Shown here one piece after another: positions 1 through 64,000 of a stretch of DNA of 64,000 bases. This stretch comes from Thioalkalivibrio versutus (GTDB lineage Bacteria > Pseudomonadota > Gammaproteobacteria > Ectothiorhodospirales > Ectothiorhodospiraceae). The position numbers and the translations under genes are program-made. The notes under the pieces were generated by a model. The model worked only from the letters and a program-made list of their open reading frames with translations. It made no database searches and was not told where the DNA came from. The DNA lies in assembly GCF_001999325.1 (NCBI RefSeq), contig NZ_MVAR01000015.1, forward strand, positions 77,466-141,465. The letters are read 5' to 3'. Every line of letters begins with the position of its first letter. Position 1 is the stretch's first letter.

Positions 1-212
1 TTCTTGGGCAAGCAAGAAAGTACCTCGCGGTGCGCTCGCGAGAGAGCGCGTGGCAGGCGGCCGGACGAAGCCACCGTAAACACCGAGCGCTGAACCATGG
101 CCAGCCAGCAACCGGCAGGCGTCGGACCCGAGCCACCGTAAACACCAGCGACGAACCGGGGCCAGCCCGGGCCTAATGGCAGTAAGTAGGGGTCGGGCGG
201 GTGCCGGTGGGG
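1..212. other. left flank without a supportable gene
   Basis: No complete gene is seen. The first reading frame is open from base 1 to a stop at 91-93 and could be the tail of a protein cut by the window edge, but it has no recognisable motif. The rest holds an imperfect direct repeat. The end of fabA, read leftward, marks the right limit. Confidence 0.4.
62..167. repeat. imperfect tandem direct repeat, two copies
   Basis: Two copies of about 45 bases lie at 62-106 and 123-167, with a period of 61-62. Both contain the 15-base core GCCACCGTAAACACC (70-84 and 132-146) and end in GGCCAGCC. One short indel separates the copies. The function is unknown; it may be the edge of a longer repeat array to the left. 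Confidence 0.6.
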
Positions 213-725
213 TTAGAAGTTTTCGGTGGAGGTGAACAGGCCGACGCGGAGGTCGTGGGCCTCGTAGATCGGGCGGCCGTCGACCTTGACGATGCCGTCG
301 CCGATGCCGAGGACCAGCTTGCGCGAGATCACCCGTTTCATGTCGATGTGGTAGGTGACCTTCTTCGCGGTGGGCAGGACCTGGCCGGTGAACTTGACCT
401 CGCCCACGCCGAGGGCGCGACCGCGGCCCGGGTTGCCGAGCCAGGCCAGGTAGAAGCCGACCAGCTGCCACATCGCGTCGAGGCCGAGGCAGCCGGGCAT
501 GACCGGGTCACCCGGGAAGTGGCAGGCAAAGAACCAGAGGTCGGGGTTGATATCCAGTTCGGCGATCATCTCGCCCTTGCCGTACTGGCCGCCGTCGCTG
601 TTGATCTCCAGGACGCGGTCCATCATCAGCATGTTGGGGACCGGCAACTGGGCGTTGCCGGGGCCGAACATGTCGCCGTAGCCGCAGGCCAGGAGTTCGT
701 CGCGATCGTACTGATTCTTCTGCAT
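213..725 (-). CDS. fabA: 3-hydroxydecanoyl-[ACP] dehydratase/isomerase FabA
   Basis: Dehydrates 3-hydroxyacyl-ACP and isomerises trans-2-decenoyl-ACP to cis-3-decenoyl-ACP, the branch point to unsaturated fatty acids in the cytoplasm. The 170-residue product has the usual FabA length. The active-site segment [12 protein letters not shown] carries His69, and Asp83 follows in GLDAMWQ, matching the His/Asp pair of the E. coli enzyme. The start at 725 gives the typical short N-terminus (MQKNQYDR); the frame stays open 19 codons upstream, but that extension is not conserved-looking. No FabB partner is in the window. Identification is firm. Confidence 0.95.
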
Positions 726-817
726 GGGAGCGCCGCTCGGGGAAAAGGCCGGTATTGGACCGAAACCCGCGCGCAAAAGCAATTGCGGCGGGCGTGGTGG
801 CGCTGACGGGCCGGTCG

Positions 818-1132
818 TCAGGCGTCGGATGGATACCGTAGCAGTTCCGCGAGGGTGAAGAAGCGATCGCCGCGCAGGTAGCCGGCCTGGATGTCGGCGG
901 TCAGGGCCGTCGGGCGCCCCTTGCCGTCGCGTTCGGAGACCCAGGGCGCGGGCACGGTATCCAGGATGTGCGTGCAGGCCAGGCGCCCGTCATCCAGATG
1001 GCTCGCATGGACCTCGCCGGTGCGGCGGTCGCGGAAGGCCGGGAGCCAGCCGGCGGTGAACCCGGCATCCAGCCAGGCGGGGTTCTCGGTGCGGGCCGGT
1101 GCGGGTGTCGGCAGGAGGTCGAGGCTGAGCAT
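818..1132 (-). CDS. hypothetical protein, 104 residues
   Basis: A small soluble-looking protein rich in charged and aromatic residues, without a signal peptide or membrane segment. It follows the same strand as fabA and lies about 90 bases upstream of it, so the two could be co-transcribed. I recognise no family. Codon use is typical of the surrounding high-G+C genes, which supports it as a real gene. Confidence 0.55.
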
Positions 1133-1317
1133 CGCGAAGTCTCCGGGGATTTAATCCGGATATCGGCGCCGGCGCCGCAAACTTGAGTACGGATCCCTCC
1201 GCGCGCCGGCAGGCGTGGAGGCGTTGCGACATAATCGGAGCGCGAAGGCGGAGGTCCGAGTTGCGCTGGAGGGTGCGGGCACCGACCATGCCGTAAAACA
1301 ATAAGCAAGGGGTCGTC

Positions 1318-2667
1318 GTGGCGGTCACTGTAATGCTGTGGGTAGTGGGGGTTGTTGTCGCGATTATCGTGCTCGATCTGGCGCGACGGCCGCTGCGGCG
1401 ATTGCTGGTGGGCCTGACGGGTGGGATTACGCGCCTGGTCTGTGCCCTGCGGCGCCAGGTGCTGCATCTGCGCGATGCGGCTCAGCGCTGGCACCAGGCG
1501 CATCTGGCGAGGCTGGAGGCGGAGCGCGTCCATGTCGCGGTGCATGCCCTGGAGCGACGCTACGCTCGGCTGGTGGGCCATGATCTGGCCGAGATCCCCG
1601 ATCTGCGCCAGCAGGTCCACGAGACGCTGCGCCAGCTGGAGGACGCCTACGCCCGCGACGAGGGGCGCTTGTCCGCCGAGCCGGGCTGGGTCAGCCGGCT
1701 GGAGGCGCTGGTGAGCACGCCCGTCGGCGAGAGCCCGCAGGGGCAACGTCTGGCGCAGGACATGCAGGAGACGGTGCTGCGCATCGCTCGCCTGGGTATG
1801 GAGGAGCACCGCCAGATGGCCCGTGGCCTGTTGTCGGCGCGCCGCCGCATGGAGGCCCCGTTGCACGAGCTGACCGGGCGCCTGGAGCAAGTTCACCGGC
1901 GACTGGCGGACCTGCAGCGCCAGGGGGAACGTCTCGACAACGGTTTGACTCGTTGCGAGAGCCGTGACCATCCGGCGCACCGACAGTGGCCGGCGTATGC
2001 CCAGGCGGGTAGCCAGTGGCTGCTGGGCGCAGCCGGACTGGCGCTGACGGCTGTGGCAGTGATCGTGTACCAGCGCCTGTTCGACCCGGCCCTGGGCTCG
2101 CAATTTCCGGCGTCCATGGAGGCCGGCGGCGTCGCCTTCCCGGATCTGGTGGTCGTGATCCTGTTGGGGGCGGCCGCGGTCTGTGGCTGGCTGCTGGCCG
2201 AGGCGCGCGGTGTCTCGCGGCTCTTGCCACAATCCCTGATGGACGGCAGCGAGGGCGTGCGCCGCGCCCTGGTGGTGGTGGCTGCGGTGGCATTGGCCGC
2301 ACTGGCGCTGGTCTCCGGGTTTGGCGGTTTCCACCTGGAGTGGGTGGCTTATCGCCAGGAAATGGTCGATACCCTGCTGGCAGGGGGCGAGGCACCCCCG
2401 GTGACGCTGGATCTGTTCGAACAGTCGGTGGGGGCGATCCTGGGGCTGGTGATCCCGCTGATCGTGGCGCTGGCACCGATCTGGCTGGTGGGCGTCCTGC
2501 AGGCGACCCGAGTGATGCTGGGTGGGCTTCTGAGCTTGCTGCTCGCCGTGCTGGCCGGGGTCCTGTACCTGCTGGCGGTGACGGCGGCGCAGATCCGCCG
2601 ACTGGCGCCGATGGCGTTTGATCTGCTCACGTTTCCGTCGCGGGTAGTGCGCGAGCAGTTCTTGTAA
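1318..2667 (+). CDS. membrane protein of unknown family with coiled-coil N-terminal half
   Basis: A 449-residue protein starting with GTG. Residues about 5-25 form a hydrophobic helix. Residues 30-220 are charged, Arg/Glu/Gln-rich and look alpha-helical or coiled-coil. Residues 230-440 carry about five further hydrophobic helices separated by short loops. A single N-terminal anchor, a long cytoplasmic or periplasmic helical domain and a C-terminal membrane bundle would fit. No enzyme or transporter motif is visible, and no function is proposed. It stands alone between divergent and downstream neighbours. Confidence 0.7.
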   Translation: MAVTVMLWVVGVVVAIIVLDLARRPLRRLLVGLTGGITRLVCALRRQVLHLRDAAQRWHQAHLARLEAERVHVAVHALERRYARLVGHDLAEIPDLRQQVHETLRQLEDAYARDEGRLSAEPGWVSRLEALVSTPVGESPQGQRLAQDMQETVLRIARLGMEEHRQMARGLLSARRRMEAPLHELTGRLEQVHRRLADLQRQGERLDNGLTRCESRDHPAHRQWPAYAQAGSQWLLGAAGLALTAVAVIVYQRLFDPALGSQFPASMEAGGVAFPDLVVVILLGAAAVCGWLLAEARGVSRLLPQSLMDGSEGVRRALVVVAAVALAALALVSGFGGFHLEWVAYRQEMVDTLLAGGEAPPVTLDLFEQSVGAILGLVIPLIVALAPIWLVGVLQATRVMLGGLLSLLLAVLAGVLYLLAVTAAQIRRLAPMAFDLLTFPSRVVREQFL

Positions 2668-2777
2668 GGCTCGCGGCAATCGTTATGTGAACTCGATCAA
2701 CCCCTGGCGTGGCCTGGCACGCGCTGCGCGGATACCGCTGTAGAATGCAGCGCCGTTGATCCCTGACGAATCAAGAG

Positions 2778-3479
2778 ATGGCAGAAGACATGACGACGAA
2801 TGGGTGGCCGATGCGCGTGGTAGTGCTGGTTCTGGGCGGATTGCTGATGGTGGCCTGGGGCGGCGCGGCTGCGCAGCAGACCCGGTACGTCAGCGAGGAA
2901 CTGGAGGTTGGCGCACGGGGTGGTCCGTCGAACCAGCACCGGATCGTGAGTGCCGTGCGCGCCGGGCAGCCGCTGACGGTGATGGAGCAGTCCGGTGACG
3001 GCTGGAGCCGGGTGCGCCTGCCCAGCGGCAACGAGGCCTGGATCCTGACCCGCTACCTGCAGGACGAGCCGCATTCGCGCGAGCGCCTGGCCGAAGTCGA
3101 GGCCGAGCTGGCCGAGATCCGCTCCGGGGCGGATGACCAGGAGGGCCGGATCGCGGAACTGCTGGATCGGCGCAATGCGTTGACCGCGGAACGTGACGAA
3201 CTGCAGGCGCAGCTCGCGGAGATGGAAACCGAGCTGGAAGAGCTGCGTGATATCGCCTCGCGGCCGCAGGAAATCCAGCGCGAGAATCGCCGCCTGGAAG
3301 AGAACCTGATCGATGCCCGCGACTCCGCCGACGAGTATCGCCGTCAGGTCGAGGTGATGCAGGCGGACAGTCAGCGCAAGTGGTTCATGACCGGAGCACT
3401 GGTCACGGTTGGTTCGGTGATTCTCGGGATCGTGCTTACGCGGATTCCCACCCGACGCCGTCGCAGTGAATGGAGCTGA
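2778..3479 (+). CDS. SH3-domain envelope protein, YgiM/TIGR04211 type
   Basis: Residues about 12-33 form a signal peptide ending in GGAAAQ. Residues 36-95 match a bacterial SH3b domain, with the usual RxGPSNQHRIV and SGNEAWILTRYL elements. Residues 100-200 are a heptad-rich coiled coil, and residues 205-223 form a C-terminal membrane helix followed by an Arg-rich tail. This order (signal, SH3b, coiled coil, anchor) is the TIGR04211/YgiM architecture; the family is linked to the envelope but has no settled function. Alternative starts exist at 2790 and 2811, the last placing the signal peptide at the N-terminus. A TAGAAT hexamer at 2741-2746 could be a -10 element, without a convincing -35. 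Confidence 0.85.
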   Translation: MAEDMTTNGWPMRVVVLVLGGLLMVAWGGAAAQQTRYVSEELEVGARGGPSNQHRIVSAVRAGQPLTVMEQSGDGWSRVRLPSGNEAWILTRYLQDEPHSRERLAEVEAELAEIRSGADDQEGRIAELLDRRNALTAERDELQAQLAEMETELEELRDIASRPQEIQRENRRLEENLIDARDSADEYRRQVEVMQADSQRKWFMTGALVTVGSVILGIVLTRIPTRRRRSEWS

Positions 3480-3561
3480 TACCGGGGGTCTTGATCGGCG
3501 CTTTCCTGAGACCGGTTCTTCTCGTCTGAAAAGGCCGCTGTCAGCGTGTCTTTCGGGGCTT

Positions 3562-3588
3562 GCGCGAGGAACGTCACGTTTCTTGCGC
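3562..3588 (+). other. hairpin in the leader of the mrp operon
   Basis: An 11-bp stem (3562-3572 with 3578-3588), including two G-U pairs when read as RNA, closes a 5-base loop. It lies in the 255-base gap between the YgiM-like gene and mrpA, about 145 bases before the mrpA start, and is not followed by a T-run, so it does not look like a simple terminator. Nothing else is recognised in this gap. Confidence 0.3.
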
Positions 3589-3734
3589 GGCCTCGGCCGA
3601 GTCGGTAGGCTTCCGCGACCGATTTGACCCTGGTGCGCCTTGATCGGCTCGCCCCGTCAGGATCGGAAGGACCCTCACATGCGCGGTCGCGGCCGCGTGC
3701 CTTGGCCCGGAACTGAAAGGACTGAGCTGACCGG

Positions 3735-6035
3735 ATGCTGTACGCAATTCTGTCAACGTTCCTGGTGGCGGCGTTTGCGCCCACGATCCACCGCCTGACC
3801 GGCCGCACCAGTGGCTGGGTGCTGGGCCTGTTGCCGGCCGGGCTGTTCGTCTATTTCCTGAGTTTCCTGCCGGCGGTTTCCAGCGGCGAATCCATCGTGC
3901 TGGCCTGGCCCTGGCTGCCGGGGCTGGATATCCAGCTCTCGTTCCTGGTGGACGGCCTGTCACTGCTGTTTGCGTTACTGATCTCGGGTATCGGTTTCTT
4001 CATCGTCACCTACGCCGGGCGCTACCTCGAGAAGGATCGCGATCTCGGCCGTTTCTACGTGATTCTGCTGGCTTTCATGGGGTCCATGCTGGGGCTGGTG
4101 CTGGCGGATAACCTGATCGCGATGTTCGTGTTCTGGGAGCTGACCAGTATCACGTCCTACTTGCTGATCGGCTACAACCACGAGAACGCGGACGCCCGCA
4201 AGTACGCGCTCCAGGGTCTGTTCGTAACCGTCGGCGGCGGTCTGGCAATGCTCGCCGGCGTCATCATGCTGGCGATGGCCGGTGGCTCCTACGAGATCTC
4301 CGAGATCCTCTCCAACGGCGATGTGGTGCGCGAGCATGCGCTGTATCTGCCGCTGTTGTTCCTGATCCTGCTCGGGGCCTTCACGAAGTCGGCACAGGTC
4401 CCGTTCCATTTCTGGCTGCCGCGCGCGATGGCGGCGCCCACGCCGGTCTCCGCCTACCTGCACTCGGCCACCATGGTAAAGGCCGGCATCTACCTGCTGG
4501 CGCGCCTGAATCCCTCGCTGGGTGGCACGGATGTCTGGTTCACCACGCTGGTGTTGGTCGGCTCGGTGACCATGTTCACCGGTGTGTTCCTGGCCTACCG
4601 CTCCACGGGCGTGAAAAAGGTGCTGGCGTATTCCACGGTGATGGCGCTGGGCACCCTGACCATGTTGATCGGTATTGGCACCGAAACCGCTCTGATGGCG
4701 GCGATGGCCTTCCTGCTGGCGCATTCCCTGTACAAGGGCGCGCTTTTCATGGTCGCGGGCATCCTGGATCACGAGGCCGGGGCCAAGGACTTCCTGCAGA
4801 CCGGCGGACTGCGCAGCACGCTGCCGGTGACTGCGGCATTCACGGTCCTCGCGGCACTGTCGCTGGGGGGCGTGATCCCGCTGTTCGGCTTTGTCGCCAA
4901 GGAGCTGATGCTGGAGGCGGTGCTTGGGGCCCCGGGGCTGGTCGGCATCCTGACCCTGCTGGCGGTGCTGACCGCGATCCTCGGGGTGGCGGTCGCCGCG
5001 ATTGTCGGCATCCGGCCGTGGTTCGGGCCGAAGACGGACACGCCCAAGACCCCGCAGCACGACGCCCCGGTGGCCATGCTGGCGGGCCCCGCGGTGCTCG
5101 CGAGCCTGGGCCTGATCTTCGGCCTGGGGCCGGGGCTGGCCGACGAGGGCCTGATCAACGCGGCGGCGGCCAGCGTGCAGGGCGCGCCGGTCGACGGCTA
5201 TCTGTCGCTGTGGCACGGCCTGAACTGGCCGCTGGCGATCTCCGCCTTCAGCCTGTTGGCCGGTGGGATTCTCTACTGGCGCTGGGAACAGGCGCGCCGC
5301 GCGCTGGCCTGGGTCGATCGCGCCGCCGAATACGGCCCGGAGAAGGGCTATTTCAAGATGATGGACGGCCTGGTGTGGCTGTCCGAATGGCAGACCCGAG
5401 TGCTGCAGAACGGCTATCTGCGCTATTACGTGATCGTGATCGTCGTGGTGACCGCGGGTCTGGTCGGGGTCACCGCCCAGCTGTTCGAGGTCGGCGTCGG
5501 GTCGCTGAATCTCGAGCGCCTGAAGGTCCACGAGATCGCCATCCTGGCGGTCCTGGTGGCCTCCACGCTGTTCGCGGTGCTGACCCGCTCGCGACTGGGC
5601 GCAGTGGCGGCCCTGGGCTCGCTGGGCTTCACCGTGGCGCTGGTCTACGTGCTCTACAGCGCGGCGGACGTCGGCATCACCCAGGTGCTGGTCGAGACCC
5701 TGACCGTGATCCTGCTGGTGCTGGTGCTGTTCCGGCTGCCGGGCTTCCTGAACCTGTCGTCCACCGCGCTGCGCCTGCGTGACGCCGGGATCGCGCTGGT
5801 GATGGGCGGCATGATCACGCTGCTGATCCTGAGCACCGTGGATGCGCGGCTGTTCGACTCCATCTCGCAGTACTTCATCGACGAGTCGGTGCCGTCCGGT
5901 TACGGCCGCAACATCGTTAACGTGGTGCTGGTCGACTTCCGTGCACTGGATACCCTGGGCGAAATCTTCGTGCTGGCGCTGGCGGCGATCGGGGTGTACG
6001 CGATGCTTCGTTTCCGCGCGGAGGACCGCCGATGA
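3735..6035 (+). CDS. mrpA: Mrp/Mnh cation:proton antiporter subunit A
   Basis: Large subunit of the multi-subunit Na+(K+)/H+ antiporter in the cytoplasmic membrane, homologous to NuoL of complex I. The 766-residue product has an N-terminal NuoL-like core with the conserved segments [15 protein letters not shown] and [20 protein letters not shown]. Its C-terminal region (about 595-765) carries the MbhD/DUF4040 and MbhE-like helices of full-length MrpA. It is the first of seven overlapping genes; its stop overlaps the mrpB start. No cation specificity can be read from sequence, though the family usually exports Na+ at alkaline pH. Confidence 0.95.
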
Positions 6036-6457
6036 ACATGCATTCCCTGATCCTGCGCACCGCGGGACATTTCCTGCTGCCGCTGCTGCTGCTGTTTTCC
6101 GTGTTCCTGCTGCTGCGCGGGCACGACGAGCCGGGCGGCGGTTTCATTGGTGGACTGGTCGCGGCGGCGGCGATCCTGCTGTACCTGTTTTCGATGGATA
6201 CCGAGTCGGCACGCAAGGTGCTGCGGGTGGACCCTCGGGATCTTCTGGGTGCCGGCATGGTGCTGGCGGTGATCAGTGCCATTCCCGGCGTGTTTCGCGG
6301 GCAGGCCTTCTTTACTGCCCAGTGGTGGGAGTTCACTGCGCCGATCTTCGGCGAGATGAAGCTCTCGACCGTGCTGATCTTCGATATCGGGGTGTACCTG
6401 GTGGTCATCGGCTCGGTGCTGACCATCATGCTCAACCTCGCGGAGGCGGAGGACTAA
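6032..6457 (+). CDS. mrpB: Mrp antiporter subunit B
   Basis: A 141-residue membrane protein with about four helices and the family motif [15 protein letters not shown] near residues 31-45. Subunit B stabilises the antiporter complex around the MrpA C-terminal region. The start ATG overlaps the mrpA stop by four bases, and the TAA stop overlaps the next ATG by one base, so translation is probably coupled along the operon. Confidence 0.93.
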
Positions 6458-6804
6458 TGGAAGTCGTCATGGCCTTCGTGGTCGGCGGTCTCTATGCCGC
6501 GGCCATCTACATGATGCTGCGCCGCTCGATCGTGAAGCTGGTGATCGGCCTGGTGCTGCTGTCGAATGCCGCCAACCTGCTGATCTTTACCGTCGCCGGC
6601 ATGACATCGGGCGCGCCGCCACTGATCTCCCCCGGGGACACGGTGCCCGAGGGGGTCGCGGCCGATCCCCTGGCGCAGGCCGTGGTGCTGACGGCGATCG
6701 TGATCGGTTTCGGGGTGCTGGCGTTCGCCGTGGTACTGATCCACCGCGCCTACGAAGTGGTGCAGGCCGATGACATGGATCAGATGAAGGACACCGATCG
6801 ATGA
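6457..6804 (+). CDS. mrpC: Mrp antiporter subunit C (NuoK-like)
   Basis: A 115-residue protein with three membrane helices, homologous to NuoK. The typical segment [18 protein letters not shown] is at residues 26-43, and the third helix ALTAIVIGF-type segment follows at about 75-100 (here [19 protein letters not shown]). The start was chosen at 6457, where ATG overlaps the mrpB stop; the frame is open far upstream inside mrpA, but that part is only shadow of the other frame. Its stop overlaps the mrpD start by four bases. Confidence 0.93.
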
Positions 6805-8306
6805 TGATGTCCGTGGCCCTCCCGATCATCGTGCCGCTGCTGGTCGGTGCGTTGTCGGTGATGTTGTGGCGTTCGCACTTCGCGCAGCGGGCCCTCGGTG
6901 TGCTCGGCACCGGGCTGATGCTGGCCGTCAGCGTGTGGCTGCTGGCGGATACCTGGGAGCACGGGCACGTGGTGATGGAGATGGGCTCCTGGCCCGCGCC
7001 ATTCGGTATCGTGCTGGTGTCCGACATGCTGGCGGCGATCATGGTGGTGCTGACCGGCATCATCGGGTTCGCCACGGCGATCTATTCGCTCTCCGGCATT
7101 GGCAAGATGTCGGAGAAGTTCGGATATTACCCGCTGCTGCATCTGCTGCTGGCGGGGGTGAATGGCGCGTTCCTGACCGGCGACATCTTCAACCTTTACG
7201 TGTGGTTCGAGGTGATGCTGGTCGCCTCCTTCGCGCTGCTGATCCTAGGTGGGGAGCGCGCGCAGATGGAGGGGGCGATCAAGTACGTCACCCTGAACCT
7301 GCTGTCGTCGATGATCTTCCTGACCGCGATCGGCCTGACCTACGGGCTGACCGGCACCCTGAACATGGCGGATATCGCCGACAAGCTGTCCACCGTCGAG
7401 GACACCGGTCTGGTGACCGTAATCGCGATGCTGTACCTGGTCGCGTTCGGGGTGAAGGCCGCGGCGTTCCCGTTCTTCTTCTGGCTGCCGGCGTCCTACC
7501 ACACGCCGAAGGTGGCGGTCTCGGCGCTGTTCGCGGCGTTGCTGACCAAGGTCGGGGTCTACGCGCTGTACCGCGTGTTCACGCTGATCTTCAATCAGGA
7601 AGTCGACTACACCCACGAGATCCTGCTGTGGGTCGCAGCGGCGACCATGCTGACCGGCGTGCTCGGGGCGGCCGCGCATTACGAATTCCGGCGCATCCTG
7701 TCGTTTCACATCATCAGCCAGATCGGCTACATGATCATGGGTCTGGCGCTGTTCACGCCGCTGGCCCTGGTGGGCGGGGTGTTCTACATCATGCATCACA
7801 TCATCGTGAAGGCGAATCTGTTCCTGATCAGCGGGATCACGTTCGTGATGAAGGGCACCCACGAGCTGAAGCTGATGGGCGGGATCTACCGTACGCATCC
7901 AATGCTGGGGGTGCTGTTTCTGATTCCGGCCTTGTCGCTGGCGGGGCTGCCGCCGCTGTCGGGTTTCTTTGCCAAGTTCATCATCATCCGCGCGGGCATC
8001 GAAGCCGAGGCCTACTGGGTGGTGGCGGTCGCGCTGGTGGTGGGTCTGCTGACGCTGTACTCGATGATCAAGATCTGGGCCGAGGTGTTCTGGAAGGCGC
8101 AGCCGGAAGGGGTCGAGGGCGAGACGCTTGACGTCACGTCCGGCCCGATGATCTGGATGTGGGTCCCGGTGATCATGCTGGCGCTGATGACCGTGGCCAT
8201 CGGCCTGTACGGCGAGCCGATCTACCAGATGGCTTTGATGTCGGCCGAGCAGTTGCTGGATCCGTCGCAGTATATCGAGGCGGTACTCGGGGAGGCCCGC
8301 CAATGA
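6801..8306 (+). CDS. mrpD: Mrp antiporter subunit D (NuoN/NuoM-like)
   Basis: A 501-residue polytopic protein of the proton-translocating antiporter-like family. Characteristic segments are [17 protein letters not shown] near residue 130 and [34 protein letters not shown] (only the [12 protein letters not shown] part is cited as motif) near residues 220-235, which include the conserved lysine region on the ion path. MrpA and MrpD are the two antiporter-like subunits. The start codon lies in a run of ATGATGATG; the first ATG overlaps the mrpC stop. Confidence 0.93.
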
Positions 8307-8776
8307 TCGCGCTGACCTGGAACATCGCGCTGGCCCTGATCTGGGTCTTTCTGACCGGGACGTTTACCACCGGCAATCTGCTGGTTGGATTTTTCCTGGG
8401 CTACGTGCTGCTGGCCTTTGCCCTGCGTGACAAGCCGGGGTTTGCCAGCTACGCGCGGCGGGTGCCGAAATTCATCGGGTTTATCGGGTTTTTCCTGTGG
8501 GAATTGTTCCTGTCGAACCTCAAGGTTGCCTACGACGTGATGACGCCGACTCACCACATGGTGCCGGGCGTGATTGCCTTCCCGCTGGATGCCAAGACCG
8601 ATGGCGAGATCACCATCGTCGCCAACCTGATCTCGCTGACACCGGGGACGCTGAGCCTGGACGTCTCCACCGACAAGAAGGTGCTGTACATCCACGTGAT
8701 GTACCTCGAGGACCGGGATGCGGTGATCCGCTCGATCAAGTACCTGGAACACCGCGCGCTGGAGGTCCTGCGCTAG
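8303..8776 (+). CDS. mrpE: Mrp antiporter subunit E
   Basis: A 157-residue protein with two or three N-terminal helices and a soluble C-terminal part bearing the family pattern TIVANLISLTPGTLSLDV at about residues 97-114. It starts at an ATG overlapping the mrpD stop. A 15-base gap with a GGGGAGG ribosome-binding site precedes mrpF. Confidence 0.92.
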   Translation: MIALTWNIALALIWVFLTGTFTTGNLLVGFFLGYVLLAFALRDKPGFASYARRVPKFIGFIGFFLWELFLSNLKVAYDVMTPTHHMVPGVIAFPLDAKTDGEITIVANLISLTPGTLSLDVSTDKKVLYIHVMYLEDRDAVIRSIKYLEHRALEVLR

Positions 8777-8791
8777 GCGCGGGGAGGTCCG

Positions 8792-9067
8792 ATGTTCGAT
8801 ATCGCTATTATTGCTTCCAATGCGTTGCTGAGCCTGGCCCTGGTGCTGGGGTTCTGGCGGCTGTACCTGGGGCCGACGCTGCCGGATCGCGTGGTGGCAC
8901 TGGAGTTGATTGCGTCGCTGACCATCGGTTTCATCGCGGTCTACGTGATCTCCAGTGGCCGCACCCCGTTCATCGACGTGGCCATGGTGCTGGCGTTGAC
9001 CGCGTTCCTGGCCGCAGTGGGCTTTGCCCGTTACCTGGAGAAAGGGGGGCACCGGGACGATGACTGA
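8792..9067 (+). CDS. mrpF: Mrp antiporter subunit F
   Basis: A 91-residue protein with three membrane helices and the family pattern GPTLPDRVVALELI (residues 28-41), followed by FIDVAMVLALTAFLAAVGFAR-type helix three. It overlaps mrpG by eight bases. The length is normal for MrpF/PhaF. Confidence 0.92.
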   Translation: MFDIAIIASNALLSLALVLGFWRLYLGPTLPDRVVALELIASLTIGFIAVYVISSGRTPFIDVAMVLALTAFLAAVGFARYLEKGGHRDDD

Positions 9068-9458
9068 GTTCTTGACGGGGTTGTTTCTGGTCGTCGGGGC
9101 CGCGTTCATGGTGGTCGCGGCGCTGGGTCTGGTGCGCATGCCCGACCTGCCGATGCGCCTGCATGCCACCACCAAGGCCGGTGTGCTGGGGGCGGGTCTG
9201 ATGATGGTCGGCGTGGCGGTTTACTTTGGCGACGGCGGGGTCACCACCCGCGCGGTGGCGGTGATTGGCTTCCTGCTGCTCACCGCACCGGTGGCCGCGC
9301 ACGCGATCGGGCGCGCCGGCTACTTTGTCGGGGTGCCGCTGTGGGAGCACAGCAAGACCGACGAGCTGAAGGGCCGCTACGACGAGAAGAATCACACCCT
9401 GGCCTCGCCCCCGGAGATGCAGGACGCGAAGCAGGACGACGACGTCCCGCGCGCGTGA
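9060..9458 (+). CDS. mrpG: Mrp antiporter subunit G
   Basis: A 132-residue protein with three helices and the family pattern GLVRMPDLPMRLHATTKAG (residues 23-41). The start at 9060 overlaps the end of mrpF; an in-frame ATG at 9024 lies inside mrpF and is less likely. The C-terminal 35 residues are charged and cytoplasmic. This closes a seven-gene group-1-type mrp operon. Confidence 0.92.
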   Translation: MTEFLTGLFLVVGAAFMVVAALGLVRMPDLPMRLHATTKAGVLGAGLMMVGVAVYFGDGGVTTRAVAVIGFLLLTAPVAAHAIGRAGYFVGVPLWEHSKTDELKGRYDEKNHTLASPPEMQDAKQDDDVPRA

Positions 9459-9525
9459 GCCCGCCGGCGCTCGTGCGCGGATAGCCGATCATCCGGGTAG
9501 GGGACATGACGGCGCGCCAGACACG

Positions 9526-9551
9526 AAAAAGCCGGGGCGCAAGGCCCCGGC
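9526..9551 (-). terminator. intrinsic terminator of the SOR-like gene
   Basis: Read on the minus strand, the stem GCCGGGGC/GCCCCGGC (9544-9551 with 9531-9538) closes a 5-base loop and is followed by TTTTT. It lies 46 bases past the stop of the SOR-like gene. On the plus strand the hairpin lacks a T-run but could still slow polymerase leaving mrpG. Confidence 0.8.
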
Positions 9552-9597
9552 CATGGGTACGGTCGTCGGAGAGACGATCGTGCCTGAATAGCGGCCC

Positions 9598-10047
9598 TCA
9601 GGCCGCGTGGGTTTCCTTCGCCTCGCGGGCGGCCCTCGCCTGTTCCGGATCGTAGGCTGCGCCGGACCAGAGCATCTCGTAGGCGATCTCCTCGTTTCCG
9701 TTCTCGCACAGTTCCAGTACCTGCTGGAACAGGGGCTGGAAGGTCTCGCTCTGGTGCGACGCTTCGTGTTCGTCGAAGCTATTCCAGAAGGTGATGATGA
9801 GGGCTTCCTTGTCCTTCATGGGGCTCTCGACCGCCTGGCCGATGGTGGAGCCTTCATTGGAGACGGAGCCGGAGTTCAGCGCGACAAAGCCGCCGACGAA
9901 GCCGGTATCCGAGTGATAGGTCTTTACGTTCTCGCACAGGACGGCCACACGTTCCTGCAGATCGTCGATGGTGTATTCCGGCTTGAGGATCACGCGGTTG
10001 ATGGTGACGACACCGTCGGCCGGGAAGTTGTTGATCAGTTGGCTCAT
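9598..10047 (-). CDS. half-size sulfur oxygenase reductase-like protein
   Basis: A 149-residue cytoplasmic protein. Seen: Cys38 ten residues before a GFVGGF turn; ITFWNSFDEHEASH with His94 and His98; and GNEEIAYE with Glu120. Known: in archaeal SOR (about 310 residues, two ferredoxin-like domains) the catalytic Cys31 precedes a GFVGF turn, His86 and His90 lie in a TFW...HEEMH segment, and Glu114 lies before IYE. The spacing H-x3-H is identical and the Glu is two residues nearer. Cys114 falls near the SOR Cys101/Cys104 pair. Inference: a single-domain SOR relative that may bind mononuclear iron and act on sulfur or persulfide. The start has a clear GGAGAA site (ATG at 10047). It is transcribed away from an ArsR-rhodanese regulator. 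The alternative is a generic antibiotic-monooxygenase-type dimeric barrel protein. The SOR comparison is by eye and from memory. Confidence 0.6.
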   Translation of the reverse strand: MSQLINNFPADGVVTINRVILKPEYTIDDLQERVAVLCENVKTYHSDTGFVGGFVALNSGSVSNEGSTIGQAVESPMKDKEALIITFWNSFDEHEASHQSETFQPLFQQVLELCENGNEEIAYEMLWSGAAYDPEQARAAREAKETHAA

Positions 10048-10110
10048 GACGTTCTCCTGTTGCAGGGGAAGTGTGCCCGAAGGCACGGGTTGCTCGTTAA
10101 GTTAGTAAGC

Positions 10111-10143
10111 AACTTCTAATTGAAGTTCCCGAGTAAACTACTC
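10111..10143. promoter_or_regulatory. two small inverted repeats upstream of the SOR-like gene
   Basis: AACTTC-N5-GAAGTT (10111-10127) and GAGTA-N3-TACTC (10131-10143) lie side by side in an AT-richer stretch 65-95 bases upstream of the SOR-like start. They differ from the operator over the neighbouring regulator, so the SOR-like gene may answer to another factor. The binding protein is unknown. Confidence 0.35.
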
Positions 10144-10250
10144 AGGAATAGGCGAGACCCCAAAATCACCCAGAAACCGGAGGGCCCGATCCAGCGCGCC
10201 CCTGGCGGTGGGAGGATTCCTCCGCGGCCAGATCCGGGTCATCACCGGAC

Positions 10251-10279
10251 TTGCGTGCGATCCCTGGGTCATCTATCGT
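10251..10279 (+). promoter_or_regulatory. possible sigma-70 promoter of the ArsR-rhodanese gene
   Basis: TTGCGT (10251-10256), a 17-base spacer and TATCGT (10274-10279). Each hexamer matches three or four of six consensus positions. The -10 box touches the palindrome that starts at 10278, so a bound repressor would block initiation. Confidence 0.4.
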
Positions 10280-10305
10280 TCATTCCAATGAATATTGGAA
10301 TGAAC
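10278..10305. promoter_or_regulatory. 28-bp palindromic operator over the regulator start
   Basis: Perfect 12-base arms GTTCATTCCAAT and ATTGGAATGAAC flank a 4-base centre. Such ATTC/GAAT palindromes are typical of ArsR/SmtB operators. It covers two of the possible start codons of the ArsR-rhodanese gene (10288 and 10300). This suggests autorepression and argues that translation may begin at a GTG at 10309, with GGAA eight bases upstream. Confidence 0.7.
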
Positions 10306-10983
10306 ACTGTGTCCGGACGTGAACTCAAGGATCTGCTGTACGAACAGGTGGCCCGCATCGCGCGCGCCGCGGCCAGCCCGAAACGCCTGGAACTGATCGA
10401 GGTGCTGGTGCAGGGCGAAAAGAGCGTCGAGCAGCTGGCTGCGGATGCAGAGCTCAGCGTGAAGCTGACCAGTGCCCACCTGAAGGAGCTGCGCCAGGCG
10501 CGGCTGGTCGAGGCCCGGCGCGAAGGGCGCCATATGTTCTATCGCCTGGTGGATCAGCATGTCGCGGATTTCTGGGTAATGCTGCGCACCCTGGCGGAGG
10601 AGCGCCTGCTCGAATTGCAGGCCGCGACCCGCGAAATGGCCGAGGGCCCTGGCGAGCTGGCCCCGATGGCGGGCCCCGAACTGCTGGAACAGGCGCGTCG
10701 GGGCGATCTCATCGTTCTCGATGTGCGTCCCGGCATGGAATACGCGAACGCCCATCTGCCGTATGCCCGATCCATCCCGATCAGCGAGCTGCGCAATCGG
10801 CTCGGCGAGCTGCCGACCGACCGACCGGTGGTGGCTTATTGCCGCGGTCCCTACTGCCTGATGGCCAGCGAGGCTGTAGAGATCCTGGCCGCGCACGGGT
10901 TCCAGGCGACCCGCTTCGAGGATGGCGTCGCCGAATGGCGCTATCAGGGTCTGCCCATTACCCAGGACTCGGAATCCAACTAA
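10288..10983 (+). CDS. ArsR/SmtB regulator fused to a rhodanese domain
   Basis: A 231-residue transcription factor if read from 10288. Residues 10-105 form an ArsR winged helix (helix-turn-helix around VEQLAADAELSVKLTSAHLK). Residues 130-228 form a rhodanese domain with LDVRPGMEY and the active-site loop CRGPYC (Cys185, Cys190). These are the only cysteines in the protein; the ArsR part has none, unlike BigR/SqrR persulfide sensors. Sulfane sulfur is therefore probably sensed through the rhodanese loop (inference). It heads an operon with a persulfide dioxygenase-like hydrolase and an MFS carrier. The start is uncertain (10288, 10300 or GTG 10309), because the operator overlaps the first two. 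Confidence 0.85.
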   Translation: MNIGMNTVSGRELKDLLYEQVARIARAAASPKRLELIEVLVQGEKSVEQLAADAELSVKLTSAHLKELRQARLVEARREGRHMFYRLVDQHVADFWVMLRTLAEERLLELQAATREMAEGPGELAPMAGPELLEQARRGDLIVLDVRPGMEYANAHLPYARSIPISELRNRLGELPTDRPVVAYCRGPYCLMASEAVEILAAHGFQATRFEDGVAEWRYQGLPITQDSESN

Positions 10984-11021
10984 CCCAGGGAGAGACCGGA
11001 AATCGGTCCAGGAGGCACGTC

Positions 11022-11756
11022 ATGTTTTTCCATCAGCTGCCCACGCGGGAATCGTCGTTGTCCTATCTGTTCGGCTGTGGATCGCTAGGGAAGGCGATTG
11101 CCGTGGATGTGGTGGACGGCGATCAGGACTGGTTTCTGGAGCGGGCCCGCGAGGTGGGTGTCGCGATCACCCACGTGATCGATACGCATATCCATGCCGA
11201 CCACTATTCCGGCGGCCGTGATCTGGCAAGGCGTGCCGGAGCCGAGTACTGCCTGCACGCGTCGGATCGCTCGGTGGTCGAGTTCGACTTCCACGCGCTG
11301 GAGGATGGCGAGCGGATCGCGGCCGGGAATGTCGAGGTCAAGGTGATCCATACTCCGGGCCATACCGAGGACAGCGTGTGCCTGCTGGTTACCGACAAGC
11401 GTCGCGGCGATCAGCCCTGGTTCGTGTTGACCGGCGATACACTTTTTATCGGAAGCATTGGGCGCCCTGACCTGGCGGGGCGCGAGCGGGAGATGGCCGG
11501 GCGCATGTTCGACAGCCTGCAGCAACGCCTGTTGGGTCTGCCGGACGAGCTGGAGATCTACCCGGGCCATTATGCCGGGAGCGTCTGTGGCGCAGGCCTG
11601 TCCGGCAAGCCCTCGTCCACCCTGGGCTTCGAAAAGCGCTTCAACCCGGGGCTTGGGATCCGCGACCGCGAGGCGTTCGTCGATTTCCTGACCCAGGACA
11701 TCCCGCCGCGTCCTTCGGGGATGGATGCCTACGTTGCCGCGAACATCGCGGCCTGA
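11022..11756 (+). CDS. ETHE1/Blh-type metallo-hydrolase, probable persulfide dioxygenase
   Basis: A 244-residue metallo-beta-lactamase-fold protein. The metal-binding motif is THIHADH (His56, His58, Asp60, His61), with His114 in HTPGH, Asp139 in TGDT and His183 in YPGH. ETHE1-like persulfide dioxygenases oxidise glutathione persulfide to sulfite with a mononuclear iron, and the THxHADH form is typical of them. The start has an AGGAGG site seven bases upstream. It sits between the sulfur regulator and the MFS gene. Glyoxalase II activity is a less likely alternative. Confidence 0.85.
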   Translation: MFFHQLPTRESSLSYLFGCGSLGKAIAVDVVDGDQDWFLERAREVGVAITHVIDTHIHADHYSGGRDLARRAGAEYCLHASDRSVVEFDFHALEDGERIAAGNVEVKVIHTPGHTEDSVCLLVTDKRRGDQPWFVLTGDTLFIGSIGRPDLAGREREMAGRMFDSLQQRLLGLPDELEIYPGHYAGSVCGAGLSGKPSSTLGFEKRFNPGLGIRDREAFVDFLTQDIPPRPSGMDAYVAANIAA

Positions 11757-11778
11757 TCGGAAACAAGAGGGACTCGCC

Positions 11779-13098
11779 ATGACGGACCATCACAAGGCCG
11801 CGGAGGCCTATGCCCACCTGACGCACGGGATCCGGGAGAACCTCGGGCAGTTCGGTCAGCAGCTGATCCAGGTTTTCTTCGTCGGCCTGACGATCGGGAT
11901 GATGCGCACGGTCGTGCCGGCCCTGGCGGAGAGCGAATTCGGGGTGGCCGAGGGCTCGTTCATGCTGCTGACCGCGTTTGTGGTCGCCTTTGGCGTGGTG
12001 AAGGGGGCGCTCAATTTTGTTGCCGGTCGCCTGTCCGAACGGCTGGGCCGCAAGACCGTCCTGATGCTGGGCTGGGTGGCGGCGATCCCGATCCCGTTCA
12101 TGATTCTCTACGCGCCGTCCTGGAGCTGGATCGTGGCCGCGACCGTGCTGCTGGGCGTGAACCAGGGCCTGGCCTGGTCGATGACCCAGACGGCCAAGAT
12201 GGACATCACCCGTGCCGATGAACGCGGTTTCACCATGGGGATGAACGAGTTCTCCGGCTATGTCGGGGTCGCAGTGGCGGGGATCGTGACGGGCTACATG
12301 GCTGCAGCGTTCGGTCCGCGCATGGGGCTGTTGATTTTTGGCCTGGTAGTGATCGCGCTGGCGATCGTGCTGACGGTGCTGTTTGTGCGCGAGACCTTGG
12401 ACTGGGCGAAGGCCGAGGGTGCGCGGCATGCCGCGGGGCAGTCCACTGGGCCCATCCCGCGGTATTCGAAGAATATCTCCGATACGCCCAGCACCTGGGA
12501 GGTGTTCACGCTGATGTCCTGGCGCGACCGGCGCATGGCCGCGTTCAGTCAGGCGGGGCTGGTCGAGAAGTTCGTGGATGCGCTGGTGTGGGTGTTCTAT
12601 CCGGTGTTCCTCTACCAGCAGGGACTCAGCCTCGCGGCGATCGGCTGGGTGGTCGGGATCTACGGGTTTGTCTGGGGCGGATCGCAGTTCCTCACCGGCC
12701 GCCTGTCGGACCATATTGGCCGCCGGCAGCCGATTATCTGGGGCATGTGGATCTGCGGCGGCGGGGTGGCCCTGACGCTGCTGGGCGAGGGCGTGCTGTG
12801 GTGGTCGTTCGCGGCGGCGGTGACCGGTCTCGGCATGGCGCTGCTGTATCCCAACCTGAGCGCGGCAGTGGCGGATATCGCGCACCCGAACTGGCGCGGT
12901 TCGGCGATCGGGACCTACCGTTTCTGGCGGGATCTTGGCTACGGAGTGGGGGCCTTCGGGTTGGGCATCGTGGCCCATATTGGCGGGTCGGTGGTCTGGG
13001 GCTTCTGGTTCGTGGTGATCGCGATGTTTGCCTCCGGCGCCGTGGTCTGGTGGTGGGGCGAGGAGACGCATCCGCGCCTGAACCCCGACGACGATTAG
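11779..13098 (+). CDS. major facilitator superfamily transporter
   Basis: A 439-residue protein with about twelve membrane helices and the MFS loop pattern GRLSERLGRKT after helix two (about residues 83-93), repeated as GRLSDHIGRRQ in the second half. It follows the persulfide dioxygenase-like gene by 22 bases with its own AGAGGG site. Substrate cannot be read; export of sulfite or another sulfur anion would suit the operon, but this is inference. Confidence 0.85.
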   Translation: MTDHHKAAEAYAHLTHGIRENLGQFGQQLIQVFFVGLTIGMMRTVVPALAESEFGVAEGSFMLLTAFVVAFGVVKGALNFVAGRLSERLGRKTVLMLGWVAAIPIPFMILYAPSWSWIVAATVLLGVNQGLAWSMTQTAKMDITRADERGFTMGMNEFSGYVGVAVAGIVTGYMAAAFGPRMGLLIFGLVVIALAIVLTVLFVRETLDWAKAEGARHAAGQSTGPIPRYSKNISDTPSTWEVFTLMSWRDRRMAAFSQAGLVEKFVDALVWVFYPVFLYQQGLSLAAIGWVVGIYGFVWGGSQFLTGRLSDHIGRRQPIIWGMWICGGGVALTLLGEGVLWWSFAAAVTGLGMALLYPNLSAAVADIAHPNWRGSAIGTYRFWRDLGYGVGAFGLGIVAHIGGSVVWGFWFVVIAMFASGAVVWWWGEETHPRLNPDDD

Positions 13099-13127
13099 GC
13101 GTATGGCGGCTCGTCCGCCGGGCGCCG

Positions 13128-13586
13128 CTACCAGCGGCGCTTGTCCCACATCTCCGGGTTGGCCCAGAAACGGGCGTTCAGCCAGTCGGGGGTGAGCTTG
13201 TAGTCGTACAGGCTGGTGCGATAGACCGTGTGATCCGGCGCGGCCGCCTCGGCCTCCGGGTCGTGGCGGAAACCGAGGGCGAGGAAATCGTTCAGGCCCC
13301 AGCGTTCGTCGTCCCGGCGGTGCAGGATCAGCACCTCGTCGGCCCAGCGGTCGCGCAGCCCGCCCAGGAGTTGCTGGCCCGTCGTGACGTCCAGTGCGCT
13401 CAGCGTATCCGGCAGCAGGACCAGCGGCACGCGCGGCCTGGGCGGGTGCTCGAGAAATGCCGCGACGCTCTCCTGCTCCACGCCCGGAGGGCTTTCCTGG
13501 CTATCCGTGTCGGCCACAAGCAGGACGGTCCGGCCGTCGCGCAGGCGCCGCGGCAGGTGGCGGCGCAGGGCATCGATGTCGATCAA
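13128..13586 (-). CDS. conserved hypothetical protein, possibly DUF6231
   Basis: A 152-residue soluble protein, convergent with the MFS gene. The N-terminal half alternates short hydrophobic strands (RTVLLVAD, VPLVLLPD, EVLILHRR), like a nucleotide-free Rossmann fold. The C-terminus has a distinctive aromatic segment, SLYDYKLTPDWLNARFWANP. I connect this tail with DUF6231, with limited certainty. A GCGCCGCT/AGCGGCGC hairpin (13122-13140) overlaps its stop and may separate the convergent transcripts. No function is known. Confidence 0.65.
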   Translation of the reverse strand: MIDIDALRRHLPRRLRDGRTVLLVADTDSQESPPGVEQESVAAFLEHPPRPRVPLVLLPDTLSALDVTTGQQLLGGLRDRWADEVLILHRRDDERWGLNDFLALGFRHDPEAEAAAPDHTVYRTSLYDYKLTPDWLNARFWANPEMWDKRRW

Positions 13587-13691
13587 GCGGTACCTCCCCG
13601 GTGGTCTTGGTCGCCCCGTCCCGGGGCCGCGTTCGTTATACTCTAATGTACTCCCACTTCTACTGCGGACCCGTCAGAAGGAAGCCTCTCC

Positions 13692-14174
13692 ATGTCCAAG
13701 GAACTGCTGACCGAATTCCTCTCCAAACACCCGATCTCGGCGTCGCTGACGCCGGCCGAGGTCGAGATCCTTCTCGAATACCTGGAGGTGCTGGAAACCC
13801 ACCACAAGCAGGTGATCGCCGATATCGGCGAGGTCGGGGAGTCGTTGTTCTTCGTCGTCAGCGGGACCGCCGCGCTCTACCATGACGACGGCAACCAGGA
13901 GATCGAGGTCGGTCGCATGCAAACCGGCGAGCTGGCCGGGTCCATGTCGTTCTTTGACCGCGTGCCGCGCGGCGTGCGCATGCGCGCCCTGAGCGACAAT
14001 ACCCGCCTGCTGCGTCTTTCGCGCTCCATGTATGACCGCCTGCGCGTCGAGCAGCCGTACATCGCGGTGAACCTGCTGGAATTCGCCATCATCAGCCTGG
14101 ATCATCTGATCCGCCGGGTCTCCGAGGACGTGGCGACGTACGCCCACTACCTCTATTCCCCGGGCAAGAAGTAG
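13692..14174 (+). CDS. cyclic nucleotide-binding domain protein
   Basis: A 160-residue protein made of one cNMP-binding beta-barrel without a DNA-binding domain. The strands GESLFFVVSGTAALYHD and the phosphate-binding cassette region GELAGSMSFFDRVPRGVRMRA (cited only as location, about residues 77-97) are visible; the helix GELAGSMSFF replaces the usual GE(L/I)AL. It has a strong AAGGAAG ribosome site, and a TATACT hexamer at 13637-13642 could be its -10 box. Possible roles are a stand-alone sensor or protein partner; ligand unknown. Confidence 0.8.
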   Translation: MSKELLTEFLSKHPISASLTPAEVEILLEYLEVLETHHKQVIADIGEVGESLFFVVSGTAALYHDDGNQEIEVGRMQTGELAGSMSFFDRVPRGVRMRALSDNTRLLRLSRSMYDRLRVEQPYIAVNLLEFAIISLDHLIRRVSEDVATYAHYLYSPGKK

Positions 14175-14198
14175 GGCGGATCGCAGGCGGAGAGCGCC

Positions 14199-14990
14199 GT
14201 GCTCGCGTCCCTGCAGACGGTTGCCGAATACCTGTTGCTGCCCCCGGGGCTTGGGATCGCGCTGACCCTGGTCGGGGGCGCCTTCTGGCGCGCCGACTGG
14301 CGCGGGGGGCGGCCGTTATTGGCGATCGGTCTGCTGGCGCTGGTGCTGCCAAGCCTGAATGTTGTTGCCCAGCCACTGGCGCACGCCATCGAGCGCGATC
14401 TGCGCGATGCCGTGGTGGCGGTGGGGCGGGCCGATGCCATCGTGGTGCTGGGCGGCGGACGTTGGCCCGGACGCGGCGAGGACGGCGGCCGCGATGCCCT
14501 GAACCCCCAGACCCACGAGCGTCTGCGCCATGCCGCCCGGCTGCACCGCGACACCGGGCTGCCGCTGCTGGTCTCGGGCGGGCGTCCGGGCGCGTTGCCC
14601 GGGCGGCGCTCCGAGGCCGAGCTGATGGCGGCCACCCTGCAAGCCGATCTGGGGGTGCCGGTGCGCTGGCTGGAGAGCACCTCGCGCAACACCTGCGAGA
14701 ACGCCACGCACACCCGCCAGCGCCTGCAGCAAAGCGACGTGCAACGGGTGCTGGTGGTAACCCAGGCCCTGCACATGCCGCGTGCCCTGGCCTGCTTCGA
14801 ACGTGCCGGCCTGGCGGCCGACCCGGCACCGACCGGCTTTCGCGGCCCCACGGGCGATCCCCGGCGGGTCGAGGACTTCCTGCCGACCCTCGAGGCCTTG
14901 GAGACGTCGCGCTTCGCGATGCGCGAATGGCTGGCCCGCCTGGCGCGGCCGCTACGCGACCGTCTGCCGGAGCGGGGCGACCCGGCCTGA
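14199..14990 (+). CDS. YdcF/ElyC-type DUF218 protein
   Basis: A 263-residue protein with two N-terminal membrane helices (residues 10-28 and 40-58) and a DUF218 domain from about residue 78. Family landmarks are ADAIVVLGGG, LPLLVSGG, a TSRNTCENA segment (Ser/Asn-rich ligand loop) and VLVVTQALHMPRALACFERAG. ElyC-type proteins act in envelope or lipid-carrier metabolism. GTG start with GGAGAG upstream. Its stop TGA shares one base with the start of the next gene. Confidence 0.85.
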   Translation: MLASLQTVAEYLLLPPGLGIALTLVGGAFWRADWRGGRPLLAIGLLALVLPSLNVVAQPLAHAIERDLRDAVVAVGRADAIVVLGGGRWPGRGEDGGRDALNPQTHERLRHAARLHRDTGLPLLVSGGRPGALPGRRSEAELMAATLQADLGVPVRWLESTSRNTCENATHTRQRLQQSDVQRVLVVTQALHMPRALACFERAGLAADPAPTGFRGPTGDPRRVEDFLPTLEALETSRFAMREWLARLARPLRDRLPERGDPA

Positions 14991-17068
14991 TGCTCGCGCT
15001 GCGCCGTGCACCGGGCTTGTATGGCGCGGCGGCCGGGCTGGTGCTCTTTCTGCTGGCGGGTGTGGCCGTGGCCGCGGATGCGGAGGCGGAGTTCGATGGC
15101 GGCATCCAGCTGGATCTGCGGATCGAATCCCTGTTGCGCGACGATCTTGACGCGCATGGCCTGAGCACCCGTGTGCAATGGACGCGCGAAGGCCTGTCCC
15201 TGGCGATCCGCGCGGATCGCGTCGAACTCCCCGAGCCCATCGGGGCCCTGCAAGACCTGCGTGTGGAATGCAGTGATCTGCAGGTAAGTCGTGCCGAGGT
15301 CCGCTGCGATACGGCGCGACTCTGGGGTGATGCCGGGGATCTGCACCTGCGGGGTGCCCCGGTAGGCCTGTATTGGGGGCGCGAGACGGGCGCGCTTGCG
15401 CTGGCGGGTGCGTGGCCCGGTTGGTTCGGGGCGCAGGGCGATTTCCACGTGCGGCTGGATCCCGCCCGCGGCTGGGATGTGCGGGCCGATTTCGCGGGGA
15501 TCAACCTGGCGGCCCTGGCCGGTTCGGCGCGCCTGCCAATGGAGTTGCCCGTGCATCTGGGGCAGGGCACGGCGGATCTCGCGCTGCACTGGCGTGAACG
15601 CAGGCGTTCCGAGGTCACCCTGACGGTGCATGATCTCGCATTCAGCGACGATCTGGGCCTGCAGGCTGGGGAAGAACTGGACGGTCGGCTGCGCCTCGCG
15701 GGTGATGCCGACGGCTGGGATGTTGATCTGGCACTGACAGCGGGTGTGGTGTTCGTCGATCCCTGGTTTGTCGATCTGGATGCCGAGGGTCCGCTGACCC
15801 TGGACGCCCGCGGGGTGGTGGTGGACGGCGAGAGCCGAGCGGTGCGAGCGGAGTCGCTGTCACTGGATTATGGCGAGGCGGCCTCGCTGCAGGGACAGGG
15901 CCTCGCCTTCGCGCCCGAACGTGGTCTGGATGGCCAGTTCCGGGGTGAGGTCGGGGCACTTGGCGTGATCTACGAGACCGTGCTGTCGCCGTGGCTGGTG
16001 GGGACAGCCCTGGGCGAACTGGATGCCGCAGGGCGTATGACCGGCGAGGTCGAGATGCAGGCCTCCGAGCCGCACTACGCCCGGCTCGAATGGTCCGGGG
16101 TCGAGGCCCAGGACCGGCGTGGGCGTTTTGGTGTGAGCGGTGCGCAGGGCGAGCTGGACTGGTCCGCCACCGTGCCGGGTGGCCCCGGCCGCATCGGCTT
16201 TGATGCGGCCCATCTGTACGGCCTGCCGTTCGACGGGTTTTCCGCCCGGGTGCGTGCGCGGCCACAGGGGCTGGAATTGCTGGAGGCGACCGAGATCCCG
16301 ATCCTCGATGGGGGCCTGCGGGTCAGGGCCTTCAGCGTGCAGCAGACGGAGACGGGGCCGGACGTGCAGTTCCAGGGGGGGATTCGGGCGATCAGTCTGG
16401 AGTTGCTGACCGACGTGTTGGGCTGGCCTCGCTTCTCCGGTCAGGTCGCCGGGATGATCCCGCGGGTGCGCCTGGAGGACGGTGATCTGAACGTGGATGG
16501 GCGGCTGCTGGTGCAGGTATTCGATGGCGAGGTGGTGTTGCGCGATGTCTATATTCACGATCTGTTCGGGTACGCACCGGAACTCGGGCTGTCCACGCAG
16601 ATCCAGCGCCTGGACCTGGAACTGGTCACGCGGGCCTTCGATATCGGCCGGATCCAGGGACGGCTGTCGGGGCACGTGAACGACCTGGTGATGGTGGACT
16701 GGTCGCCGGTGCACATGGACCTGGAGCTGATGACACCAATGGACGATCCGGGACGGCGGCGCATCAGCCAGCGGGCGGTGGAGAACATCACCGAGCTGGG
16801 TGGCGGCCTGCAGGCGGCGGCCTCGTCGATCTTCCTGCGCGTTTTCGAGAACTTCAGCTATCGCCGCCTGGGCTTTCGCTGCGAACTGCGCGGGGACGTG
16901 TGCACGGCCTCCGGGGTGGCAGACCGCCCGGACGGCGGGTTCGTGCTGGTACAGGGCGGTGGCCTGCCGCAGATCGAGGTGATCGGCTACAACCGCCGGG
17001 TGGACTGGCCGGAACTGATCGACCGCCTGGCGACGATTCAGGGCGGCGAGGGGCCGGTCGTGCAATGA
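14990..17068 (+). CDS. YdbH-type AsmA-like intermembrane protein
   Basis: A 692-residue protein with an N-terminal signal-anchor (residues 10-30, ending in VAVAADA) and a long beta-rich body typical of bridge-like lipid transport proteins. The C-terminal part (about 430-690) matches the YdbH domain: repeated LxxPxxDxG-like strands, then NFSYRRLGFRCELRGDVC and a GYNRRVDWPELIDRL tail. In E. coli YdbH works with TamB and YhdP in phospholipid movement to the outer membrane and pairs with the lipoprotein YnbE. Here it is followed by a DUF1318 lipoprotein. It is shorter than E. coli YdbH (879 residues). Confidence 0.75.
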   Translation: MLALRRAPGLYGAAAGLVLFLLAGVAVAADAEAEFDGGIQLDLRIESLLRDDLDAHGLSTRVQWTREGLSLAIRADRVELPEPIGALQDLRVECSDLQVSRAEVRCDTARLWGDAGDLHLRGAPVGLYWGRETGALALAGAWPGWFGAQGDFHVRLDPARGWDVRADFAGINLAALAGSARLPMELPVHLGQGTADLALHWRERRRSEVTLTVHDLAFSDDLGLQAGEELDGRLRLAGDADGWDVDLALTAGVVFVDPWFVDLDAEGPLTLDARGVVVDGESRAVRAESLSLDYGEAASLQGQGLAFAPERGLDGQFRGEVGALGVIYETVLSPWLVGTALGELDAAGRMTGEVEMQASEPHYARLEWSGVEAQDRRGRFGVSGAQGELDWSATVPGGPGRIGFDAAHLYGLPFDGFSARVRARPQGLELLEATEIPILDGGLRVRAFSVQQTETGPDVQFQGGIRAISLELLTDVLGWPRFSGQVAGMIPRVRLEDGDLNVDGRLLVQVFDGEVVLRDVYIHDLFGYAPELGLSTQIQRLDLELVTRAFDIGRIQGRLSGHVNDLVMVDWSPVHMDLELMTPMDDPGRRRISQRAVENITELGGGLQAAASSIFLRVFENFSYRRLGFRCELRGDVCTASGVADRPDGGFVLVQGGGLPQIEVIGYNRRVDWPELIDRLATIQGGEGPVVQ

Positions 17069-17156
17069 GTCAGCCGCGGTGTTTGGTTACGGTTCAGGAT
17101 GATGGTGTAGATTGGGCACATGCGGGGTTCACCCGCCCGAACAAGGGATGACAGGC

Positions 17157-17786
17157 ATGAAGGCTTTGTGGAGTGTTCCGGGACTGGCTCTGATGTTCGC
17201 GCTGCTTGCGGGCTGCGTGACCATCAATATCTACTTCCCCACCGCAGCGGCGGAGGAGGCGGCGCGCGCCATCGTGCGGGATGCGCTGCAGGTGCCCGAG
17301 GCCGAGCCGGCACCGGAGCCCGAGTCCGGTGTGCAGCTGCCGCCGTCGGAGCCGCGCCACACGGGCACGGCGAGCGCCGCGCCGGTGCTGGTGTGGGTGC
17401 TGGAACGCCTGGTGAGCCCGGCCGCCGCGCAGAGCCCGGACCTGCAGATCGAGACCCCGGCCATTAACCGCATCCGGGCCTCGCTGCGCGAGCGGGGGCC
17501 GCAGCTGGCACCGCATTTCCGCAGCGGTGCGATCGGTTTCGGTAACAATGCCGATGTGGTGATCCGCGATCTCTCCGAGGTTCCGCTGCGCGATCGCAGC
17601 ACCGTGCAGCGACTGATCAGCGAGGAGAACTCGGATCGCGATTCGCTCTACCGCGAGATTGCCCGGGCCAATGACCGTCCGGACTGGGAACGCCAGATCC
17701 GCGAGACCTTTGCTCGCGTCTGGGTGGAAGAGGCCCCCTCGGGTTACTGGTACCAGGACGGCAGCGGCCAGTGGCAGCAGAAGTAA
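17157..17786 (+). CDS. DUF1318 (YdbL-type) lipoprotein
   Basis: A 209-residue lipoprotein. The signal ends in LLAGC, followed by VTINIYFPTAAAEEAA, a sequence common to DUF1318 lipoproteins. A Pro/Glu-rich linker follows, then a DUF1318 domain (about residues 95-209) ending in WVEEAPSGYWYQDGSGQWQ. E. coli has separate YnbE (lipoprotein) and YdbL (DUF1318) after YdbH; here one protein carries both a lipid anchor and the DUF1318 domain. ATG 17157 is preferred to ATG 17148 because AGGG lies ten bases upstream of it. Confidence 0.8.
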   Translation: MKALWSVPGLALMFALLAGCVTINIYFPTAAAEEAARAIVRDALQVPEAEPAPEPESGVQLPPSEPRHTGTASAAPVLVWVLERLVSPAAAQSPDLQIETPAINRIRASLRERGPQLAPHFRSGAIGFGNNADVVIRDLSEVPLRDRSTVQRLISEENSDRDSLYREIARANDRPDWERQIRETFARVWVEEAPSGYWYQDGSGQWQQK

Positions 17787-17824
17787 CGGCCAGTGAGGGA
17801 ACCCCCCATCCACGGGAGTGATGC

Positions 17825-19192
17825 GTGGCCGGCGTAGCCTGGGCCGAGCGCCTGGATGCCCGGCGCCGCCAGTTGACCGAGCTGGTCAATGACACGGATC
17901 TGTCGGCGTTGCCGCGCTGGAAGGCCGTTCCGCTCGGGATGGTACGCGGTGTCTTCGCGCTGGTGCGCGAGGTCTCCGAGGGGCAGCTGACGCTGCGCGC
18001 GATGAGCCTGGTGTTCACCACCCTGTTGTCGATGGTGCCGCTGCTGGCGCTGTCATTCTCGGTGCTCAAGGCCTTTGGTGCCCACAACGCGGTAGAGCCA
18101 TTCTTGCTGGGCGTGCTCGAGCCCCTGGGCGAGCAGGGGGTGGAGATTGCCCACAATGTGCTCGAGTTTGTCGACAATATGCGCGTGGGCGTGCTCGGCT
18201 TCGTGGGTCTGCTGTTCCTGGTCTACACGGTCATCGCACTGGTGCAGAAGATCGAGCTGGCCTTCAACGCCATCTGGCGGGTGGAGAACAACCGCAGCCT
18301 GGCCCAGCGCTTCTCCAACTACCTGTCGGTGATTCTGATCGGTCCGGTTCTGGTGGTCTCCGCACTGGGGGTGACCGCTACCGTGATGTCGTCGGCGGCG
18401 ATGCAGACGGTCGCCGGGATCGGGCCCGTCGGCATGCTGATCACCGAGATCTCGCGGCTGGTGCCCTATCTCCTGATCATCGCCGCCTTTGCCTTTATCT
18501 ATGTGTTTGTGCCGAACACCCGGGTGAAGGTGATCCCGGCGCTGCTCGGGGCCGTGGTGGCAGGGTTGCTGTGGCAGAGCGTTGGCTGGGTGTTCGCCAA
18601 CATGGTGGCGGGTTCGACCCGCTATGCGGCGATCTACTCCAGCTTCGCGATCATGATCATGCTGCTGATCTGGCTCTATCTCGCCTGGCTGATCCTGCTG
18701 ATCGGGGCGAACGTCGCCTTCTTCGTGCAGCACCCGGAATACATGAACGTGCGGGGTATCCGCCTGCGCTTGTCCGGCGCGGGGCGCGAGCGCATGGGCC
18801 TGCACCTGATGCAGCAGGTCGGACAGCGCTTCCATGACGGGCATCCGGCGCCGACGCTGGACGAGGTCGCCGCGGCGCTGGCCGTCCCGGGCAATGCCCT
18901 GGGAGGCTCCGCGCGCCGGCTGGAGGAGGCCGGGCTGTTGCTGAAGGCGGGCGAGGACGGGCAGCAGCTGGTCCCGGCGCGGGATCTCGACGCCATCCGT
19001 GTGGACGAGATCCTGGAGGCCCTGCGCGCGGACACCGACGACCGCGCGATCCGCCGCTTGCGTGGCAGTGCGGCGGTGGAGCGGACCCTGAAGGACGTCG
19101 ATGTGGCGCGGCGGGAGCGTCTGGATGGACGCACCCTGCGCGATCTATTGAACGAGGCTGCCGGCGATTCCGGGGCGGTGGAAACCGCCTGA
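17825..19192 (+). CDS. YihY/BrkB family inner-membrane protein
   Basis: A 455-residue protein with about six membrane helices between residues 45 and 305 and the family signatures AMSLVFTTLLSMVPLLALSF and YAAIYSSFAIMIMLLIWLYL. The C-terminal 140 residues are soluble and contain a winged-helix-like segment (TLDEVAAALAVPGNALGGSARRLEEAGLL, location about 345-373). The family was once misnamed RNase BN; its actual role is unsettled. GTG start with GGGAG seven bases upstream. Confidence 0.85.
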   Translation: MAGVAWAERLDARRRQLTELVNDTDLSALPRWKAVPLGMVRGVFALVREVSEGQLTLRAMSLVFTTLLSMVPLLALSFSVLKAFGAHNAVEPFLLGVLEPLGEQGVEIAHNVLEFVDNMRVGVLGFVGLLFLVYTVIALVQKIELAFNAIWRVENNRSLAQRFSNYLSVILIGPVLVVSALGVTATVMSSAAMQTVAGIGPVGMLITEISRLVPYLLIIAAFAFIYVFVPNTRVKVIPALLGAVVAGLLWQSVGWVFANMVAGSTRYAAIYSSFAIMIMLLIWLYLAWLILLIGANVAFFVQHPEYMNVRGIRLRLSGAGRERMGLHLMQQVGQRFHDGHPAPTLDEVAAALAVPGNALGGSARRLEEAGLLLKAGEDGQQLVPARDLDAIRVDEILEALRADTDDRAIRRLRGSAAVERTLKDVDVARRERLDGRTLRDLLNEAAGDSGAVETA

Positions 19193-19213
19193 CGGCTGGC
19201 CTGTAGGGCCGTC
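19191..19213. terminator. hairpin between convergent genes
   Basis: GACGGC (19191-19196) pairs with GCCGTC (19208-19213), enclosing the 3' ends of the YihY gene and the convergent SRPBCC gene. There is no T-run, so intrinsic termination is only a possibility. Confidence 0.25.
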
Positions 19214-19643
19214 AGGCGCGTGGCGCCTGGGCGTCCAGGCGCTGCTGGGCGCGGTCCATCAGCTGCTCCGATACGCGCTCCACCAGCGATTGGGCCACGC
19301 GTCGCACGGCGGCATCCAGGATCGGATTCAGCTTGTACTCCAGTTCGAAGTCCACCCGCGTATGGCCCTCGCCATCAGGGGTCAGCCGGTAACTGCCGCG
19401 ATTGTGAATCCCGCGGATGGAGCGCCAGGCGAAGTGTTCGGGGGCGATGGCGCTGCAGACTTCGACGTCGAAGCCCATGCGCATGCCGGCGGCGCGAATG
19501 GTCCAGCGGTAGCAGTCATCGCCCAGCCGCTCGATATGTTCCACGTGGTCGCACAGGTCCACGAAATTGGGGACGTGGCTCAGGAGCTCGAAGACCCGAT
19601 CCGGCTCGGCGCGCAGGGAGGTGGAGTGGCTGATCGTTCGCAT
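19212..19643 (-). CDS. SRPBCC (START-like) family protein, coenzyme Q-binding type
   Basis: A 143-residue helix-grip protein. It begins MRTISHSTSL and continues with the typical pattern RVFELLSHVPNFVDLCDHVEHIE, ending with a long C-terminal helix. The layout resembles polyketide cyclase/dehydrase and COQ10-like lipid-binding proteins. The ATG at 19643 starts the fold directly; an upstream extension to 19733 lacks family features. Ligand unknown. Confidence 0.8.
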   Translation of the reverse strand: MRTISHSTSLRAEPDRVFELLSHVPNFVDLCDHVEHIERLGDDCYRWTIRAAGMRMGFDVEVCSAIAPEHFAWRSIRGIHNRGSYRLTPDGEGHTRVDFELEYKLNPILDAAVRRVAQSLVERVSEQLMDRAQQRLDAQAPRA

Positions 19644-19800
19644 GGCGGATTCGTCTTCGATGGCGGCTCTTTGGACTAAGAGCCTGGCGCGGGTTCGGGG
19701 TTCCACGCAAGCGTGGGTCGGATCCGCTTCCACCGGCTTGTCGCATCCGGGGTGGGGGCCTACGATGTTTGCTTATGCTGGCGACCCCCGGATGCCCTTT

Positions 19801-20259
19801 ATGTCCACCGCGCAACAATGTCCCGAACTCGACTTCCTGCAACGATTCGAGGCCGGGTCCACCGGCATCCTATACTGGGAGCAGCTGGACCAACTGTGGG
19901 AGCGTCTGCGCGAGCGCGCGGACGCCGGATGGTACGTCTATGCGGTGGGCGACGATGTCCCGGATCAGCCGGTGCCGGAGGAGACCTTCCGGCGTTTCGT
20001 CGACGAAGTCGACGCCCTCTTGCGGCGTGATCACGACGAGGATTACTGCGGGATCGTGTACGTCGATGACCGCGAGCATCCGGAGTTCGTGAAGATCTTC
20101 GATCCCAACAACCTCGGCTCCAGCTGCGGCTCCTCCGGGCTCCGGGTCCTGCCGGGCTGGGTCGTGTCGCGGGTGCCGCCGGTGGATCTCGAGGTCGCGG
20201 TGCCCCCCACCGGCAGTCGCCGGCGCTGGTGGCAGCGGCTGTTCGGTGGTGCACAGTGA
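19801..20259 (+). CDS. hypothetical protein, 152 residues
   Basis: An acidic soluble protein with many Trp, Tyr and Asp residues, ending in an Arg/Trp-rich tail (SRRRWWQRLFGG). The pattern DYCGIVYVDDREHPEFVKIFDPNNLGSSCGSSG (location about 75-107) contains two Cys near a Gly/Ser loop. I do not recognise the family. The start is uncertain: ATG 19801 or ATG 19764. It is divergent from the SRPBCC gene across about 155 bases. Confidence 0.6.
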   Translation: MSTAQQCPELDFLQRFEAGSTGILYWEQLDQLWERLRERADAGWYVYAVGDDVPDQPVPEETFRRFVDEVDALLRRDHDEDYCGIVYVDDREHPEFVKIFDPNNLGSSCGSSGLRVLPGWVVSRVPPVDLEVAVPPTGSRRRWWQRLFGGAQ

Positions 20260-20313
20260 GACCCGGGGCCGGGTTCTTGGTGCAGTTCGTCCGGGCGCGG
20301 CTGGAAGCGTAGC

Positions 20314-21441
20314 GTGAGCGGGTCTGTCTGGCAGGGCCTGCGCGCTCAGTCCCGGTTGTTCATCGCCCTGGGCATTATGGTGCTCGTGGTGGTCTGGATC
20401 GTCTCCGGGATGCTCGGGCGCGAGACGGAGGAGGCGCCGCGGGCAAGCGATCCCCAGCCCATGGCGGTGGCGGTAACGGAGCTCACGGCCGAGCCGGTAG
20501 AGCGTTTGCTGGTGCTGCAAGGGCGGGTGGAACCGGATCTGCGAGTAATGGTGCGGGCGGAGACCGAAGGCCAGGTCGCGGAATGGGCCGTGGCCCGCGG
20601 GGCGCGGGTGGATGTGGGGGATGAACTCGCGAACCTGCGCATGGATGATCGCGAGGCGCGGCGGCGGCAGGCGATTGCCCGGTTGCGCGGGGCGGAGAGC
20701 GAATACGAGGCGGCCCAGCGCCTGCACGACCAGGGCCATGTCTCGCGTACCCAACTGGAGGCCCGCGAGGCGGAGCGCGAGGCCGCACGGGCCGAGCTCG
20801 AGGCGATCGAGCTGGACATCCGCAACACGCGGATCGTCGCACCCGTCGCGGGCATCGTGAATCAGCGCCTGGCGGATCGCGGCGACTTCGTCAGTCGCGG
20901 CGACCCGGTGGCGGAGGTGGTCGACAACGACCCGCTCCTGGCGGTGGTGCATGTCCCCCAGCACCAGATCGGGCGGGTCGAGCCGGGCCAGCCGGCGCGG
21001 ATCCGTTTCCTTGATCGACGGCGTGCCGAGGGCGAGGTGCGGTTCGTTTCGCGCGTGGCCGAATCGGGCACGCAGACCTTTCGCGTCGAGATTGCCGTGC
21101 CGAACCCGGACGAGGCACTGCCGTCGGGTATCAGTGCCGGCGTCGAGATCCCGACCGCCGTGGTGCAGGCGCACAAGCTGTCCCCGGCCTGGATGGGGCT
21201 GGATGACGCCGGGCGTGTGGGCGTGAAGACGGTCGACGCGGCGGATCGGGTGGTGTTCCACGCCGTGGAGGTGATCCGGGCCGCGGCCGATGGCGTTTGG
21301 GTGACCGGCCTGCCCGAACAGGCACGGGTGATCACCATCGGCCACGGTTTCGTAACGGATGGCGAGCCGGTGCGCCCGCAAGCGGCGCAGGTGGACCCCG
21401 GGGCGTCGGTGCCGGAATCGGTGGACGGGGCGGCGCCGTGA
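20314..21441 (+). CDS. RND efflux periplasmic adaptor (membrane fusion protein)
   Basis: A 375-residue adaptor anchored by an N-terminal helix (residues 10-30). It has lipoyl half-motifs around GRVEPDLRVMVRAETEGQV, a helical hairpin about residues 105-165, the second lipoyl half (IRNTRIVAPVAGIV), then beta-barrel and membrane-proximal domains. It links the downstream RND pump to an outer-membrane channel not present here. GTG start; its TGA overlaps the pump's GTG. Confidence 0.9.
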   Translation: MSGSVWQGLRAQSRLFIALGIMVLVVVWIVSGMLGRETEEAPRASDPQPMAVAVTELTAEPVERLLVLQGRVEPDLRVMVRAETEGQVAEWAVARGARVDVGDELANLRMDDREARRRQAIARLRGAESEYEAAQRLHDQGHVSRTQLEAREAEREAARAELEAIELDIRNTRIVAPVAGIVNQRLADRGDFVSRGDPVAEVVDNDPLLAVVHVPQHQIGRVEPGQPARIRFLDRRRAEGEVRFVSRVAESGTQTFRVEIAVPNPDEALPSGISAGVEIPTAVVQAHKLSPAWMGLDDAGRVGVKTVDAADRVVFHAVEVIRAAADGVWVTGLPEQARVITIGHGFVTDGEPVRPQAAQVDPGASVPESVDGAAP

Positions 21442-24400
21442 GGTCCCTGATCGCCTGGGCGGTGGCACATGCCCGGACGGTACTGCTTTTTCTTCTGTTG
21501 ATCCTGGTGCTGGGGGCGACCGCCTACCACATCGTGCCCAAGGAGGCGGCACCGGAGATCGATGTCCCGATCTTCTTTGTCTCGGTGCCGTATCCCGGGG
21601 TCAGCCCGGAAGACGCCGAGCGCTTGATGCTGCGGCCGCTGGAGCGCGAGCTGCAGGCACTGCCCGGGGTGGACGAGATGCAGTCCTGGGCGGGCGAGGG
21701 CTTTGCCCTGGTGCGTCTGGACTTCGAGCCGGGCTGGGACAATCGCCAGGCGTTGTCGGACCTGCGCGAGGAGGTCGACCAGGTGCGCCCCGAGCTGCCG
21801 GCGGGTGCGGAGGAGCCGAGCGTCTCCGAGGTCGATCTGTCGCTGTTTCCGGTGCTGACGCTGAATCTCTCCGGGCCGCTGGACGAGCGGGCGCTGGTGC
21901 GCCTGGCGCGCGAGCTGCGCGACCGGGTCGAGGCGATCCCCGGGGTGCTGGAGGCGGATGTCGGCGGGGATCGCGAGGAGCAGATGGAGGTCCTGGTCGA
22001 TCCGCTGGTGCTGGAGACCTATGAACTGTCCTTCAGCGAACTGACCCGCGCGATCGAGCGCAACAACCGGCTGGTGGCGGCCGGCGCGCTGGACACCGGG
22101 GCCGGACGTATTCCGCTGCGCGTGCCGGGCACCATTGATGATGTCGACGACGTGCTGGACACCGCGATCCGCGTGGAGGGCGATGCGGTGGTGCGGGTGC
22201 GCGATGTCGCGGAGGTGCGTCAGACCTACCGCGACCCCGAGGGTTTCACCCGCATCGATGGTCAGCCTTCGGTTTCGCTGGAGATCCGCAAGGCCTCGGA
22301 GGCTAATATCCTCGAGGTCGTGGCCGCTGCCCGGGCGACCATTGAGGCCGCCCGGGCCGACTGGCCGGAAGCGGTGGAGGTGACCTACCTGCAGGACATG
22401 GCGCGGGATGTAGGCGACCTGCTGGGGGACCTGGAGAACAGCGTGATAACCGCGATGCTGATCGTGGCGCTGGTGATCCTGGCGATGATGGGGGCGCGGG
22501 CGGCGCTGCTGGTGGGAATGGCGATTCCCGGGGCCTTCCTCGGCGGCATCCTGGTGATCTACCTGATGGGTTTCACACTGAACGTGGTGGTGCTGTTCGG
22601 CCTGATCCTGGTCGTGGGCATGCTGGTGGACGGTGCCGTGGTGGTCGTGGAGCTGGCGGATCGCTATGTGGCCGAGGGCATGGCGCGGGCGGATGCATTC
22701 CGCGCGGCCGCCCAGCGCATGGCCTGGCCCATCACAACGGCCATTGGGACCACGCTGGCGGTGTTCGCGCCCATGCTGCTGTGGCCCGGCATGGTCGGCG
22801 AGTTCATCGTCTACCTGCCGGCCACCGTGATCGTGACCCTGATCGCCTCGCTGGCGATGGCACTGGTCTTTATCCCGGCGCTGGGTGCCGTGATCGGGCA
22901 GAGCCGGCCGATCAACGCCGCGCAGACGCGCTACGTGCGCGCGGCGGAGGAGGGACGCTACGACGAACTGCAGGGGATTACGCGCGCCTATATCCACCTG
23001 CTGCAATCCCTAGTGCGGCATCCCGGCTGGACGCTGGCGGGGACGGTCGCGGTGGTCGTGGTGGCCTACGCGCTGTATGCCACGCAGGGCCGGGGCGTGG
23101 AGTTCTTCCCGCAGGTCGAGCCTGACTTCGTGCAGGTCCAGGTGCAGGCACGCGGCGATCTCTCGGTATGGGAGGCGGATGCCCTGGTCCGCCAGGTGGA
23201 GGGCACTCTGCACGGCGTACCCGAGATCCGCCACGTCTACGCGCGCACCATCGGGACCCAGCTAGGTCGTCTGCAGGGCGACTATGCCGAGGACGTGATC
23301 GGGGTCATTCAGCTGGAGCTGATTGGCTGGCGGCAGCGGCCACCGGCTTCGGCCATCATCGAAGACCTGCGCCGTCGGACCGCGGACCTGCCGGGGATTC
23401 GCCTGCAGTTCAGGGCCCAGGAACGTGGACCGAGCGAGGGTCGCCCGATCGTGGTCGAGGCCGCCAGTGCCGATCCCGACCGGATCCCACCCGTGATCCG
23501 GCAGCTGCGCGCCGAGGTGGACGCCCTCGGCGGGTTCGTGGACGTGACCGACGACCTGCCCCTGCCCGGGGTGGAGCTGGAGGTGCGCTTTGACCGTGAA
23601 CAGGCGGCTCGCTTCGGGGTTGATGTCCCGCTGCTGGGCGAGGGCGTGCAACTGGTCACCAGCGGGATCTTGCTGGGAACCTACCGTCCGGACTACAGCG
23701 ACGAGGAGGTTGATATCCGCTTGCGCTTGCCGGCCGCGCAGCGCCATCTTCAGCAGCTGGCGGGCCTGAACCTGCCGGGGGCCACCGGGCTGGTGCCGCT
23801 GGCCCATTTCGCCGAGTTGGTGCCGGTGCCGGCGACCGGCCTGATCAAGCGCCGCGATGGCCATCGTGCGTACACCCTGGAGGCGGATGCGGCCCCCGGC
23901 TATCTGGTAGACGAGCGCCAGCGTGCGCTCGAAGGCCGGATGGCCGACATGGAGCTGGACGCCGAGGTGCAGCTGCGCTTTCGCGGTCAGGCCGAGGAGC
24001 AGGCCGAGGCCACGAACTTCCTGCTGGGGGCGTTCGGACTGTCGCTGTTCCTGATGCTCGCGATGATGGTGACCCAGTTCAATCGCTTCTCCCAGGCCTT
24101 TCTGGTGCTCTCGGCCATCGTGTTTTCCACCGCCGGGGTGCTGCTGGCGTTGCTGCTGCGCGGGGAGCCCTTCGGCATCGTGATGAGCGGGATCGGTGTG
24201 CTGGCGCTGGCGGGGATCGTGGTGAACAACAACATCGTGCTGATCGATACCTACAACGAGCAGCGCAGGCTTGGGCTGGATGCGATGGAGGCGGCCCTGC
24301 GCGCGGCCGCGCAGCGGATGCGGCCGGTGCTGTTGACGGCGATCACGACCATCCTCGGCCTGTTGCCGATGGTGCTGGCGTGGACGGTGGACTTTTCCGG

Positions 24401-24605
24401 CAGGGACTTCTACGTCGGCGCGCCGGTCACAGGGTTCTGGGTCCAGCTGGCGACGGCCATCGCCGGAGGGCTGTTGTTTGCGACTCCGCTGACCCTGCTG
24501 TTCACGCCCGCCATGCTGGTATTGCTGGACCGGTGGGGTCTGGACCGACGGCCGGTATCGGTGGGCGGGTCGGGTTCCGCGGTCAGCGGCTCGCCAGGCG
24601 CTTGA
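21438..24605 (+). CDS. RND family efflux permease
   Basis: A 1055-residue inner-membrane pump with a twelve-helix RND layout and two large periplasmic domains. Landmarks are LPGVDEMQSWAGEGFALVRL, the helix-four motif GMLVDGAVVVVE and the helix-eleven segment IVVNNNIVLIDTYNEQR. AcrB-type drug pumps carry two adjacent Asp in helix four; here the second is Gly (VDG), so proton relay relies on one. It may export drugs, solvents or lipophilic toxins. It starts at a GTG overlapping the adaptor stop; its last 23 bases overlap the convergent DUF1841 gene. Confidence 0.92.
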   Translation: MRSLIAWAVAHARTVLLFLLLILVLGATAYHIVPKEAAPEIDVPIFFVSVPYPGVSPEDAERLMLRPLERELQALPGVDEMQSWAGEGFALVRLDFEPGWDNRQALSDLREEVDQVRPELPAGAEEPSVSEVDLSLFPVLTLNLSGPLDERALVRLARELRDRVEAIPGVLEADVGGDREEQMEVLVDPLVLETYELSFSELTRAIERNNRLVAAGALDTGAGRIPLRVPGTIDDVDDVLDTAIRVEGDAVVRVRDVAEVRQTYRDPEGFTRIDGQPSVSLEIRKASEANILEVVAAARATIEAARADWPEAVEVTYLQDMARDVGDLLGDLENSVITAMLIVALVILAMMGARAALLVGMAIPGAFLGGILVIYLMGFTLNVVVLFGLILVVGMLVDGAVVVVELADRYVAEGMARADAFRAAAQRMAWPITTAIGTTLAVFAPMLLWPGMVGEFIVYLPATVIVTLIASLAMALVFIPALGAVIGQSRPINAAQTRYVRAAEEGRYDELQGITRAYIHLLQSLVRHPGWTLAGTVAVVVVAYALYATQGRGVEFFPQVEPDFVQVQVQARGDLSVWEADALVRQVEGTLHGVPEIRHVYARTIGTQLGRLQGDYAEDVIGVIQLELIGWRQRPPASAIIEDLRRRTADLPGIRLQFRAQERGPSEGRPIVVEAASADPDRIPPVIRQLRAEVDALGGFVDVTDDLPLPGVELEVRFDREQAARFGVDVPLLGEGVQLVTSGILLGTYRPDYSDEEVDIRLRLPAAQRHLQQLAGLNLPGATGLVPLAHFAELVPVPATGLIKRRDGHRAYTLEADAAPGYLVDERQRALEGRMADMELDAEVQLRFRGQAEEQAEATNFLLGAFGLSLFLMLAMMVTQFNRFSQAFLVLSAIVFSTAGVLLALLLRGEPFGIVMSGIGVLALAGIVVNNNIVLIDTYNEQRRLGLDAMEAALRAAAQRMRPVLLTAITTILGLLPMVLAWTVDFSGRDFYVGAPVTGFWVQLATAIAGGLLFATPLTLLFTPAMLVLLDRWGLDRRPVSVGGSGSAVSGSPGA

Positions 24606-25008
24606 TGCACTCGAGGTAGGCATTCTCGTCCGGCGCGGCGTTGCTGCGCTGGGCTTCCCACAGGACCTGGCCCAGGCACTCCATCATCCGGTGCTCGGCA
24701 TCCATGACGCCAAAGCGGGCGCAAAGCCCCTGGTGCAGCTGGCGGGTCCCGGCCGGGCGGTCGGTGCGCGCCTGGTCGCGCAGGCTCAGGTGCATGGCCA
24801 TGTGCAGGAACGGGTTGGAGGTGCCGAGCTCCGGCGGGAACTCGCCGGTCAGCGCGGTCTCGCGGTCCTTCAGGTAGTCGTGGTACTCGGGGTGGTCCGA
24901 GATCACGTCCACCAGTTGCTGTTCCAGATCAGACAGGGCCTCGCCGGCCTGGGCCTTTTGCCAGGCGTCGACGAACTGGGTGCGGATCTGGTCGCGGTTG
25001 CCGTACAT
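24583..25008 (-). CDS. DUF1841 family protein
   Basis: A 141-residue cytoplasmic protein matching DUF1841: SNPFLHMAMHLSLRDQARTDRP in the middle and a MMECLGQVLWEAQR segment near the C-terminus. These proteins are conserved in gammaproteobacteria without known function. It lies downstream of nth on the same strand with a 27-base gap and probably shares its transcript. Its 3' end overlaps the RND pump's 3' end. Confidence 0.85.
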   Translation of the reverse strand: MYGNRDQIRTQFVDAWQKAQAGEALSDLEQQLVDVISDHPEYHDYLKDRETALTGEFPPELGTSNPFLHMAMHLSLRDQARTDRPAGTRQLHQGLCARFGVMDAEHRMMECLGQVLWEAQRSNAAPDENAYLECIKRLASR

Positions 25009-25035
25009 GGGGTGTCCTCGGGGTATTGGTGGTGG

Positions 25036-25686
25036 TCAGGCGCCACGGGTCGGGGGCGGCGTCTTCGCCTTGTATTCGCACAGATCCTCGATCGGGCAGC
25101 GCCAGCACTCCGGCTTGCGCGCCTTGCAGACGTAGCGCCCGTGCAGGATCAGCCAGTGGTGGGCGTCCTGCAAGTAGGCCTTCGGGGTCAGGCGCATCAG
25201 GCGCTTTTCCACCTCCAGCACGGTCTTGCCCGGGGCCAGGCCGGTGCGGTTGGCGACCCGGAAGATGTGGGTGTCCACCGCGATGGTGGGGACGCCGAAG
25301 GCGGTGTTGAGGATCACGTTCGCGGTCTTGCGACCAACCCCCGGTAGGGCTTCCAGCGATTCGCGATCACGCGGGACCTCGCCCCCGTGGCGCTCCACCA
25401 GCAGGCGGCAGGTCTTCATCACGTTCTCGGCCTTGGCGTTGTACAGGCCGATGGTCTTGATGTGTTCCTTGAGACCGTCCAGGCCCAGCTCGAGGATGGC
25501 CTCGGGGGTGTTCGCCACCGGGTAGAGACGGCGGGTGGCCTTGTTGACGCCGACATCCGTGGCCTGGGCCGACAGGATGACCGCGATCAAGAGTTCAAAG
25601 GGGGTGTCGTAGTCGAGCTCGGTCGTCGGCTCGGGGTTCGCCGCCTTCAGGCGTTCGAAGATGGCTTCTCGCTTCGCGGCGTTCAT
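25036..25686 (-). CDS. nth: endonuclease III
   Basis: A 216-residue DNA glycosylase/AP lyase that removes oxidised pyrimidines. The helix-hairpin-helix LPGVGRKTANVI carries catalytic Lys120, and Asp138 follows in VDTH. The C-terminal iron-sulfur motif CKARKPECWRCPIEDLC shows the C-x6-C-x2-C-x5-C spacing of the [4Fe-4S] cluster. It follows the rnf genes, the usual gammaproteobacterial order, but one extra gene and a terminator intervene. Confidence 0.95.
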   Translation of the reverse strand: MNAAKREAIFERLKAANPEPTTELDYDTPFELLIAVILSAQATDVGVNKATRRLYPVANTPEAILELGLDGLKEHIKTIGLYNAKAENVMKTCRLLVERHGGEVPRDRESLEALPGVGRKTANVILNTAFGVPTIAVDTHIFRVANRTGLAPGKTVLEVEKRLMRLTPKAYLQDAHHWLILHGRYVCKARKPECWRCPIEDLCEYKAKTPPPTRGA

Positions 25687-25700
25687 GGATGCGGGGGCTC

Positions 25701-25731
25701 CAAACAAACCGGCCCCGCTTCGCGGGGCCGG
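25701..25731 (-). terminator. intrinsic terminator between the unrecognised gene and nth
   Basis: Minus-strand stem CCGGCCCCGC/GCGGGGCCGG (25722-25731 with 25709-25718), 3-base loop, then TTTGTTTG. It ends transcripts of the upstream gene (25753-26190) just before nth, so nth likely needs its own promoter or readthrough. Confidence 0.75.
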
Positions 25732-25752
25732 CAACTCGCGTAGTGGCGTTGC

Positions 25753-26190
25753 TCAGACGTGGCGGAAATGGCCAATATCCGGCGCGGCGTCGCGCGGGTT
25801 GGACTCGGCTTCCTTCTCCAGGTCCTTGATCAGCTTGGCGTGCTTCTCTTCGATGTCGTGCATCGCCTTTTCGTCCATCTTCGGGAAGATGACGTCACGG
25901 ATGAACGAACCCAGCTCGTCCAGGCAGCTCGGCCAGTACTTGTCGTTCAAGTGGAACGCATGGTGGGCATGGGTGCCCATCGGGTAGCTGTCGAACTTGC
26001 GGATCATGGTGTAGGACAGGTCGCTGTCCTTCTCGACAAAGTCCTTGGCGAAGTCGTACCACCACTTGTAGTACTTCTCCTGGAGCTCGTCGTTGAACCC
26101 GTGGTTCTCGAAAAAGGCGGCGATCGTGCCGCGCGGGGCGAGGCCGTAGCGCGTGCCGCGCTTGCCAGCAAACGGGAAGTGTCCAGCCAT
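25753..26190 (-). CDS. unrecognised 145-residue protein between rnfE and nth
   Basis: A soluble, aromatic and charged protein without signal peptide. Residues 30-60 are Lys/Tyr/Trp-rich (EKYYKWWYDFAKDF), and a His cluster, MGTHAHHAFH, lies at about residues 71-80. The C-terminus is a charged helix. It has a strong GGAGA ribosome site and its own terminator, suggesting an independently expressed, abundant protein. I do not recognise the family and propose no function. Its place inside the otherwise standard rnf-nth block is unusual. Confidence 0.75.
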   Translation of the reverse strand: MAGHFPFAGKRGTRYGLAPRGTIAAFFENHGFNDELQEKYYKWWYDFAKDFVEKDSDLSYTMIRKFDSYPMGTHAHHAFHLNDKYWPSCLDELGSFIRDVIFPKMDEKAMHDIEEKHAKLIKDLEKEAESNPRDAAPDIGHFRHV

Positions 26191-26297
26191 GCCAATCTCC
26201 TGGGACGTTTGAATGTCCGGGGCGGTGGCCCCGGTAGAACGGATTCGTGGCGCCGGAAGTTTACCGGCTGACAGCCAGGAATCAAGGCCGGAGCCGA

Positions 26298-26999
26298 TCA
26301 GGCGTTGTCGGGGCTCGCCTCGGTTGCGGTCGCGGTCTCGTCGCCGGTGGGGCTCGGTTCCGCTTCGAACTGGCTGTCGATCCAGTTCTTGGCGGCGATC
26401 AGCAGGCCCATGGCCATGAAGGCGCCGGGGGGCAGCAGGGCCAGCAGGAAGCCGTGCTCGGACGGGTAGAGCTGCAGGGTCATGCCGTGGCCCCAGTCGC
26501 CGAACAGCAGGTGGGCGTTGGCCATCAGGGTGCCCTGGCCGAGCACCTCGCGCAGGGCACCCAGGGCAATCAGCACGCCGGTGAAGCCCAGTCCCATCAT
26601 CAGCCCGTCCAGCGCGGCGCGCGGAACCGAGTTGCGCGAGGCGAAGGCCTCGGCGCGGCCGATGATGGCGCAGTTGGTCACGATCAGCGGGATGAAGATG
26701 CCGAGGATCAGGTACAGCCCGTGAAACCAGGCGTTCATCGCCAGTTCGATGGCGGTGACGATGGAGGCGATGATCAGCACGTACACCGGGATGCGGATCT
26801 CCGGGCGCGCATGGTCACGGATCAGCGAGACCAGCACGTTCGACAGCAGCAGGGTCAGGGTGGTCGCGATGCCGAGGCCAATCGCGTTGACCATGGTGCC
26901 GGAGATCGCCAGCAGCGGGCACAGTCCCAGCAGCTGCACCAGCCCGGGGTTGTTGTGCCACAGGCCGTCGCGAATGATGTCGGTCAGGGTCGGGTTCAT
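26298..26999 (-). CDS. rnfE: Rnf complex subunit E
   Basis: A 233-residue membrane protein with six helices, paired with RnfA. It shows [16 protein letters not shown] near the N-terminus, with a Cys that ligates the membrane iron-sulfur cluster shared with RnfA, and [18 protein letters not shown] with the second Cys. Rnf couples ferredoxin/NAD electron transfer to Na+ or H+ movement. It starts four bases inside rnfG. The C-terminal 30 residues are Glu/Thr/Ala-rich. Confidence 0.93.
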
Positions 27000-27691
27000 C
27001 GGCTTGCCTCGTCGTCCCCGTTGATCTCGCTGGTCGGGAGCGGTTCCGTGACGGAGCCGGTTTCCTCGGGCCGGGTCGCCAGCAATTCGTCACGGTGATG
27101 GTCGAAGTATTCCAGCGTGCGATAGACGGCGCGAACCACCGCACGCGGGGTAATGGTGGCCCCGGTGAACTGGTCGAAGACCCCGCCGTCCTTGCGCACG
27201 TGCCAGCCCTCGGCCGGTGGGTTGCCCAGTGAGCGCCCGTCGAAGCCGCGGATCCAGTCGGAGCGCTCGGCCTCGATGGCATCGCCCAGGCCCGGGGTCT
27301 CGCGGTGCGCGGAGACCCGCACGCCCTGGAGTTCGCCGTCGCGGTCGACGCCGATCAGCAGGTGGATATTGCCACTGTAGCCGTCCGGGGCGATCGCGGA
27401 GAAGACGATTCCAACCACCTCGTCCTCGGCATCGCGGGCGAACCAGACCGGCAGGGGGCCTCCACCCAGCAGCTCGTGGTGCAGATCGATGGTGTCGTGG
27501 ACCGGGTCGTTGCGGTAGTCGAGTTCCCCGGTCAGCTCCGCGATGCGGTTGCGATTGACCGCCATGCGGTTCTCCGCGATGCGCGCCTCGGTGGAGTCCT
27601 GTACCAGGGCGACGATGCCGGCCCCGGCGGCGGCAAACCCAGCGAGCAGGGCGGTCGCCAGCAGGATGTCCCGTGGCTTCAGGTTACCCAT
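26996..27691 (-). CDS. rnfG: Rnf complex subunit G (FMN-binding)
   Basis: A 231-residue protein with an N-terminal membrane helix (residues 8-28) and a periplasmic FMN-binding domain. The motif FTGATIT holds the flavinylated threonine, Thr181. It accepts electrons within the Rnf chain. Overlaps rnfD by eight bases and rnfE by four. Confidence 0.93.
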
Positions 27692-28745
27692 GGCCGTCCC
27701 CCGGTGGCGGTCCGCGGCGCTCGCGCCCGAAGATGCGCGGGCGCGTCAGGTGGTCCAGGGTCGGGGCGACCATGTTCATCAACAGTACGGCGAAGGCGAC
27801 CGCATCCGGGTAGCCGCCCCAGGTGCGGATGACGAAGATCAGCAGGCCGATGCCGGCCCCGTAGAGGATGCGCCCCAGCGGGGTGGTGGAGGCGGACACC
27901 GGGTCGGTGGCGATGAAGAAGGCGCCGATGATCACCGCGCCGCTGAATACATGGAAGGCCGGCGAGGCGAAGGAGTCCGGGTCCAGCATCCAGAAGAAGC
28001 CGGCCGGGATCGCCACGCCCAGGATCACCGCCACCGGGATGTGCCAGTGGATGATCCGCCGGAACAACAGGTACAGCCCGCCGAGCAGGAAGAAATTGCC
28101 GATCCACTCCCAGCTGGTTTCGCTGAAGGTGCCGAACAGCGGGCTGGTGGTGAGCTCGTTGACCGTGCGCCCGGCGCCCAGGCCCTCGCGCATCGCATCC
28201 AGCGGTGTGGCGCGGGTGATGGCATCCCAGTCCATGGCGGCCGGGAGGCTGCCGGTGAGGACCGTTTGCAGCGTCTGCCCGAGGCCCAGCGACATCTCGG
28301 ACAGGGTGTCCGGGGCCGGCCACAGGGCCATTTCGCGCGGGAACGAGACCAGTACCACCACGTAGCCGACCATCGCCGGGTTGAACGGGTTGTAGCCCAG
28401 CCCGCCATACAGGTGCTTGGCGACGATGATGGCGAAGGCGATGCCGATCAGGGTGACCCAGACGGGTGTGAGCGGCGGTATCGCCAGCGCGAACAGCCAG
28501 CCGGTGACGATCGCCGAGTTGTCGCCCAGCGTGGGCATCACCGGGCGCTTGCGGGCGGCGACGATCGCGGCCTCGAAGGCCACCGCGAACAGCACCGCCA
28601 GGACCACATTGACCAGTACGCCCCAGCCGAAGAACCAGGCCATCGCGAGGGTGCCGGGCACCAGCGCCATCAGGACCTGCTGCATGACCCCGCCCACCGA
28701 GTGGGCCGGGATCATGTGCGGCGAGGATTCGGTGCGAAAGCGCAT
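27684..28745 (-). CDS. rnfD: Rnf complex subunit D (FMN-binding membrane subunit)
   Basis: A 353-residue polytopic protein. The segment ITRATPLDAMREG carries Thr180, which fits the covalent FMN threonine of the family; GYNPFNPAMVGYVV is also typical. Length equals that of E. coli RsxD. Its start overlaps the rnfC stop by one base. Confidence 0.93.
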   Translation of the reverse strand: MRFRTESSPHMIPAHSVGGVMQQVLMALVPGTLAMAWFFGWGVLVNVVLAVLFAVAFEAAIVAARKRPVMPTLGDNSAIVTGWLFALAIPPLTPVWVTLIGIAFAIIVAKHLYGGLGYNPFNPAMVGYVVVLVSFPREMALWPAPDTLSEMSLGLGQTLQTVLTGSLPAAMDWDAITRATPLDAMREGLGAGRTVNELTTSPLFGTFSETSWEWIGNFFLLGGLYLLFRRIIHWHIPVAVILGVAIPAGFFWMLDPDSFASPAFHVFSGAVIIGAFFIATDPVSASTTPLGRILYGAGIGLLIFVIRTWGGYPDAVAFAVLLMNMVAPTLDHLTRPRIFGRERRGPPPGDGHG

Positions 28746-30415
28746 CAGCGGTCGCCCGTGTCCGTGGAATCGCGTTCGCCGGATTGGGAGGGTTCGGTGT
28801 GCGTCTCGGGGGTGGCGGCCGCCTTGTCCGCTTGCTCGGTCGCCGCGCCTTCGACGGCGTCCCCGGCCTTGGCGGCCTTGCGCGCTCGGGCGCGCTCGAG
28901 CGCGGCCTGGATGGCGGCCTGTTTGTCGCTGTTTTCGTTACTGGCGCCGTCGGCGCTGCTGTCTTTCTTCTTGAGCGCGGCCTTCTTCTTGGCCATGCGT
29001 TCGGCCTTTTCGCGTTCCTCGCGCTCGATGCGTTCCTGGCGGAACTCGTAGCGTTCGCGCGCGATATCCGACTTCTGGCGCTCCTTCTCGCGCGCCCAGA
29101 TCTCGTTCTTGGCATAGCGGTAGTACTGCACCAGCGGGATGTTGCTGGGGCAGACATGCGCGCAGCAGCCACATTCGATGCAGTCGAACAGGCCGTACTC
29201 CTGGGTCGCGTCGAAGTCCTTGGCCCTGGCCTGCCAGTACAGCTGCTGCGGCAGCAGTTGCGCCGGGCAGACGGCCGCGCACTCGCCGCAGCGGATGCAG
29301 GGCATCAGCGGGCCGGGTGCGGGCGTGTCCTGCGGGCGGGTCGCCAGCAGGCAGTTGGTCCCCTTGATCACCGGGATGGCGTCGTCATGGACCGCGAAGC
29401 CCATCATCGGGCCGCCCATCACCAGGCGGTCCACGCCCTCGGCATAGCCACCGGCGGCGGCGATCACATCGGCGAACGGGGTCCCCAGCAGGGCCTCGAC
29501 ATTGCGCGGATGCTGCACGCCCGGCCCGGTGACGGTGACGATGCGCGACAATAGCGGGCGACCCTGGATCACCGCATCGCAGACCGCCTTGAAGGTACCC
29601 GGGTTGTTGCAGATCATCCCGATATCCGCCGGCAGGCCGCCGCTGGGGACCTCCTGGCCGGTGAGGACCTTGATCAGCTGGCGCTCGCCGCCGGTGGGAT
29701 AGATGGATGGCACCGAGACCAACTGGACCCGTTCGCGCAGTTCGCCGGGGAGGGTCTCGGTCAGTGCCCGCATGGCCTCCGGCATGTTGTCTTCCACCGC
29801 GAACAGTACGCGCTCCACACCCAGCAGGTGGGCGACGATGCGGATGCCCTCGAATACCGCCTCGGGGGCGCTGCGCAGCAGCGAGTCGTCGGCGCTGATG
29901 TAGGGTTCGCACTCGGCCCCGTTCACGATCAGCGTGTGGATGCGCTGGCCGGCGCGCGGATTGAGCTTGACCGCAGTAGGAAAGGCGGCTCCGCCCAGTC
30001 CGACGATCCCGGCATCGCGAATGCGTTGGCGCAGCTTGCGCGGGTCGCGGGTGTCCCAGTCCAGCCAGGGCTCCATGCGGGTTTCGCCCCAGTCGTCGCG
30101 GCCATCGCTTTGGATGGTCATGCAGGGGGCGCTGAGGCCCGAAGGGTGGGGTACCGCGTGGTCGGCGATCTCCACCACCTCGCCGGAGGTGGGGGCATGC
30201 ACGTGGGCTGCGATATAGCCCTTGGACTGGCCAATCCGCTGGCCCTTGGTCACACGGTCCCCGACTGCCACGCAGGGCTCCGCCGCCTCGCCGATATGCT
30301 GGCCCAGGGGGACGATCAGCCGGGACGGCACGCCCATCACCAGCACCGGGTCGCGGGTGCTGGCGTCGGTCTCTTCGGCCAGTTTCAGGCCCCCATGGAA
30401 GCGATGCAGCTTCAT
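28745..30415 (-). CDS. rnfC: Rnf complex subunit C (NADH/iron-sulfur)
   Basis: A 556-residue peripheral subunit with a Nuo51-like FMN/NADH domain (GLGGAAFPTAVKL near residue 140), an SLBB domain, and two [4Fe-4S] motifs, CIRCGECAAVCP and CIECGCCAHVCP, at about residues 375-430. The C-terminal 120 residues are Lys/Glu/Ala-rich and helical, shorter than the repeat-filled tail of E. coli RsxC. Separated from rnfB by 32 bases. Confidence 0.93.
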   Translation of the reverse strand: MKLHRFHGGLKLAEETDASTRDPVLVMGVPSRLIVPLGQHIGEAAEPCVAVGDRVTKGQRIGQSKGYIAAHVHAPTSGEVVEIADHAVPHPSGLSAPCMTIQSDGRDDWGETRMEPWLDWDTRDPRKLRQRIRDAGIVGLGGAAFPTAVKLNPRAGQRIHTLIVNGAECEPYISADDSLLRSAPEAVFEGIRIVAHLLGVERVLFAVEDNMPEAMRALTETLPGELRERVQLVSVPSIYPTGGERQLIKVLTGQEVPSGGLPADIGMICNNPGTFKAVCDAVIQGRPLLSRIVTVTGPGVQHPRNVEALLGTPFADVIAAAGGYAEGVDRLVMGGPMMGFAVHDDAIPVIKGTNCLLATRPQDTPAPGPLMPCIRCGECAAVCPAQLLPQQLYWQARAKDFDATQEYGLFDCIECGCCAHVCPSNIPLVQYYRYAKNEIWAREKERQKSDIARERYEFRQERIEREEREKAERMAKKKAALKKKDSSADGASNENSDKQAAIQAALERARARKAAKAGDAVEGAATEQADKAAATPETHTEPSQSGERDSTDTGDR

Positions 30416-30447
30416 AAGCGTATTCTAACGGTTCGCGGGCATCCGGC

Positions 30448-31032
30448 TCAGCCGGGCTGCCGCGAACCGTCCGCGATGACGTGGATGGGCCGTTCGATCG
30501 GCGAAGGGTCCGGCTCCGACCAGCGCCATTCGGTGATGTCGGTGCCGACCGGGACCATGGTGATGCAGTCCACCGGGCAGGGCTCGATGCACAGCTCGCA
30601 GCCGGTGCATTCTTCCTCGATCACGGTGTGCATCTGCTTGGCAGCCCCGAGAATTGCGTCCACCGGGCAGGCCTGGATGCACAGGGTGCAGCCGATGCAG
30701 ATGTTCTCGTCGATGATGGCGACGGCCTTTTCCTGTTCTTCTTCCTCCAGCGGTGTGGGCTCGCGGTCGAGCAGGTCCGCCAGGGCACGCACGGTCGCCT
30801 GGCCGCCGGGCGGACAGCGGTTGATGTCCGCCTCGCCCGCGGCGATGGCCTCGGCGTACGGGCGGCAGCCGGGATACGAGCACTGGCCGCACTGGGTCTG
30901 CGGCAGCAGGGCATCGATCTGATCGACGACTGGGTCCGCCTCCACGCGAAAGCGCTGCGCGGCGAAGCCCAGAATCACCCCGAATACGGCGGCCAGGCCG
31001 CCGATCGCGAGGATGGCGTACAGCACGCTCAC
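30448..31032 (-). CDS. rnfB: Rnf complex subunit B (ferredoxin-like)
   Basis: A 194-residue protein with an N-terminal membrane helix, a CGQCSYPGC four-iron domain (about residues 47-55) and a two-cluster ferredoxin domain with [12 protein letters not shown] and [12 protein letters not shown]. It is the electron entry or transfer subunit. GTG at 31032 overlaps the rnfA stop; a second GTG at 31026 is possible. Confidence 0.92.
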
Positions 31033-31607
31033 AGCCGAACCAGCCCGGAGAAGCCCATGAACCCCAGCGACATCAGCCCGGCGGTGATCATGGCGATCGC
31101 GCTGCCGCGGAACATCACCGGCACGTCGGCCACCGCGATCCGCTCGCGGATGGCGGAGAACAGGATCAGGACCAGCGAGAAACCGACCGCGGCGCCGAAG
31201 CCGTACAGGGCCGACTCGACGAAGTTGTGCGCCTCCTGGACGTTCAGCAGGGCGACGCCCAGCACCGCGCAGTTGGTGGTGATCAGAGGCAGGAAGATGC
31301 CCAGCACGTTGTACAGCAGGGGCGAGGTCTTGCGCACCACCAGCTCGGTGAACTGCACCACGGCGGCGATCACCAGGATGAAGGCGATGGTGCGCAGGTA
31401 CTCCAGCCCGAGCGGGAGCAGCAGGTACTCGTTGATCACGTAGGAGCTGACCGCGGACAACGTCAGCACGAAGGTCGTGGCCAGGCCCATGCCGGTGGCC
31501 GTCTCGACCTTGCGTGAGACCCCCATGAACGGGCACAGGCCCAGAAACTTCACCAGTACGAAGTTGTTCACGAGGATCGTACTGATGAGTATCAGGACGT
31601 ATTCCAC
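31029..31607 (-). CDS. rnfA: Rnf complex subunit A
   Basis: A 192-residue protein with six helices, paralogue of Rnf[13 protein letters not shown] near residue 20 and [13 protein letters not shown] near residue 108 supply the cysteines of the membrane iron-sulfur cluster. It begins with GTG and leads the rnf operon; the preceding 165 bases (31608-31772) hold its promoter, with TTGACC on the minus strand near 31630 as a possible -35. Confidence 0.92.
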
Positions 31608-31772
31608 GTTAATTCCGAGTCGTCAGGTCAACAATACAGTATCCGGGAGTGGTACAGCGTACTCAACCCCGAGGGCTTCGTGGGTACCCGCTTTCTGCGG
31701 AGTGACCCCGTCTTTGGGCGGCTTCCAGGTGTGCGGCGGACAACCTTCTTGTCAGCGGTCCTGAGTAAGAGA

Positions 31773-32480
31773 CTAGTTGCCCTGCGCGCCCGCGGGCATG
31801 AGCGAGGTCAAGGACCGTACCGGATGCGCGTCCTGCGCATTCGGGTCGGCCTCGGGCCGGGCGGTCATTAGCCAGGCCTGGTGCGCGCAATCGAGCTCGT
31901 CGCCACGCGCGGACAGGACCAGCACCGTCTCGGGCGTGCGGCCGATCTCTTCCGCCAGACGGCGGTAACTGCCGGCATCCCGCCGGCCCCCGATCCGGGT
32001 ATCGAACAGCCCGTCCAGGCACTCTTCCACTTCCGGGTGCGGGCTGTGGCGCAGCCAGTCGCGCTGCACCGGGGCCGGGGTTGCGCCGAAACTGTAGAGG
32101 GCGACGCCGGCCGCGTGCAGGTGCACCAGGGCTTCGGCTGTGGCCGCGTCCAGTTGCGGCTGCAGCGCGCCGGCCTCCAGCGCGTCCGCCCAGACCATGC
32201 CCTGCAGTTGGCGCACCGGGGTAATGTCCTGGCCGCCGCGAATCCAGGCGCGGATCTGGGCGAGCAGGCCATCCGCGTCCAGCTCGCGCCCGGAGTAGGC
32301 GAGGATATCCGCCAGGGTGCGCTGTACCGCGGTGGACTCCGCGTGACGCTCGAGGAAGCCGGGCAGCGCCTCTTGGGCATGTGGCTCCAGCGTCTCGCGC
32401 AGCACGCCGGATGGGGCAAGGATCCCTTCGAAGGCCAGGATGATGGCCTGAGGCGCCGAATGCGCGGCAGAGGTGGCCAT
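31773..32480 (-). CDS. enolase-phosphatase MtnC-like protein lacking catalytic residues
   Basis: A 235-residue HAD-fold protein that follows mtnB, the usual place of MtnC (2,3-diketo-5-methylthiopentyl-1-phosphate enolase-phosphatase, methionine salvage). Known MtnC motifs are changed. Motif I DIEGT is AFEGI, with Ala22-region replacing the nucleophilic Asp. Motif II SSGS is SFGA. The motif III Lys is Arg (GGRRDAGSY). The motif IV LSD is LSA. The fold and spacing remain, including ELDCA and the final TARPE. It is therefore probably a pseudoenzyme or has a new role. The frame is intact without stops, so it is not an ordinary pseudogene. Start overlaps the mtnB stop by one base. Confidence 0.75.
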   Translation of the reverse strand: MATSAAHSAPQAIILAFEGILAPSGVLRETLEPHAQEALPGFLERHAESTAVQRTLADILAYSGRELDADGLLAQIRAWIRGGQDITPVRQLQGMVWADALEAGALQPQLDAATAEALVHLHAAGVALYSFGATPAPVQRDWLRHSPHPEVEECLDGLFDTRIGGRRDAGSYRRLAEEIGRTPETVLVLSARGDELDCAHQAWLMTARPEADPNAQDAHPVRSLTSLMPAGAQGN

Positions 32481-33100
32481 TACACGACGAGCTGGCGGGC
32501 CAGCGTCTCGCATTCGAACATGAACTCGAAGGCTTCGGTTCGCTGCATCGCCAGTTCTACGGTCTGACCCCAGGTGTAGAGGCCGTGCCCGTTGATCAGA
32601 TACCCGGCGAGCTCCGGATTGCGCGTCATGGCGGCGTCGACCTGGGCGGCCAGCTGCTGCATGTCCGGGTGATTGGCAAACACCGGGATCTGGAGGCCGC
32701 GCGAGGGGTGTTCGCAACCCGGGAGTTCGCGCAGGGCCTCGTAGTCGCGCAGCAGCAGCGTCCCGGCGACCTGGCGCGAAAGCACCGTGCCGTGGACGCT
32801 GTGCGTGTGCAGCACGGCCCCCAGCTTGGGGTCGTGGCGGTACATGATGATGTGCAGGAAGGTCTCGGGGCCGGGGTCTCCGCTGCCGGAGATCAGGTGG
32901 CCTTCCAGATCGACGACCATGAAGTCGTGCGCATCCAGCAGATCCTTGCCGCGCCCGGGAGCGGTAATGACAATGTGCTGGTCATCCAGGCGCGCGGAGA
33001 AGTGCCCGGTGCGCGCGGGGAGCCAGCCGCGTTCCGCGAGCTCGCGTCCGGCGTCGGCCAGCAGGCGGATCTGTGCTTTGAATTCGGGGCTTTGTTCCAT
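32480..33100 (-). CDS. mtnB: methylthioribulose-1-phosphate dehydratase
   Basis: A 206-residue class II aldolase-fold zinc enzyme of the methionine salvage pathway. Metal ligands appear in LHTHSVHGTVLS (about residues 98-109) and in the later GHGLYTWG. It begins NH2-MEQSPEFKAQIRLLADAGREL, typical of MtnB. Co-transcribed with the MtnC-like gene; mtnA and mtnD are not in the window. Confidence 0.92.
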   Translation of the reverse strand: MEQSPEFKAQIRLLADAGRELAERGWLPARTGHFSARLDDQHIVITAPGRGKDLLDAHDFMVVDLEGHLISGSGDPGPETFLHIIMYRHDPKLGAVLHTHSVHGTVLSRQVAGTLLLRDYEALRELPGCEHPSRGLQIPVFANHPDMQQLAAQVDAAMTRNPELAGYLINGHGLYTWGQTVELAMQRTEAFEFMFECETLARQLVV

Positions 33101-33201
33101 GCGTCCGGGGACCGAGAAAAGAGCGGCAGCTTACGCGAGCAACGGGCGCAAATCCATGGGCCGCGGGTGTTCTGCGTAAATCGCGCCGCCGGGGGCGGGC
33201 A

Positions 33202-35241
33202 CTACTTGACGCGCATGCCGGGCCGGGCGCCGTCATCCGGATTCAGGATGTACAGCTCCGAGCCGCCCGGGCCGGCGGCCAGCACCATGCCCTCGGAGAC
33301 GCCGAAGCGCATCTTGCGCGGGGCCAGGTTGGCGACCATCACGGTATGCCGACCGATCAAGTCCTCCGGCGCGTAGGCGGACTTGATGCCGGCGAATACC
33401 TGGCGCGTCTCGTCGCCGATGTCCAGGGTCAGCTTCAGCAGCTTGTCCGCGCCCTCGACGTGTTCGGCGTTGGCGATGCGCGCGATGCGCAGATCCACCT
33501 GGGCGAAGGTGTCGAAGTCGATGGTCGCGGCGATCGGATCCACGGTCGCCTCCGGGGCGGCGTTGTCGGTGGCGCTGGATGCCTCGGTCGCGGCCAGGGT
33601 GGCCTTCGACGCCTCCAGCAGCTTGTCGATGGTCTCCGCTTCGATGCGGGTCATCAGCGGCTTGAACTTCTGGATGCTGCGTCCGACCAGCGGCTCGCGG
33701 CTGGCCCAGCGGGTGTCTTCCAGGTTCAGGAACTCGGCGGCGTCGGCGGCGAGCTTTGGCAGCACCGGGGCGAGATAGACGATCAGGATCCGGAACAGGT
33801 CCAGCCCCTGGGTGTTGATCGCCTGGACCTCGGCCTCGCGGCCCTCCTGCTTCGCCAGGACCCAGGGTTGGGCCTCGTCGATGTACTGGTTGGCCTGGTC
33901 GGCCAGGGCCATGATGCGGCGCATCGCCTGGGCGAATTCGCGCTTCTCGAACGCCTCGGCAATCGCCTCGCCCTCGGCAACGAAGGCCTCGTGCAGGTCC
34001 GGGCGCGGGAGTTCCGCGGCCAGTTCGCCGTTGGAGCGCTTGTTGATGAAGCCGGCGCAACGGCTGGCGATGTTGACCACCTTGCCGACCAGGTCCGAGT
34101 TCACGCGCTGCACGAAGTCTTCGAAATTCAGGTCCAGGTCGTCGACGCTGTCGCCCAGCTTGGCGGCCAGGTAGTAGCGCAGGGATTCCGGGTTCAGGTG
34201 CTCCAGGTAGTCGCGGGCGCGGATGAAGGTGCCGCGCGACTTGGACATCTTCTGCCCGTTGACGGTCAGGAAGCCGTGGCAGAACACCGCCGAGGGGGTG
34301 CGATAGCCCGCACCGTGCAGCATGGCCGGCCAGAACAGGGTGTGGAAGTAGGCGATGTCCTTGCCGATGAAGTGATACAGCTCGGCGTCGGAGTCCGCCC
34401 CCCACCAGGCGTCGAAGTCCAGCCCCTGCTGCGCGGCGTAGGCGCGAAAGCTCGCCATGTAGCCGATCGGTGCGTCCAGCCAGACGTAGAAGTACTTGCC
34501 CGGCGCATCGGGGATCTCGAAGCCGAAGTAGGGTTTGTCGCGGGAGATGTCCCAGTCGCTGAGACCGGTGTCGAACCACTCGTCCAGCTTGTTGCGGATC
34601 GCGTCCTGCAGGCGTCCGGAGCGGGTCCATTCGCGCAGGAAGGCCTCGAAGTCGCCGAGCTTGAAGAAGTAGTGTTCGGAGGCGCGCGACTCCGGGCGCG
34701 CACCGCTGATCGCGGAGACCGGGTCCTTCAGGTCCAGCGGGCTGTAGGTCGCGCCGCAGGCCTCGCAGGAATCGCCGTACTGTTCCGCGGCGCCGCATTT
34801 GGGGCAGGTGCCCTTGATGAAGCGATCGGGCAGGAACATCCCGGCCTCGGGGTCATAGGCCTGGTCGATGGTGCGGGTCTCGATATGTCCGGCATCGCGC
34901 AGCGCGGTGTAGATCTGCCCGGCCAGCTCGCGGTTCTCGTCCGAATGGGTGGAGTGGTAGTGGTCGAACCCGATGCGGAAGTCGGCGAAGTCGGCCTCGT
35001 GCTCCTGGCGCACGCGGGCGATCAGTTCTTCCGGCTCGATGCCCTCGGCGCGCGCCTTGAGCATGATCGGCGTGCCGTGGGCGTCGTCCGCGCAGACATA
35101 GATGACCTCGTGGCCGCGCGAACGCTGGAAGCGCACCCAGATATCGGTCTGGATGTATTCCACCAGGTGGCCCAGGTGGATCGGGCCGTTGGCGTAGGGC
35201 AGGGCGCTGGTGACGAGGATCTTGCGCGGGGTATCGGTCAT
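33202..35241 (-). CDS. metG: methionyl-tRNA synthetase
   Basis: A 679-residue class I aminoacyl-tRNA synthetase. HIGH appears as GPIHLGH (residues 19-25); the zinc knuckle as CPKCG...CEACG (about residues 145-161); KMSKS is intact at about residue 333. The C-terminal 100 residues form the Trbp111-like tRNA-binding domain ([14 protein letters not shown]). The start at 35241 gives the standard N-terminus [20 protein letters not shown] (20 residues). Confidence 0.96.
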
Positions 35242-35630
35242 TGCTTGGCTCGTTTGGGTGGCACCGGGCGCGGGTGCAGGGGCGCTATTGTCGGGTTTGG
35301 CTCGCGGGTTGTCGAGGCGTGCCAAGGGCTCCGGCATGTTGTCCACAGAAGTTGTGGATAACTCTGTGGGCAACCCGGTGGAATCGGTCGCCAGGCCTTG
35401 CCACACAAGGCCGCATGACAAATTGGTTAAAAAACGACCAACGCGTAGGAATGTAGGTAAAACAGTATCTTGAAGAACAATGGTGCAGCGACTTAGATGC
35501 TTGTGCGCCTATCTTGGCCGATGTTCCCTATCTTCAGGTCCTTTGTGCATAAAACCGTCGCAAGGGCCTTGACACCTGCCTTGATTCGCGCCTGGGGGGC
35601 TTCGGAAAGGACGGGTGGCTCGTGGTGCCA
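35242..35630. other. intergenic region between metG and apbC
   Basis: No gene is supported. The metG-proximal part holds three DnaA-box-like sequences (35339-35373). The part from about 35405 to 35480 is clearly richer in A and T than its surroundings and probably contains the metG promoter on the minus strand. From 35500 to 35630 nothing specific is seen, apart from an isolated TTGACA at 35569-35574 without a matching -10. Confidence 0.5.
35339..35373. promoter_or_regulatory. cluster of three DnaA-box-like sequences
   Basis: TTGTCCACA on the plus strand (35339-35347), a perfect TTATCCACA on the minus strand (35353-35361) and TTGCCCACA on the minus strand (35365-35373). All lie within 35 bases upstream of metG, next to an AT-richer stretch. 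They could be DnaA binding sites controlling metG or titrating DnaA. Confidence 0.5.
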
Positions 35631-35659
35631 TTGGCGTCGTGCACCGAGGCCAGTAGAAT
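35631..35659 (+). promoter_or_regulatory. sigma-70-type promoter of apbC
   Basis: TTGGCG (35631-35636), a 17-base spacer and TAGAAT (35654-35659). Transcription would start near 35666, about 30 bases before the apbC ATG. Confidence 0.65.
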
Positions 35660-35695
35660 CGCGCGATCACTCCCAACATCGGATGCCACGTACCC

Positions 35696-36787
35696 ATGGC
35701 CGAACTCGCGCGAGAGCAGATCGAAAACGCCCTGAAGACCGTTCAGGACAAGTACCTCGAGCAGGACCTGGTCGCCGCCGGCGAGGTCCGGGACATCCGC
35801 GTGGACGGTGCCCGTGCCGCGATCGATATCCAGATGGGGTATTCCGCTGCTGGGTACCACGACGAGCTGCGCGCCGCCATCCAGGGTGCCCTGGCGGGTG
35901 TGGCCGGGCTCGAGTCCTCCGAGGTCACCATCAGCACGAAGGTCACGACCCACGCGGTGCAGAAGAGCCTGAAGCCAATGGCGGGGATCAAGAACATCAT
36001 CGCCGTGGCTTCCGGCAAGGGCGGGGTGGGCAAGTCCACGACCGCGGTCAACCTGGCGCTGGCCCTGGTCGCCGAGGGCGCGCAGGTCGGTATCCTGGAT
36101 GCCGACATCTATGGCCCCAGCCAGCCGCGCATGCTGGGGATCAAGGACAAGCCGGAATCCAAGGACGGCAAGAGCATGGAGCCGCTGGAGCGCCACGGCG
36201 TGCAGGCGATGTCCATTGGTTTCCTGATCGACGAGGACACGCCAATGATCTGGCGTGGCCCGATGGTTACCCAGGCGCTGGAGCAGCTCCTGAACGAGAC
36301 CAACTGGAAGGAGCTGGACTACCTGATCATCGACCTGCCGCCGGGCACCGGTGACATCCAGCTAACCCTGTCGCAGAAGATCCCGGTCTCCGGTTCGGTG
36401 ATCGTGACCACGCCGCAGGACATCGCGTTGCTGGATGCGCGCAAGGGCCTGCGCATGTTCGAGAAGGTCGAGGTGCCGGTGCTCGGCATCATCGAGAACA
36501 TGAGCATCCACATCTGCTCGAAGTGCGGCCACGAGGAATACATCTTCGGCCAGGGCGGCGCCGAGGGCATGGCGGAGGAATACGGCGTGGATCTGCTGGG
36601 CGCACTGCCGCTGGACATCCGCATCCGCGAGCAGGCGGACGGTGGCGAACCCACCGTGGTCGCCGACCCGGAGGGCCGCATCACGGAGATCTACCGCGAG
36701 ATCGCACGGCGCACGGGTGCCAAGCTGGCTGAGCAGTCCAAGGACTACAGCAGCAAATTCCCCAACATCGTGATCCAGGACAACTGA
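35696..36787 (+). CDS. apbC: Mrp/ApbC iron-sulfur carrier ATPase
   Basis: A 363-residue P-loop protein that carries and inserts Fe-S clusters. The N-terminal 90 residues form a MIP18/DUF59-type domain. The deviant Walker A GKGGVGKST is at about residues 111-119, DADIYGPSQPRM follows, and the C-terminal CSKCGHEE motif (about residue 275) supplies the two cysteines that bridge a cluster between subunits. It leads a plus-strand run with dcd. Confidence 0.93.
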   Translation: MAELAREQIENALKTVQDKYLEQDLVAAGEVRDIRVDGARAAIDIQMGYSAAGYHDELRAAIQGALAGVAGLESSEVTISTKVTTHAVQKSLKPMAGIKNIIAVASGKGGVGKSTTAVNLALALVAEGAQVGILDADIYGPSQPRMLGIKDKPESKDGKSMEPLERHGVQAMSIGFLIDEDTPMIWRGPMVTQALEQLLNETNWKELDYLIIDLPPGTGDIQLTLSQKIPVSGSVIVTTPQDIALLDARKGLRMFEKVEVPVLGIIENMSIHICSKCGHEEYIFGQGGAEGMAEEYGVDLLGALPLDIRIREQADGGEPTVVADPEGRITEIYREIARRTGAKLAEQSKDYSSKFPNIVIQDN

Positions 36788-36814
36788 TCCGGTGCGCCAC
36801 CAGGGACAGGCCCA

Positions 36815-37381
36815 ATGAGCATCAAGGCGGACCGCTGGATTCGGGAGATGGCCGAGACGAAGGGCATGATCGAGCCCTTCGAGCCCGGCCAGATCCGCTA
36901 CCGCGACGAGCAGCGGATCGTGTCCTACGGGACCTCGAGCTACGGCTATGACGTGCGCTGCTCCGATCACTTCAAGATCTTCACCAACATCAACTCCAGC
37001 GTTGTCGACCCCAAGGGCTTCGACGAGGGCAGTTTCGTGGACGTGCAGTCGGACTGCTGCATTATCCCGCCGAACTCCTTTGCCCTGGCGCATACGGTCG
37101 AGTACTTCCGCATCCCGCGCGATGTGCTGACCATCTGTCTGGGCAAGTCGACCTACGCGCGCTGCGGCATCATCGTGAACGTGACCCCACTGGAGCCCGA
37201 GTGGGAGGGCCACGTGACGCTGGAGTTCTCCAACACCACGCCGCTGCCCGCCAAGATCTACGCCAACGAGGGCGTGGCGCAGATGCTGTTCCTGCAGTCC
37301 GACGAGGTCTGCGAGACCTCCTACAAGGACCGCGGTGGCAAATACCAGGGCCAGCGCGGCGTCACGCTCCCGCGCACCTGA
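36815..37381 (+). CDS. dcd: dCTP deaminase
   Basis: A 188-residue enzyme converting dCTP to dUTP for thymidylate synthesis. It has the trimeric dUTPase-like fold, with [34 protein letters not shown]-type substrate loop (about residues 110-130, containing the catalytic Glu in EPEWEG) and [12 protein letters not shown] at the C-terminus. A GGGACAGGCCC leader precedes the ATG. Length is normal. Confidence 0.95.
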
Positions 37382-37412
37382 CCCAACCCTTCAAGTACGG
37401 AGTAGGCCCGCC

Positions 37413-38318
37413 ATGCGTATCGTGATCGCGCTGGGCGGTAACGCCCTGCTGCAACGCGGCGAGACCCCCTCGGCCGAGGCCCAGCAGCACAACGCCCAGC
37501 GTGCGGCGGCAGCCATCGCGGCCGTGGCGCGCGAGCACGAGGTGGTCGTCACCCACGGCAACGGGCCGCAGGTGGGGTTGCTCGCCAATCAGGCGGAATG
37601 CGATCGCATCGCCTGGCCGCTGGATGTGGTCGGGGCCGAGAGCCACGGCATGATCGGCTACATCCTGGCGCGGGAGCTGCATAACGCGCTGGGCCATGAC
37701 CGGGTGGCGAGTCTGCTCACCCAGACCGAGGTCGACCCGAACGACCCCGCCTTCGACCACCCGGAAAAGTTCATTGGCCCGACCTGGGACGCGGCCCGCG
37801 CCCGCGCGCTGGCCGACGAGCGCGGCTGGGACGTGGCACCAGACGGCGAGGGCTGGCGGCGGGTGGTGGCGTCGCCGGAGCCGCAACGCCTGCTGGGTAT
37901 GGAGGCCGTCCGCAGTCTCGTGGATGGCGGGTCGGTGGCGATCTGTGCCGGGGGCGGCGGCGTACCGGTCGCGCGTGACGGCGACGGGCGTCTATACGGA
38001 ATCGAGGCCGTGGTGGACAAGGACCTGACGGCCGCGCGCCTGGCCGCGCATGTCGGGGCGGACTGGTTGTTGATGCTGACCGATGTCGACGGCGTCTACA
38101 TGGACTGGGGCACACCGGACGCCCGGCGCCTGAAGGCGCTTCTGGTTACGGCCGTGGAGCCGGCGGCGTACCCGGGCGGTTCCATGGGGCCGAAGATGGA
38201 GGCTGCACGGCGCGCTGCCCAGGGCGGCATTCGGGTCGGGATCGGTTCGCTGGAGGACGCCGCGGCTATCCTGGCCGGGCAGGCGGGGACCCGGATCCTG
38301 CCGGTGGGCGCCGCCTGA
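37413..38318 (+). CDS. arcC: carbamate kinase
   Basis: A 301-residue amino acid kinase-fold enzyme making ATP and carbamate from carbamoyl phosphate, or the reverse. Landmarks are IALGGNALLQRGE at the N-terminus, VVTHGNGPQVG near residue 50, GGGGVPV near 185 and KDLTAARLA near 210. No arcA or arcB is adjacent, so it may serve carbamoyl phosphate or cyanate-derived carbamate rather than an arginine deiminase operon (inference). ATG 37413 opens the conserved domain directly. Confidence 0.93.
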   Translation: MRIVIALGGNALLQRGETPSAEAQQHNAQRAAAAIAAVAREHEVVVTHGNGPQVGLLANQAECDRIAWPLDVVGAESHGMIGYILARELHNALGHDRVASLLTQTEVDPNDPAFDHPEKFIGPTWDAARARALADERGWDVAPDGEGWRRVVASPEPQRLLGMEAVRSLVDGGSVAICAGGGGVPVARDGDGRLYGIEAVVDKDLTAARLAAHVGADWLLMLTDVDGVYMDWGTPDARRLKALLVTAVEPAAYPGGSMGPKMEAARRAAQGGIRVGIGSLEDAAAILAGQAGTRILPVGAA

Positions 38319-38410
38319 AGCCCTTGCCGGAACCCCCGCCTGTTACACTCGATGTTGCACGCCCGCCGCAGAGTTTGCAGGCTTCGAGTACACATGGATC
38401 AAGAGTGAAG

Positions 38411-38632
38411 ATGATGCGAGAGATTCAGCGAGCCGCCCCCCTGGTGATCGGTCTGACGGCCGTGGGTCTGCTGGCGCTAGGCTGCGGCAGCGGCGAGCCG
38501 GAGGAGTCGGCCGGCCCCGCCCAGGGCCTGGAGCAGGGCGGCATCACGCCGCAGGACATGTCCAGTGACGAGGCGCGGCGCCCGCAGCAAAGCGGCATGC
38601 CCGCCGCGGACGTGAAGCGCGCAACCGACTGA
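38411..38632 (+). CDS. small putative lipoprotein
   Basis: A 73-residue protein with a basic N-terminus, a hydrophobic helix and a lipobox-like ALGC at about residue 26, then a Gly/Ser/Glu/Gln-rich mature part without structure-forming segments. The lipobox is not ideal. ATG 38411, ATG 38414 or GTG 38405 could start it. Function unknown. Confidence 0.6.
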   Translation: MMREIQRAAPLVIGLTAVGLLALGCGSGEPEESAGPAQGLEQGGITPQDMSSDEARRPQQSGMPAADVKRATD

Positions 38633-38639
38633 TTGGATC

Positions 38640-38669
38640 GGTGACTGCGGGGATTCCCCTGCAGTCACC
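38640..38669. terminator. strong hairpin between convergent genes
   Basis: GGTGACTGC (38640-38648) pairs with GCAGTCACC (38661-38669), with a further GGGG/CCCC inside. It overlaps the stop of the convergent DUF2058 gene. Without a T-run it may act as a bidirectional, factor-aided terminator. Confidence 0.45.
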
Positions 38670-39234
38670 ACATGAGGTCGTCGGGTACGACGTAGTCCTT
38701 GTACGGGTCGTCCGGGGCGGGTTCCGATCCGGTTTCGTCCTCGGCGGGGATGACCAGTGGCCATTCCGGATCGCGCTCGCGGATGCGGTCGGCGGTCTCT
38801 CGCGGGATGACCCGGAACCCCTTTTCCGGGCGCACATCCAGGCCGGCAAGCGCGGCGCGGCCATCGGCCAGGCGCTTTTGCAGGTCGGCGGTCACCGGGA
38901 GGTGGCGGATCTGCCCGCCCTGCTGGAAGTGATAATCCAGCGCGGCATCGCCGGTGGGGATTGGCGCCAGGTGGGTGCTCACTAGTTCGCGGATCTGCGC
39001 GTGGCGCGCCCGGCGTTCGGCACGCTCCTGCTGTTCGCGGTTCTTCTGTCGCGAACGCTCGGCCTGCTCGGCCTTGCGCGCCTCGGCAACGCCTGGCTCC
39101 GGACCGGTATTGCGGTCCTTTTTCTTTTTCGCGTTGCCTTTCTGGGCCTTGTGCTTTTGCGACTTGGCCTGGCGAACCTGTTTTTCGTCCACCAGCCCCT
39201 TCTTCAGGAGCTGACTGCGCAGATCTTCCGACAT
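38665..39234 (-). CDS. DUF2058 (YaiL-type) protein
   Basis: A 189-residue basic protein with the DUF2058 N-terminus SEDLRSQLLKKGLVDEKQVR, a Lys/Arg/Glu-rich helix (residues 20-85) and a compact C-terminal domain ending in DDPYKDYVVPDDLMW. The family is called a nucleoprotein/polynucleotide-associated enzyme, but no activity is established. Confidence 0.85.
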   Translation of the reverse strand: MSEDLRSQLLKKGLVDEKQVRQAKSQKHKAQKGNAKKKKDRNTGPEPGVAEARKAEQAERSRQKNREQQERAERRARHAQIRELVSTHLAPIPTGDAALDYHFQQGGQIRHLPVTADLQKRLADGRAALAGLDVRPEKGFRVIPRETADRIRERDPEWPLVIPAEDETGSEPAPDDPYKDYVVPDDLMW

Positions 39235-39306
39235 GAATCCTGCCGTGTTCGGTCAATGTGCGGGGAGCATAGCCGGAATCTGCCCTCGCGTGCAGCACGG
39301 CGCCGG

Positions 39307-39804
39307 TCAGGCCGCGGCAAACGCGCGCACTCCGTCGCGGATCTCGGCATCCGGCAGATCGGGGAACAGGGTGCGCAGTCGGCGCTGGGGATCGATGGCG
39401 TTGGCCCCGGTGCTCTGTTCGGCCTGGCGTCGGGCCTCTGCGAGCAGTTGCAGGCCGCCGAGGCGCTCGCTTTGCAGCTCCAGCGCCAGTACGGCGCGGT
39501 AGAGCGTGTCGCGTTCGGGGGTGTGGAGTTGCCGACGCAGTACGCGGAGGCGTTCGGTGGAGGATGCCTGCCAGCGCCGGGCCGTTTCCCGTAGTGCCCG
39601 CCATTGCGGGGTGCTCAGGGGCTGCGGGTACCACAGGGCAAACAACGCCAGCATCACGTCCACGCCAAAATCGTCCTGCCAGCGCATCAGGCGCTCACGC
39701 GCGACGGGGTCGGCCCAGAGGCTGGCGGCGAATGCCCAGAACGGGGCGAAGTCTGTGGCCAGTGGGTCTTCCCCTGGCTCCGGCTTGGGTCCGGGTTCAG
39801 GCAC
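39307..39804 (-). CDS. TIGR02444 family protein
   Basis: A 165-residue protein with the family signature FWAFAASLW and later DVMLALFALWYPQPL; an Arg-rich helix follows (residues 80-110). TIGR02444 proteins are small, conserved in gammaproteobacteria and of unknown function. It overlaps the 3' end of fnr by eight bases on the same strand, so the two are likely co-transcribed. Confidence 0.8.
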   Translation of the reverse strand: MPEPGPKPEPGEDPLATDFAPFWAFAASLWADPVARERLMRWQDDFGVDVMLALFALWYPQPLSTPQWRALRETARRWQASSTERLRVLRRQLHTPERDTLYRAVLALELQSERLGGLQLLAEARRQAEQSTGANAIDPQRRLRTLFPDLPDAEIRDGVRAFAAA

Positions 39805-40528
39805 TGCTCGCGGCGGAGGTGAAGGTGACCCCGGCCGTGTTGCGCAGGCCGTCGGGCTGGAGGATCTCCAGATCCCGGGTGTGCAGGTTGATCACACCCT
39901 GGTTGCGCAGCTGAGTAAACAGGCGGCTGATGGTCTCCTGGGTCAGGCCCAGGTGGTTGGCGATGTCTGCCCGTGACATGGGCAGGTAGAACCGCTCGGG
40001 GGACAGGCCGCGGGCGCGATGGCGTTCCGACAGGACGATCAGGAAGGTCGCCAGACGCTGCTCCGCGGTACGTTGGCCGAGCAGGGCGTGCAGGCTTTCG
40101 TCCTGGGCCAGTTCCTGACTCATCACGCTCATCATGTGCTGGCGGAAGGTCGGCAGGCGGCCGGCGAGGTCGTCGACATGGCCGTAGGGCACGGCGCAGA
40201 CGCTGGTGGACTCCAGCGCAATGGCACTGACCGGGTGCTTGCCGGAGTGGATCGCGTCCAGCCCCAGGAGGTCGCCGGCCAGCGCGAAGCCGGTGATCTG
40301 TTCGGTCCCGTCATCGGAGATCAGCACCGTTTTCAGTGCCCCGGTGCGGACCGCGTACAGCGCTTCGAACTTGGTCCCCATGGTGAACAGGGGCGCACCC
40401 TTGGCGATCGGCCGGCGTTGCTGGACGATTTGGTCGAGTTGCCAGAGTTCATCCTGGGGCAGGCCCATGGGCAGGCAGAGCTGGCGCAGGGTGCAGTGCT
40501 GGCAGGCTTGGGTGGGTCGTAGCGTCAT
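39797..40528 (-). CDS. fnr: FNR/ANR-type oxygen-sensing transcription regulator
   Basis: A 243-residue Crp/Fnr protein. The N-terminal cysteines Cys9, Cys12 and Cys18 (C-x2-C-x5-C) and Cys111 match the [4Fe-4S] ligands of FNR, so oxygen sensing is expected. The effector region has GDLLGLDAI. The recognition helix TQETISRLF contains the E-x2-S-R pattern (Glu198, Ser201, Arg202) that reads TTGAT half-sites. ATG 40528 was chosen because it starts just before the cluster motif. It would switch genes for microaerobic or denitrifying growth. Confidence 0.92.
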   Translation of the reverse strand: MTLRPTQACQHCTLRQLCLPMGLPQDELWQLDQIVQQRRPIAKGAPLFTMGTKFEALYAVRTGALKTVLISDDGTEQITGFALAGDLLGLDAIHSGKHPVSAIALESTSVCAVPYGHVDDLAGRLPTFRQHMMSVMSQELAQDESLHALLGQRTAEQRLATFLIVLSERHRARGLSPERFYLPMSRADIANHLGLTQETISRLFTQLRNQGVINLHTRDLEILQPDGLRNTAGVTFTSAASSA

Positions 40529-40819
40529 GGGTGCAGGGTAGCCGTTTTTTCGACGTTGGGGAAAGCGATCTTCGGGGTATGCCATCGGGGATGGGAATGC
40601 GGTACTGTCCCCATGAGTTGTAGGCGATTACAGAAGGGTTTGCTGTCGGTCAGCCGGGCCGCACATCGAGATGGCTCGATGTCTTCTCCCTCCGGCGGCT
40701 GCGTGGACAATGCGAGACATCGGTTATTAGACTGAGTCTAGAGTCTGCGGCACGGTCACGTTCGGCGTTACGCGTGGGGGCTGAGAGACCCGACCGCTAG
40801 AACAAGGACAGGGGTAGAG
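40529..40819. other. divergent intergenic region fnr-cfa
   Basis: No gene is seen in these 291 bases. A TTTTTT run (40545-40550) lies upstream of fnr. An inverted repeat AGACT-N8-AGTCT (40729-40746) overlaps TTAGACTGAGTCTAGAGTC about 75 bases before cfa and may be a binding site or part of its promoter. No clear TTGAT-N4-ATCAA FNR box was found. Confidence 0.4.
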
Positions 40820-42058
40820 ATGATCGAGCGGTTACTGGAGCAGTACATACGCTACGGGGCCTTCGTGCTGCGGCATCCGGATGGCCGTGAGCAGCGTTTC
40901 GGGAACGGCGCGCCGGAAATCACCATGCAGGTGCATGACAAGGCGGCGTTACGCAAGATTGGGCGCGACCCGGGCTTCCAGCTGGGCGAGACCTACATGG
41001 ACGGCCTGTGGTCGCCCGGCCCCGAGGGCCTGCAGGTGTTCCTCGACGTGGCCATGCGCAACTTCGCGCCGATGTTCAAGCAGCGGGTCAACCCTGCAGT
41101 GCGCATGCTGCGGGCCCTGATCGAGCAGGGCAACAAGGTGGCGCGCTGTTACCAGAACATCGCCCATCACTACGACGTCGATGAGTGGCTTTATCGTCAG
41201 TTCCTGGACGAGGGCATGTTCTACAGCTGCGCCTATTTCGAGCGCCCGGATATGACGCTGGAAGAGGCGCAGCAGGCCAAGTGCGCGATGCTGCGGAAGA
41301 AGTTGATGCTGGAGCCGGGCATGCGGGTGCTCGACATCGGTTGCGGCTGGGGCGGTCTGGCCTTCCATCTCGCCGAGCATGCCGGTGTCCATGTCGATGG
41401 CGTGACGCTGTCGAAGGAGCAGTTGCGGGTTGCCCGTGACGAGGCCAAGCGTCGGGGGCTCGAGGATCGGGTGCGGTTCCTCTATCAGGACTACCGCGAA
41501 CACGACGATCAGTACGACCGCATCGTCAGCGTCGGCATGTTCGAGCATGTGGGCACGCCCAACTACGAGACGTTCTTCCAGCGCGTGCATGATCTGCTGA
41601 AGCCGGAAGGCATTGCGGTGCTGCACACCATCGGGCGTCAGGAACCACCGAGTACCTCCAACCCCTGGCTGAGCAAGTACATCTTTCCGGGCGGGTATAC
41701 GCCGGCCCTGTCCGAGGTGATGGGCGCGCTGGAGCCCACGCCGCTGTACACCACCGATATCGAGTTCTGGCGCCTGCATTACGCCGAGACGCTGGCCGAG
41801 TGGTATCGCCGCTTCCAGAAGGTGCGGCCCGAGGCCGTCGAACGCTTCGATGAGCGTTTCTGCCGCATGTGGGAGTTCTACCTGGCCAGCTGTGAGGCCA
41901 CCTTCCGCTGGTGGGATCAGGTGGTCTTCCACGTGCAGATGGCCAAGCAGCAGGATGCGGTGCCGTTGACCCGCGATTACCTCTATCGTGACGATGCCCC
42001 CGAAGTGATCTCCACACCGCCCGGGAAGGCCCGGGCACAGCCCAGCGACGCCGCCTGA
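40820..42058 (+). CDS. cfa: cyclopropane-fatty-acyl-phospholipid synthase family methyltransferase
   Basis: A 412-residue SAM-dependent enzyme that methylenates double bonds of membrane phospholipid acyl chains. It has an N-terminal lipid-binding region, then YDVDEWLYRQFLDEGMFYSCAYF, the SAM site VLDIGCGWGGLAFHLAE (about residues 172-188) and the carbonate/active-site segment SVGMFEHVG. ATG start after GGGGTAGAG. The family also includes other phospholipid methyltransferases, so the product may vary. Confidence 0.9.
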   Translation: MIERLLEQYIRYGAFVLRHPDGREQRFGNGAPEITMQVHDKAALRKIGRDPGFQLGETYMDGLWSPGPEGLQVFLDVAMRNFAPMFKQRVNPAVRMLRALIEQGNKVARCYQNIAHHYDVDEWLYRQFLDEGMFYSCAYFERPDMTLEEAQQAKCAMLRKKLMLEPGMRVLDIGCGWGGLAFHLAEHAGVHVDGVTLSKEQLRVARDEAKRRGLEDRVRFLYQDYREHDDQYDRIVSVGMFEHVGTPNYETFFQRVHDLLKPEGIAVLHTIGRQEPPSTSNPWLSKYIFPGGYTPALSEVMGALEPTPLYTTDIEFWRLHYAETLAEWYRRFQKVRPEAVERFDERFCRMWEFYLASCEATFRWWDQVVFHVQMAKQQDAVPLTRDYLYRDDAPEVISTPPGKARAQPSDAA

Positions 42059-42195
42059 AGGCGAGGCGAGGGGAGCGATCCGGGGCCGATCCCGAAAGTA
42101 CTGCAAAACTCGGGCGAACCGAACGCGCATTCCCTACACTAGTGGTCACGTTGCGGCCATGCCGGCGGTAACCACCCATTCCGGAGCAGGGGCGC

Positions 42196-44094
42196 GTGTT
42201 CGGTCGCTTTCGTAAACGCAGGGAGGCACAGGGCCAGGAAAGCCCGCAGGCCGGCGGACCGTCACAGGAACACGTCCTGATCGAGGCGGCCGGGCGCAGC
42301 CGCATTACCGAGGTGGCCGCCACCGCGCGGCGTGTTCCCTGGTCGCTGAACTTCCTGCAGTTGCTGTGGGCCGCCGGGCCAGTCACGTTCCTGGCAATGC
42401 AGGGCGGCTACTTTCTCGGTTTCGGCCACGCCGCCCCGGCACAGAACTTCATCTTCTTTGCCGTTTACACCCTGCTGTTCGGGGTCATCGGCCTGGTCGC
42501 GCGCTTCGTGGCGGACGCCACACGGGGCAAGCGCCAGGAGCGCTCGCGCGATCAGCTGCGCAACACCATCGACTTGCTGCCGGATCTGCTGTTCGTCACC
42601 CGCGACCTGGCGATGGGAGAGATGACCCCGGACATGCGCCGGCGCAAGGCAGCCCAAGTCCTGCTGCACGAAGTGGATATCGCCCCCGAGGCCGTGGCGG
42701 TCGCGGTGCGCGAGATGACCGGCGATGCCAGCTTGGCGGCCGCCGCGGAGCAGATCGAGATTTATCGTCGCCTGGGTCTGCGCTCGCGCGTCGCGGATCT
42801 GGTGGATGCGACCGAGGACTCCCGGCTCGCGGCCCTGGAGAAGCTGCATCACGAGGCGCCGGAGGTTGCGGATCTCCTGCGCGACCGCTTGCGGGGCGTG
42901 GCGCCAACCCAGGAGGACGGTGTGCGCCGGGTGGATCAGTTCCTGGATCGACTGTTCTCCGCCGCGGACGCCGATGACCTGGCGCGCTGCACCCTCGATG
43001 ACGTACAAGCGATCTTTGTCCTCGCCTTCGAGTTGGTGAACGGACGCCAGATCAAGCGGCTGAGCTTCGAATGGTCGGGGGGCTGGCAGCTCGGGGCTGC
43101 CTTGGACCGCCTCGAATCCCAGGGCAACCGCTTCCGTGTGGCTCAGGCCGGGGTGGTCAGCCGCCTGCGCTCGCTCGGCATCCTGCTATCCCAGCACGAG
43201 GCGTCGGGCCTGGATCCACAGGCCCTGCGCGAGCCGATCGTCAGTCTGGGTCGTCAGGTGCTGGAGGCGCTGCAGCGACTGGAGGATCTCGAACCTCCGG
43301 AAAATTCCGCGGATGGGCAGCTCATCGGTCTTGCGCTGCGCCGAGTCGAGGACCTGCGCGAGGCGCGCGACCACCTGATGCAGTCGCAAAGCCGGTACAC
43401 CAACGCGGTAGAACGCTGGGAGGCCCTGCGTCGGGCGCAGGTGGAGAAGCGGGGCGAGAAGCGCTGGTTCAAACGCAGCGTGCGCGGCATCCGGGTGAGC
43501 GAGGAGCTGATCGAGCTGACCGACGACCAGAAGCTGAAGCTGGCCAGCCACTTCTGCTCTTTCCTCAAGGAACTCAAGATCGAGCGCGAGGGTGACCTGT
43601 TTTACTTTGGCGGCTCGGCACTGGATGCGGAGACCGCCAAGCGGATCGGGATCCAGCTCGCCTTGATCATGGAGCCGCTGGTGGATCTTACGAATCCCAG
43701 TATCCAGCGCGCGATCTATGCCAACCCCGCGGCCTATCTGGGCGGGCTCTACGTGGGCATGAGCGCGGATGCCAAGGCAGGCCTGGGCTCGGCGATGGTG
43801 CGCAAGGTCCGCCAGGATCTCGGGCGCATGGCCGAGTGGCTGGCGATGCGCCTCACGCGCATTTATCACCTGCCATTGAGCGATTCCATGCGGGACTTCC
43901 TGGTCAGCCACTATGGGGCCAACCGCGAGCGCCTGGACATGCTGGCGACCCATCCCGGGGACGAGTCGCACCCGGTGGCGTTACGCGCCGAGCGCTCGCC
44001 CGAGTTCGACGCCATGCTGCAGGACAAGACTTGGGGGCTGCTGCTCAAACGCGGTACCCGCTATCTGTATGCCGAGGAACGGCGCCGCCGATGA
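42196..44094 (+). CDS. membrane-anchored protein of unknown family
   Basis: A 632-residue protein, GTG start. After a charged N-terminus, two hydrophobic helices lie at about residues 52-72 and 82-106. The remaining 520 residues are soluble, acidic-basic helical repeats with no catalytic motif; a conserved-looking patch is SHFCSFLKELKIEREGDLFYFGG (location about 452-474). It precedes the cobalamin region but is separated from it by 100 bases and the riboswitch. No function is proposed. Confidence 0.7.
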   Translation: MFGRFRKRREAQGQESPQAGGPSQEHVLIEAAGRSRITEVAATARRVPWSLNFLQLLWAAGPVTFLAMQGGYFLGFGHAAPAQNFIFFAVYTLLFGVIGLVARFVADATRGKRQERSRDQLRNTIDLLPDLLFVTRDLAMGEMTPDMRRRKAAQVLLHEVDIAPEAVAVAVREMTGDASLAAAAEQIEIYRRLGLRSRVADLVDATEDSRLAALEKLHHEAPEVADLLRDRLRGVAPTQEDGVRRVDQFLDRLFSAADADDLARCTLDDVQAIFVLAFELVNGRQIKRLSFEWSGGWQLGAALDRLESQGNRFRVAQAGVVSRLRSLGILLSQHEASGLDPQALREPIVSLGRQVLEALQRLEDLEPPENSADGQLIGLALRRVEDLREARDHLMQSQSRYTNAVERWEALRRAQVEKRGEKRWFKRSVRGIRVSEELIELTDDQKLKLASHFCSFLKELKIEREGDLFYFGGSALDAETAKRIGIQLALIMEPLVDLTNPSIQRAIYANPAAYLGGLYVGMSADAKAGLGSAMVRKVRQDLGRMAEWLAMRLTRIYHLPLSDSMRDFLVSHYGANRERLDMLATHPGDESHPVALRAERSPEFDAMLQDKTWGLLLKRGTRYLYAEERRRR

Positions 44095-44196
44095 TTGGTT
44101 CAGACATGCGAACCTGGGCAGCTCCTTTCGGCATCGCGCGGCGGGTAGGTTAGCGGCTGGTAATTTTGCGCCCAACTGTGTAGGGTTCGCTACGTT

Positions 44197-44413
44197 CCTC
44201 GGTGCCCGACCAAGCACGGCTTGGCGGGTTAAACGGGAAGATCGGTGAGTCTCCGACGGGCCGCAAGGCCCTGGGATGAATCCGACGCTGCCCCCGCAAC
44301 GGTGATCGAGCGAGAGACCGTCCGTCGGTTTCTGATGGTCGCGGCCAGTGCCACTGAACCCTGGGTTCGGGAAGGCGCCGCGCCGGAACGCTCGTCAGTC
44401 CGGAGACCGGCCA
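44197..44413 (+). ncRNA. cobalamin riboswitch
   Basis: Conserved aptamer blocks appear in order: GGTGCC at 44201, GGGAAGATCGGTGAGTCTCC near 44235, CTGCCCCCGCAACGGTGA near 44288 (the B12 box), GCCACTG near 44350, GGGAAGGCG near 44369, and CAGTCCGGAGACCGGCC near 44396. It binds adenosylcobalamin or a related corrinoid and lowers expression of the downstream gene, here btuB and probably the genes beyond. Confidence 0.95.
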
Positions 44414-44454
44414 GGGAATGATCGCGCGGCATGCGGCGGGCATGCGAGGCGGAT

Positions 44455-44489
44455 GATCGGGCCTGGCCGTTCGCCGGTCGTGGCCGATC
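44455..44489 (+). promoter_or_regulatory. hairpin in the riboswitch expression platform
   Basis: GATCGG(G)CC (44455-44463) pairs with GGCCGATC (44482-44489), followed by a pyrimidine-rich run. It lies between the aptamer and btuB. It could be a weak terminator or a switch element; a second small hairpin lies just before the GGGAG ribosome site at about 44557, compatible with translational control. Confidence 0.4.
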
Positions 44490-44570
44490 CCCCTCGTGTC
44501 TGTCTCCCCCTGTCTGTGCGATCCCGACGAATCAACGGCGTGCGGGCGGCTCGCCGGGAGACAACAAAAA

Positions 44571-46361
44571 ATGAAACGCACAGCACTTTCCGCGGCCATC
44601 CTTCTGGCCACTACTCCCGTTCTGGCGGACACGCCGGATACCAACGAAGCGCAGACCCTGGAGACCGTCCAGGTCACCGCTTCGCGCATCGCACAGACGG
44701 TAGACCAGACTCTCGCGGCGGTGACCATCATCGACCGTGAAGAGATCGAGCGCCTGCAGCCCCAGCAGTTCACCGATCTTCTGGAAGGGCGAGCCGGCAT
44801 CGAGACCTCCCAAAACAGCGCCTTCGGGAAGACCACTTCCGTCTTCACCCGGGGGTCGAGCTCTGGGCACACCCTGTTGCTGGTCGACGGAGTTCGAATG
44901 GGTTCTGCGACGGGTGGCGGGGCAAGTTGGCAGTTCCTGCCGCCGGAGGAGATCGAGCGCGTGGAGATCGTGCGCGGACCGCGCACCAGTATCTACGGTT
45001 CCGACGCGATCGGAGGGGTTGTGCAAGTCTTCACCCGTGAAGGCCGCAAGGGGCCGCCGAAGGTTAGTGCATTTTTCGGTGGCGGTAGTTTCAATACGTG
45101 GGAGGTCGGCGTTGGCGTAGCGGGTGGTACCGATAACACGAACTACAGCTTCTCGGTCAGCCACTTCGATACCGACGGCATCAACGTCCAAGACGGTGTG
45201 GGCGATGAAGACCGCGATGGCTATGACAACACCTCGCTTGCCACCAAGGTCTCGCACCGGCTCGATAATGGAGTCGAGGTTTTCGGTAATGTGCTGTATT
45301 CAGAGGGTAGAACCGAAATAGACGGCACTGAAGATGAAACTGATTTTCGGCATGCCGCCCTTCGTGGTGGCTTGCGAGTGCCTGTAACCCCTTTTTGGGA
45401 TACCGAATTCAGTGTTAGTCACAGTCGCGATGAGAACGATAATTTCAACGAAGGCGCTTTTTCTTCTCGCTTCGATACCAAACGCAACGGTGTGGATTGG
45501 CGAAACGATCTCGAGATAACGGATCGTGTTTATTTGATTGCCGGCATCGATGCGTATGAAGACCGGGTGGATAGCACCACCGATTATGCTGAAGATTCTC
45601 GGTACAACGTTGGAGCATACTCGGTGATTCAGGTTGGCTTGGGCCGCCATGATTTCGAGGGAAGTTTGCGTTACGACGACAATGAACAGTTTGGCGACAA
45701 GGTGACAGGGCAGGTAGCCTGGGGTATGCAGGCTACCAACATCCTACGGCTGCGCGCGTCTTATGGAACGGCCTTCAATGCGCCTACGTTTAACCAACTG
45801 TATTGGCCGGGGGCGGGTGATCCAGAACTTCAAGCAGAAGAGTCCGAAACGGCTGAAATAGGCCTTCGCGCTAGCTTTGATCAAGGGTATCTGGATGCCT
45901 CGATTTTCCAATCGAGAGTGGAAAAAATGATTCCAGTTTGGCCACCTGAAAACGTCGACGAAGCGAGGATTTCCGGGCTTGAGTTGGAGGGTGGATACGA
46001 ACGTTATGATTGGATTTCGCGCGCTTCGTTGACCCTTCTGAATGCAGAGGATCGTGAAACAGGCAATGAACTTCCTCGCCGGTCCCCGGTAACTGCCCGC
46101 TTCGATCTGGATCGGCAGTTCCAAAGTTTCTCGGTCGGGGGGTCTGTGATCGCGAAGAGTCGCTCGTACAACGATGCCAACAACGATGAACAGCTGTCTG
46201 GCTATGGCCTTCTGAACCTGCGCGCGAGCTATCAGATCCATCCGGAATGGCAGCTTCAGGCTTCGGTCCAGAACGTGTTCGACAAGGACTACGAGACGGC
46301 GGGCGGCTACAACCAGCCGGGGCGTGCCGCGTTCGTGAAACTGCGCTATCAGCAGAGGTGA
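44571..46361 (+). CDS. btuB: TonB-dependent vitamin B12 receptor
   Basis: A 596-residue outer-membrane beta-barrel receptor. Signal peptide: residues 1-19 (ending in PVLA). A TonB box-like TLETVQVTA follows at about residues 28-36. Next come the plug domain with RGSSSGHTLLLVDGVRM and EIERVEIVRGPRTSIYGSDAIGGV, then a barrel ending in an aromatic/Arg terminus. The riboswitch upstream confirms corrinoid transport as its role. The middle of the barrel (about 45290-46130) is noticeably richer in A+T than the plug and the neighbours. ATG 44571 follows GGGAG. Confidence 0.94.
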   Translation: MKRTALSAAILLATTPVLADTPDTNEAQTLETVQVTASRIAQTVDQTLAAVTIIDREEIERLQPQQFTDLLEGRAGIETSQNSAFGKTTSVFTRGSSSGHTLLLVDGVRMGSATGGGASWQFLPPEEIERVEIVRGPRTSIYGSDAIGGVVQVFTREGRKGPPKVSAFFGGGSFNTWEVGVGVAGGTDNTNYSFSVSHFDTDGINVQDGVGDEDRDGYDNTSLATKVSHRLDNGVEVFGNVLYSEGRTEIDGTEDETDFRHAALRGGLRVPVTPFWDTEFSVSHSRDENDNFNEGAFSSRFDTKRNGVDWRNDLEITDRVYLIAGIDAYEDRVDSTTDYAEDSRYNVGAYSVIQVGLGRHDFEGSLRYDDNEQFGDKVTGQVAWGMQATNILRLRASYGTAFNAPTFNQLYWPGAGDPELQAEESETAEIGLRASFDQGYLDASIFQSRVEKMIPVWPPENVDEARISGLELEGGYERYDWISRASLTLLNAEDRETGNELPRRSPVTARFDLDRQFQSFSVGGSVIAKSRSYNDANNDEQLSGYGLLNLRASYQIHPEWQLQASVQNVFDKDYETAGGYNQPGRAAFVKLRYQQR

Positions 46362-46364
46362 TCC

Positions 46365-46919
46365 ATGGGTAATCGACTGTCGAAGATTGCGACCCGCACG
46401 GGTGATGAAGGCCGAACCGGCCTTGGTGACGGCTCGCGAGTGGACAAGGACTCGCATCGCGTCGAGGCCTTCGGTGATGTGGATGAGCTGAACAGCGTGA
46501 TCGGCCGGTTGCTGATCCATGACCTGCCCGAAGAGGTCCGGCGCTCGCTGGCGCTGGTGCAGCACGAGCTGTTCGACCTGGGGGCGGAACTGGCCGTGCC
46601 GGGCCATCAGGCGTTGCCGGATGCCTCCGTGGAGCGTGTGGACGTGGAGCTTGAGTCCTTCAACGATGATCTGCCGGCCCTGGAGGAGTTCATCCTCCCG
46701 GGCGGCGGGCCGGCCGCGGCCGATTGTCATATCGCCCGTACGGTCTGCCGCCGGGCGGAACGGCGTCTCGTTGCGCTCAATCACCACGAGGCGTTGCGCC
46801 CGGGTTCGCTGGCCTACATCAACCGGCTGTCGGATCTCCTGTTTGTGCTCTGTCGCGTCCTCGCGCGCCACGAGAACGGCGAAGAGGTCCTCTGGCAGCC
46901 GGCCAGCCGGCGTGGCTGA
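46365..46919 (+). CDS. pduO: PduO-type ATP:cob(I)alamin adenosyltransferase
   Basis: A 184-residue trimeric adenosyltransferase. It has the ATP-binding N-terminus KIATRTGDEGRTGLGDG and the C-terminal RTVCRRAERRLVAL and LSDLLFVLCRVLAR helices. It converts imported corrinoid to the adenosyl form. Three bases separate it from btuB, so both fall under the riboswitch. A second, unrelated adenosyltransferase (CobO) lies 5.6 kb downstream. Confidence 0.93.
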   Translation: MGNRLSKIATRTGDEGRTGLGDGSRVDKDSHRVEAFGDVDELNSVIGRLLIHDLPEEVRRSLALVQHELFDLGAELAVPGHQALPDASVERVDVELESFNDDLPALEEFILPGGGPAAADCHIARTVCRRAERRLVALNHHEALRPGSLAYINRLSDLLFVLCRVLARHENGEEVLWQPASRRG

Positions 46920-46932
46920 AGCGCTCTTCTGA

Positions 46933-46956
46933 GGGGCGCCGCTGCGGCGGCGCCCC
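46933..46956 (+). terminator. G+C-rich hairpin after the btuB-pduO pair
   Basis: GGGGCGCCGC (46933-46942) pairs with GCGGCGCCCC (46947-46956) around a 4-base loop. No T-run follows, so it may attenuate rather than stop transcription into the CobN-like gene. Confidence 0.45.
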
Positions 46957-47032
46957 AATCCCATTGCAGTGGTCGCTGGCGTGTCGGGTACACGCCTCGC
47001 GGCCCCTTGCGCCTGTTTTTCGGGAAATCTCC

Positions 47033-50000
47033 ATGCGTGTTCGTTGCACGAGTCTGATTGCTTTGGCGTTTTTTCTGTTCGGGGTCGGGACGGCCGGGGC
47101 CGGGCCGCTCGTGGTGGGGGTTGTCTCCGATCGCTCGGCGGCGGAGGTCGCCGCCGGGGCGCATCGCTTCCTCGAGGCCCATCCGGAGGCCGAGGTCGTT
47201 CTGCGCACCCCGGAGCAGCTCACGGAGAAGTCGGACGAGGCGGTGGCGGCGCTGTGGCGCGAGGCGGACGCGGTGCTCGTGGCGGCCGTCTTCGGGGATC
47301 AGGCCGCGCGCCTCGATCGCCTGTTGCGGGAGGCCCCGCCGCCCGAGGGAGCCCCGATCCTGGCCATCAACAGCGTTCGCCACCTGACGGCGTTGTCGCG
47401 GATCGACGGTGAGGCCGTACTCGCGGGGCTCGATGACGAGGTGCGCACCGAACTGGCGGCCAACCCCGAACCGGGCGAGGACCCGCGCGCGCACCTGGCC
47501 CGACAGCAGGAGCGCTTCCCCGAACAGGCGGACTGGCTGACCGGGCGCGCGTTCTACCAGGGGCGCACGCCGGAGAACATGGAGGGCCTGATGCGCTGGC
47601 TGGCCGCGCACGGCGGCCACGCGATCGACGTGCCCGATCCGGACCCGCGCGAGACCATCCGTTATTACCGTCATGGCAGCTCCAGTCCCGATCCGGACGC
47701 TCTCGATCTGGAGGCGGGTCCGGCCGTGGCGCTGCTGGATCTGGATACCGGTGACCGGCCGGGCGACCGCGCCCTGCTGGATGCGGCCTGCGAGGTCCTG
47801 GAGAACCGCGAGATCCAGTGTTTTGTGGTGCTCGCGCGCTGGGGCGGGGCGAGCCGCGAGGCGGTCGAGACACTCGCCGATACGATCGGGCCGGCGGATC
47901 TCGTCGGGATCGTGAGTCTGCAGGACTTCGTGGTCGGCGGGGGCGGCAACCGCGAGGCGGTGGCCGAGGCCTTCGGCGAGCTGGATGTCCCGGTGATCAA
48001 GGGCATCCGCCTGGCGGACGTGAGCGCGACCCAGTGGCGGCTGTCGCACGAAGGCATTCCCTGGGACAAGGTGCACTACCACGTGGCCATGCCGGAGTTG
48101 CAGGGTATGAGCCAGCCGATGGTGCTGGCGGCCGCGGGCGCCCCGGAACAGGATGAACGCACGGGTGTGCGCCTGACACTGACCGAGCCGGTGGGCGAGC
48201 GCGTGGAGGCTTTGGCCGACCGGGTGGCAAGTTGGCAGCGGCTGCGTGCCCTCGACAACGCGCACAAGCGGGTCGCGGTCGTCTACTACAACCATCCGCC
48301 GGGTCGCCAGAACATCGGCGCGGACAAGCTGGATGTGCCCGAGTCCCTGCTGGAGATGTTGCAGCGGCTGGAGGCGGCCGGCTATGACCTGGGCGACAAC
48401 GTGCCGGAGGATGCCGAAGCCCTGCTGGACATGATCCAGGACCGGGCGGTGAATCTCCCGGAGCAGGCAGATGCGCTGGACGCGATCGCCGGCCGGGTGG
48501 CCGCGCTCGATCGCGAGCAGTACCAGGCCTATTTCGACGGCCTGCCGGAGTCGATCCGGGCCGAGTTGGTGGATGGCCCGATCGGCTACCTGCAGGCGAG
48601 GCTGGAGGCGGCCAAAGCCGCCGACGAGATCGATTTGGCACAAGCCGCGCTGGAAAGCGGTGTCGGTGATCTGCGCCACATGCTCGAGAGCTATCCGCAC
48701 GCGGCCCAGGATCGGGCGCTGGACCTGCTGGCACAGTTCGAGGCGGCCTGGGAGGCCACGCTGGCGGGTGAGGACGCGCATGCGACGACCGAGCAATTGC
48801 GCAAGGCGCTGGTGCGCACGGGCATCCCCGGCCTGACCGGCTGGGGCGAGCCGCCGGGCGAGGCGATGACCCGCGACGGCGAGATGCTGTTCCCGGGGAT
48901 CGAGTTCGGCAACGTGTTCATCGGCCCGCAGCCGCCGCGCGGCTGGGAGGTCAGCGAGCGCCTGCTGCACGCGAATACCACCTTCCCGCCGACCCACCAG
49001 TATGTTGGTTTCTACCACTGGATCCGCGATCACTTCGAGGCGGATGCGCTGGTCTATGTCGGCCGCCACTCGACCCGCGAATTCCTGCCGCGTCGGCGGG
49101 CGGGTCTGGCGGCAGATGACTACCCCGAGATCCTCGGGGGCGCCCTGCCGATCATCTACCCCTACATCGTCGATGGGGTGGGCGAGGGCATCCAGGCCAA
49201 GCGCCGGGCCATGGGCGTGATGATCAGCCACCTGACCCCGCCATTGGCGGCGACCGAGCTGTACGACAGCCTGCTGGAACTGCGCCAGCTGGTGGAGACC
49301 TACGAGGCCGCGGCTCAGCCGGATGCCGCCACCCGTTCGCGGGCGGTACAGACCCTGCGCGAACGTATCGAGGATCTCGGCCTGACCGAGACCATCGAGC
49401 GGGAAATGGCCCGGGGGCATCATCACGACCACGGGCACCACCATGACGACCACGGCGATCACCACGTGGGTCATGACGAAGAGCCCGACACCACCGGGCA
49501 TGGCGAAGGTCATGCGGACGAACATGGCGACGAGCAGCGTGACGCGGACCATCACCGGGAACATGGGGATGAAGAGCACGAGCACGCCCATGAGCATGAT
49601 CATGAGAACGAGCATGCGGATGAGGGGCATGACGAACACGCCACGACCCGGCTGTCCGAGATGGACGAGGAGTTGCTGGTCCACGAGATCGGCCACTACC
49701 TGACCGACATGCAGGAAGACCAGATGCCCCTGGGGCTGCACGTGTTCGGGCGCGACTGGAGCGACGAGGCCGTGGACACGATGCTTGAGTCGATGGCCGG
49801 TGACGACGCGATCGGCGACGACTGGGACGCGAAGCTGCGCGGATCGCCGGCCAGCGAGCGTGCGCATCTGCTGGCGGCCCTGGAGGGGCGTTTCGTGCCG
49901 CCGGGGCAGGGCAACGATCCGATCCGGACGCCGGAGGTGTTGCCGACCGGGCGCAACTTCCATGCCCTGGCGGCGGATCTGGTGCCCACGCGCATTGCCT

Positions 50001-51586
50001 GGGGCATTGGCCAGGAACTGGCCGCGGATGCCCGTGAGCACGGCGATCCCGAGGCCGACGGCAGCGAGGCGATCATCCTCTGGGCGTCGGATACCGTGCG
50101 CGACGAGGGCGTGATGATCGCCTTCGGCATGGATATGCTGGGCATTCGCCCGGCCTGGAACAGTCGCGGGATTGTCCAGGGACTGGAGCGCATGGACCTC
50201 GACGAGGCGGAGCGTGACCGCCGTCGCGATGCCCTGTTCACCACCTCCGGTTTGTTCCGCGACCTGTACGAGGACCAGCTGGTGTGGCTGGATCGTGCCG
50301 CCCGCCTCGCGCTGGATGGCTCGTCCGAGATCATTCTTGCGGAATACCCCGAACTGGAAGAGGCACTGGAGGCGGCCCTGGCCCCGCTGGGGCAGGACCT
50401 GCGCGATCCGGGCGACGAGCCGCTGGCGCGTAACGATGTGGCCGCGCAGTGGGTGGAGGACACCCAGGCCCTGCGTGCGGCCGGGCTCGATGGCGCCGGG
50501 GCCGGGCAGCAGGCGGCCCTGCGCGTGTTTGGCTCCGCGCCCGGGGCCTACGGCGCGGGGGTCAACCGGCTGGCGGATCGCTCCGGCGCCTGGGAGGACC
50601 GTGCCGAACTGGGTGCGGCCTACCTGCGGCGCATGGGCCATGCCTACGGGGCGGATGAGTCCGGTGGCTCTGCGCACGAGGCCTTCGAGGCCCGTCTGGG
50701 CCAGGTCGGACGGACCTACCTCGGGCGGGCCTCGCATCTCTACGGCCTGCTGGACAACGACGATGGGTTCGACTTCCAGGGCGGTCTGTCCACCGCGGTC
50801 GAGAGCATCCGCGGCGAGGTGCCGGACAACCGCGTGCTGCAGCACGCCGATCCGGACGACCCGCGGGTGGAGACCCTGGGCCGCGCGCTGATGCGCGAAT
50901 TGCAGGGGCAGAACCTGAACCCGCAGTGGATCGAGCCGCTGATGGATCACGGCTATGCCGGGGCCCGCACCATGGCCCGGGACTTCGTCGACAACCTGTG
51001 GGGCTGGCAGGTGACCAACCCGGAGATCATCCGCTCCTGGGTCTGGGACGAGGTGCACGACGTGTACCTCCAGGACCGCCACGGGTTGGGGATGCAGGAG
51101 TTCCTGGCCGACGGCCACAACGTGCACGTGAAAACTCACCTGCAGGCCGTTCACCTGGTCGCGGCCAGCCACGGATTCTGGGACGCCGATCCCGAGGTGC
51201 TGGATGCATTGTCCGAGCGCTTCGCGGAACTGGTCGCCGAGCACGGCCTGCCCGGCAGCGGTCACACGCGCCCGGATCACCCCATGCTGGACGAGGTGGC
51301 CGAGCGCCTGGACGACGCCGAGCTGCGCGCGGCCTTCGAGGCGGTGCGGGCGGCCGCGCAGATCGACCGGGCGGAGCCCGAGGCCGACCCCAGTCGCGTC
51401 ACCGAGATCCAGCCGCTGGAAGACCCTACCGCGCAGGAGGCGCAGGAGATCCCCGAGCCGGCCGAGGCCGACGGCGGCCAGGAGACCGGCGACGAGGCGG
51501 CGGGCATGCCCTGGCTCCCCTGGCTGGTTGCCGCTGCGCTGTTCCTGCTGCTGCTCGGCGGCATCGCCACGGGCCGGCGGCGTTAA
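47033..51586 (+). CDS. exported, membrane-anchored CobN-like chelatase with His-rich insert
   Basis: A 1517-residue CobN/magnesium-chelatase H-type protein. Seen: a signal peptide (residues 1-24, ending GTAGAG); CobN core segments such as YNHPPGRQNIGADKLDVPES (20 residues), GRHSTREFLPRRRAGL, IIYPYIVDGVGEGIQAKRRAMG and HLTPPLAATELYDSL; an insert at about 795-869 with 25 His plus many Asp/Glu; and a C-terminal helix (PWLPWLVAAALFLLLLGG) with an Arg tail. Cytoplasmic CobN is about 1250-1300 residues and has neither signal nor anchor. Known: HmuS of Bacteroidetes haem operons is CobN-like and reported to remove metal from haem. Inference: a periplasmic chelatase or dechelatase for corrinoids or another tetrapyrrole, driven with the ExbB-like and DUF2149 proteins downstream. 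Starting at 47033 gives a proper signal peptide. Confidence 0.88.
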   Translation: MRVRCTSLIALAFFLFGVGTAGAGPLVVGVVSDRSAAEVAAGAHRFLEAHPEAEVVLRTPEQLTEKSDEAVAALWREADAVLVAAVFGDQAARLDRLLREAPPPEGAPILAINSVRHLTALSRIDGEAVLAGLDDEVRTELAANPEPGEDPRAHLARQQERFPEQADWLTGRAFYQGRTPENMEGLMRWLAAHGGHAIDVPDPDPRETIRYYRHGSSSPDPDALDLEAGPAVALLDLDTGDRPGDRALLDAACEVLENREIQCFVVLARWGGASREAVETLADTIGPADLVGIVSLQDFVVGGGGNREAVAEAFGELDVPVIKGIRLADVSATQWRLSHEGIPWDKVHYHVAMPELQGMSQPMVLAAAGAPEQDERTGVRLTLTEPVGERVEALADRVASWQRLRALDNAHKRVAVVYYNHPPGRQNIGADKLDVPESLLEMLQRLEAAGYDLGDNVPEDAEALLDMIQDRAVNLPEQADALDAIAGRVAALDREQYQAYFDGLPESIRAELVDGPIGYLQARLEAAKAADEIDLAQAALESGVGDLRHMLESYPHAAQDRALDLLAQFEAAWEATLAGEDAHATTEQLRKALVRTGIPGLTGWGEPPGEAMTRDGEMLFPGIEFGNVFIGPQPPRGWEVSERLLHANTTFPPTHQYVGFYHWIRDHFEADALVYVGRHSTREFLPRRRAGLAADDYPEILGGALPIIYPYIVDGVGEGIQAKRRAMGVMISHLTPPLAATELYDSLLELRQLVETYEAAAQPDAATRSRAVQTLRERIEDLGLTETIEREMARGHHHDHGHHHDDHGDHHVGHDEEPDTTGHGEGHADEHGDEQRDADHHREHGDEEHEHAHEHDHENEHADEGHDEHATTRLSEMDEELLVHEIGHYLTDMQEDQMPLGLHVFGRDWSDEAVDTMLESMAGDDAIGDDWDAKLRGSPASERAHLLAALEGRFVPPGQGNDPIRTPEVLPTGRNFHALAADLVPTRIAWGIGQELAADAREHGDPEADGSEAIILWASDTVRDEGVMIAFGMDMLGIRPAWNSRGIVQGLERMDLDEAERDRRRDALFTTSGLFRDLYEDQLVWLDRAARLALDGSSEIILAEYPELEEALEAALAPLGQDLRDPGDEPLARNDVAAQWVEDTQALRAAGLDGAGAGQQAALRVFGSAPGAYGAGVNRLADRSGAWEDRAELGAAYLRRMGHAYGADESGGSAHEAFEARLGQVGRTYLGRASHLYGLLDNDDGFDFQGGLSTAVESIRGEVPDNRVLQHADPDDPRVETLGRALMRELQGQNLNPQWIEPLMDHGYAGARTMARDFVDNLWGWQVTNPEIIRSWVWDEVHDVYLQDRHGLGMQEFLADGHNVHVKTHLQAVHLVAASHGFWDADPEVLDALSERFAELVAEHGLPGSGHTRPDHPMLDEVAERLDDAELRAAFEAVRAAAQIDRAEPEADPSRVTEIQPLEDPTAQEAQEIPEPAEADGGQETGDEAAGMPWLPWLVAAALFLLLLGGIATGRRR

Positions 51587-51620
51587 CGGCTGGGGGCGGG
51601 AAATCCCCGGGCCCTGTACG

Positions 51621-51691
51621 TGTAGGAGCCGAGCCCTCTCGGCGATTGCGGCGTTGGTTACGCCCCATCGGCCAGAGGCTGGCCTCCTACA
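51621..51691. repeat. REP-like inverted pair (REPIN-type element)
   Basis: TGTAGGAGCC (51621-51630) and GGCCTCCTACA (51681-51691) are inverted copies. Each is adjacent to its own small stem: GCCGAG-CCCT-CTCGGC (51628-51643) and GGCCA-GAGGC-TGGCC (51670-51684). The layout matches bacterial REP doublets (Pseudomonas-type GTAGGAGC heads). It sits between the CobN-like and ExbB-like genes and may stabilise or separate the mRNA. Confidence 0.7.
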
Positions 51692-51736
51692 GAAGGCCGT
51701 ACGAATGGCTGAACAAAGGTTAATGAGGTAACGCGA

Positions 51737-52180
51737 ATGTCGTTCTCGATCACGATGGAACTGATGGACACCGTGGTGCGCTGGCTGCTGGAGCCAGTGA
51801 TCGTTGGCCTGCTGGTGCTGGTCGCGGTCGCCGTCTGGGAGCTCGGGCTGGCACTGGGTGAACGCTCCGGTGGGGTACGCCGTCTGGAATTGAGCGGCGA
51901 TGCCGAACGCCTCGCTTACCGTGCCCGGCGGCGCATCGACCGCGCCGATCTGCTGGCGCGCATCGGCCCGATGCTCGGGCTGATGGGGACGTTGATCCCG
52001 CTGGGTCCGGGGCTGGCCGCGATGGGCCGGGGCGAACTGGAAATCCTCGCCCAGGCCGTTACGGTGGCGTTCAACACCACGGTGCTGGGGCTGCTGATCG
52101 GTATTCTCGGCTTCCTGCTCGGGCGGCTGCGCCGGCGCTGGTACGACGCGGCGATGGAGCGTATGGAGGCGGTGGCATGA
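51737..52180 (+). CDS. short MotA/TolQ/ExbB proton-channel protein
   Basis: A 147-residue membrane protein with helices at about residues 18-40, 75-97 and 105-130. The family core GPMLGLMGTLIPLGPGLAAM (residues 77-96) and AFNTTVLGLLIG (111-122) are clear. It lacks the large cytoplasmic loop of ExbB. Such short ExbB-like proteins occur beside CobN-like and DUF2149 genes in other microbes. With the next gene it probably makes a proton channel energising the CobN-like protein. GAGG ribosome site; stop overlaps the next ATG. Confidence 0.88.
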   Translation: MSFSITMELMDTVVRWLLEPVIVGLLVLVAVAVWELGLALGERSGGVRRLELSGDAERLAYRARRRIDRADLLARIGPMLGLMGTLIPLGPGLAAMGRGELEILAQAVTVAFNTTVLGLLIGILGFLLGRLRRRWYDAAMERMEAVA

Positions 52181-52467
52181 GGGTCCCGCACTACCGAGCC
52201 TCGCGCTTCGACGCGCCCGACGAGGAGCCGATGGGCCCGCTGGCCAATCTGGCCGACATCATGCTGGTGTTTGCCGTCGGCCTGATGGTGGTGATGGCCG
52301 CATCGGGCGGCGGGTTGGAGCCGGCCAGTGGCGGCGCCGAGATCGAGCCCGGGCGCGAGATCCCGGACCCGCCCGAAGGGGCCGGCGAGGCCGGCTCGGG
52401 TTTCGAATCCATGGGGCAGGTCTACCGCGATCCGGAGACCGGACGGATGATCCTGATCGGCGAATAG
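52177..52467 (+). CDS. DUF2149 protein with ExbD-like membrane helix
   Basis: A 96-residue protein with one membrane helix (about residues 22-42) and a small periplasmic tail ending in GQVYRDPETGRMILIGE, the DUF2149 hallmark. The helix reads LADIMLVFAVGLMVV. ExbD/TolR proteins have a closely similar (F/L)IDVMLVLLIIFMV helix whose Asp carries protons; Asp27 here takes that place. Inference: a shortened ExbD partner of the ExbB-like protein. The two genes overlap by four bases. Confidence 0.82.
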   Translation: MRVPHYRASRFDAPDEEPMGPLANLADIMLVFAVGLMVVMAASGGGLEPASGGAEIEPGREIPDPPEGAGEAGSGFESMGQVYRDPETGRMILIGE

Positions 52468-52526
52468 CCACTCTAGGCGCCGTCCGAATGCCCGTATGAC
52501 GCAACGAATCAAGGAGTAACAAAACG

Positions 52527-53141
52527 ATGAGCGAAGACACCGAAGCGGCTCGCGCCGAACGCCACGCCCAGCGCATGGCGCGCAAGAAGGAGGTCGTGGA
52601 CCGCAAGATCGCCGAAGCCCAGGAGGAGAAGGGGGTGTTCCTGATCCTGACCGGCAACGGCAAGGGCAAGAGCTCCTCCGGCTTCGGCATGGTCGCCCGT
52701 GCCCTGGGGCACGGCATGCAGGTGGGCATCGTCCAGTTCATCAAGGGGCAGTTCGCCACCGGCGAGGAGGCCTTCTTCCGCGGTCAGGACAACGTGCAGT
52801 ACCACGTGATGGGCGAGGGCTACACTTGGGAGACCCAGGACCGCGAGAAGGATGTCGAGGCCGCCCGCGATGCCTGGGCGCATGCCCGCGACATGCTGCG
52901 CGACCCGAACGTCGATCTGGTGCTGCTCGACGAGCTGCACATCGCGCTGAAATACCAGTACCTCGACGTGGCCGAGGTCCTCGAAGAACTGGCCAACCGC
53001 CCGCCGATGCAGCACGTGATCACCACCGGCCGCGCCGCGCCCAAGGCGATGATCGAGGCGGCCGATACCGTCAGCGAGATCGGTGTGGTCAAGCACGCCT
53101 TCCAGGCCGGCATCAAGGCGCAAAAGGGGATCGAGCTGTGA
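52527..53141 (+). CDS. cobO: CobO/BtuR-type corrinoid adenosyltransferase
   Basis: A 204-residue P-loop protein transferring adenosyl from ATP to cob(I)yrinic acid a,c-diamide and other corrinoids. The P-loop GNGKGKSS is at residues 43-50; VLLDELHIALKYQYL and VITTGRAAP follow. It has a strong AAGGAG site and begins the biosynthetic genes. Its stop overlaps the cobB GTG. Confidence 0.95.
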   Translation: MSEDTEAARAERHAQRMARKKEVVDRKIAEAQEEKGVFLILTGNGKGKSSSGFGMVARALGHGMQVGIVQFIKGQFATGEEAFFRGQDNVQYHVMGEGYTWETQDREKDVEAARDAWAHARDMLRDPNVDLVLLDELHIALKYQYLDVAEVLEELANRPPMQHVITTGRAAPKAMIEAADTVSEIGVVKHAFQAGIKAQKGIEL

Positions 53142-54430
53142 GCGTGAGCTGCCCGGCCGCGTTCGTGGCGGCCCCGGCCTCGGGCCAGGGCAAGACCACG
53201 ATCACCGCCGCCATCGCTCGCTACCACCGCAACCAGGGCCGACGCGTGCGCGTGTTCAAGACCGGCCCCGACTTCCTCGACCCGATGATCCTGGAGCAGG
53301 CCTCCGGCCACCCGGTGGATGCGCTGCATCTGTGGATGGTGGGCGAGGCCGCCTGCCGGGCGATGTTGTACGAGGCGGCACAGACGTCCGACCTGATCCT
53401 GGTGGAGGGATCGATGGGGCTGTTCGACGGGGATCCCTCCGGCGCGGATCTGGCCCAGGCCTTCGGGTTGCCGATCCTGGCGATCCTGGATGCCAGCGGT
53501 ATGGGCCAGACCTTCGGGGCGCTGGTGCACGGCTTGTCGACCTATCGCCCGGGCTTGTCATTCGCCGGCGTGATCGCCAATCGGGTGGGCAGCCCGGGGC
53601 ATGCCCGGATGCTGGAGGACTGCACCCCGGACGCGATCCGCTTCTTCGGGGCCGTGCAGCGCAACGAGACGCTGAGTGTCCCGGATCGTCACCTGGGCCT
53701 GGTTCAGGCGGGCGAGATCGCCGACCTGGATGCGCGGCTGGAGGCCGCGGCGGCTGCGATCGAAGAGGCCGGCGTGACGGGCCTCCCGGAGCCCGTGACC
53801 TTTCATCCGGAAGCGATCGCGCCGATCACGGCGACCCTGTCCGGCGTACGCGTCGCGATTGCACGGGATGCGGCCTTCGCGTTCATGTATCCGGCCAATC
53901 TGCGTCTGCTGGAGAAGATGGGCGCCGAACTGCGGTTCTTTTCCCCGCTTGCCGGGGATGGGCTGCCGGAGGCCGATGCCGTCTGGCTCCCGGGCGGCTA
54001 CCCCGAGTTGTATCTGGATCAACTGGCCGCCAATACCGCTCTGAAGTCGGACCTGGAGGCCCACCATGCGGCCGGTCGCCCTATCCTGGCGGAGTGCGGG
54101 GGCTTCCTCTATCTGCTGGATGAACTGGCCGACCGCGAGGGCCACACCGCGGCCATGGCCGGACTGGTGCCGGGCAAGGCCCAGCTGGCGGACCGCTTGC
54201 AGGGCCTGGGTCTCCAGGCGGCCCCGCTGCCGGAGGGCGAGTTGCGTGGACACACCTTCCACCACACCCGCTCCGAGGTCGGCCTGGAACCTTACGACCA
54301 TTGCTGGCGGGCCCGCGGGACGGGGTCGCAGGGGGAGGCGATCTATCGCGATGGTCGCCTGAGCGCGACCTATCTGCACGCCTGGTTCCCGTCCAACCCC
54401 GAGGCCACGGCGCAGCTGTTTCGGCCATGA
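53138..54430 (+). CDS. cobB: cobyrinic acid (hydrogenobyrinic acid) a,c-diamide synthase
   Basis: A 430-residue ATP- and glutamine-dependent amidotransferase (CobB/CbiA). The dethiobiotin synthetase-like N-terminus has SGQGKTTITAAIARY. The C-terminal GATase domain has ILAECGGFLYLLD with the nucleophilic Cys at about residue 321 and a late GHTFHHTRSE. In the oxygen-dependent route it amidates hydrogenobyrinic acid before cobalt insertion. GTG start overlapping the cobO stop; GTG 53144 is also possible. Confidence 0.94.
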   Translation: MSVSCPAAFVAAPASGQGKTTITAAIARYHRNQGRRVRVFKTGPDFLDPMILEQASGHPVDALHLWMVGEAACRAMLYEAAQTSDLILVEGSMGLFDGDPSGADLAQAFGLPILAILDASGMGQTFGALVHGLSTYRPGLSFAGVIANRVGSPGHARMLEDCTPDAIRFFGAVQRNETLSVPDRHLGLVQAGEIADLDARLEAAAAAIEEAGVTGLPEPVTFHPEAIAPITATLSGVRVAIARDAAFAFMYPANLRLLEKMGAELRFFSPLAGDGLPEADAVWLPGGYPELYLDQLAANTALKSDLEAHHAAGRPILAECGGFLYLLDELADREGHTAAMAGLVPGKAQLADRLQGLGLQAAPLPEGELRGHTFHHTRSEVGLEPYDHCWRARGTGSQGEAIYRDGRLSATYLHAWFPSNPEATAQLFRP

Positions 54431-55281
54431 GTGATGCGCAGCGGGATAATGTGACGCGGATCGGACCGGGGGCACGCGCCGGGGCCAGCATCCGGCTGGG
54501 CGGCGAGCGGCGGGCCGGCTGCGTGGATCTGGTCGGCGCGGGTCCGGGCGATCCGGGGCTGCTGACACTGGACGCGGTAGCCGCGATGCAGCACGCCGAC
54601 ATCCTGCTGCACGACCGCCTGATCCCGGATGCGATCCTGGAACTGGCGAACCCGGAGGCGCAGCGGCTGTACGTGGGCAAGGCACGCTCACGGCACAGCT
54701 GCGATCAGGGGGACCTGAACGAGCGCATGATCGCGTTGGCGCGGGAGGGGCACTACGTGGTGCGCCTGAAGGGTGGGGACCCGTTCGTCTATGGTCGCGG
54801 CGGCGAGGAGGCGGCGGCGATCGCCGCGGCCGGGATCCCGGTCCGCATCGTGCCGGGGATCACCGCGGCGGGTGGCTGCGCGGCGTATGCCGGGATCCCG
54901 TTGACCCATCGCGATCATGCCTATCGCTGCCAGTTCGTGACCGCCCATCGCCGCGCCGGCGAGACCGATCTGGACTGGGCCTCGCTGGTCCATCCGCAGC
55001 AGACCCTGGTCGTCTACATGGGGCTGCACACCCTGGCCGAGGTCTGCGGCGAGATGATGGCGGCGGGCGCGGATGGCGCGATGCCGGCCGCGTTGGTGGA
55101 GCAGGGCACGCGCCCGACGCAGCGCGTCATTGAGGGCACGCTGGCGGACCTTCCCGCGCGGGTTGCGGATCTGGCCATCCAGTCGCCCGCGTTGCTGATC
55201 GTGGGCGAGGTGGTGCGCCTGCGCGAGACGATTGCCACGCCGGGCTTCGAGCCCGGGCCGGGGACGCATGAAGTCGGCTGA
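54427..55281 (+). CDS. cobA: uroporphyrinogen III C-methyltransferase (SUMT)
   Basis: A 284-residue SAM-dependent methylase making precorrin-2. Family motifs are VDLVGAGPGDPGLLTL (residues 33-48), RLKGGDPFVYGRGGEE (about 115-130) and VPGITAAGGCAAYAGIPLTHR. There is no CysG-type siroheme synthase domain, so it is a dedicated SUMT. ATG overlaps the cobB stop; its last 14 bases overlap cbiD. Confidence 0.94.
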   Translation: MSDAQRDNVTRIGPGARAGASIRLGGERRAGCVDLVGAGPGDPGLLTLDAVAAMQHADILLHDRLIPDAILELANPEAQRLYVGKARSRHSCDQGDLNERMIALAREGHYVVRLKGGDPFVYGRGGEEAAAIAAAGIPVRIVPGITAAGGCAAYAGIPLTHRDHAYRCQFVTAHRRAGETDLDWASLVHPQQTLVVYMGLHTLAEVCGEMMAAGADGAMPAALVEQGTRPTQRVIEGTLADLPARVADLAIQSPALLIVGEVVRLRETIATPGFEPGPGTHEVG

Positions 55282-56413
55282 TCGCTACAGTGCGGAGGGC
55301 GGCATGCGCCCGGAGACGTGCGAGACAACCGGGCGCCTGCGCACCGGCCTGACCACCGGCGTCTGCGCGACCGTGGCCGCCGTGGCCGGCGCACGCTGGC
55401 TGCTGGAGGGGCGGCGGCTCGAGACGGTCGAGGTCACCCTGCCGAGGGGGCAGGTCGTGCGCCTGGCGTTGAACGATCTGGAGCCCACCCCGGGTGGCGC
55501 GGTCGCCGGGGTCATCAAGGATGCCGGCGATGACCCGGATGCCACCCACGGGGCTCGGGTCTGGGTCGAGGTGACCCTGTGTGGTGCACCTGGCGTTGTG
55601 TTCATGGCGGGTGCCGGGGTCGGGACGGTCACGCGTCCGGGCCTGGTGTTGGCGCCGGGCGAGCCGGCGATCAACCCGGTCCCGCGACGCATGATGCAGG
55701 GGCATCTGGAGGCGCTTGCCGAGGCGACCGGTTACAGCGGGGGCTTCCGGGTCACGGTCGGGGTGGACGGGGGCGAACGGATTGCCGAGCGGACCATGAA
55801 TGCCCGCCTGGGCATCCTCGGCGGCCTCTCGATCCTGGGCACCACGGGGATCGTGCGCCCGTTTTCCTGCGCCGCCTATATCGCATCCATCCATCAGGCC
55901 ATCGACGTGGCCCGCGCCAACGATTGTCCGCGTGTGGCCTGCTGTACCGGCGGCACCAGCGAGGCGGCGGTGCGTGAACGCTACGGTCTGGACGACCTGG
56001 CGCTGATCGAGATGGGGGATCTGTTCGGGGCGGCGCTGAAGTACCTGCGGCGCCACCCCCTGCCCGCGGTGGTGCTGGCCGCGGGCTTCGGCAAGCTCAG
56101 CAAGTTCGCGGCCGGGCACCTGGATGCGCATAGCCGCAAGTCGCGCATCGATCTCGACGCCCTGGCGGAGGAAGCCGCGGATCTGGGCGCCAGCCCGGAC
56201 CTGGTGGCGCGCATCCGCGCGGCCAACACCAGTGCCCAGGCCCTTGCGGATTGCCTGGAACAGGGCGTGGCCCTGGCCGACCGGATTAGTGCACGCGCCT
56301 GGCAGCGAGCCCGCGGGATGTTGCCGGAGACCACGGCGCTGGAGGTCTGCGCGGTGGATCGGGCGGGGCGCATCGTCGGGTTTGCCGATGGCGCCAGGGG
56401 CCTTGCGCCATGA
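55268..56413 (+). CDS. cbiD: cobalt-precorrin-5B (C1)-methyltransferase CbiD
   Basis: A 381-residue enzyme with the CbiD features RTGLTTGVCATVAAVAG, a GTVTRPGL turn, NPVPRRMM, LGILGGLSILGTTGIVRPFS (20 residues) and GFGKLSKFAAGHLDAHS. CbiD belongs to the cobalt-early route, where it takes the place of CobF. Here it sits with CobG of the oxygen-dependent route, a mixed set. Overlaps cobA and the next gene. Confidence 0.94.
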   Translation: MKSADRYSAEGGMRPETCETTGRLRTGLTTGVCATVAAVAGARWLLEGRRLETVEVTLPRGQVVRLALNDLEPTPGGAVAGVIKDAGDDPDATHGARVWVEVTLCGAPGVVFMAGAGVGTVTRPGLVLAPGEPAINPVPRRMMQGHLEALAEATGYSGGFRVTVGVDGGERIAERTMNARLGILGGLSILGTTGIVRPFSCAAYIASIHQAIDVARANDCPRVACCTGGTSEAAVRERYGLDDLALIEMGDLFGAALKYLRRHPLPAVVLAAGFGKLSKFAAGHLDAHSRKSRIDLDALAEEAADLGASPDLVARIRAANTSAQALADCLEQGVALADRISARAWQRARGMLPETTALEVCAVDRAGRIVGFADGARGLAP

Positions 56414-57354
56414 CGGCCGCGGCGATCGCCCTGCAGTCGGTAGCCAAGCGCTACGCCGGTGGCCGGGTCGGGCTGGCGAACGTGGATCTGGAGGTGCCGG
56501 CGGGCAGCTTTTTCGGCCTGCTGGGTCCGAACGGGGCCGGCAAGACCACCCTGGTGGGGCTGTTGACCACGCTGGTGCGGGCGGATCGCGGTTCGATCCG
56601 GGTCTGCGGGCACGATGTGGCCACGCAGGCGGTGGCGGCGAAGGCGTGCATGGGCGTGGTGCCGCAGGAGGTGAATTTCAACAGCTTCGAGCCGGTGGGC
56701 GAGATCGTCGAGGCCCAGGCGGCCTACTACGGGCTGTCCCCGAGGCGGGCGCGCGAACGAACCGGCGAGGTGCTGGAACAGGCGGGTCTTCTGGACCGGC
56801 GCGAACAGTCGGCCTGGGGCCTGTCGGGCGGCATGAAGCGCCGGCTGATGATTGCCCGCGCCCTGGTGCATCGCCCTCGCGTTTTGTTGCTGGACGAGCC
56901 GACGGCGGGGGTGGACCTGGAGGGGCGCCATGCAACCTGGGAGCTGCTGCGCGGCTTGAACGCGGATGGCGTGACGATTCTCCTGACCACCCACTATCTG
57001 GAGGAGGCCGAGAGCCTGTGCGACAGGCTGGCGATCCTGGATCAGGGCGGGATCGTCGCGCGCGGCGAGACCGGCGAGCTGCTGCACGGGCTGAACGTGC
57101 AGACGCTGGTGCTGGAATTGAATGCGCCTCTGGACGCGGCCCCGGTCCTGGAGGGGCTGGCGACCCGACTGGTGGATGCCTGGACCCTGGAGATCGATCT
57201 CCCGCAGGGCATGGAGGTCAATGACCTGTTCGATCGCCTGGGCGGCAGCGGGGTCCGGGTCGCGGGACTGCGCAACAAGCGCAACCGGCTCGAGTCGCTA
57301 TTCCTGCAGCGCATTGCGAAACGCGCGGACGCACTGCAAGGGGCCGGGGCATGA
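56410..57354 (+). CDS. ABC transporter ATP-binding protein in the cobalamin operon
   Basis: A 314-residue ABC ATPase. Walker A GPNGAGKTT is at about residues 39-47, signature LSGGMKRRLMIARAL near 138, Walker B VLLLDEP near 159, and the H-loop TTHYLEEAE follows. The last 90 residues form a small C-terminal domain as in DrrA/YadG-like exporters. It overlaps cbiD and the permease gene, so it belongs to the cobalamin transcript. Substrate unknown. Confidence 0.92.
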   Translation: MTAAAIALQSVAKRYAGGRVGLANVDLEVPAGSFFGLLGPNGAGKTTLVGLLTTLVRADRGSIRVCGHDVATQAVAAKACMGVVPQEVNFNSFEPVGEIVEAQAAYYGLSPRRARERTGEVLEQAGLLDRREQSAWGLSGGMKRRLMIARALVHRPRVLLLDEPTAGVDLEGRHATWELLRGLNADGVTILLTTHYLEEAESLCDRLAILDQGGIVARGETGELLHGLNVQTLVLELNAPLDAAPVLEGLATRLVDAWTLEIDLPQGMEVNDLFDRLGGSGVRVAGLRNKRNRLESLFLQRIAKRADALQGAGA

Positions 57355-58124
57355 GACTCGCGGCCTACGCATTCGCCTATCGCGGGATGGTGGTCAAGCA
57401 GGTGCGCCGGTTCCTGCGGGCCTGGGTGCAGAACCTCCTGCCATCGGTGGTGACGACCGTCCTGTTCCTGGTGATCTTCGGTCATCTGATCGGGCGCGAA
57501 CTGGGCACCATGCGGGGGGTCGACTACGCTGATTTCATCCTGCCCGGCCTGATCATCCTGGCGGTTGCCACCAATGCCTACAGCAATGTGACGCTGGCGT
57601 TTTACGGCGCGCGCTTGCAGCGGCATATCGAGGAGCTGCTGGTCGCGCCGCTGCCTGCCTGGCTGATTGTGGCGGGCTTCGCCACCGGCGGCGTGATCCG
57701 CGGGCTGCTGGCCGGGGCGCTGGTGGCGCTGGTCGCGATCCCGTTTACCCATCTCCAGCTGCACCACCTGGCGGCCACGTTGGGGATCGCGCTGATCAGT
57801 GCCTTGCTGTTCGCGCTGGCCGGGCTCTTGAACGGCCTGTATGCACGCAGCTTTGACCATACCTCCGTAGTGGCCACGTTCGTGTTGACCCCGCTGATCT
57901 ACCTGGGAGGCCTGTTCTACCCGGTGGAACGGATGCCCGAGCCCTGGCAGTCGTTGGCGGTGCTGAACCCGCTGTATTACATGATCGAGGGCTTTCGCTA
58001 CGGCCTGCTGGGGACCGGGTCCTTTGCCTGGGCCACGACCTTCTGGGTCCTCGTGGGGGCGACCCTCGTCGTCGGCGGGCTGGCCTGGGCCCTGGTGGCG
58101 CGTGGCGTGCGGATTCGGACATGA
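57351..58124 (+). CDS. ABC-2 type transporter permease
   Basis: A 257-residue permease with about six helices and the ABC-2 family pattern LNPLYYMIEGFRYGLLG near residues 204-220, similar to YadH/NodJ. Together with the preceding ATPase it forms an exporter-type ABC system. There is no substrate-binding protein and no resemblance to BtuCD. Nineteen bases separate it from cobG. Confidence 0.9.
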   Translation: MRLAAYAFAYRGMVVKQVRRFLRAWVQNLLPSVVTTVLFLVIFGHLIGRELGTMRGVDYADFILPGLIILAVATNAYSNVTLAFYGARLQRHIEELLVAPLPAWLIVAGFATGGVIRGLLAGALVALVAIPFTHLQLHHLAATLGIALISALLFALAGLLNGLYARSFDHTSVVATFVLTPLIYLGGLFYPVERMPEPWQSLAVLNPLYYMIEGFRYGLLGTGSFAWATTFWVLVGATLVVGGLAWALVARGVRIRT

Positions 58125-58143
58125 GCGCGGGCAGGGTGAAACC

Positions 58144-59538
58144 ATGAGCGCCGATCGTCCGTGGGTGCGCCAGGCCTGTCCGGGGGTGGCTGCGCCGTTG
58201 AGCACCGGGGACGGTTTGCTGATGCGGGTGCGTCACCCGATCGGGGGGCTAGATGCGGAGCAGGCGCAGACCCTCGCGGAGGTGGCGCGCCGTTTTGGTT
58301 CCGGTGCCCTGGAGCTGACCAGCCGCGGCAATCTGCAGTTGCGCGGTCTGGAGACGGCGGATCTGGAGCCGGCACGTGTCGAGCTGGAGCGCGCGGGTCT
58401 GGCTGACCGCGATCCCGCGGTGGAGGCGGTGCGCAATGTCCTGGTGGCCCCGGTGACGGACATCGATCCGGAGGCGGCCATGGATGTACAGCCGGTCGCG
58501 CGGGACCTCGCGCGGGCGCTGGGGGAACACCCGCGTCTGCGGGCACTGCCGCCGAAGGTGGGGGTGCTGGTGGAGGCCGGTGGAGGTTTGCCGCTGGATG
58601 GCGTAGCGGCGGACCTGCGGCTGGAGGCCAGTGCGGCGCTGGGAGGGGTGTGGTTTCGGGTGGCCGTGGGCGCGTCCCGTCGCACGGCCACGGTGCTGGG
58701 CTGGACGCGCCCGGAGAAGGTCGTGGAGGTCGCCCTGGCGGTGCTCGAACGCTTCGTGGATTTGCGCGAAGGCGAGGTGGATCCGCCGGGGCGCGTGGCC
58801 GGTGCCGTGGCCCGGTTCGGCCCGAGCGTGCTGACCCCGCCAGGGCTGGAGCGCGTGCTCCCGGGCGGGGACTGGGTCGCGGCCCGGATGCCCGGATGCG
58901 CGGATACCGGGATGGGGGCGTGCCTGAACGGGCGCGCCTTCGGGATCGCGTTTCCCTTCGGGGCCCTGCGCGCGGAGGCCTTGCACGGGCTGGCCGAACA
59001 TATCCGGGTGCGCGACGGACGCCTGCGGCTGACACCGTGGCGCAGCCTGCTCGTGACCGGGGCATCACCGGTGGAATCAGCCCGGGTCGCCGAGTGGGGC
59101 GGTGTGACCGATCCGGATGATTCGCGCCTGGCGGTGAGTGCCTGTATCGGGCAGGCGGGGTGCTCGGCGGGCAGTACCTCCACGCGGGCGGATGCCGAGA
59201 GGGCCGGGGTATCCGCCTGCAGGTTGCTTGCGGGCGGCGGTCATGTGCATGTCAGTGGCTGCGACAAGCACTGCGGGCGCCCCGCGAACGCGCAGGTGCT
59301 GCTCACGGCGCGGGAAGGTTGCTACGACCTGTCGCTGCAACGCGCGCCCGCGCAATGGGAGACCGTCCTGACGAGGCTGAGACCCGGGCAGGTCGAGCCG
59401 GCCCTCGCGGCCCTCGATACGGTTGCCCGTGAAGAGTGTGGCGCGAATGAGTCGAGGATCGAGGCCCTGCAACGGCTGGGGGGCACGGCACTGAGCCGGC
59501 GGATGAACGCAAAGATGAACAACGGAGATTCAGCATGA
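58144..59538 (+). CDS. cobG: precorrin-3B synthase CobG
   Basis: A 464-residue nitrite/sulfite reductase-fold monooxygenase that oxidises precorrin-3A with O2 to precorrin-3B, enabling ring contraction. The [4Fe-4S]/haem-type cysteines are Cys334, Cys340 (CIGQAGC), Cys373 and Cys377 (CDKHC). LELTSRGNLQLRGL is the typical N-terminal half motif. It marks the oxygen-dependent pathway. Stop overlaps the cobH ATG. Confidence 0.93.
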   Translation: MSADRPWVRQACPGVAAPLSTGDGLLMRVRHPIGGLDAEQAQTLAEVARRFGSGALELTSRGNLQLRGLETADLEPARVELERAGLADRDPAVEAVRNVLVAPVTDIDPEAAMDVQPVARDLARALGEHPRLRALPPKVGVLVEAGGGLPLDGVAADLRLEASAALGGVWFRVAVGASRRTATVLGWTRPEKVVEVALAVLERFVDLREGEVDPPGRVAGAVARFGPSVLTPPGLERVLPGGDWVAARMPGCADTGMGACLNGRAFGIAFPFGALRAEALHGLAEHIRVRDGRLRLTPWRSLLVTGASPVESARVAEWGGVTDPDDSRLAVSACIGQAGCSAGSTSTRADAERAGVSACRLLAGGGHVHVSGCDKHCGRPANAQVLLTAREGCYDLSLQRAPAQWETVLTRLRPGQVEPALAALDTVAREECGANESRIEALQRLGGTALSRRMNAKMNNGDSA

Positions 59539-60188
59539 CGCAGAGCGATACGGCCGGGGCCGTACCCGACTATATCCGCGACGGGGCGGCCATCTACCGG
59601 GAGTCCTTTGCGATTATCCGGTCCGAGGCGGATCTAGCCCGCTTTCCGGAGGACCTGGTGCCCGCGGTGGTGCGCATGATCCACGCCTGCGGCATGACTG
59701 ATCTGCCGCGGGACGTCGGGTTTTCCGCCGGGGTGGCCCGGGCGGCCATTGATGCGCTGGCCGCCGGCGCGCCGATCCTGTGCGACAGCAACATGGTGGC
59801 GCACGGGGTCACGCGGGCCCGGCTTCCGGCGGACAACCCAGTGATCTGCAGCCTGCGGGAGGATGGGGTGGCGGCGGCCGCCGAGCGTCTGGGCACGACG
59901 CGTTCGGCCGCGGCGCTGGAATGTTGGCGACCGCATCTGGATGGCGCGGTCGTGGCCATTGGCAATGCACCCACGGCGCTGTTTCACCTGCTGGAGATGC
60001 TGCACCAGGACGCGCCACGTCCCGCGGCTGTACTGGGAATCCCGGTGGGGTTCGTCGGCGCGGTGGAGAGCAAAGAGGCACTGGCCAGCAGCCCGCTGAA
60101 TCTCGATTACCTGACCATTTTCGGACGCCGGGGTGGCAGTGCCATGGCCGCGGCGGCCATCAACGCCTTTGCGAGTGACCGGATATGA
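59535..60188 (+). CDS. cobH: precorrin-8X methylmutase
   Basis: A 217-residue CobH/CbiC enzyme moving a methyl group from C11 to C12 to give hydrogenobyrinic acid. RMIHACGMTDLPRDVGFS carries the catalytic His, ILCDSNMVAHGV and GNAPTALFHLLEM follow, and GFVGAVESKEAL lies near the C-terminus. Overlaps cobG and cobI by four bases each. Confidence 0.95.
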   Translation: MTQSDTAGAVPDYIRDGAAIYRESFAIIRSEADLARFPEDLVPAVVRMIHACGMTDLPRDVGFSAGVARAAIDALAAGAPILCDSNMVAHGVTRARLPADNPVICSLREDGVAAAAERLGTTRSAAALECWRPHLDGAVVAIGNAPTALFHLLEMLHQDAPRPAAVLGIPVGFVGAVESKEALASSPLNLDYLTIFGRRGGSAMAAAAINAFASDRI

Positions 60189-60940
60189 CGACATCCCCCA
60201 ACCTGCAGGATTCCTCGGACGCCGGCTGTCTGTACGGCGTGGGCACCGGTCCCGGTGATCCCGAGCTGTTGACGCTGAAGGCCGTCCGTCTGATTGCGGA
60301 GAGCCCGGTGGTGGCCTACTTCTGTCGCCGGGGCGGCCGCGGCCAGGCGCGTGCCATTGTGGATGCCCACCTGGGTACCGGGCAGCGCGAAATGCCGCTG
60401 GAATATCCCGTGACCAACGAGATCCCGCACGGCTCCGACGAATATCGCAGCCGCATCGAGCAGTTTTTCGACACTGCCGCCGAGCAGCTGGCCGCCGAAC
60501 TGGAGGCCGGGCGTTCGGTGGTGGTGCTGAACGAGGGGGACCCGTTCTTCTACGGCTCCTTCATGCACGTCTACCTGCGGCTGAAGGATCGTTTCCCCAC
60601 CCGCATCGTGCCTGGCGTGACCTCGATGATGGCCTCTGCCGCGCAGTTGCCGACGCCGTTGACCATGCGCGATGACCTGCTGACGGTGATCCCGGGCACC
60701 ATGCCGATCGACGATCTGCGCCAGGCCCTGCAGGGGACCGATGCCGCGGTCATCATGAAGGTCGGAACCCAGCGCGATGCGGTGGTTGGGGTCCTGCGGG
60801 AACTGGGACTGGACGCGCGCGCCTGGTACGTGGAACGCGCGAGCACGCCGGAGGAGCGGGTCCTGCCGTTGGCCGCGATCCCGGAGCAGGTGCCCTATTT
60901 CTCGATGATCGTGATTCCCGGGCGAGGGGTGCGGCGATGA
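60185..60940 (+). CDS. cobI: precorrin-2 C20-methyltransferase
   Basis: A 251-residue tetrapyrrole methylase (CobI/CbiL). It has the motif YGVGTGPGDPELLTLKA and NEGDPFFYGSFMH, with VPGVTSMMASAAQL as the SAM-site turn. It produces precorrin-3A, the substrate of CobG. Overlaps neighbours by four bases on each side. Confidence 0.95.
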   Translation: MTTSPNLQDSSDAGCLYGVGTGPGDPELLTLKAVRLIAESPVVAYFCRRGGRGQARAIVDAHLGTGQREMPLEYPVTNEIPHGSDEYRSRIEQFFDTAAEQLAAELEAGRSVVVLNEGDPFFYGSFMHVYLRLKDRFPTRIVPGVTSMMASAAQLPTPLTMRDDLLTVIPGTMPIDDLRQALQGTDAAVIMKVGTQRDAVVGVLRELGLDARAWYVERASTPEERVLPLAAIPEQVPYFSMIVIPGRGVRR

Positions 60941-61722
60941 GCGGGGATGGCGCTCGCCCGCGCGGTCGGCTGAGCGTGGTCGGGGTGGGGCCGGCCGGGC
61001 CGGAATGGCTTACGCCGCAGGTCGCTGCCCGTCTCGAAGCGGCGACCGACCTGGTGGGGTACGGACCGTACCTGGAACGCATTACGTGCGCGCATCACCG
61101 TGTTCACGCCTCGGACAACCGCGAGGAGCTGGCGCGTGCGACGCACGCCCTGGACATGGCCGCCGAGGGGCGGGACGTGGCCGTGGTTTCCGGTGGCGAT
61201 CCCGGCGTATTCGCGATGGCGGCGGCCGTCTTCGAGGCCCTGGAAGGGGCACCGGCGGGGCGCTGGGAGGACGTCGAGGTGGACGTGGCCCCCGGGGTTT
61301 CGGCGATGCAGGCCGCCGCCGCGCGGCTGGGGGCGCCGCTGGGGAACGATTTCTGCGTGATCTCGCTGTCGGACAATCTCAAGCCCTGGTCGCTGATCCA
61401 GCGCCGGGTGCGGCTGGCGGCCGAGGCGGATTTCGCCATGGCCTTCTACAATCCGATCTCGCGCGCGCGACCCTGGCAGCTGGGCGAGGCACTGGGGATC
61501 GTGCGCGAGGTCCAGGGGCCGGACACCCTGGTGGTGCTGGCCACTGCGGTGGGACGTGGCGAACGCGAAGACGTGCAGATCTCCACCCTCGGCGAGGTGG
61601 ACCCGGCGGCGGCGAATATGAGCACGCTGGTGATCGTCGGCGCCACATCCACCCGCGTGTTGGAACGCCCTTCGGGGCGGCGGCACGTCTACACCCCGCG
61701 TTATGTCGAGGCGGCGGAATGA
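60937..61722 (+). CDS. cobJ: precorrin-3B C17-methyltransferase
   Basis: A 261-residue tetrapyrrole methylase (CobJ/CbiH) responsible for C17 methylation and ring contraction. It has LSVVGVGPAGPEWLTPQ, VVSGGDPGVFAMAAAVFE, VAPGVSAMQAAAARLGAPLG (20 residues) and DFCVISLSDNLKPW. The gene ends 13 bases before the convergent cobK stop. Confidence 0.95.
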   Translation: MSGDGARPRGRLSVVGVGPAGPEWLTPQVAARLEAATDLVGYGPYLERITCAHHRVHASDNREELARATHALDMAAEGRDVAVVSGGDPGVFAMAAAVFEALEGAPAGRWEDVEVDVAPGVSAMQAAAARLGAPLGNDFCVISLSDNLKPWSLIQRRVRLAAEADFAMAFYNPISRARPWQLGEALGIVREVQGPDTLVVLATAVGRGEREDVQISTLGEVDPAAANMSTLVIVGATSTRVLERPSGRRHVYTPRYVEAAE

Positions 61723-61735
61723 GCCGGGACCCGCT

Positions 61736-62536
61736 CTAGCCGTGGGTGTCCGGGAGCGCCTCCAGCCAGTCGAGTACCGCCTGCGGGGCGTGGAACCGTG
61801 GCACTCCGGGGGCGTCCGGCGGGCGCTCCACCATCACCACCGGGATGCCCCGTTCGCGGGCCGCTTGCAGCTTGGCGGCGGTGGCATCGCCGCCGCTGTC
61901 CTTGGTCACCAGAACGTCGATCGCGTGTTCCCGCAGCAGGCGCGCCTCGTCCTCGGCCGTGAATGGGCCCCGGGCATGGATCCAGGTGACTCGTGGCAGC
62001 GCCGGGGGCGGTTCGGGCGGGTCGATGGTGCGGATGACATAGTCCAGCTCGGGCGCGGCCTCGAAGGCCTCAAGGTGCTGGCGGCCGGTGGTCAGCAGCA
62101 CGCGCCGGCCGAGTGCCGGCAGCGTGCGGCCGGCGGCCGCGAGATCGGACACGCGGATCCATCTGTCATCCGCTCCGGCCTCCCACGACGGTCGGGTCAG
62201 GCGCGCCAGCGGGATGCCGGTCTGGCGCGCGGCCGCGACGGCGTTGGCCGAGATCTGCCGCGCGAAGGGGTGGGTTGCATCCACCAGGGCGTCGACCGCG
62301 TGTTCGTGCAGCCAGGCGGCAAGGCCCTCGGCACCGCCGAAACCGCCCGTGCGCCGTGGCAGCCGCGACGGGCCCGGTTTCCGGGTGCGCCCAGCCAGCG
62401 AGACGGTGGACTGCAGCCGCGGGTGGCCGTCCAGCAGCGGCTCCAGGGCCGCGGCCTCGGTGGTGCCGCCCAGCAGGAGGACATGCCGCGGGCGCGGTGG
62501 CCGGGCGTCGTTGGAAAGGGGTGAACGGGAGGTCAT
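61736..62536 (-). CDS. cobK: precorrin-6A reductase
   Basis: A 266-residue NADPH-dependent reductase. It has HVLLLGGTTEA near the N-terminus, DATHPFARQISANA at about residues 92-105, VLLTTGRQHL and VTKDSGG near the C-terminus, all typical of CobK/CbiJ. It is the only gene of the cluster on the minus strand, convergent with cobJ and head-to-head with cobL. The first bases of cobK and cobL nearly touch, so their promoters must lie within each other's coding or leader sequence. Confidence 0.93.
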   Translation of the reverse strand: MTSRSPLSNDARPPRPRHVLLLGGTTEAAALEPLLDGHPRLQSTVSLAGRTRKPGPSRLPRRTGGFGGAEGLAAWLHEHAVDALVDATHPFARQISANAVAAARQTGIPLARLTRPSWEAGADDRWIRVSDLAAAGRTLPALGRRVLLTTGRQHLEAFEAAPELDYVIRTIDPPEPPPALPRVTWIHARGPFTAEDEARLLREHAIDVLVTKDSGGDATAAKLQAARERGIPVVMVERPPDAPGVPRFHAPQAVLDWLEALPDTHG

Positions 62537-62540
62537 GGGG

Positions 62541-63785
62541 ATGCCAAGTGTAGCGACGCAGCCGGGCGGGACGCCATGGTTGCACATCGTCGGGGTCGGT
62601 GCGGACGGTCTGTCCGGACTGGCGCCGGAGGCCCGTGCGGCCGTGGCGCAGGCGACCACGGTGATCGGGGGTGCACGGCATCTGGAGATGGTGCCGGAGC
62701 AGCCAGGGCAGGAACGTCTGGTGTGGCCCTCGCCGCTGGAGACCGCCCTCGACTGGATCGAGGCCCGGGCGGGGCAGCCGCTGTGCGTGCTCGCCAGTGG
62801 CGACCCGTTCTGGTTCGGGGTGGGCGCGACGTTGATGCGGCGTTTCCCGGTGGCGGCCACCCGGGTGTTTCCGGCGCCCTCGGCATTCAGCCTGGCCGCC
62901 GCGCGGATGGGCTGGCCGTTACAGGAGACCCGCTGCCTGTCGGTCCACGGGCGCCCGCTGGAAGCGCTGCGCCCTTGGCTGCACGACGGCGCGCGGCTGC
63001 TGATCCTGAGCCGCGACGGCGAGACCCCCGGCGAGCTGGCCCATTGGCTCAATGACCTGGGTTTCGGGGCCTCGGCCCTGACGGTCCTGGAGCAGTTGGG
63101 CGGGGCCCGGGAGCGCATTGGCGCGACCACGGCGGCGGACTGGGGCGCTCGCGAGGTGGATCCGCTGAACACGATCGCGCTGGAATGTCGCGCCTCCCCG
63201 GTGGCCCCGACGGCCCCGGTGATCGCGGCCAGCGCCGGCCGACCGGAGGCGCAGTTCGAACAGGACGGGCAGATCACCAAGCGCGAGGTCCGTGCGGTGA
63301 CACTGGCTCTGCTGGCGCCCGGGCGCGGCGAGTGCCTGTGGGACATCGGCGCCGGCTCCGGTTCCATCGGCATCGAGTGGATGCTGGCGGATCCGGCCAA
63401 CCACACCCTGGCCATCGAGCCGCGCGCGGAGCGGCTGGAACGCATCGCGCGCAATGCGCGCGCCCTGGGTGTTCCGGCCCTGCAATGCATCCCCGGGCGG
63501 GCGCCAGAGGCGCTGGACGGCCTGGCGCCTCCTGACGCGATCTTCATCGGCGGCGGCCTGACCACCCCGGGGCTGGTGGAGCACTGTGTGGAGAGCCTGC
63601 GCATGGGCGGGCGCCTGGTTGCCAACAGCGTGACGGTCGAGGGCGATGCCGTGCTGGCAGCGGCGCGCGAGCGCCATGGTGGTGAGCTGACGCGCATCAA
63701 CGTGAGCCGTGCGGAACCGCTGGGTACGATGTCGGGCTGGAAACCGCTGCGGCCGGTGACCCTGTGGTCCCTGCGTCGGAGTTGA
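62541..63785 (+). CDS. cobL: precorrin-6Y C5,15-methyltransferase (decarboxylating)
   Basis: A 414-residue fusion of a CbiE methylase (HIVGVGADGLSGL, LASGDPFWFGVG) and a CbiT methyltransferase (LWDIGAGSGSIGIEWMLADP, 20 residues; IFIGGGL). It methylates C5 and C15 and decarboxylates the C12 acetate. ATG 62541 was chosen because GGGAGG lies nine bases upstream; an ATG at 62535 is too near this site and overlaps the cobK start codon. Confidence 0.93.
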   Translation: MPSVATQPGGTPWLHIVGVGADGLSGLAPEARAAVAQATTVIGGARHLEMVPEQPGQERLVWPSPLETALDWIEARAGQPLCVLASGDPFWFGVGATLMRRFPVAATRVFPAPSAFSLAAARMGWPLQETRCLSVHGRPLEALRPWLHDGARLLILSRDGETPGELAHWLNDLGFGASALTVLEQLGGARERIGATTAADWGAREVDPLNTIALECRASPVAPTAPVIAASAGRPEAQFEQDGQITKREVRAVTLALLAPGRGECLWDIGAGSGSIGIEWMLADPANHTLAIEPRAERLERIARNARALGVPALQCIPGRAPEALDGLAPPDAIFIGGGLTTPGLVEHCVESLRMGGRLVANSVTVEGDAVLAAARERHGGELTRINVSRAEPLGTMSGWKPLRPVTLWSLRRS

Positions 63786-64000
63786 GTGAGGCAACGGACG
63801 GGGCGCCCGACCGGGTGGTGCCCGGCGTCGGCTTCGCCTCCGCCTGTACGGCCCGGGAGCTGGAGGGCCTGATCCGCGAGGTACTGGCCGAGGTTCGCGC
63901 CGTGCTGGATGCGGCGCGCGTCGAGCCGATCGCGATCCGGCATCTGGCGGCACCGGCGCACAAGAGCGACAGCCCCATGCTGGCGTCGGTGGCGCGGGAG
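63782..64000 (+). CDS. cobE: CobE-type cobalamin biosynthesis protein, cut by the window edge
   Basis: The first 73 residues of a CobE/CbiG C-terminal-domain protein: VPGVGFASACTARELEGLI near the start and AAPAHKSDSPMLASVARE at the edge, the latter matching the family A-x2-xxKxDxxxL pattern. CobE is needed in the oxygen-dependent route, where it may bind hydrogenobyrinic acid. The likely start is TTG 63782, overlapping the cobL stop; GTG at 63815 is an alternative. Confidence 0.8.
   Translation, partial: MSEATDGAPDRVVPGVGFASACTARELEGLIREVLAEVRAVLDAARVEPIAIRHLAAPAHKSDSPMLASVARE

Follow-up and report, generated by a model that had tools for sequence, protein, structure and literature searches.

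A half-size relative of sulfur oxygenase reductase encoded by sulfur-oxidising bacteria and by phages

Can a protein with a single ferredoxin-like domain do the work of sulfur oxygenase reductase (SOR)? SOR is a hollow sphere of 24 subunits that makes sulfite and sulfide from elemental sulfur in an O2-dependent reaction. The question is raised by a small gene in the stretch of Thioalkalivibrio versutus DNA analysed here (64,000 nucleotides, hereafter the window). An initial annotation, made from sequence alone, described its product as a half-size, SOR-like protein with the equivalents of the catalytic cysteine, the H-x3-H iron ligands and the third, glutamate ligand. That observation was confirmed, and the overall reading was supported.

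The open reading frame was confirmed as a real gene starting with an ATG at 10047, and the annotated size (149 residues) and residue numbers (C38, H94, H98 and E120) held (Table 1). A purine-rich site similar to its ribosome-binding site lies at the same position in aligned Thioalkalivibrio relatives. Within its own genome, the gene is the sole match to its protein at E up to 1. A search with the single protein (E up to 1e-3) gave matches in 73 of the 369 genomes of the class, the own genome included. The dN/dS values among six orthologues were 0.06-0.20, which shows purifying selection on the family; with the orthologues in 73 genomes, they also show that the SOR-like half-size family is more than chance.

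Table 1. Positions in the window of the half-size gene, its site codons and neighbouring features
Feature	Position	Strand	Basis or remark
CDS, half-size SOR-like protein (P0002), 149 aa	9598..10047	-	translation, orthologues, profile match to SOR
Codon Glu120, on SOR iron ligand Glu114	9688..9690	-	6m35 alignment, MAFFT; 126/126
Codon His98, on SOR iron ligand His90	9754..9756	-	6m35 alignment, hhalign, MAFFT; 126/126
Codon Glu95, on SOR Glu87	9763..9765	-	6m35 alignment, hhalign, MAFFT; 126/126
Codon His94, on SOR iron ligand His86	9766..9768	-	6m35 alignment, hhalign, MAFFT; 126/126
Codon Cys38, on SOR catalytic Cys31	9934..9936	-	hhalign, MAFFT; invariant 126/126
Ribosome-binding site AGGAG of half-size gene	10054..10058	-	read from sequence
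Perfect palindrome AACTTC-N5-GAAGTT, possible operator or promoter element	10111..10127	.	about 60 bp upstream of half-size start codon
12-bp perfect inverted repeat GTTCATTCCAAT-N4-ATTGGAATGAAC	10278..10305	.	over start of divergent regulator
ArsR-family regulator with rhodanese domain	10288..10983	+	PF01022 and PF00581 over cut-off; NF033788 74.6 bits, cut-off 55
Metallo-beta-lactamase-fold protein, GloB / sulfur-dioxygenase-like, candidate persulfide dioxygenase	11022..11756	+	PF00753 over cut-off

Sequence, site residues and predicted fold

The resemblance to SOR is weak for the single sequence and clear with profiles. Taken alone, the window protein scored 13.3 bits (E 0.037) against Pfam SOR PF07682 and 16.8 bits (E 0.0027) against NCBIfam SulOxRed NF047630, missing the cut-offs of 25 and 400 bits. 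The latter cut-off is strict: full-length SORs of the window's own bacterial family (142-291 bits) also fall below it. A phmmer search of PDB with the single protein returned triosephosphate isomerases only, at E 0.65 or worse, and these were taken as chance. Among 24 members of the half-size family, Pfam SOR was matched by 17 (best 2.8e-4) and NCBIfam SulOxRed by 10 (best 1.4e-5), in each case more than any other model of that library. When a profile of the 24 proteins was run against PDB sequences (hmmsearch), the best match was the Sulfurisphaera SOR 6m35 (E 6.5e-6, chain residues 6-121). The remaining SORs stood at E 0.004 and worse, among triosephosphate isomerases at 0.007 and worse, and therefore marginal E-values alone are no proof. 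Alignment of the 24 proteins with nine SORs (eight from genomes of the window's genus, plus the Acidianus SOR) by hhalign gave a probability of 94 and an E-value of 1.1e-7, over the SOR N-terminal half only. Distant homology to that half is shown by these results.

The window protein is not itself a SOR. The second SOR domain is absent: the protein is a single domain of 149 residues, whereas SORs have about 310 with two fused ferredoxin-like domains. It is equivalent to the N-terminal half only. With both family cut-offs and the second domain missed, it is therefore a half-size relative, and full SOR membership was ruled out.

The residues of the SOR site are kept. Against SOR (PF07682, NF047630; 2cb2, 6m35, 6qpa), the catalytic Cys, H-E-x2-H, the Glu ligand, the strand-1 Asn, GF-x-G, T-x-W and E-x2-Y all align. 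An unguided MAFFT alignment pairs Cys38, His94, Glu95, His98 and Glu120 with SOR Cys31, His86, Glu87, His90 and Glu114; across the 24 half-size proteins and nine SOR N-terminal halves, N17, C38, F50, G60, T86, W88, H94, E95, H98, E120 and Y123 are invariant. The HMMER alignment to 6m35 sets the cysteine one residue off, while hhalign and MAFFT pair Cys with Cys. The hhalign alignment ends before Glu120, and the pairing of this residue comes from the 6m35 alignment and MAFFT. C38, H94, E95, H98 and E120 do not vary in any of 126 unique bacterial homologues (106 of subfamily A, the window type, and 20 of subfamily B), each with at least 105 aligned residues and the profile members among them. 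In viral copies, H94, H98 and E120 are kept in 25 of 25 rows and C38 in all 24 rows covering the position. The initial annotation would have been refuted by homologues without these residues, and none was found among the bacterial or viral rows; its claim that the cysteine, H-x3-H and glutamate equivalents are retained held.

In the Sulfurisphaera enzyme (StSOR), the iron ligands are His86, His90 and Glu114, and the cysteines of the pocket lie 9.5-13 A from the iron (PMC7398979). Activity was undetected in C31A, H86A, H90A and E114A, and fell about tenfold in C101A and C104A (PMC7398979). All four residues essential in StSOR are thus kept by the half-size protein; the site match is by sequence only, and its geometry was not measured. 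C114 pairs with SOR Cys101 and is present in 106 of 106 subfamily A and 18 of 20 subfamily B proteins. In the alignment with the nine SOR N-terminal halves, Cys104 has no counterpart, which counts against a SOR-like function.

AlphaFold2 models of the window protein (pLDDT 91.3) and of a phage homologue (pLDDT 91.6) both have a strand-helix-strand-strand-helix-strand core with extra helices. In the window model, C38 lies in the first helix (27-45), H94 and H98 lie in helix 91-98 after the third strand, and E120 begins the last strand (120-124). A structure placing H94, H98 and E120 apart would likewise have refuted the initial annotation. This was checked in part: the helix and strand positions agree with the SOR alignment, and ligand distances were not measured. 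The protein is predicted to be a ferredoxin-like domain of the dimeric alpha+beta-barrel superfamily, whose members build the barrel either as homo- or heterodimers or through duplication with fusion (PMC4835899). The suggestion of a minimal SOR that dimerises fits this fold class; dimerisation, iron and activity are inferences.

Structure comparison did not single out SOR, and the link to SOR rests for this reason on sequence profiles and residues and not on fold score. By VIA-align, one-domain barrel proteins were nearest to the window model (SnoaB, Z 13.5, 97 residues, rmsd 1.4), and the best match of the phage model (Z 13.7) also belongs to the dimeric alpha+beta-barrel superfamily. SORs reached Z 11.8 (6qpa, 128 residues, rmsd 2.9) and 11.7 (2cb2, 123 residues, rmsd 2.2) with the window model. 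They had the largest number of aligned residues among the 50 rows, and the row for 2cb2 covers chain residues 125-301, mostly the SOR C-terminal half. In Foldseek, the window model retrieved SORs at ranks 40, 48 and 50. The 50 rows listed with the phage model include no SOR.

Could the protein instead be another dimeric alpha+beta-barrel monooxygenase or a heme oxygenase (ABM- or IsdG-like), acting on a substrate unrelated to sulfur? SnoaB, ABM (PF03992) and IsdG/IsdI proteins share the single ferredoxin-like domain, SnoaB has the best structural score, and fold alone does not favour SOR. Weak matches to a heme-oxygenase model (5 of 24 family members, best E 0.0044) and to ABM PF03992 (9 of 24, best E 0.019) also support this alternative. 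For the window protein itself, ABM PF03992 was unlisted at E up to 10 (HMMER filters drop most matches above 0.1). Against it, half-size sequence profiles prefer SOR, which was matched most often and with the best scores in both model libraries and was also the best match among PDB sequences. To our knowledge, an invariant H-x3-H with Glu does not occur in the SnoaB, ABM or IsdG/IsdI families. We consider this alternative unlikely.

Distribution and genomic company in bacteria

The 73 positive genomes of the class comprise 50 with subfamily A and 25 with subfamily B, five with both, and three with fragments only. Subfamily A matches the window protein at 68-90% identity over most or all of its length and subfamily B at 34-41%; the nearest named relatives are from Thioalkalivibrio, with identity up to 99%. 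A draw of 299 genomes from the phylum gave eight positives, five of them from another class. In GTDB r220, a relative is encoded in at least 563 of 591 candidate stretches. The 80 best matches were retained; by identity they all belong to subfamily A, and their titles name Thioalkalivibrio, Thiobacillus, Thiohalophilus, Sedimenticola, Thiohalomonas, Thiogranum, Sulfuriferula, Hydrogenophilus, Chromatiales or Chromatiaceae, Hydrogenophilales, Acidiferrobacterales and other gammaproteobacterial or proteobacterial MAGs. One MAG titled 'Rhizobium' (L144) has a Thiobacillus-like stretch, with neighbouring genes that also occur at a Thiobacillus locus (L145), and is probably misbinned. Plasmid searches with the window protein and with the Acidianus SOR gave no match.

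Is the half-size gene a remnant of SOR, or a substitute for it? In a tree, every half-size protein lies on one side of a 100/99 branch that parts them from SOR N-terminal halves, and recent truncation of a neighbouring SOR gene was rejected on this ground. The tree has few columns and long branches, and its exact root is unsure. Full-length SOR-like genes were found in 12 of 47 genomes of the window's bacterial family. The half-size gene is present in ten of the 12 as well, so replacement of SOR by it was also rejected; the other two genomes are both under 80% complete. The full-length genes in the window's genus (L174-L185) are of divergent types, two in several genomes, and all fall below the NCBIfam cut-off. 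SOR was earlier reported in 3 of 75 strains (PMC6382920).

Co-occurrence links the half-size gene to dissimilatory sulfur oxidation. The window's own genome has no dsrA over the cut-off (best E 1.6e-13) and carries an sHdr-type cluster, in which TusA, the CCG-domain HdrB1 and a lipoate-binding (GCV_H) protein were identified by Pfam and the other genes were assigned by eye from the operon order described in PMC6382920. Across the class, dsrA (111 over the cut-off plus seven accepted fragments) or sHdrB1 (22 at E up to 1e-40) occurs in 136 of 369 genomes. Among half-size carriers the count is 66 of 70 (Fisher p 2e-29, uncorrected for relatedness), which argues against the ABM- or IsdG-like alternative. 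The four exceptions (G337, G270, G318, G299) are drafts, 75-91% complete, and each has a same-genus genome with dsrA or sHdrB1. Three fragment-only genomes were excluded from these counts, two with dsrA (G131, G196) and one with neither marker (G067). The association is weaker in the other direction: of the 136 genomes with dsrA or sHdrB1, 70 lack a full half-size match, and the protein is therefore not essential to the reverse-Dsr or sHdr pathways.

Phototrophy was followed with the photosystem marker pufM, present in none of the 70 carriers; among the 68 non-carriers that have dsrA or sHdrB1, two possess it. Within the window's bacterial family (47 genomes), the half-size gene occurs in 31 of 36 genomes without pufM versus 2 of 11 with it, and in all 27 near-complete (90% or more) non-phototrophs. 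Ten of the 11 phototrophs belong to one genus, and the contrast therefore stands for just one or two events in evolution. The two phototrophs with the gene speak against a strict rule of absence. Rarity in same-family phototrophs fits an O2-using enzyme. Two genomes from a single genus (L039, L043) have the B-type gene placed after cbb3-oxidase genes of the FixO and FixG types.

What do the neighbouring genes say? The initial annotation took the position opposite a sulfane-sulfur regulator and a persulfide dioxygenase as support for a sulfur role. In the window, the half-size gene is divergent from an ArsR-rhodanese regulator, which is followed by a metallo-beta-lactamase (MBL)-fold protein and an MFS transporter. 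ArsR and rhodanese domains were found in the regulator. No NCBIfam equivalog scored above cut-off for the MBL-fold neighbour (GSH_gloB and bifunc_ST_SDO fell below their curated cut-offs), and so it remains only a candidate persulfide dioxygenase. The regulator stands divergently next to the half-size gene in 10 of 100 loci, all from Thioalkalivibrio (nine genomes). The neighbourhood argument held in part, within this genus only, and a sulfur link from local neighbours alone was rejected, as they are not conserved outside it. An ATP sulfurylase gene (PF01747) follows the half-size gene in 7 of 100 loci (L055 and L090 being one genome), and an S24-peptidase-like gene (PF00717) lies upstream in many Thiobacillus loci; the protein cluster of this gene spans 19 loci. 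No conserved operon was found in the bacterial loci examined.

Two palindromes lie between the half-size gene and the regulator or over its start. AACTTC-N5-GAAGTT has one exact match in the window and two with one mismatch allowed (0.01 expected), and occurs at the same upstream place in L071-L075 and L094. This palindrome and the ATTCCAAT palindrome may serve as operators of the regulator. The repeat at the regulator's start may be its autoregulatory operator, a function that is inferred.

Phage copies

A profile search of IMG/VR returned 25 viral contigs with a B-type half-size gene; the viral search with the single window protein found no relative. PHROGs was run on the proteins of seven contigs (L187, L192, L194, L195, L196, L200, L206), and each matched at least one phage family, which meets the criterion for a phage auxiliary gene (encoded on contigs with phage genes) for these seven. 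The families include tail protein, tail-tube cap, tail fibre, UvsX, single-strand-binding protein, end protector, replicative helicase, head protease, virion protein and polynucleotide kinase, a gene set that could be read as 'T4-like'. For L187, the matches were limited to polynucleotide kinase and one auxiliary gene, which is NifU-like. Neither the phage homologue L186 nor the window protein had a PHROGs match. For the other 18 contigs, viral status comes from the IMG/VR classification and, for some, from homology to the seven sampled.

The viral copies are also constrained, with dN/dS of 0.05-0.15 in one group and 0.14-0.25 in another; no usable synonymous distance was available for five of six B-type bacterial pairs or for the L186/L187 pair. 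Viral rows do not form one clade in the tree, and well-supported branches need at least two viral/bacterial label changes. These might represent two uptakes, or one uptake and a transfer back. The main viral clade (100/98) groups 18 viral rows with L034, whose 1.1-Mb genome contains dsrA as well; that this genome is a SUP05-like host is a guess.

Sulfur genes have been described in phages before. Like the earlier auxiliary genes dsrA, dsrC/tusE, soxC, soxD and soxYZ (PMC8190135), the half-size gene occurs in tailed phages, partly with IscA/NifU-like genes. The half-size SOR is not among the phage sulfur genes named in that survey, and no word starting with 'oxygenase' occurs in its main text. 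A DsrC-family protein over the Pfam cut-off is encoded in 7 of 25 viral records, in each case on the strand of the half-size gene and roughly 125 to 1000 bp upstream of it. No DsrC was shown in the other 18 records; many of these are fragments. The two phage DsrC sequences inspected have only the C-terminal cysteine, a form known earlier (PMC8190135).

These neighbours bring in a possible alternative, a non-oxygenase persulfide carrier or sensor in which iron and Cys38 would bind sulfane sulfur reversibly and relay or report it. It is supported by the small size of the protein, by the upstream DsrC-family genes, by the rhodanese-containing regulator that adjoins the gene in Thioalkalivibrio, and by the earlier finding that 174 of 191 sulfur-phage contigs encode a carrier (PMC8190135). 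Against it, the three iron ligands and Glu95 are all kept, more than a carrier seems to need, and the scarcity in same-family phototrophs fits an O2-using enzyme. The persulfide-handling relative that the initial annotation had offered as its second option is not excluded.

Iron-sulfur assembly genes could point to another role. An IscA-like gene is found in 12 of 25 viral records, and in 2 of 25 the gene immediately upstream of the half-size one is IscU-like. Eight contigs (L199-L204, L206, L209) share the order IscA-like, small lipoprotein-like, half-size SOR and ring-hydroxylase catalytic-domain gene. The cassette is based on PF01521 (IscA-like) and PF00848 (ring-hydroxylase) in L200, without a Rieske-domain hit; the lipoprotein-like gene was named by eye and has no Pfam match. 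A nuclease gene (PF00565 in L206) comes next in seven of the eight cassettes. In L187 (7423-8375) and L186 (7589-8375), the IscU/NifU-like gene lies immediately upstream and an IscA-like gene nearby. Could the protein be an accessory that supplies iron or Fe-S to sulfur-oxidation enzymes without acting on sulfur itself? The IscA- and IscU-like neighbours speak for this. However, NifU, IscA and like genes are common in sulfur phages generally (PMC8190135), no such neighbour recurs in the bacterial loci examined, and the catalytic cysteine is retained. This reading is very unlikely.

Proposed function

The most likely reading, held with moderate confidence, is that the half-size protein is a homodimeric, non-heme-iron, O2-dependent sulfane-sulfur oxygenase, an activity that is inferred. 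Homology, an invariant site, a predicted one-subunit fold, genomic and phage association and purifying selection are what has been shown. In this view, the protein would be a cytoplasmic, single-domain relative of the SOR N-terminal catalytic half. Each subunit would contribute one ferredoxin-like domain, and two subunits would close one alpha+beta barrel with two iron sites. A mononuclear non-heme iron would be held by His94, His98 and Glu120, and Cys38 would carry sulfane sulfur as a persulfide, supplied by the cell's relay (e.g., TusA, DsrE/DsrC or glutathione persulfide). Sulfane sulfur and O2 would yield sulfite and possibly some sulfide, so that the enzyme would form an O2-dependent side branch to sulfur oxidation by reverse Dsr or sHdr. 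Phages would carry in a copy of their own, some with a DsrC-like or Fe-S assembly gene, and keep host sulfur oxidation going. Cytoplasmic location, iron binding, the dimer, substrate, product, O2 use and phage benefit are all inferred. The proposed chemistry is that of persulfide dioxygenases and ETHE1-like MBL proteins, which use non-heme iron to turn sulfane sulfur and O2 into sulfite; these differ in belonging to another fold family (PF00753).

Several points weigh against this reading. There is no biochemical evidence, and to the missing Cys104 and the undecided fold scores are added the many dsrA/sHdrB1 genomes without the gene, the lack of a conserved bacterial operon, the viral records without DsrC and the two phototroph carriers. 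By anatomy, the protein should work like SOR, with geometry, iron, dimer and activity inferred. A bolder joint reading is that a widespread, overlooked O2-dependent sulfane-sulfur oxygenase acts beside reverse-Dsr/sHdr in chemolithotrophs, that it reflects the unfused, homodimeric form that gave rise to SOR through duplication, fusion and the decay of one site, and that phages took it up, perhaps repeatedly, as a catalytic sulfur gene. Taken as a whole, this falls a little short of being probable.

No half-size SOR or phage SOR was found in the open-access literature searched (subscription papers were outside its scope). A half-size SOR-like protein of sulfur-oxidising bacteria is likely to be undescribed. 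As far as this search shows, the occurrence in phages and the tie to reverse-Dsr/sHdr bacteria are likely new. What would such a protein mean for sulfur oxidisers? A conserved small protein with a SOR site is a directly testable candidate contributor to their metabolism of sulfur. It also provides a one-domain model in which to study the chemistry and evolution of SOR. To the phage sulfur genes, which mostly encode carriers (PMC8190135), it adds a likely catalytic member.
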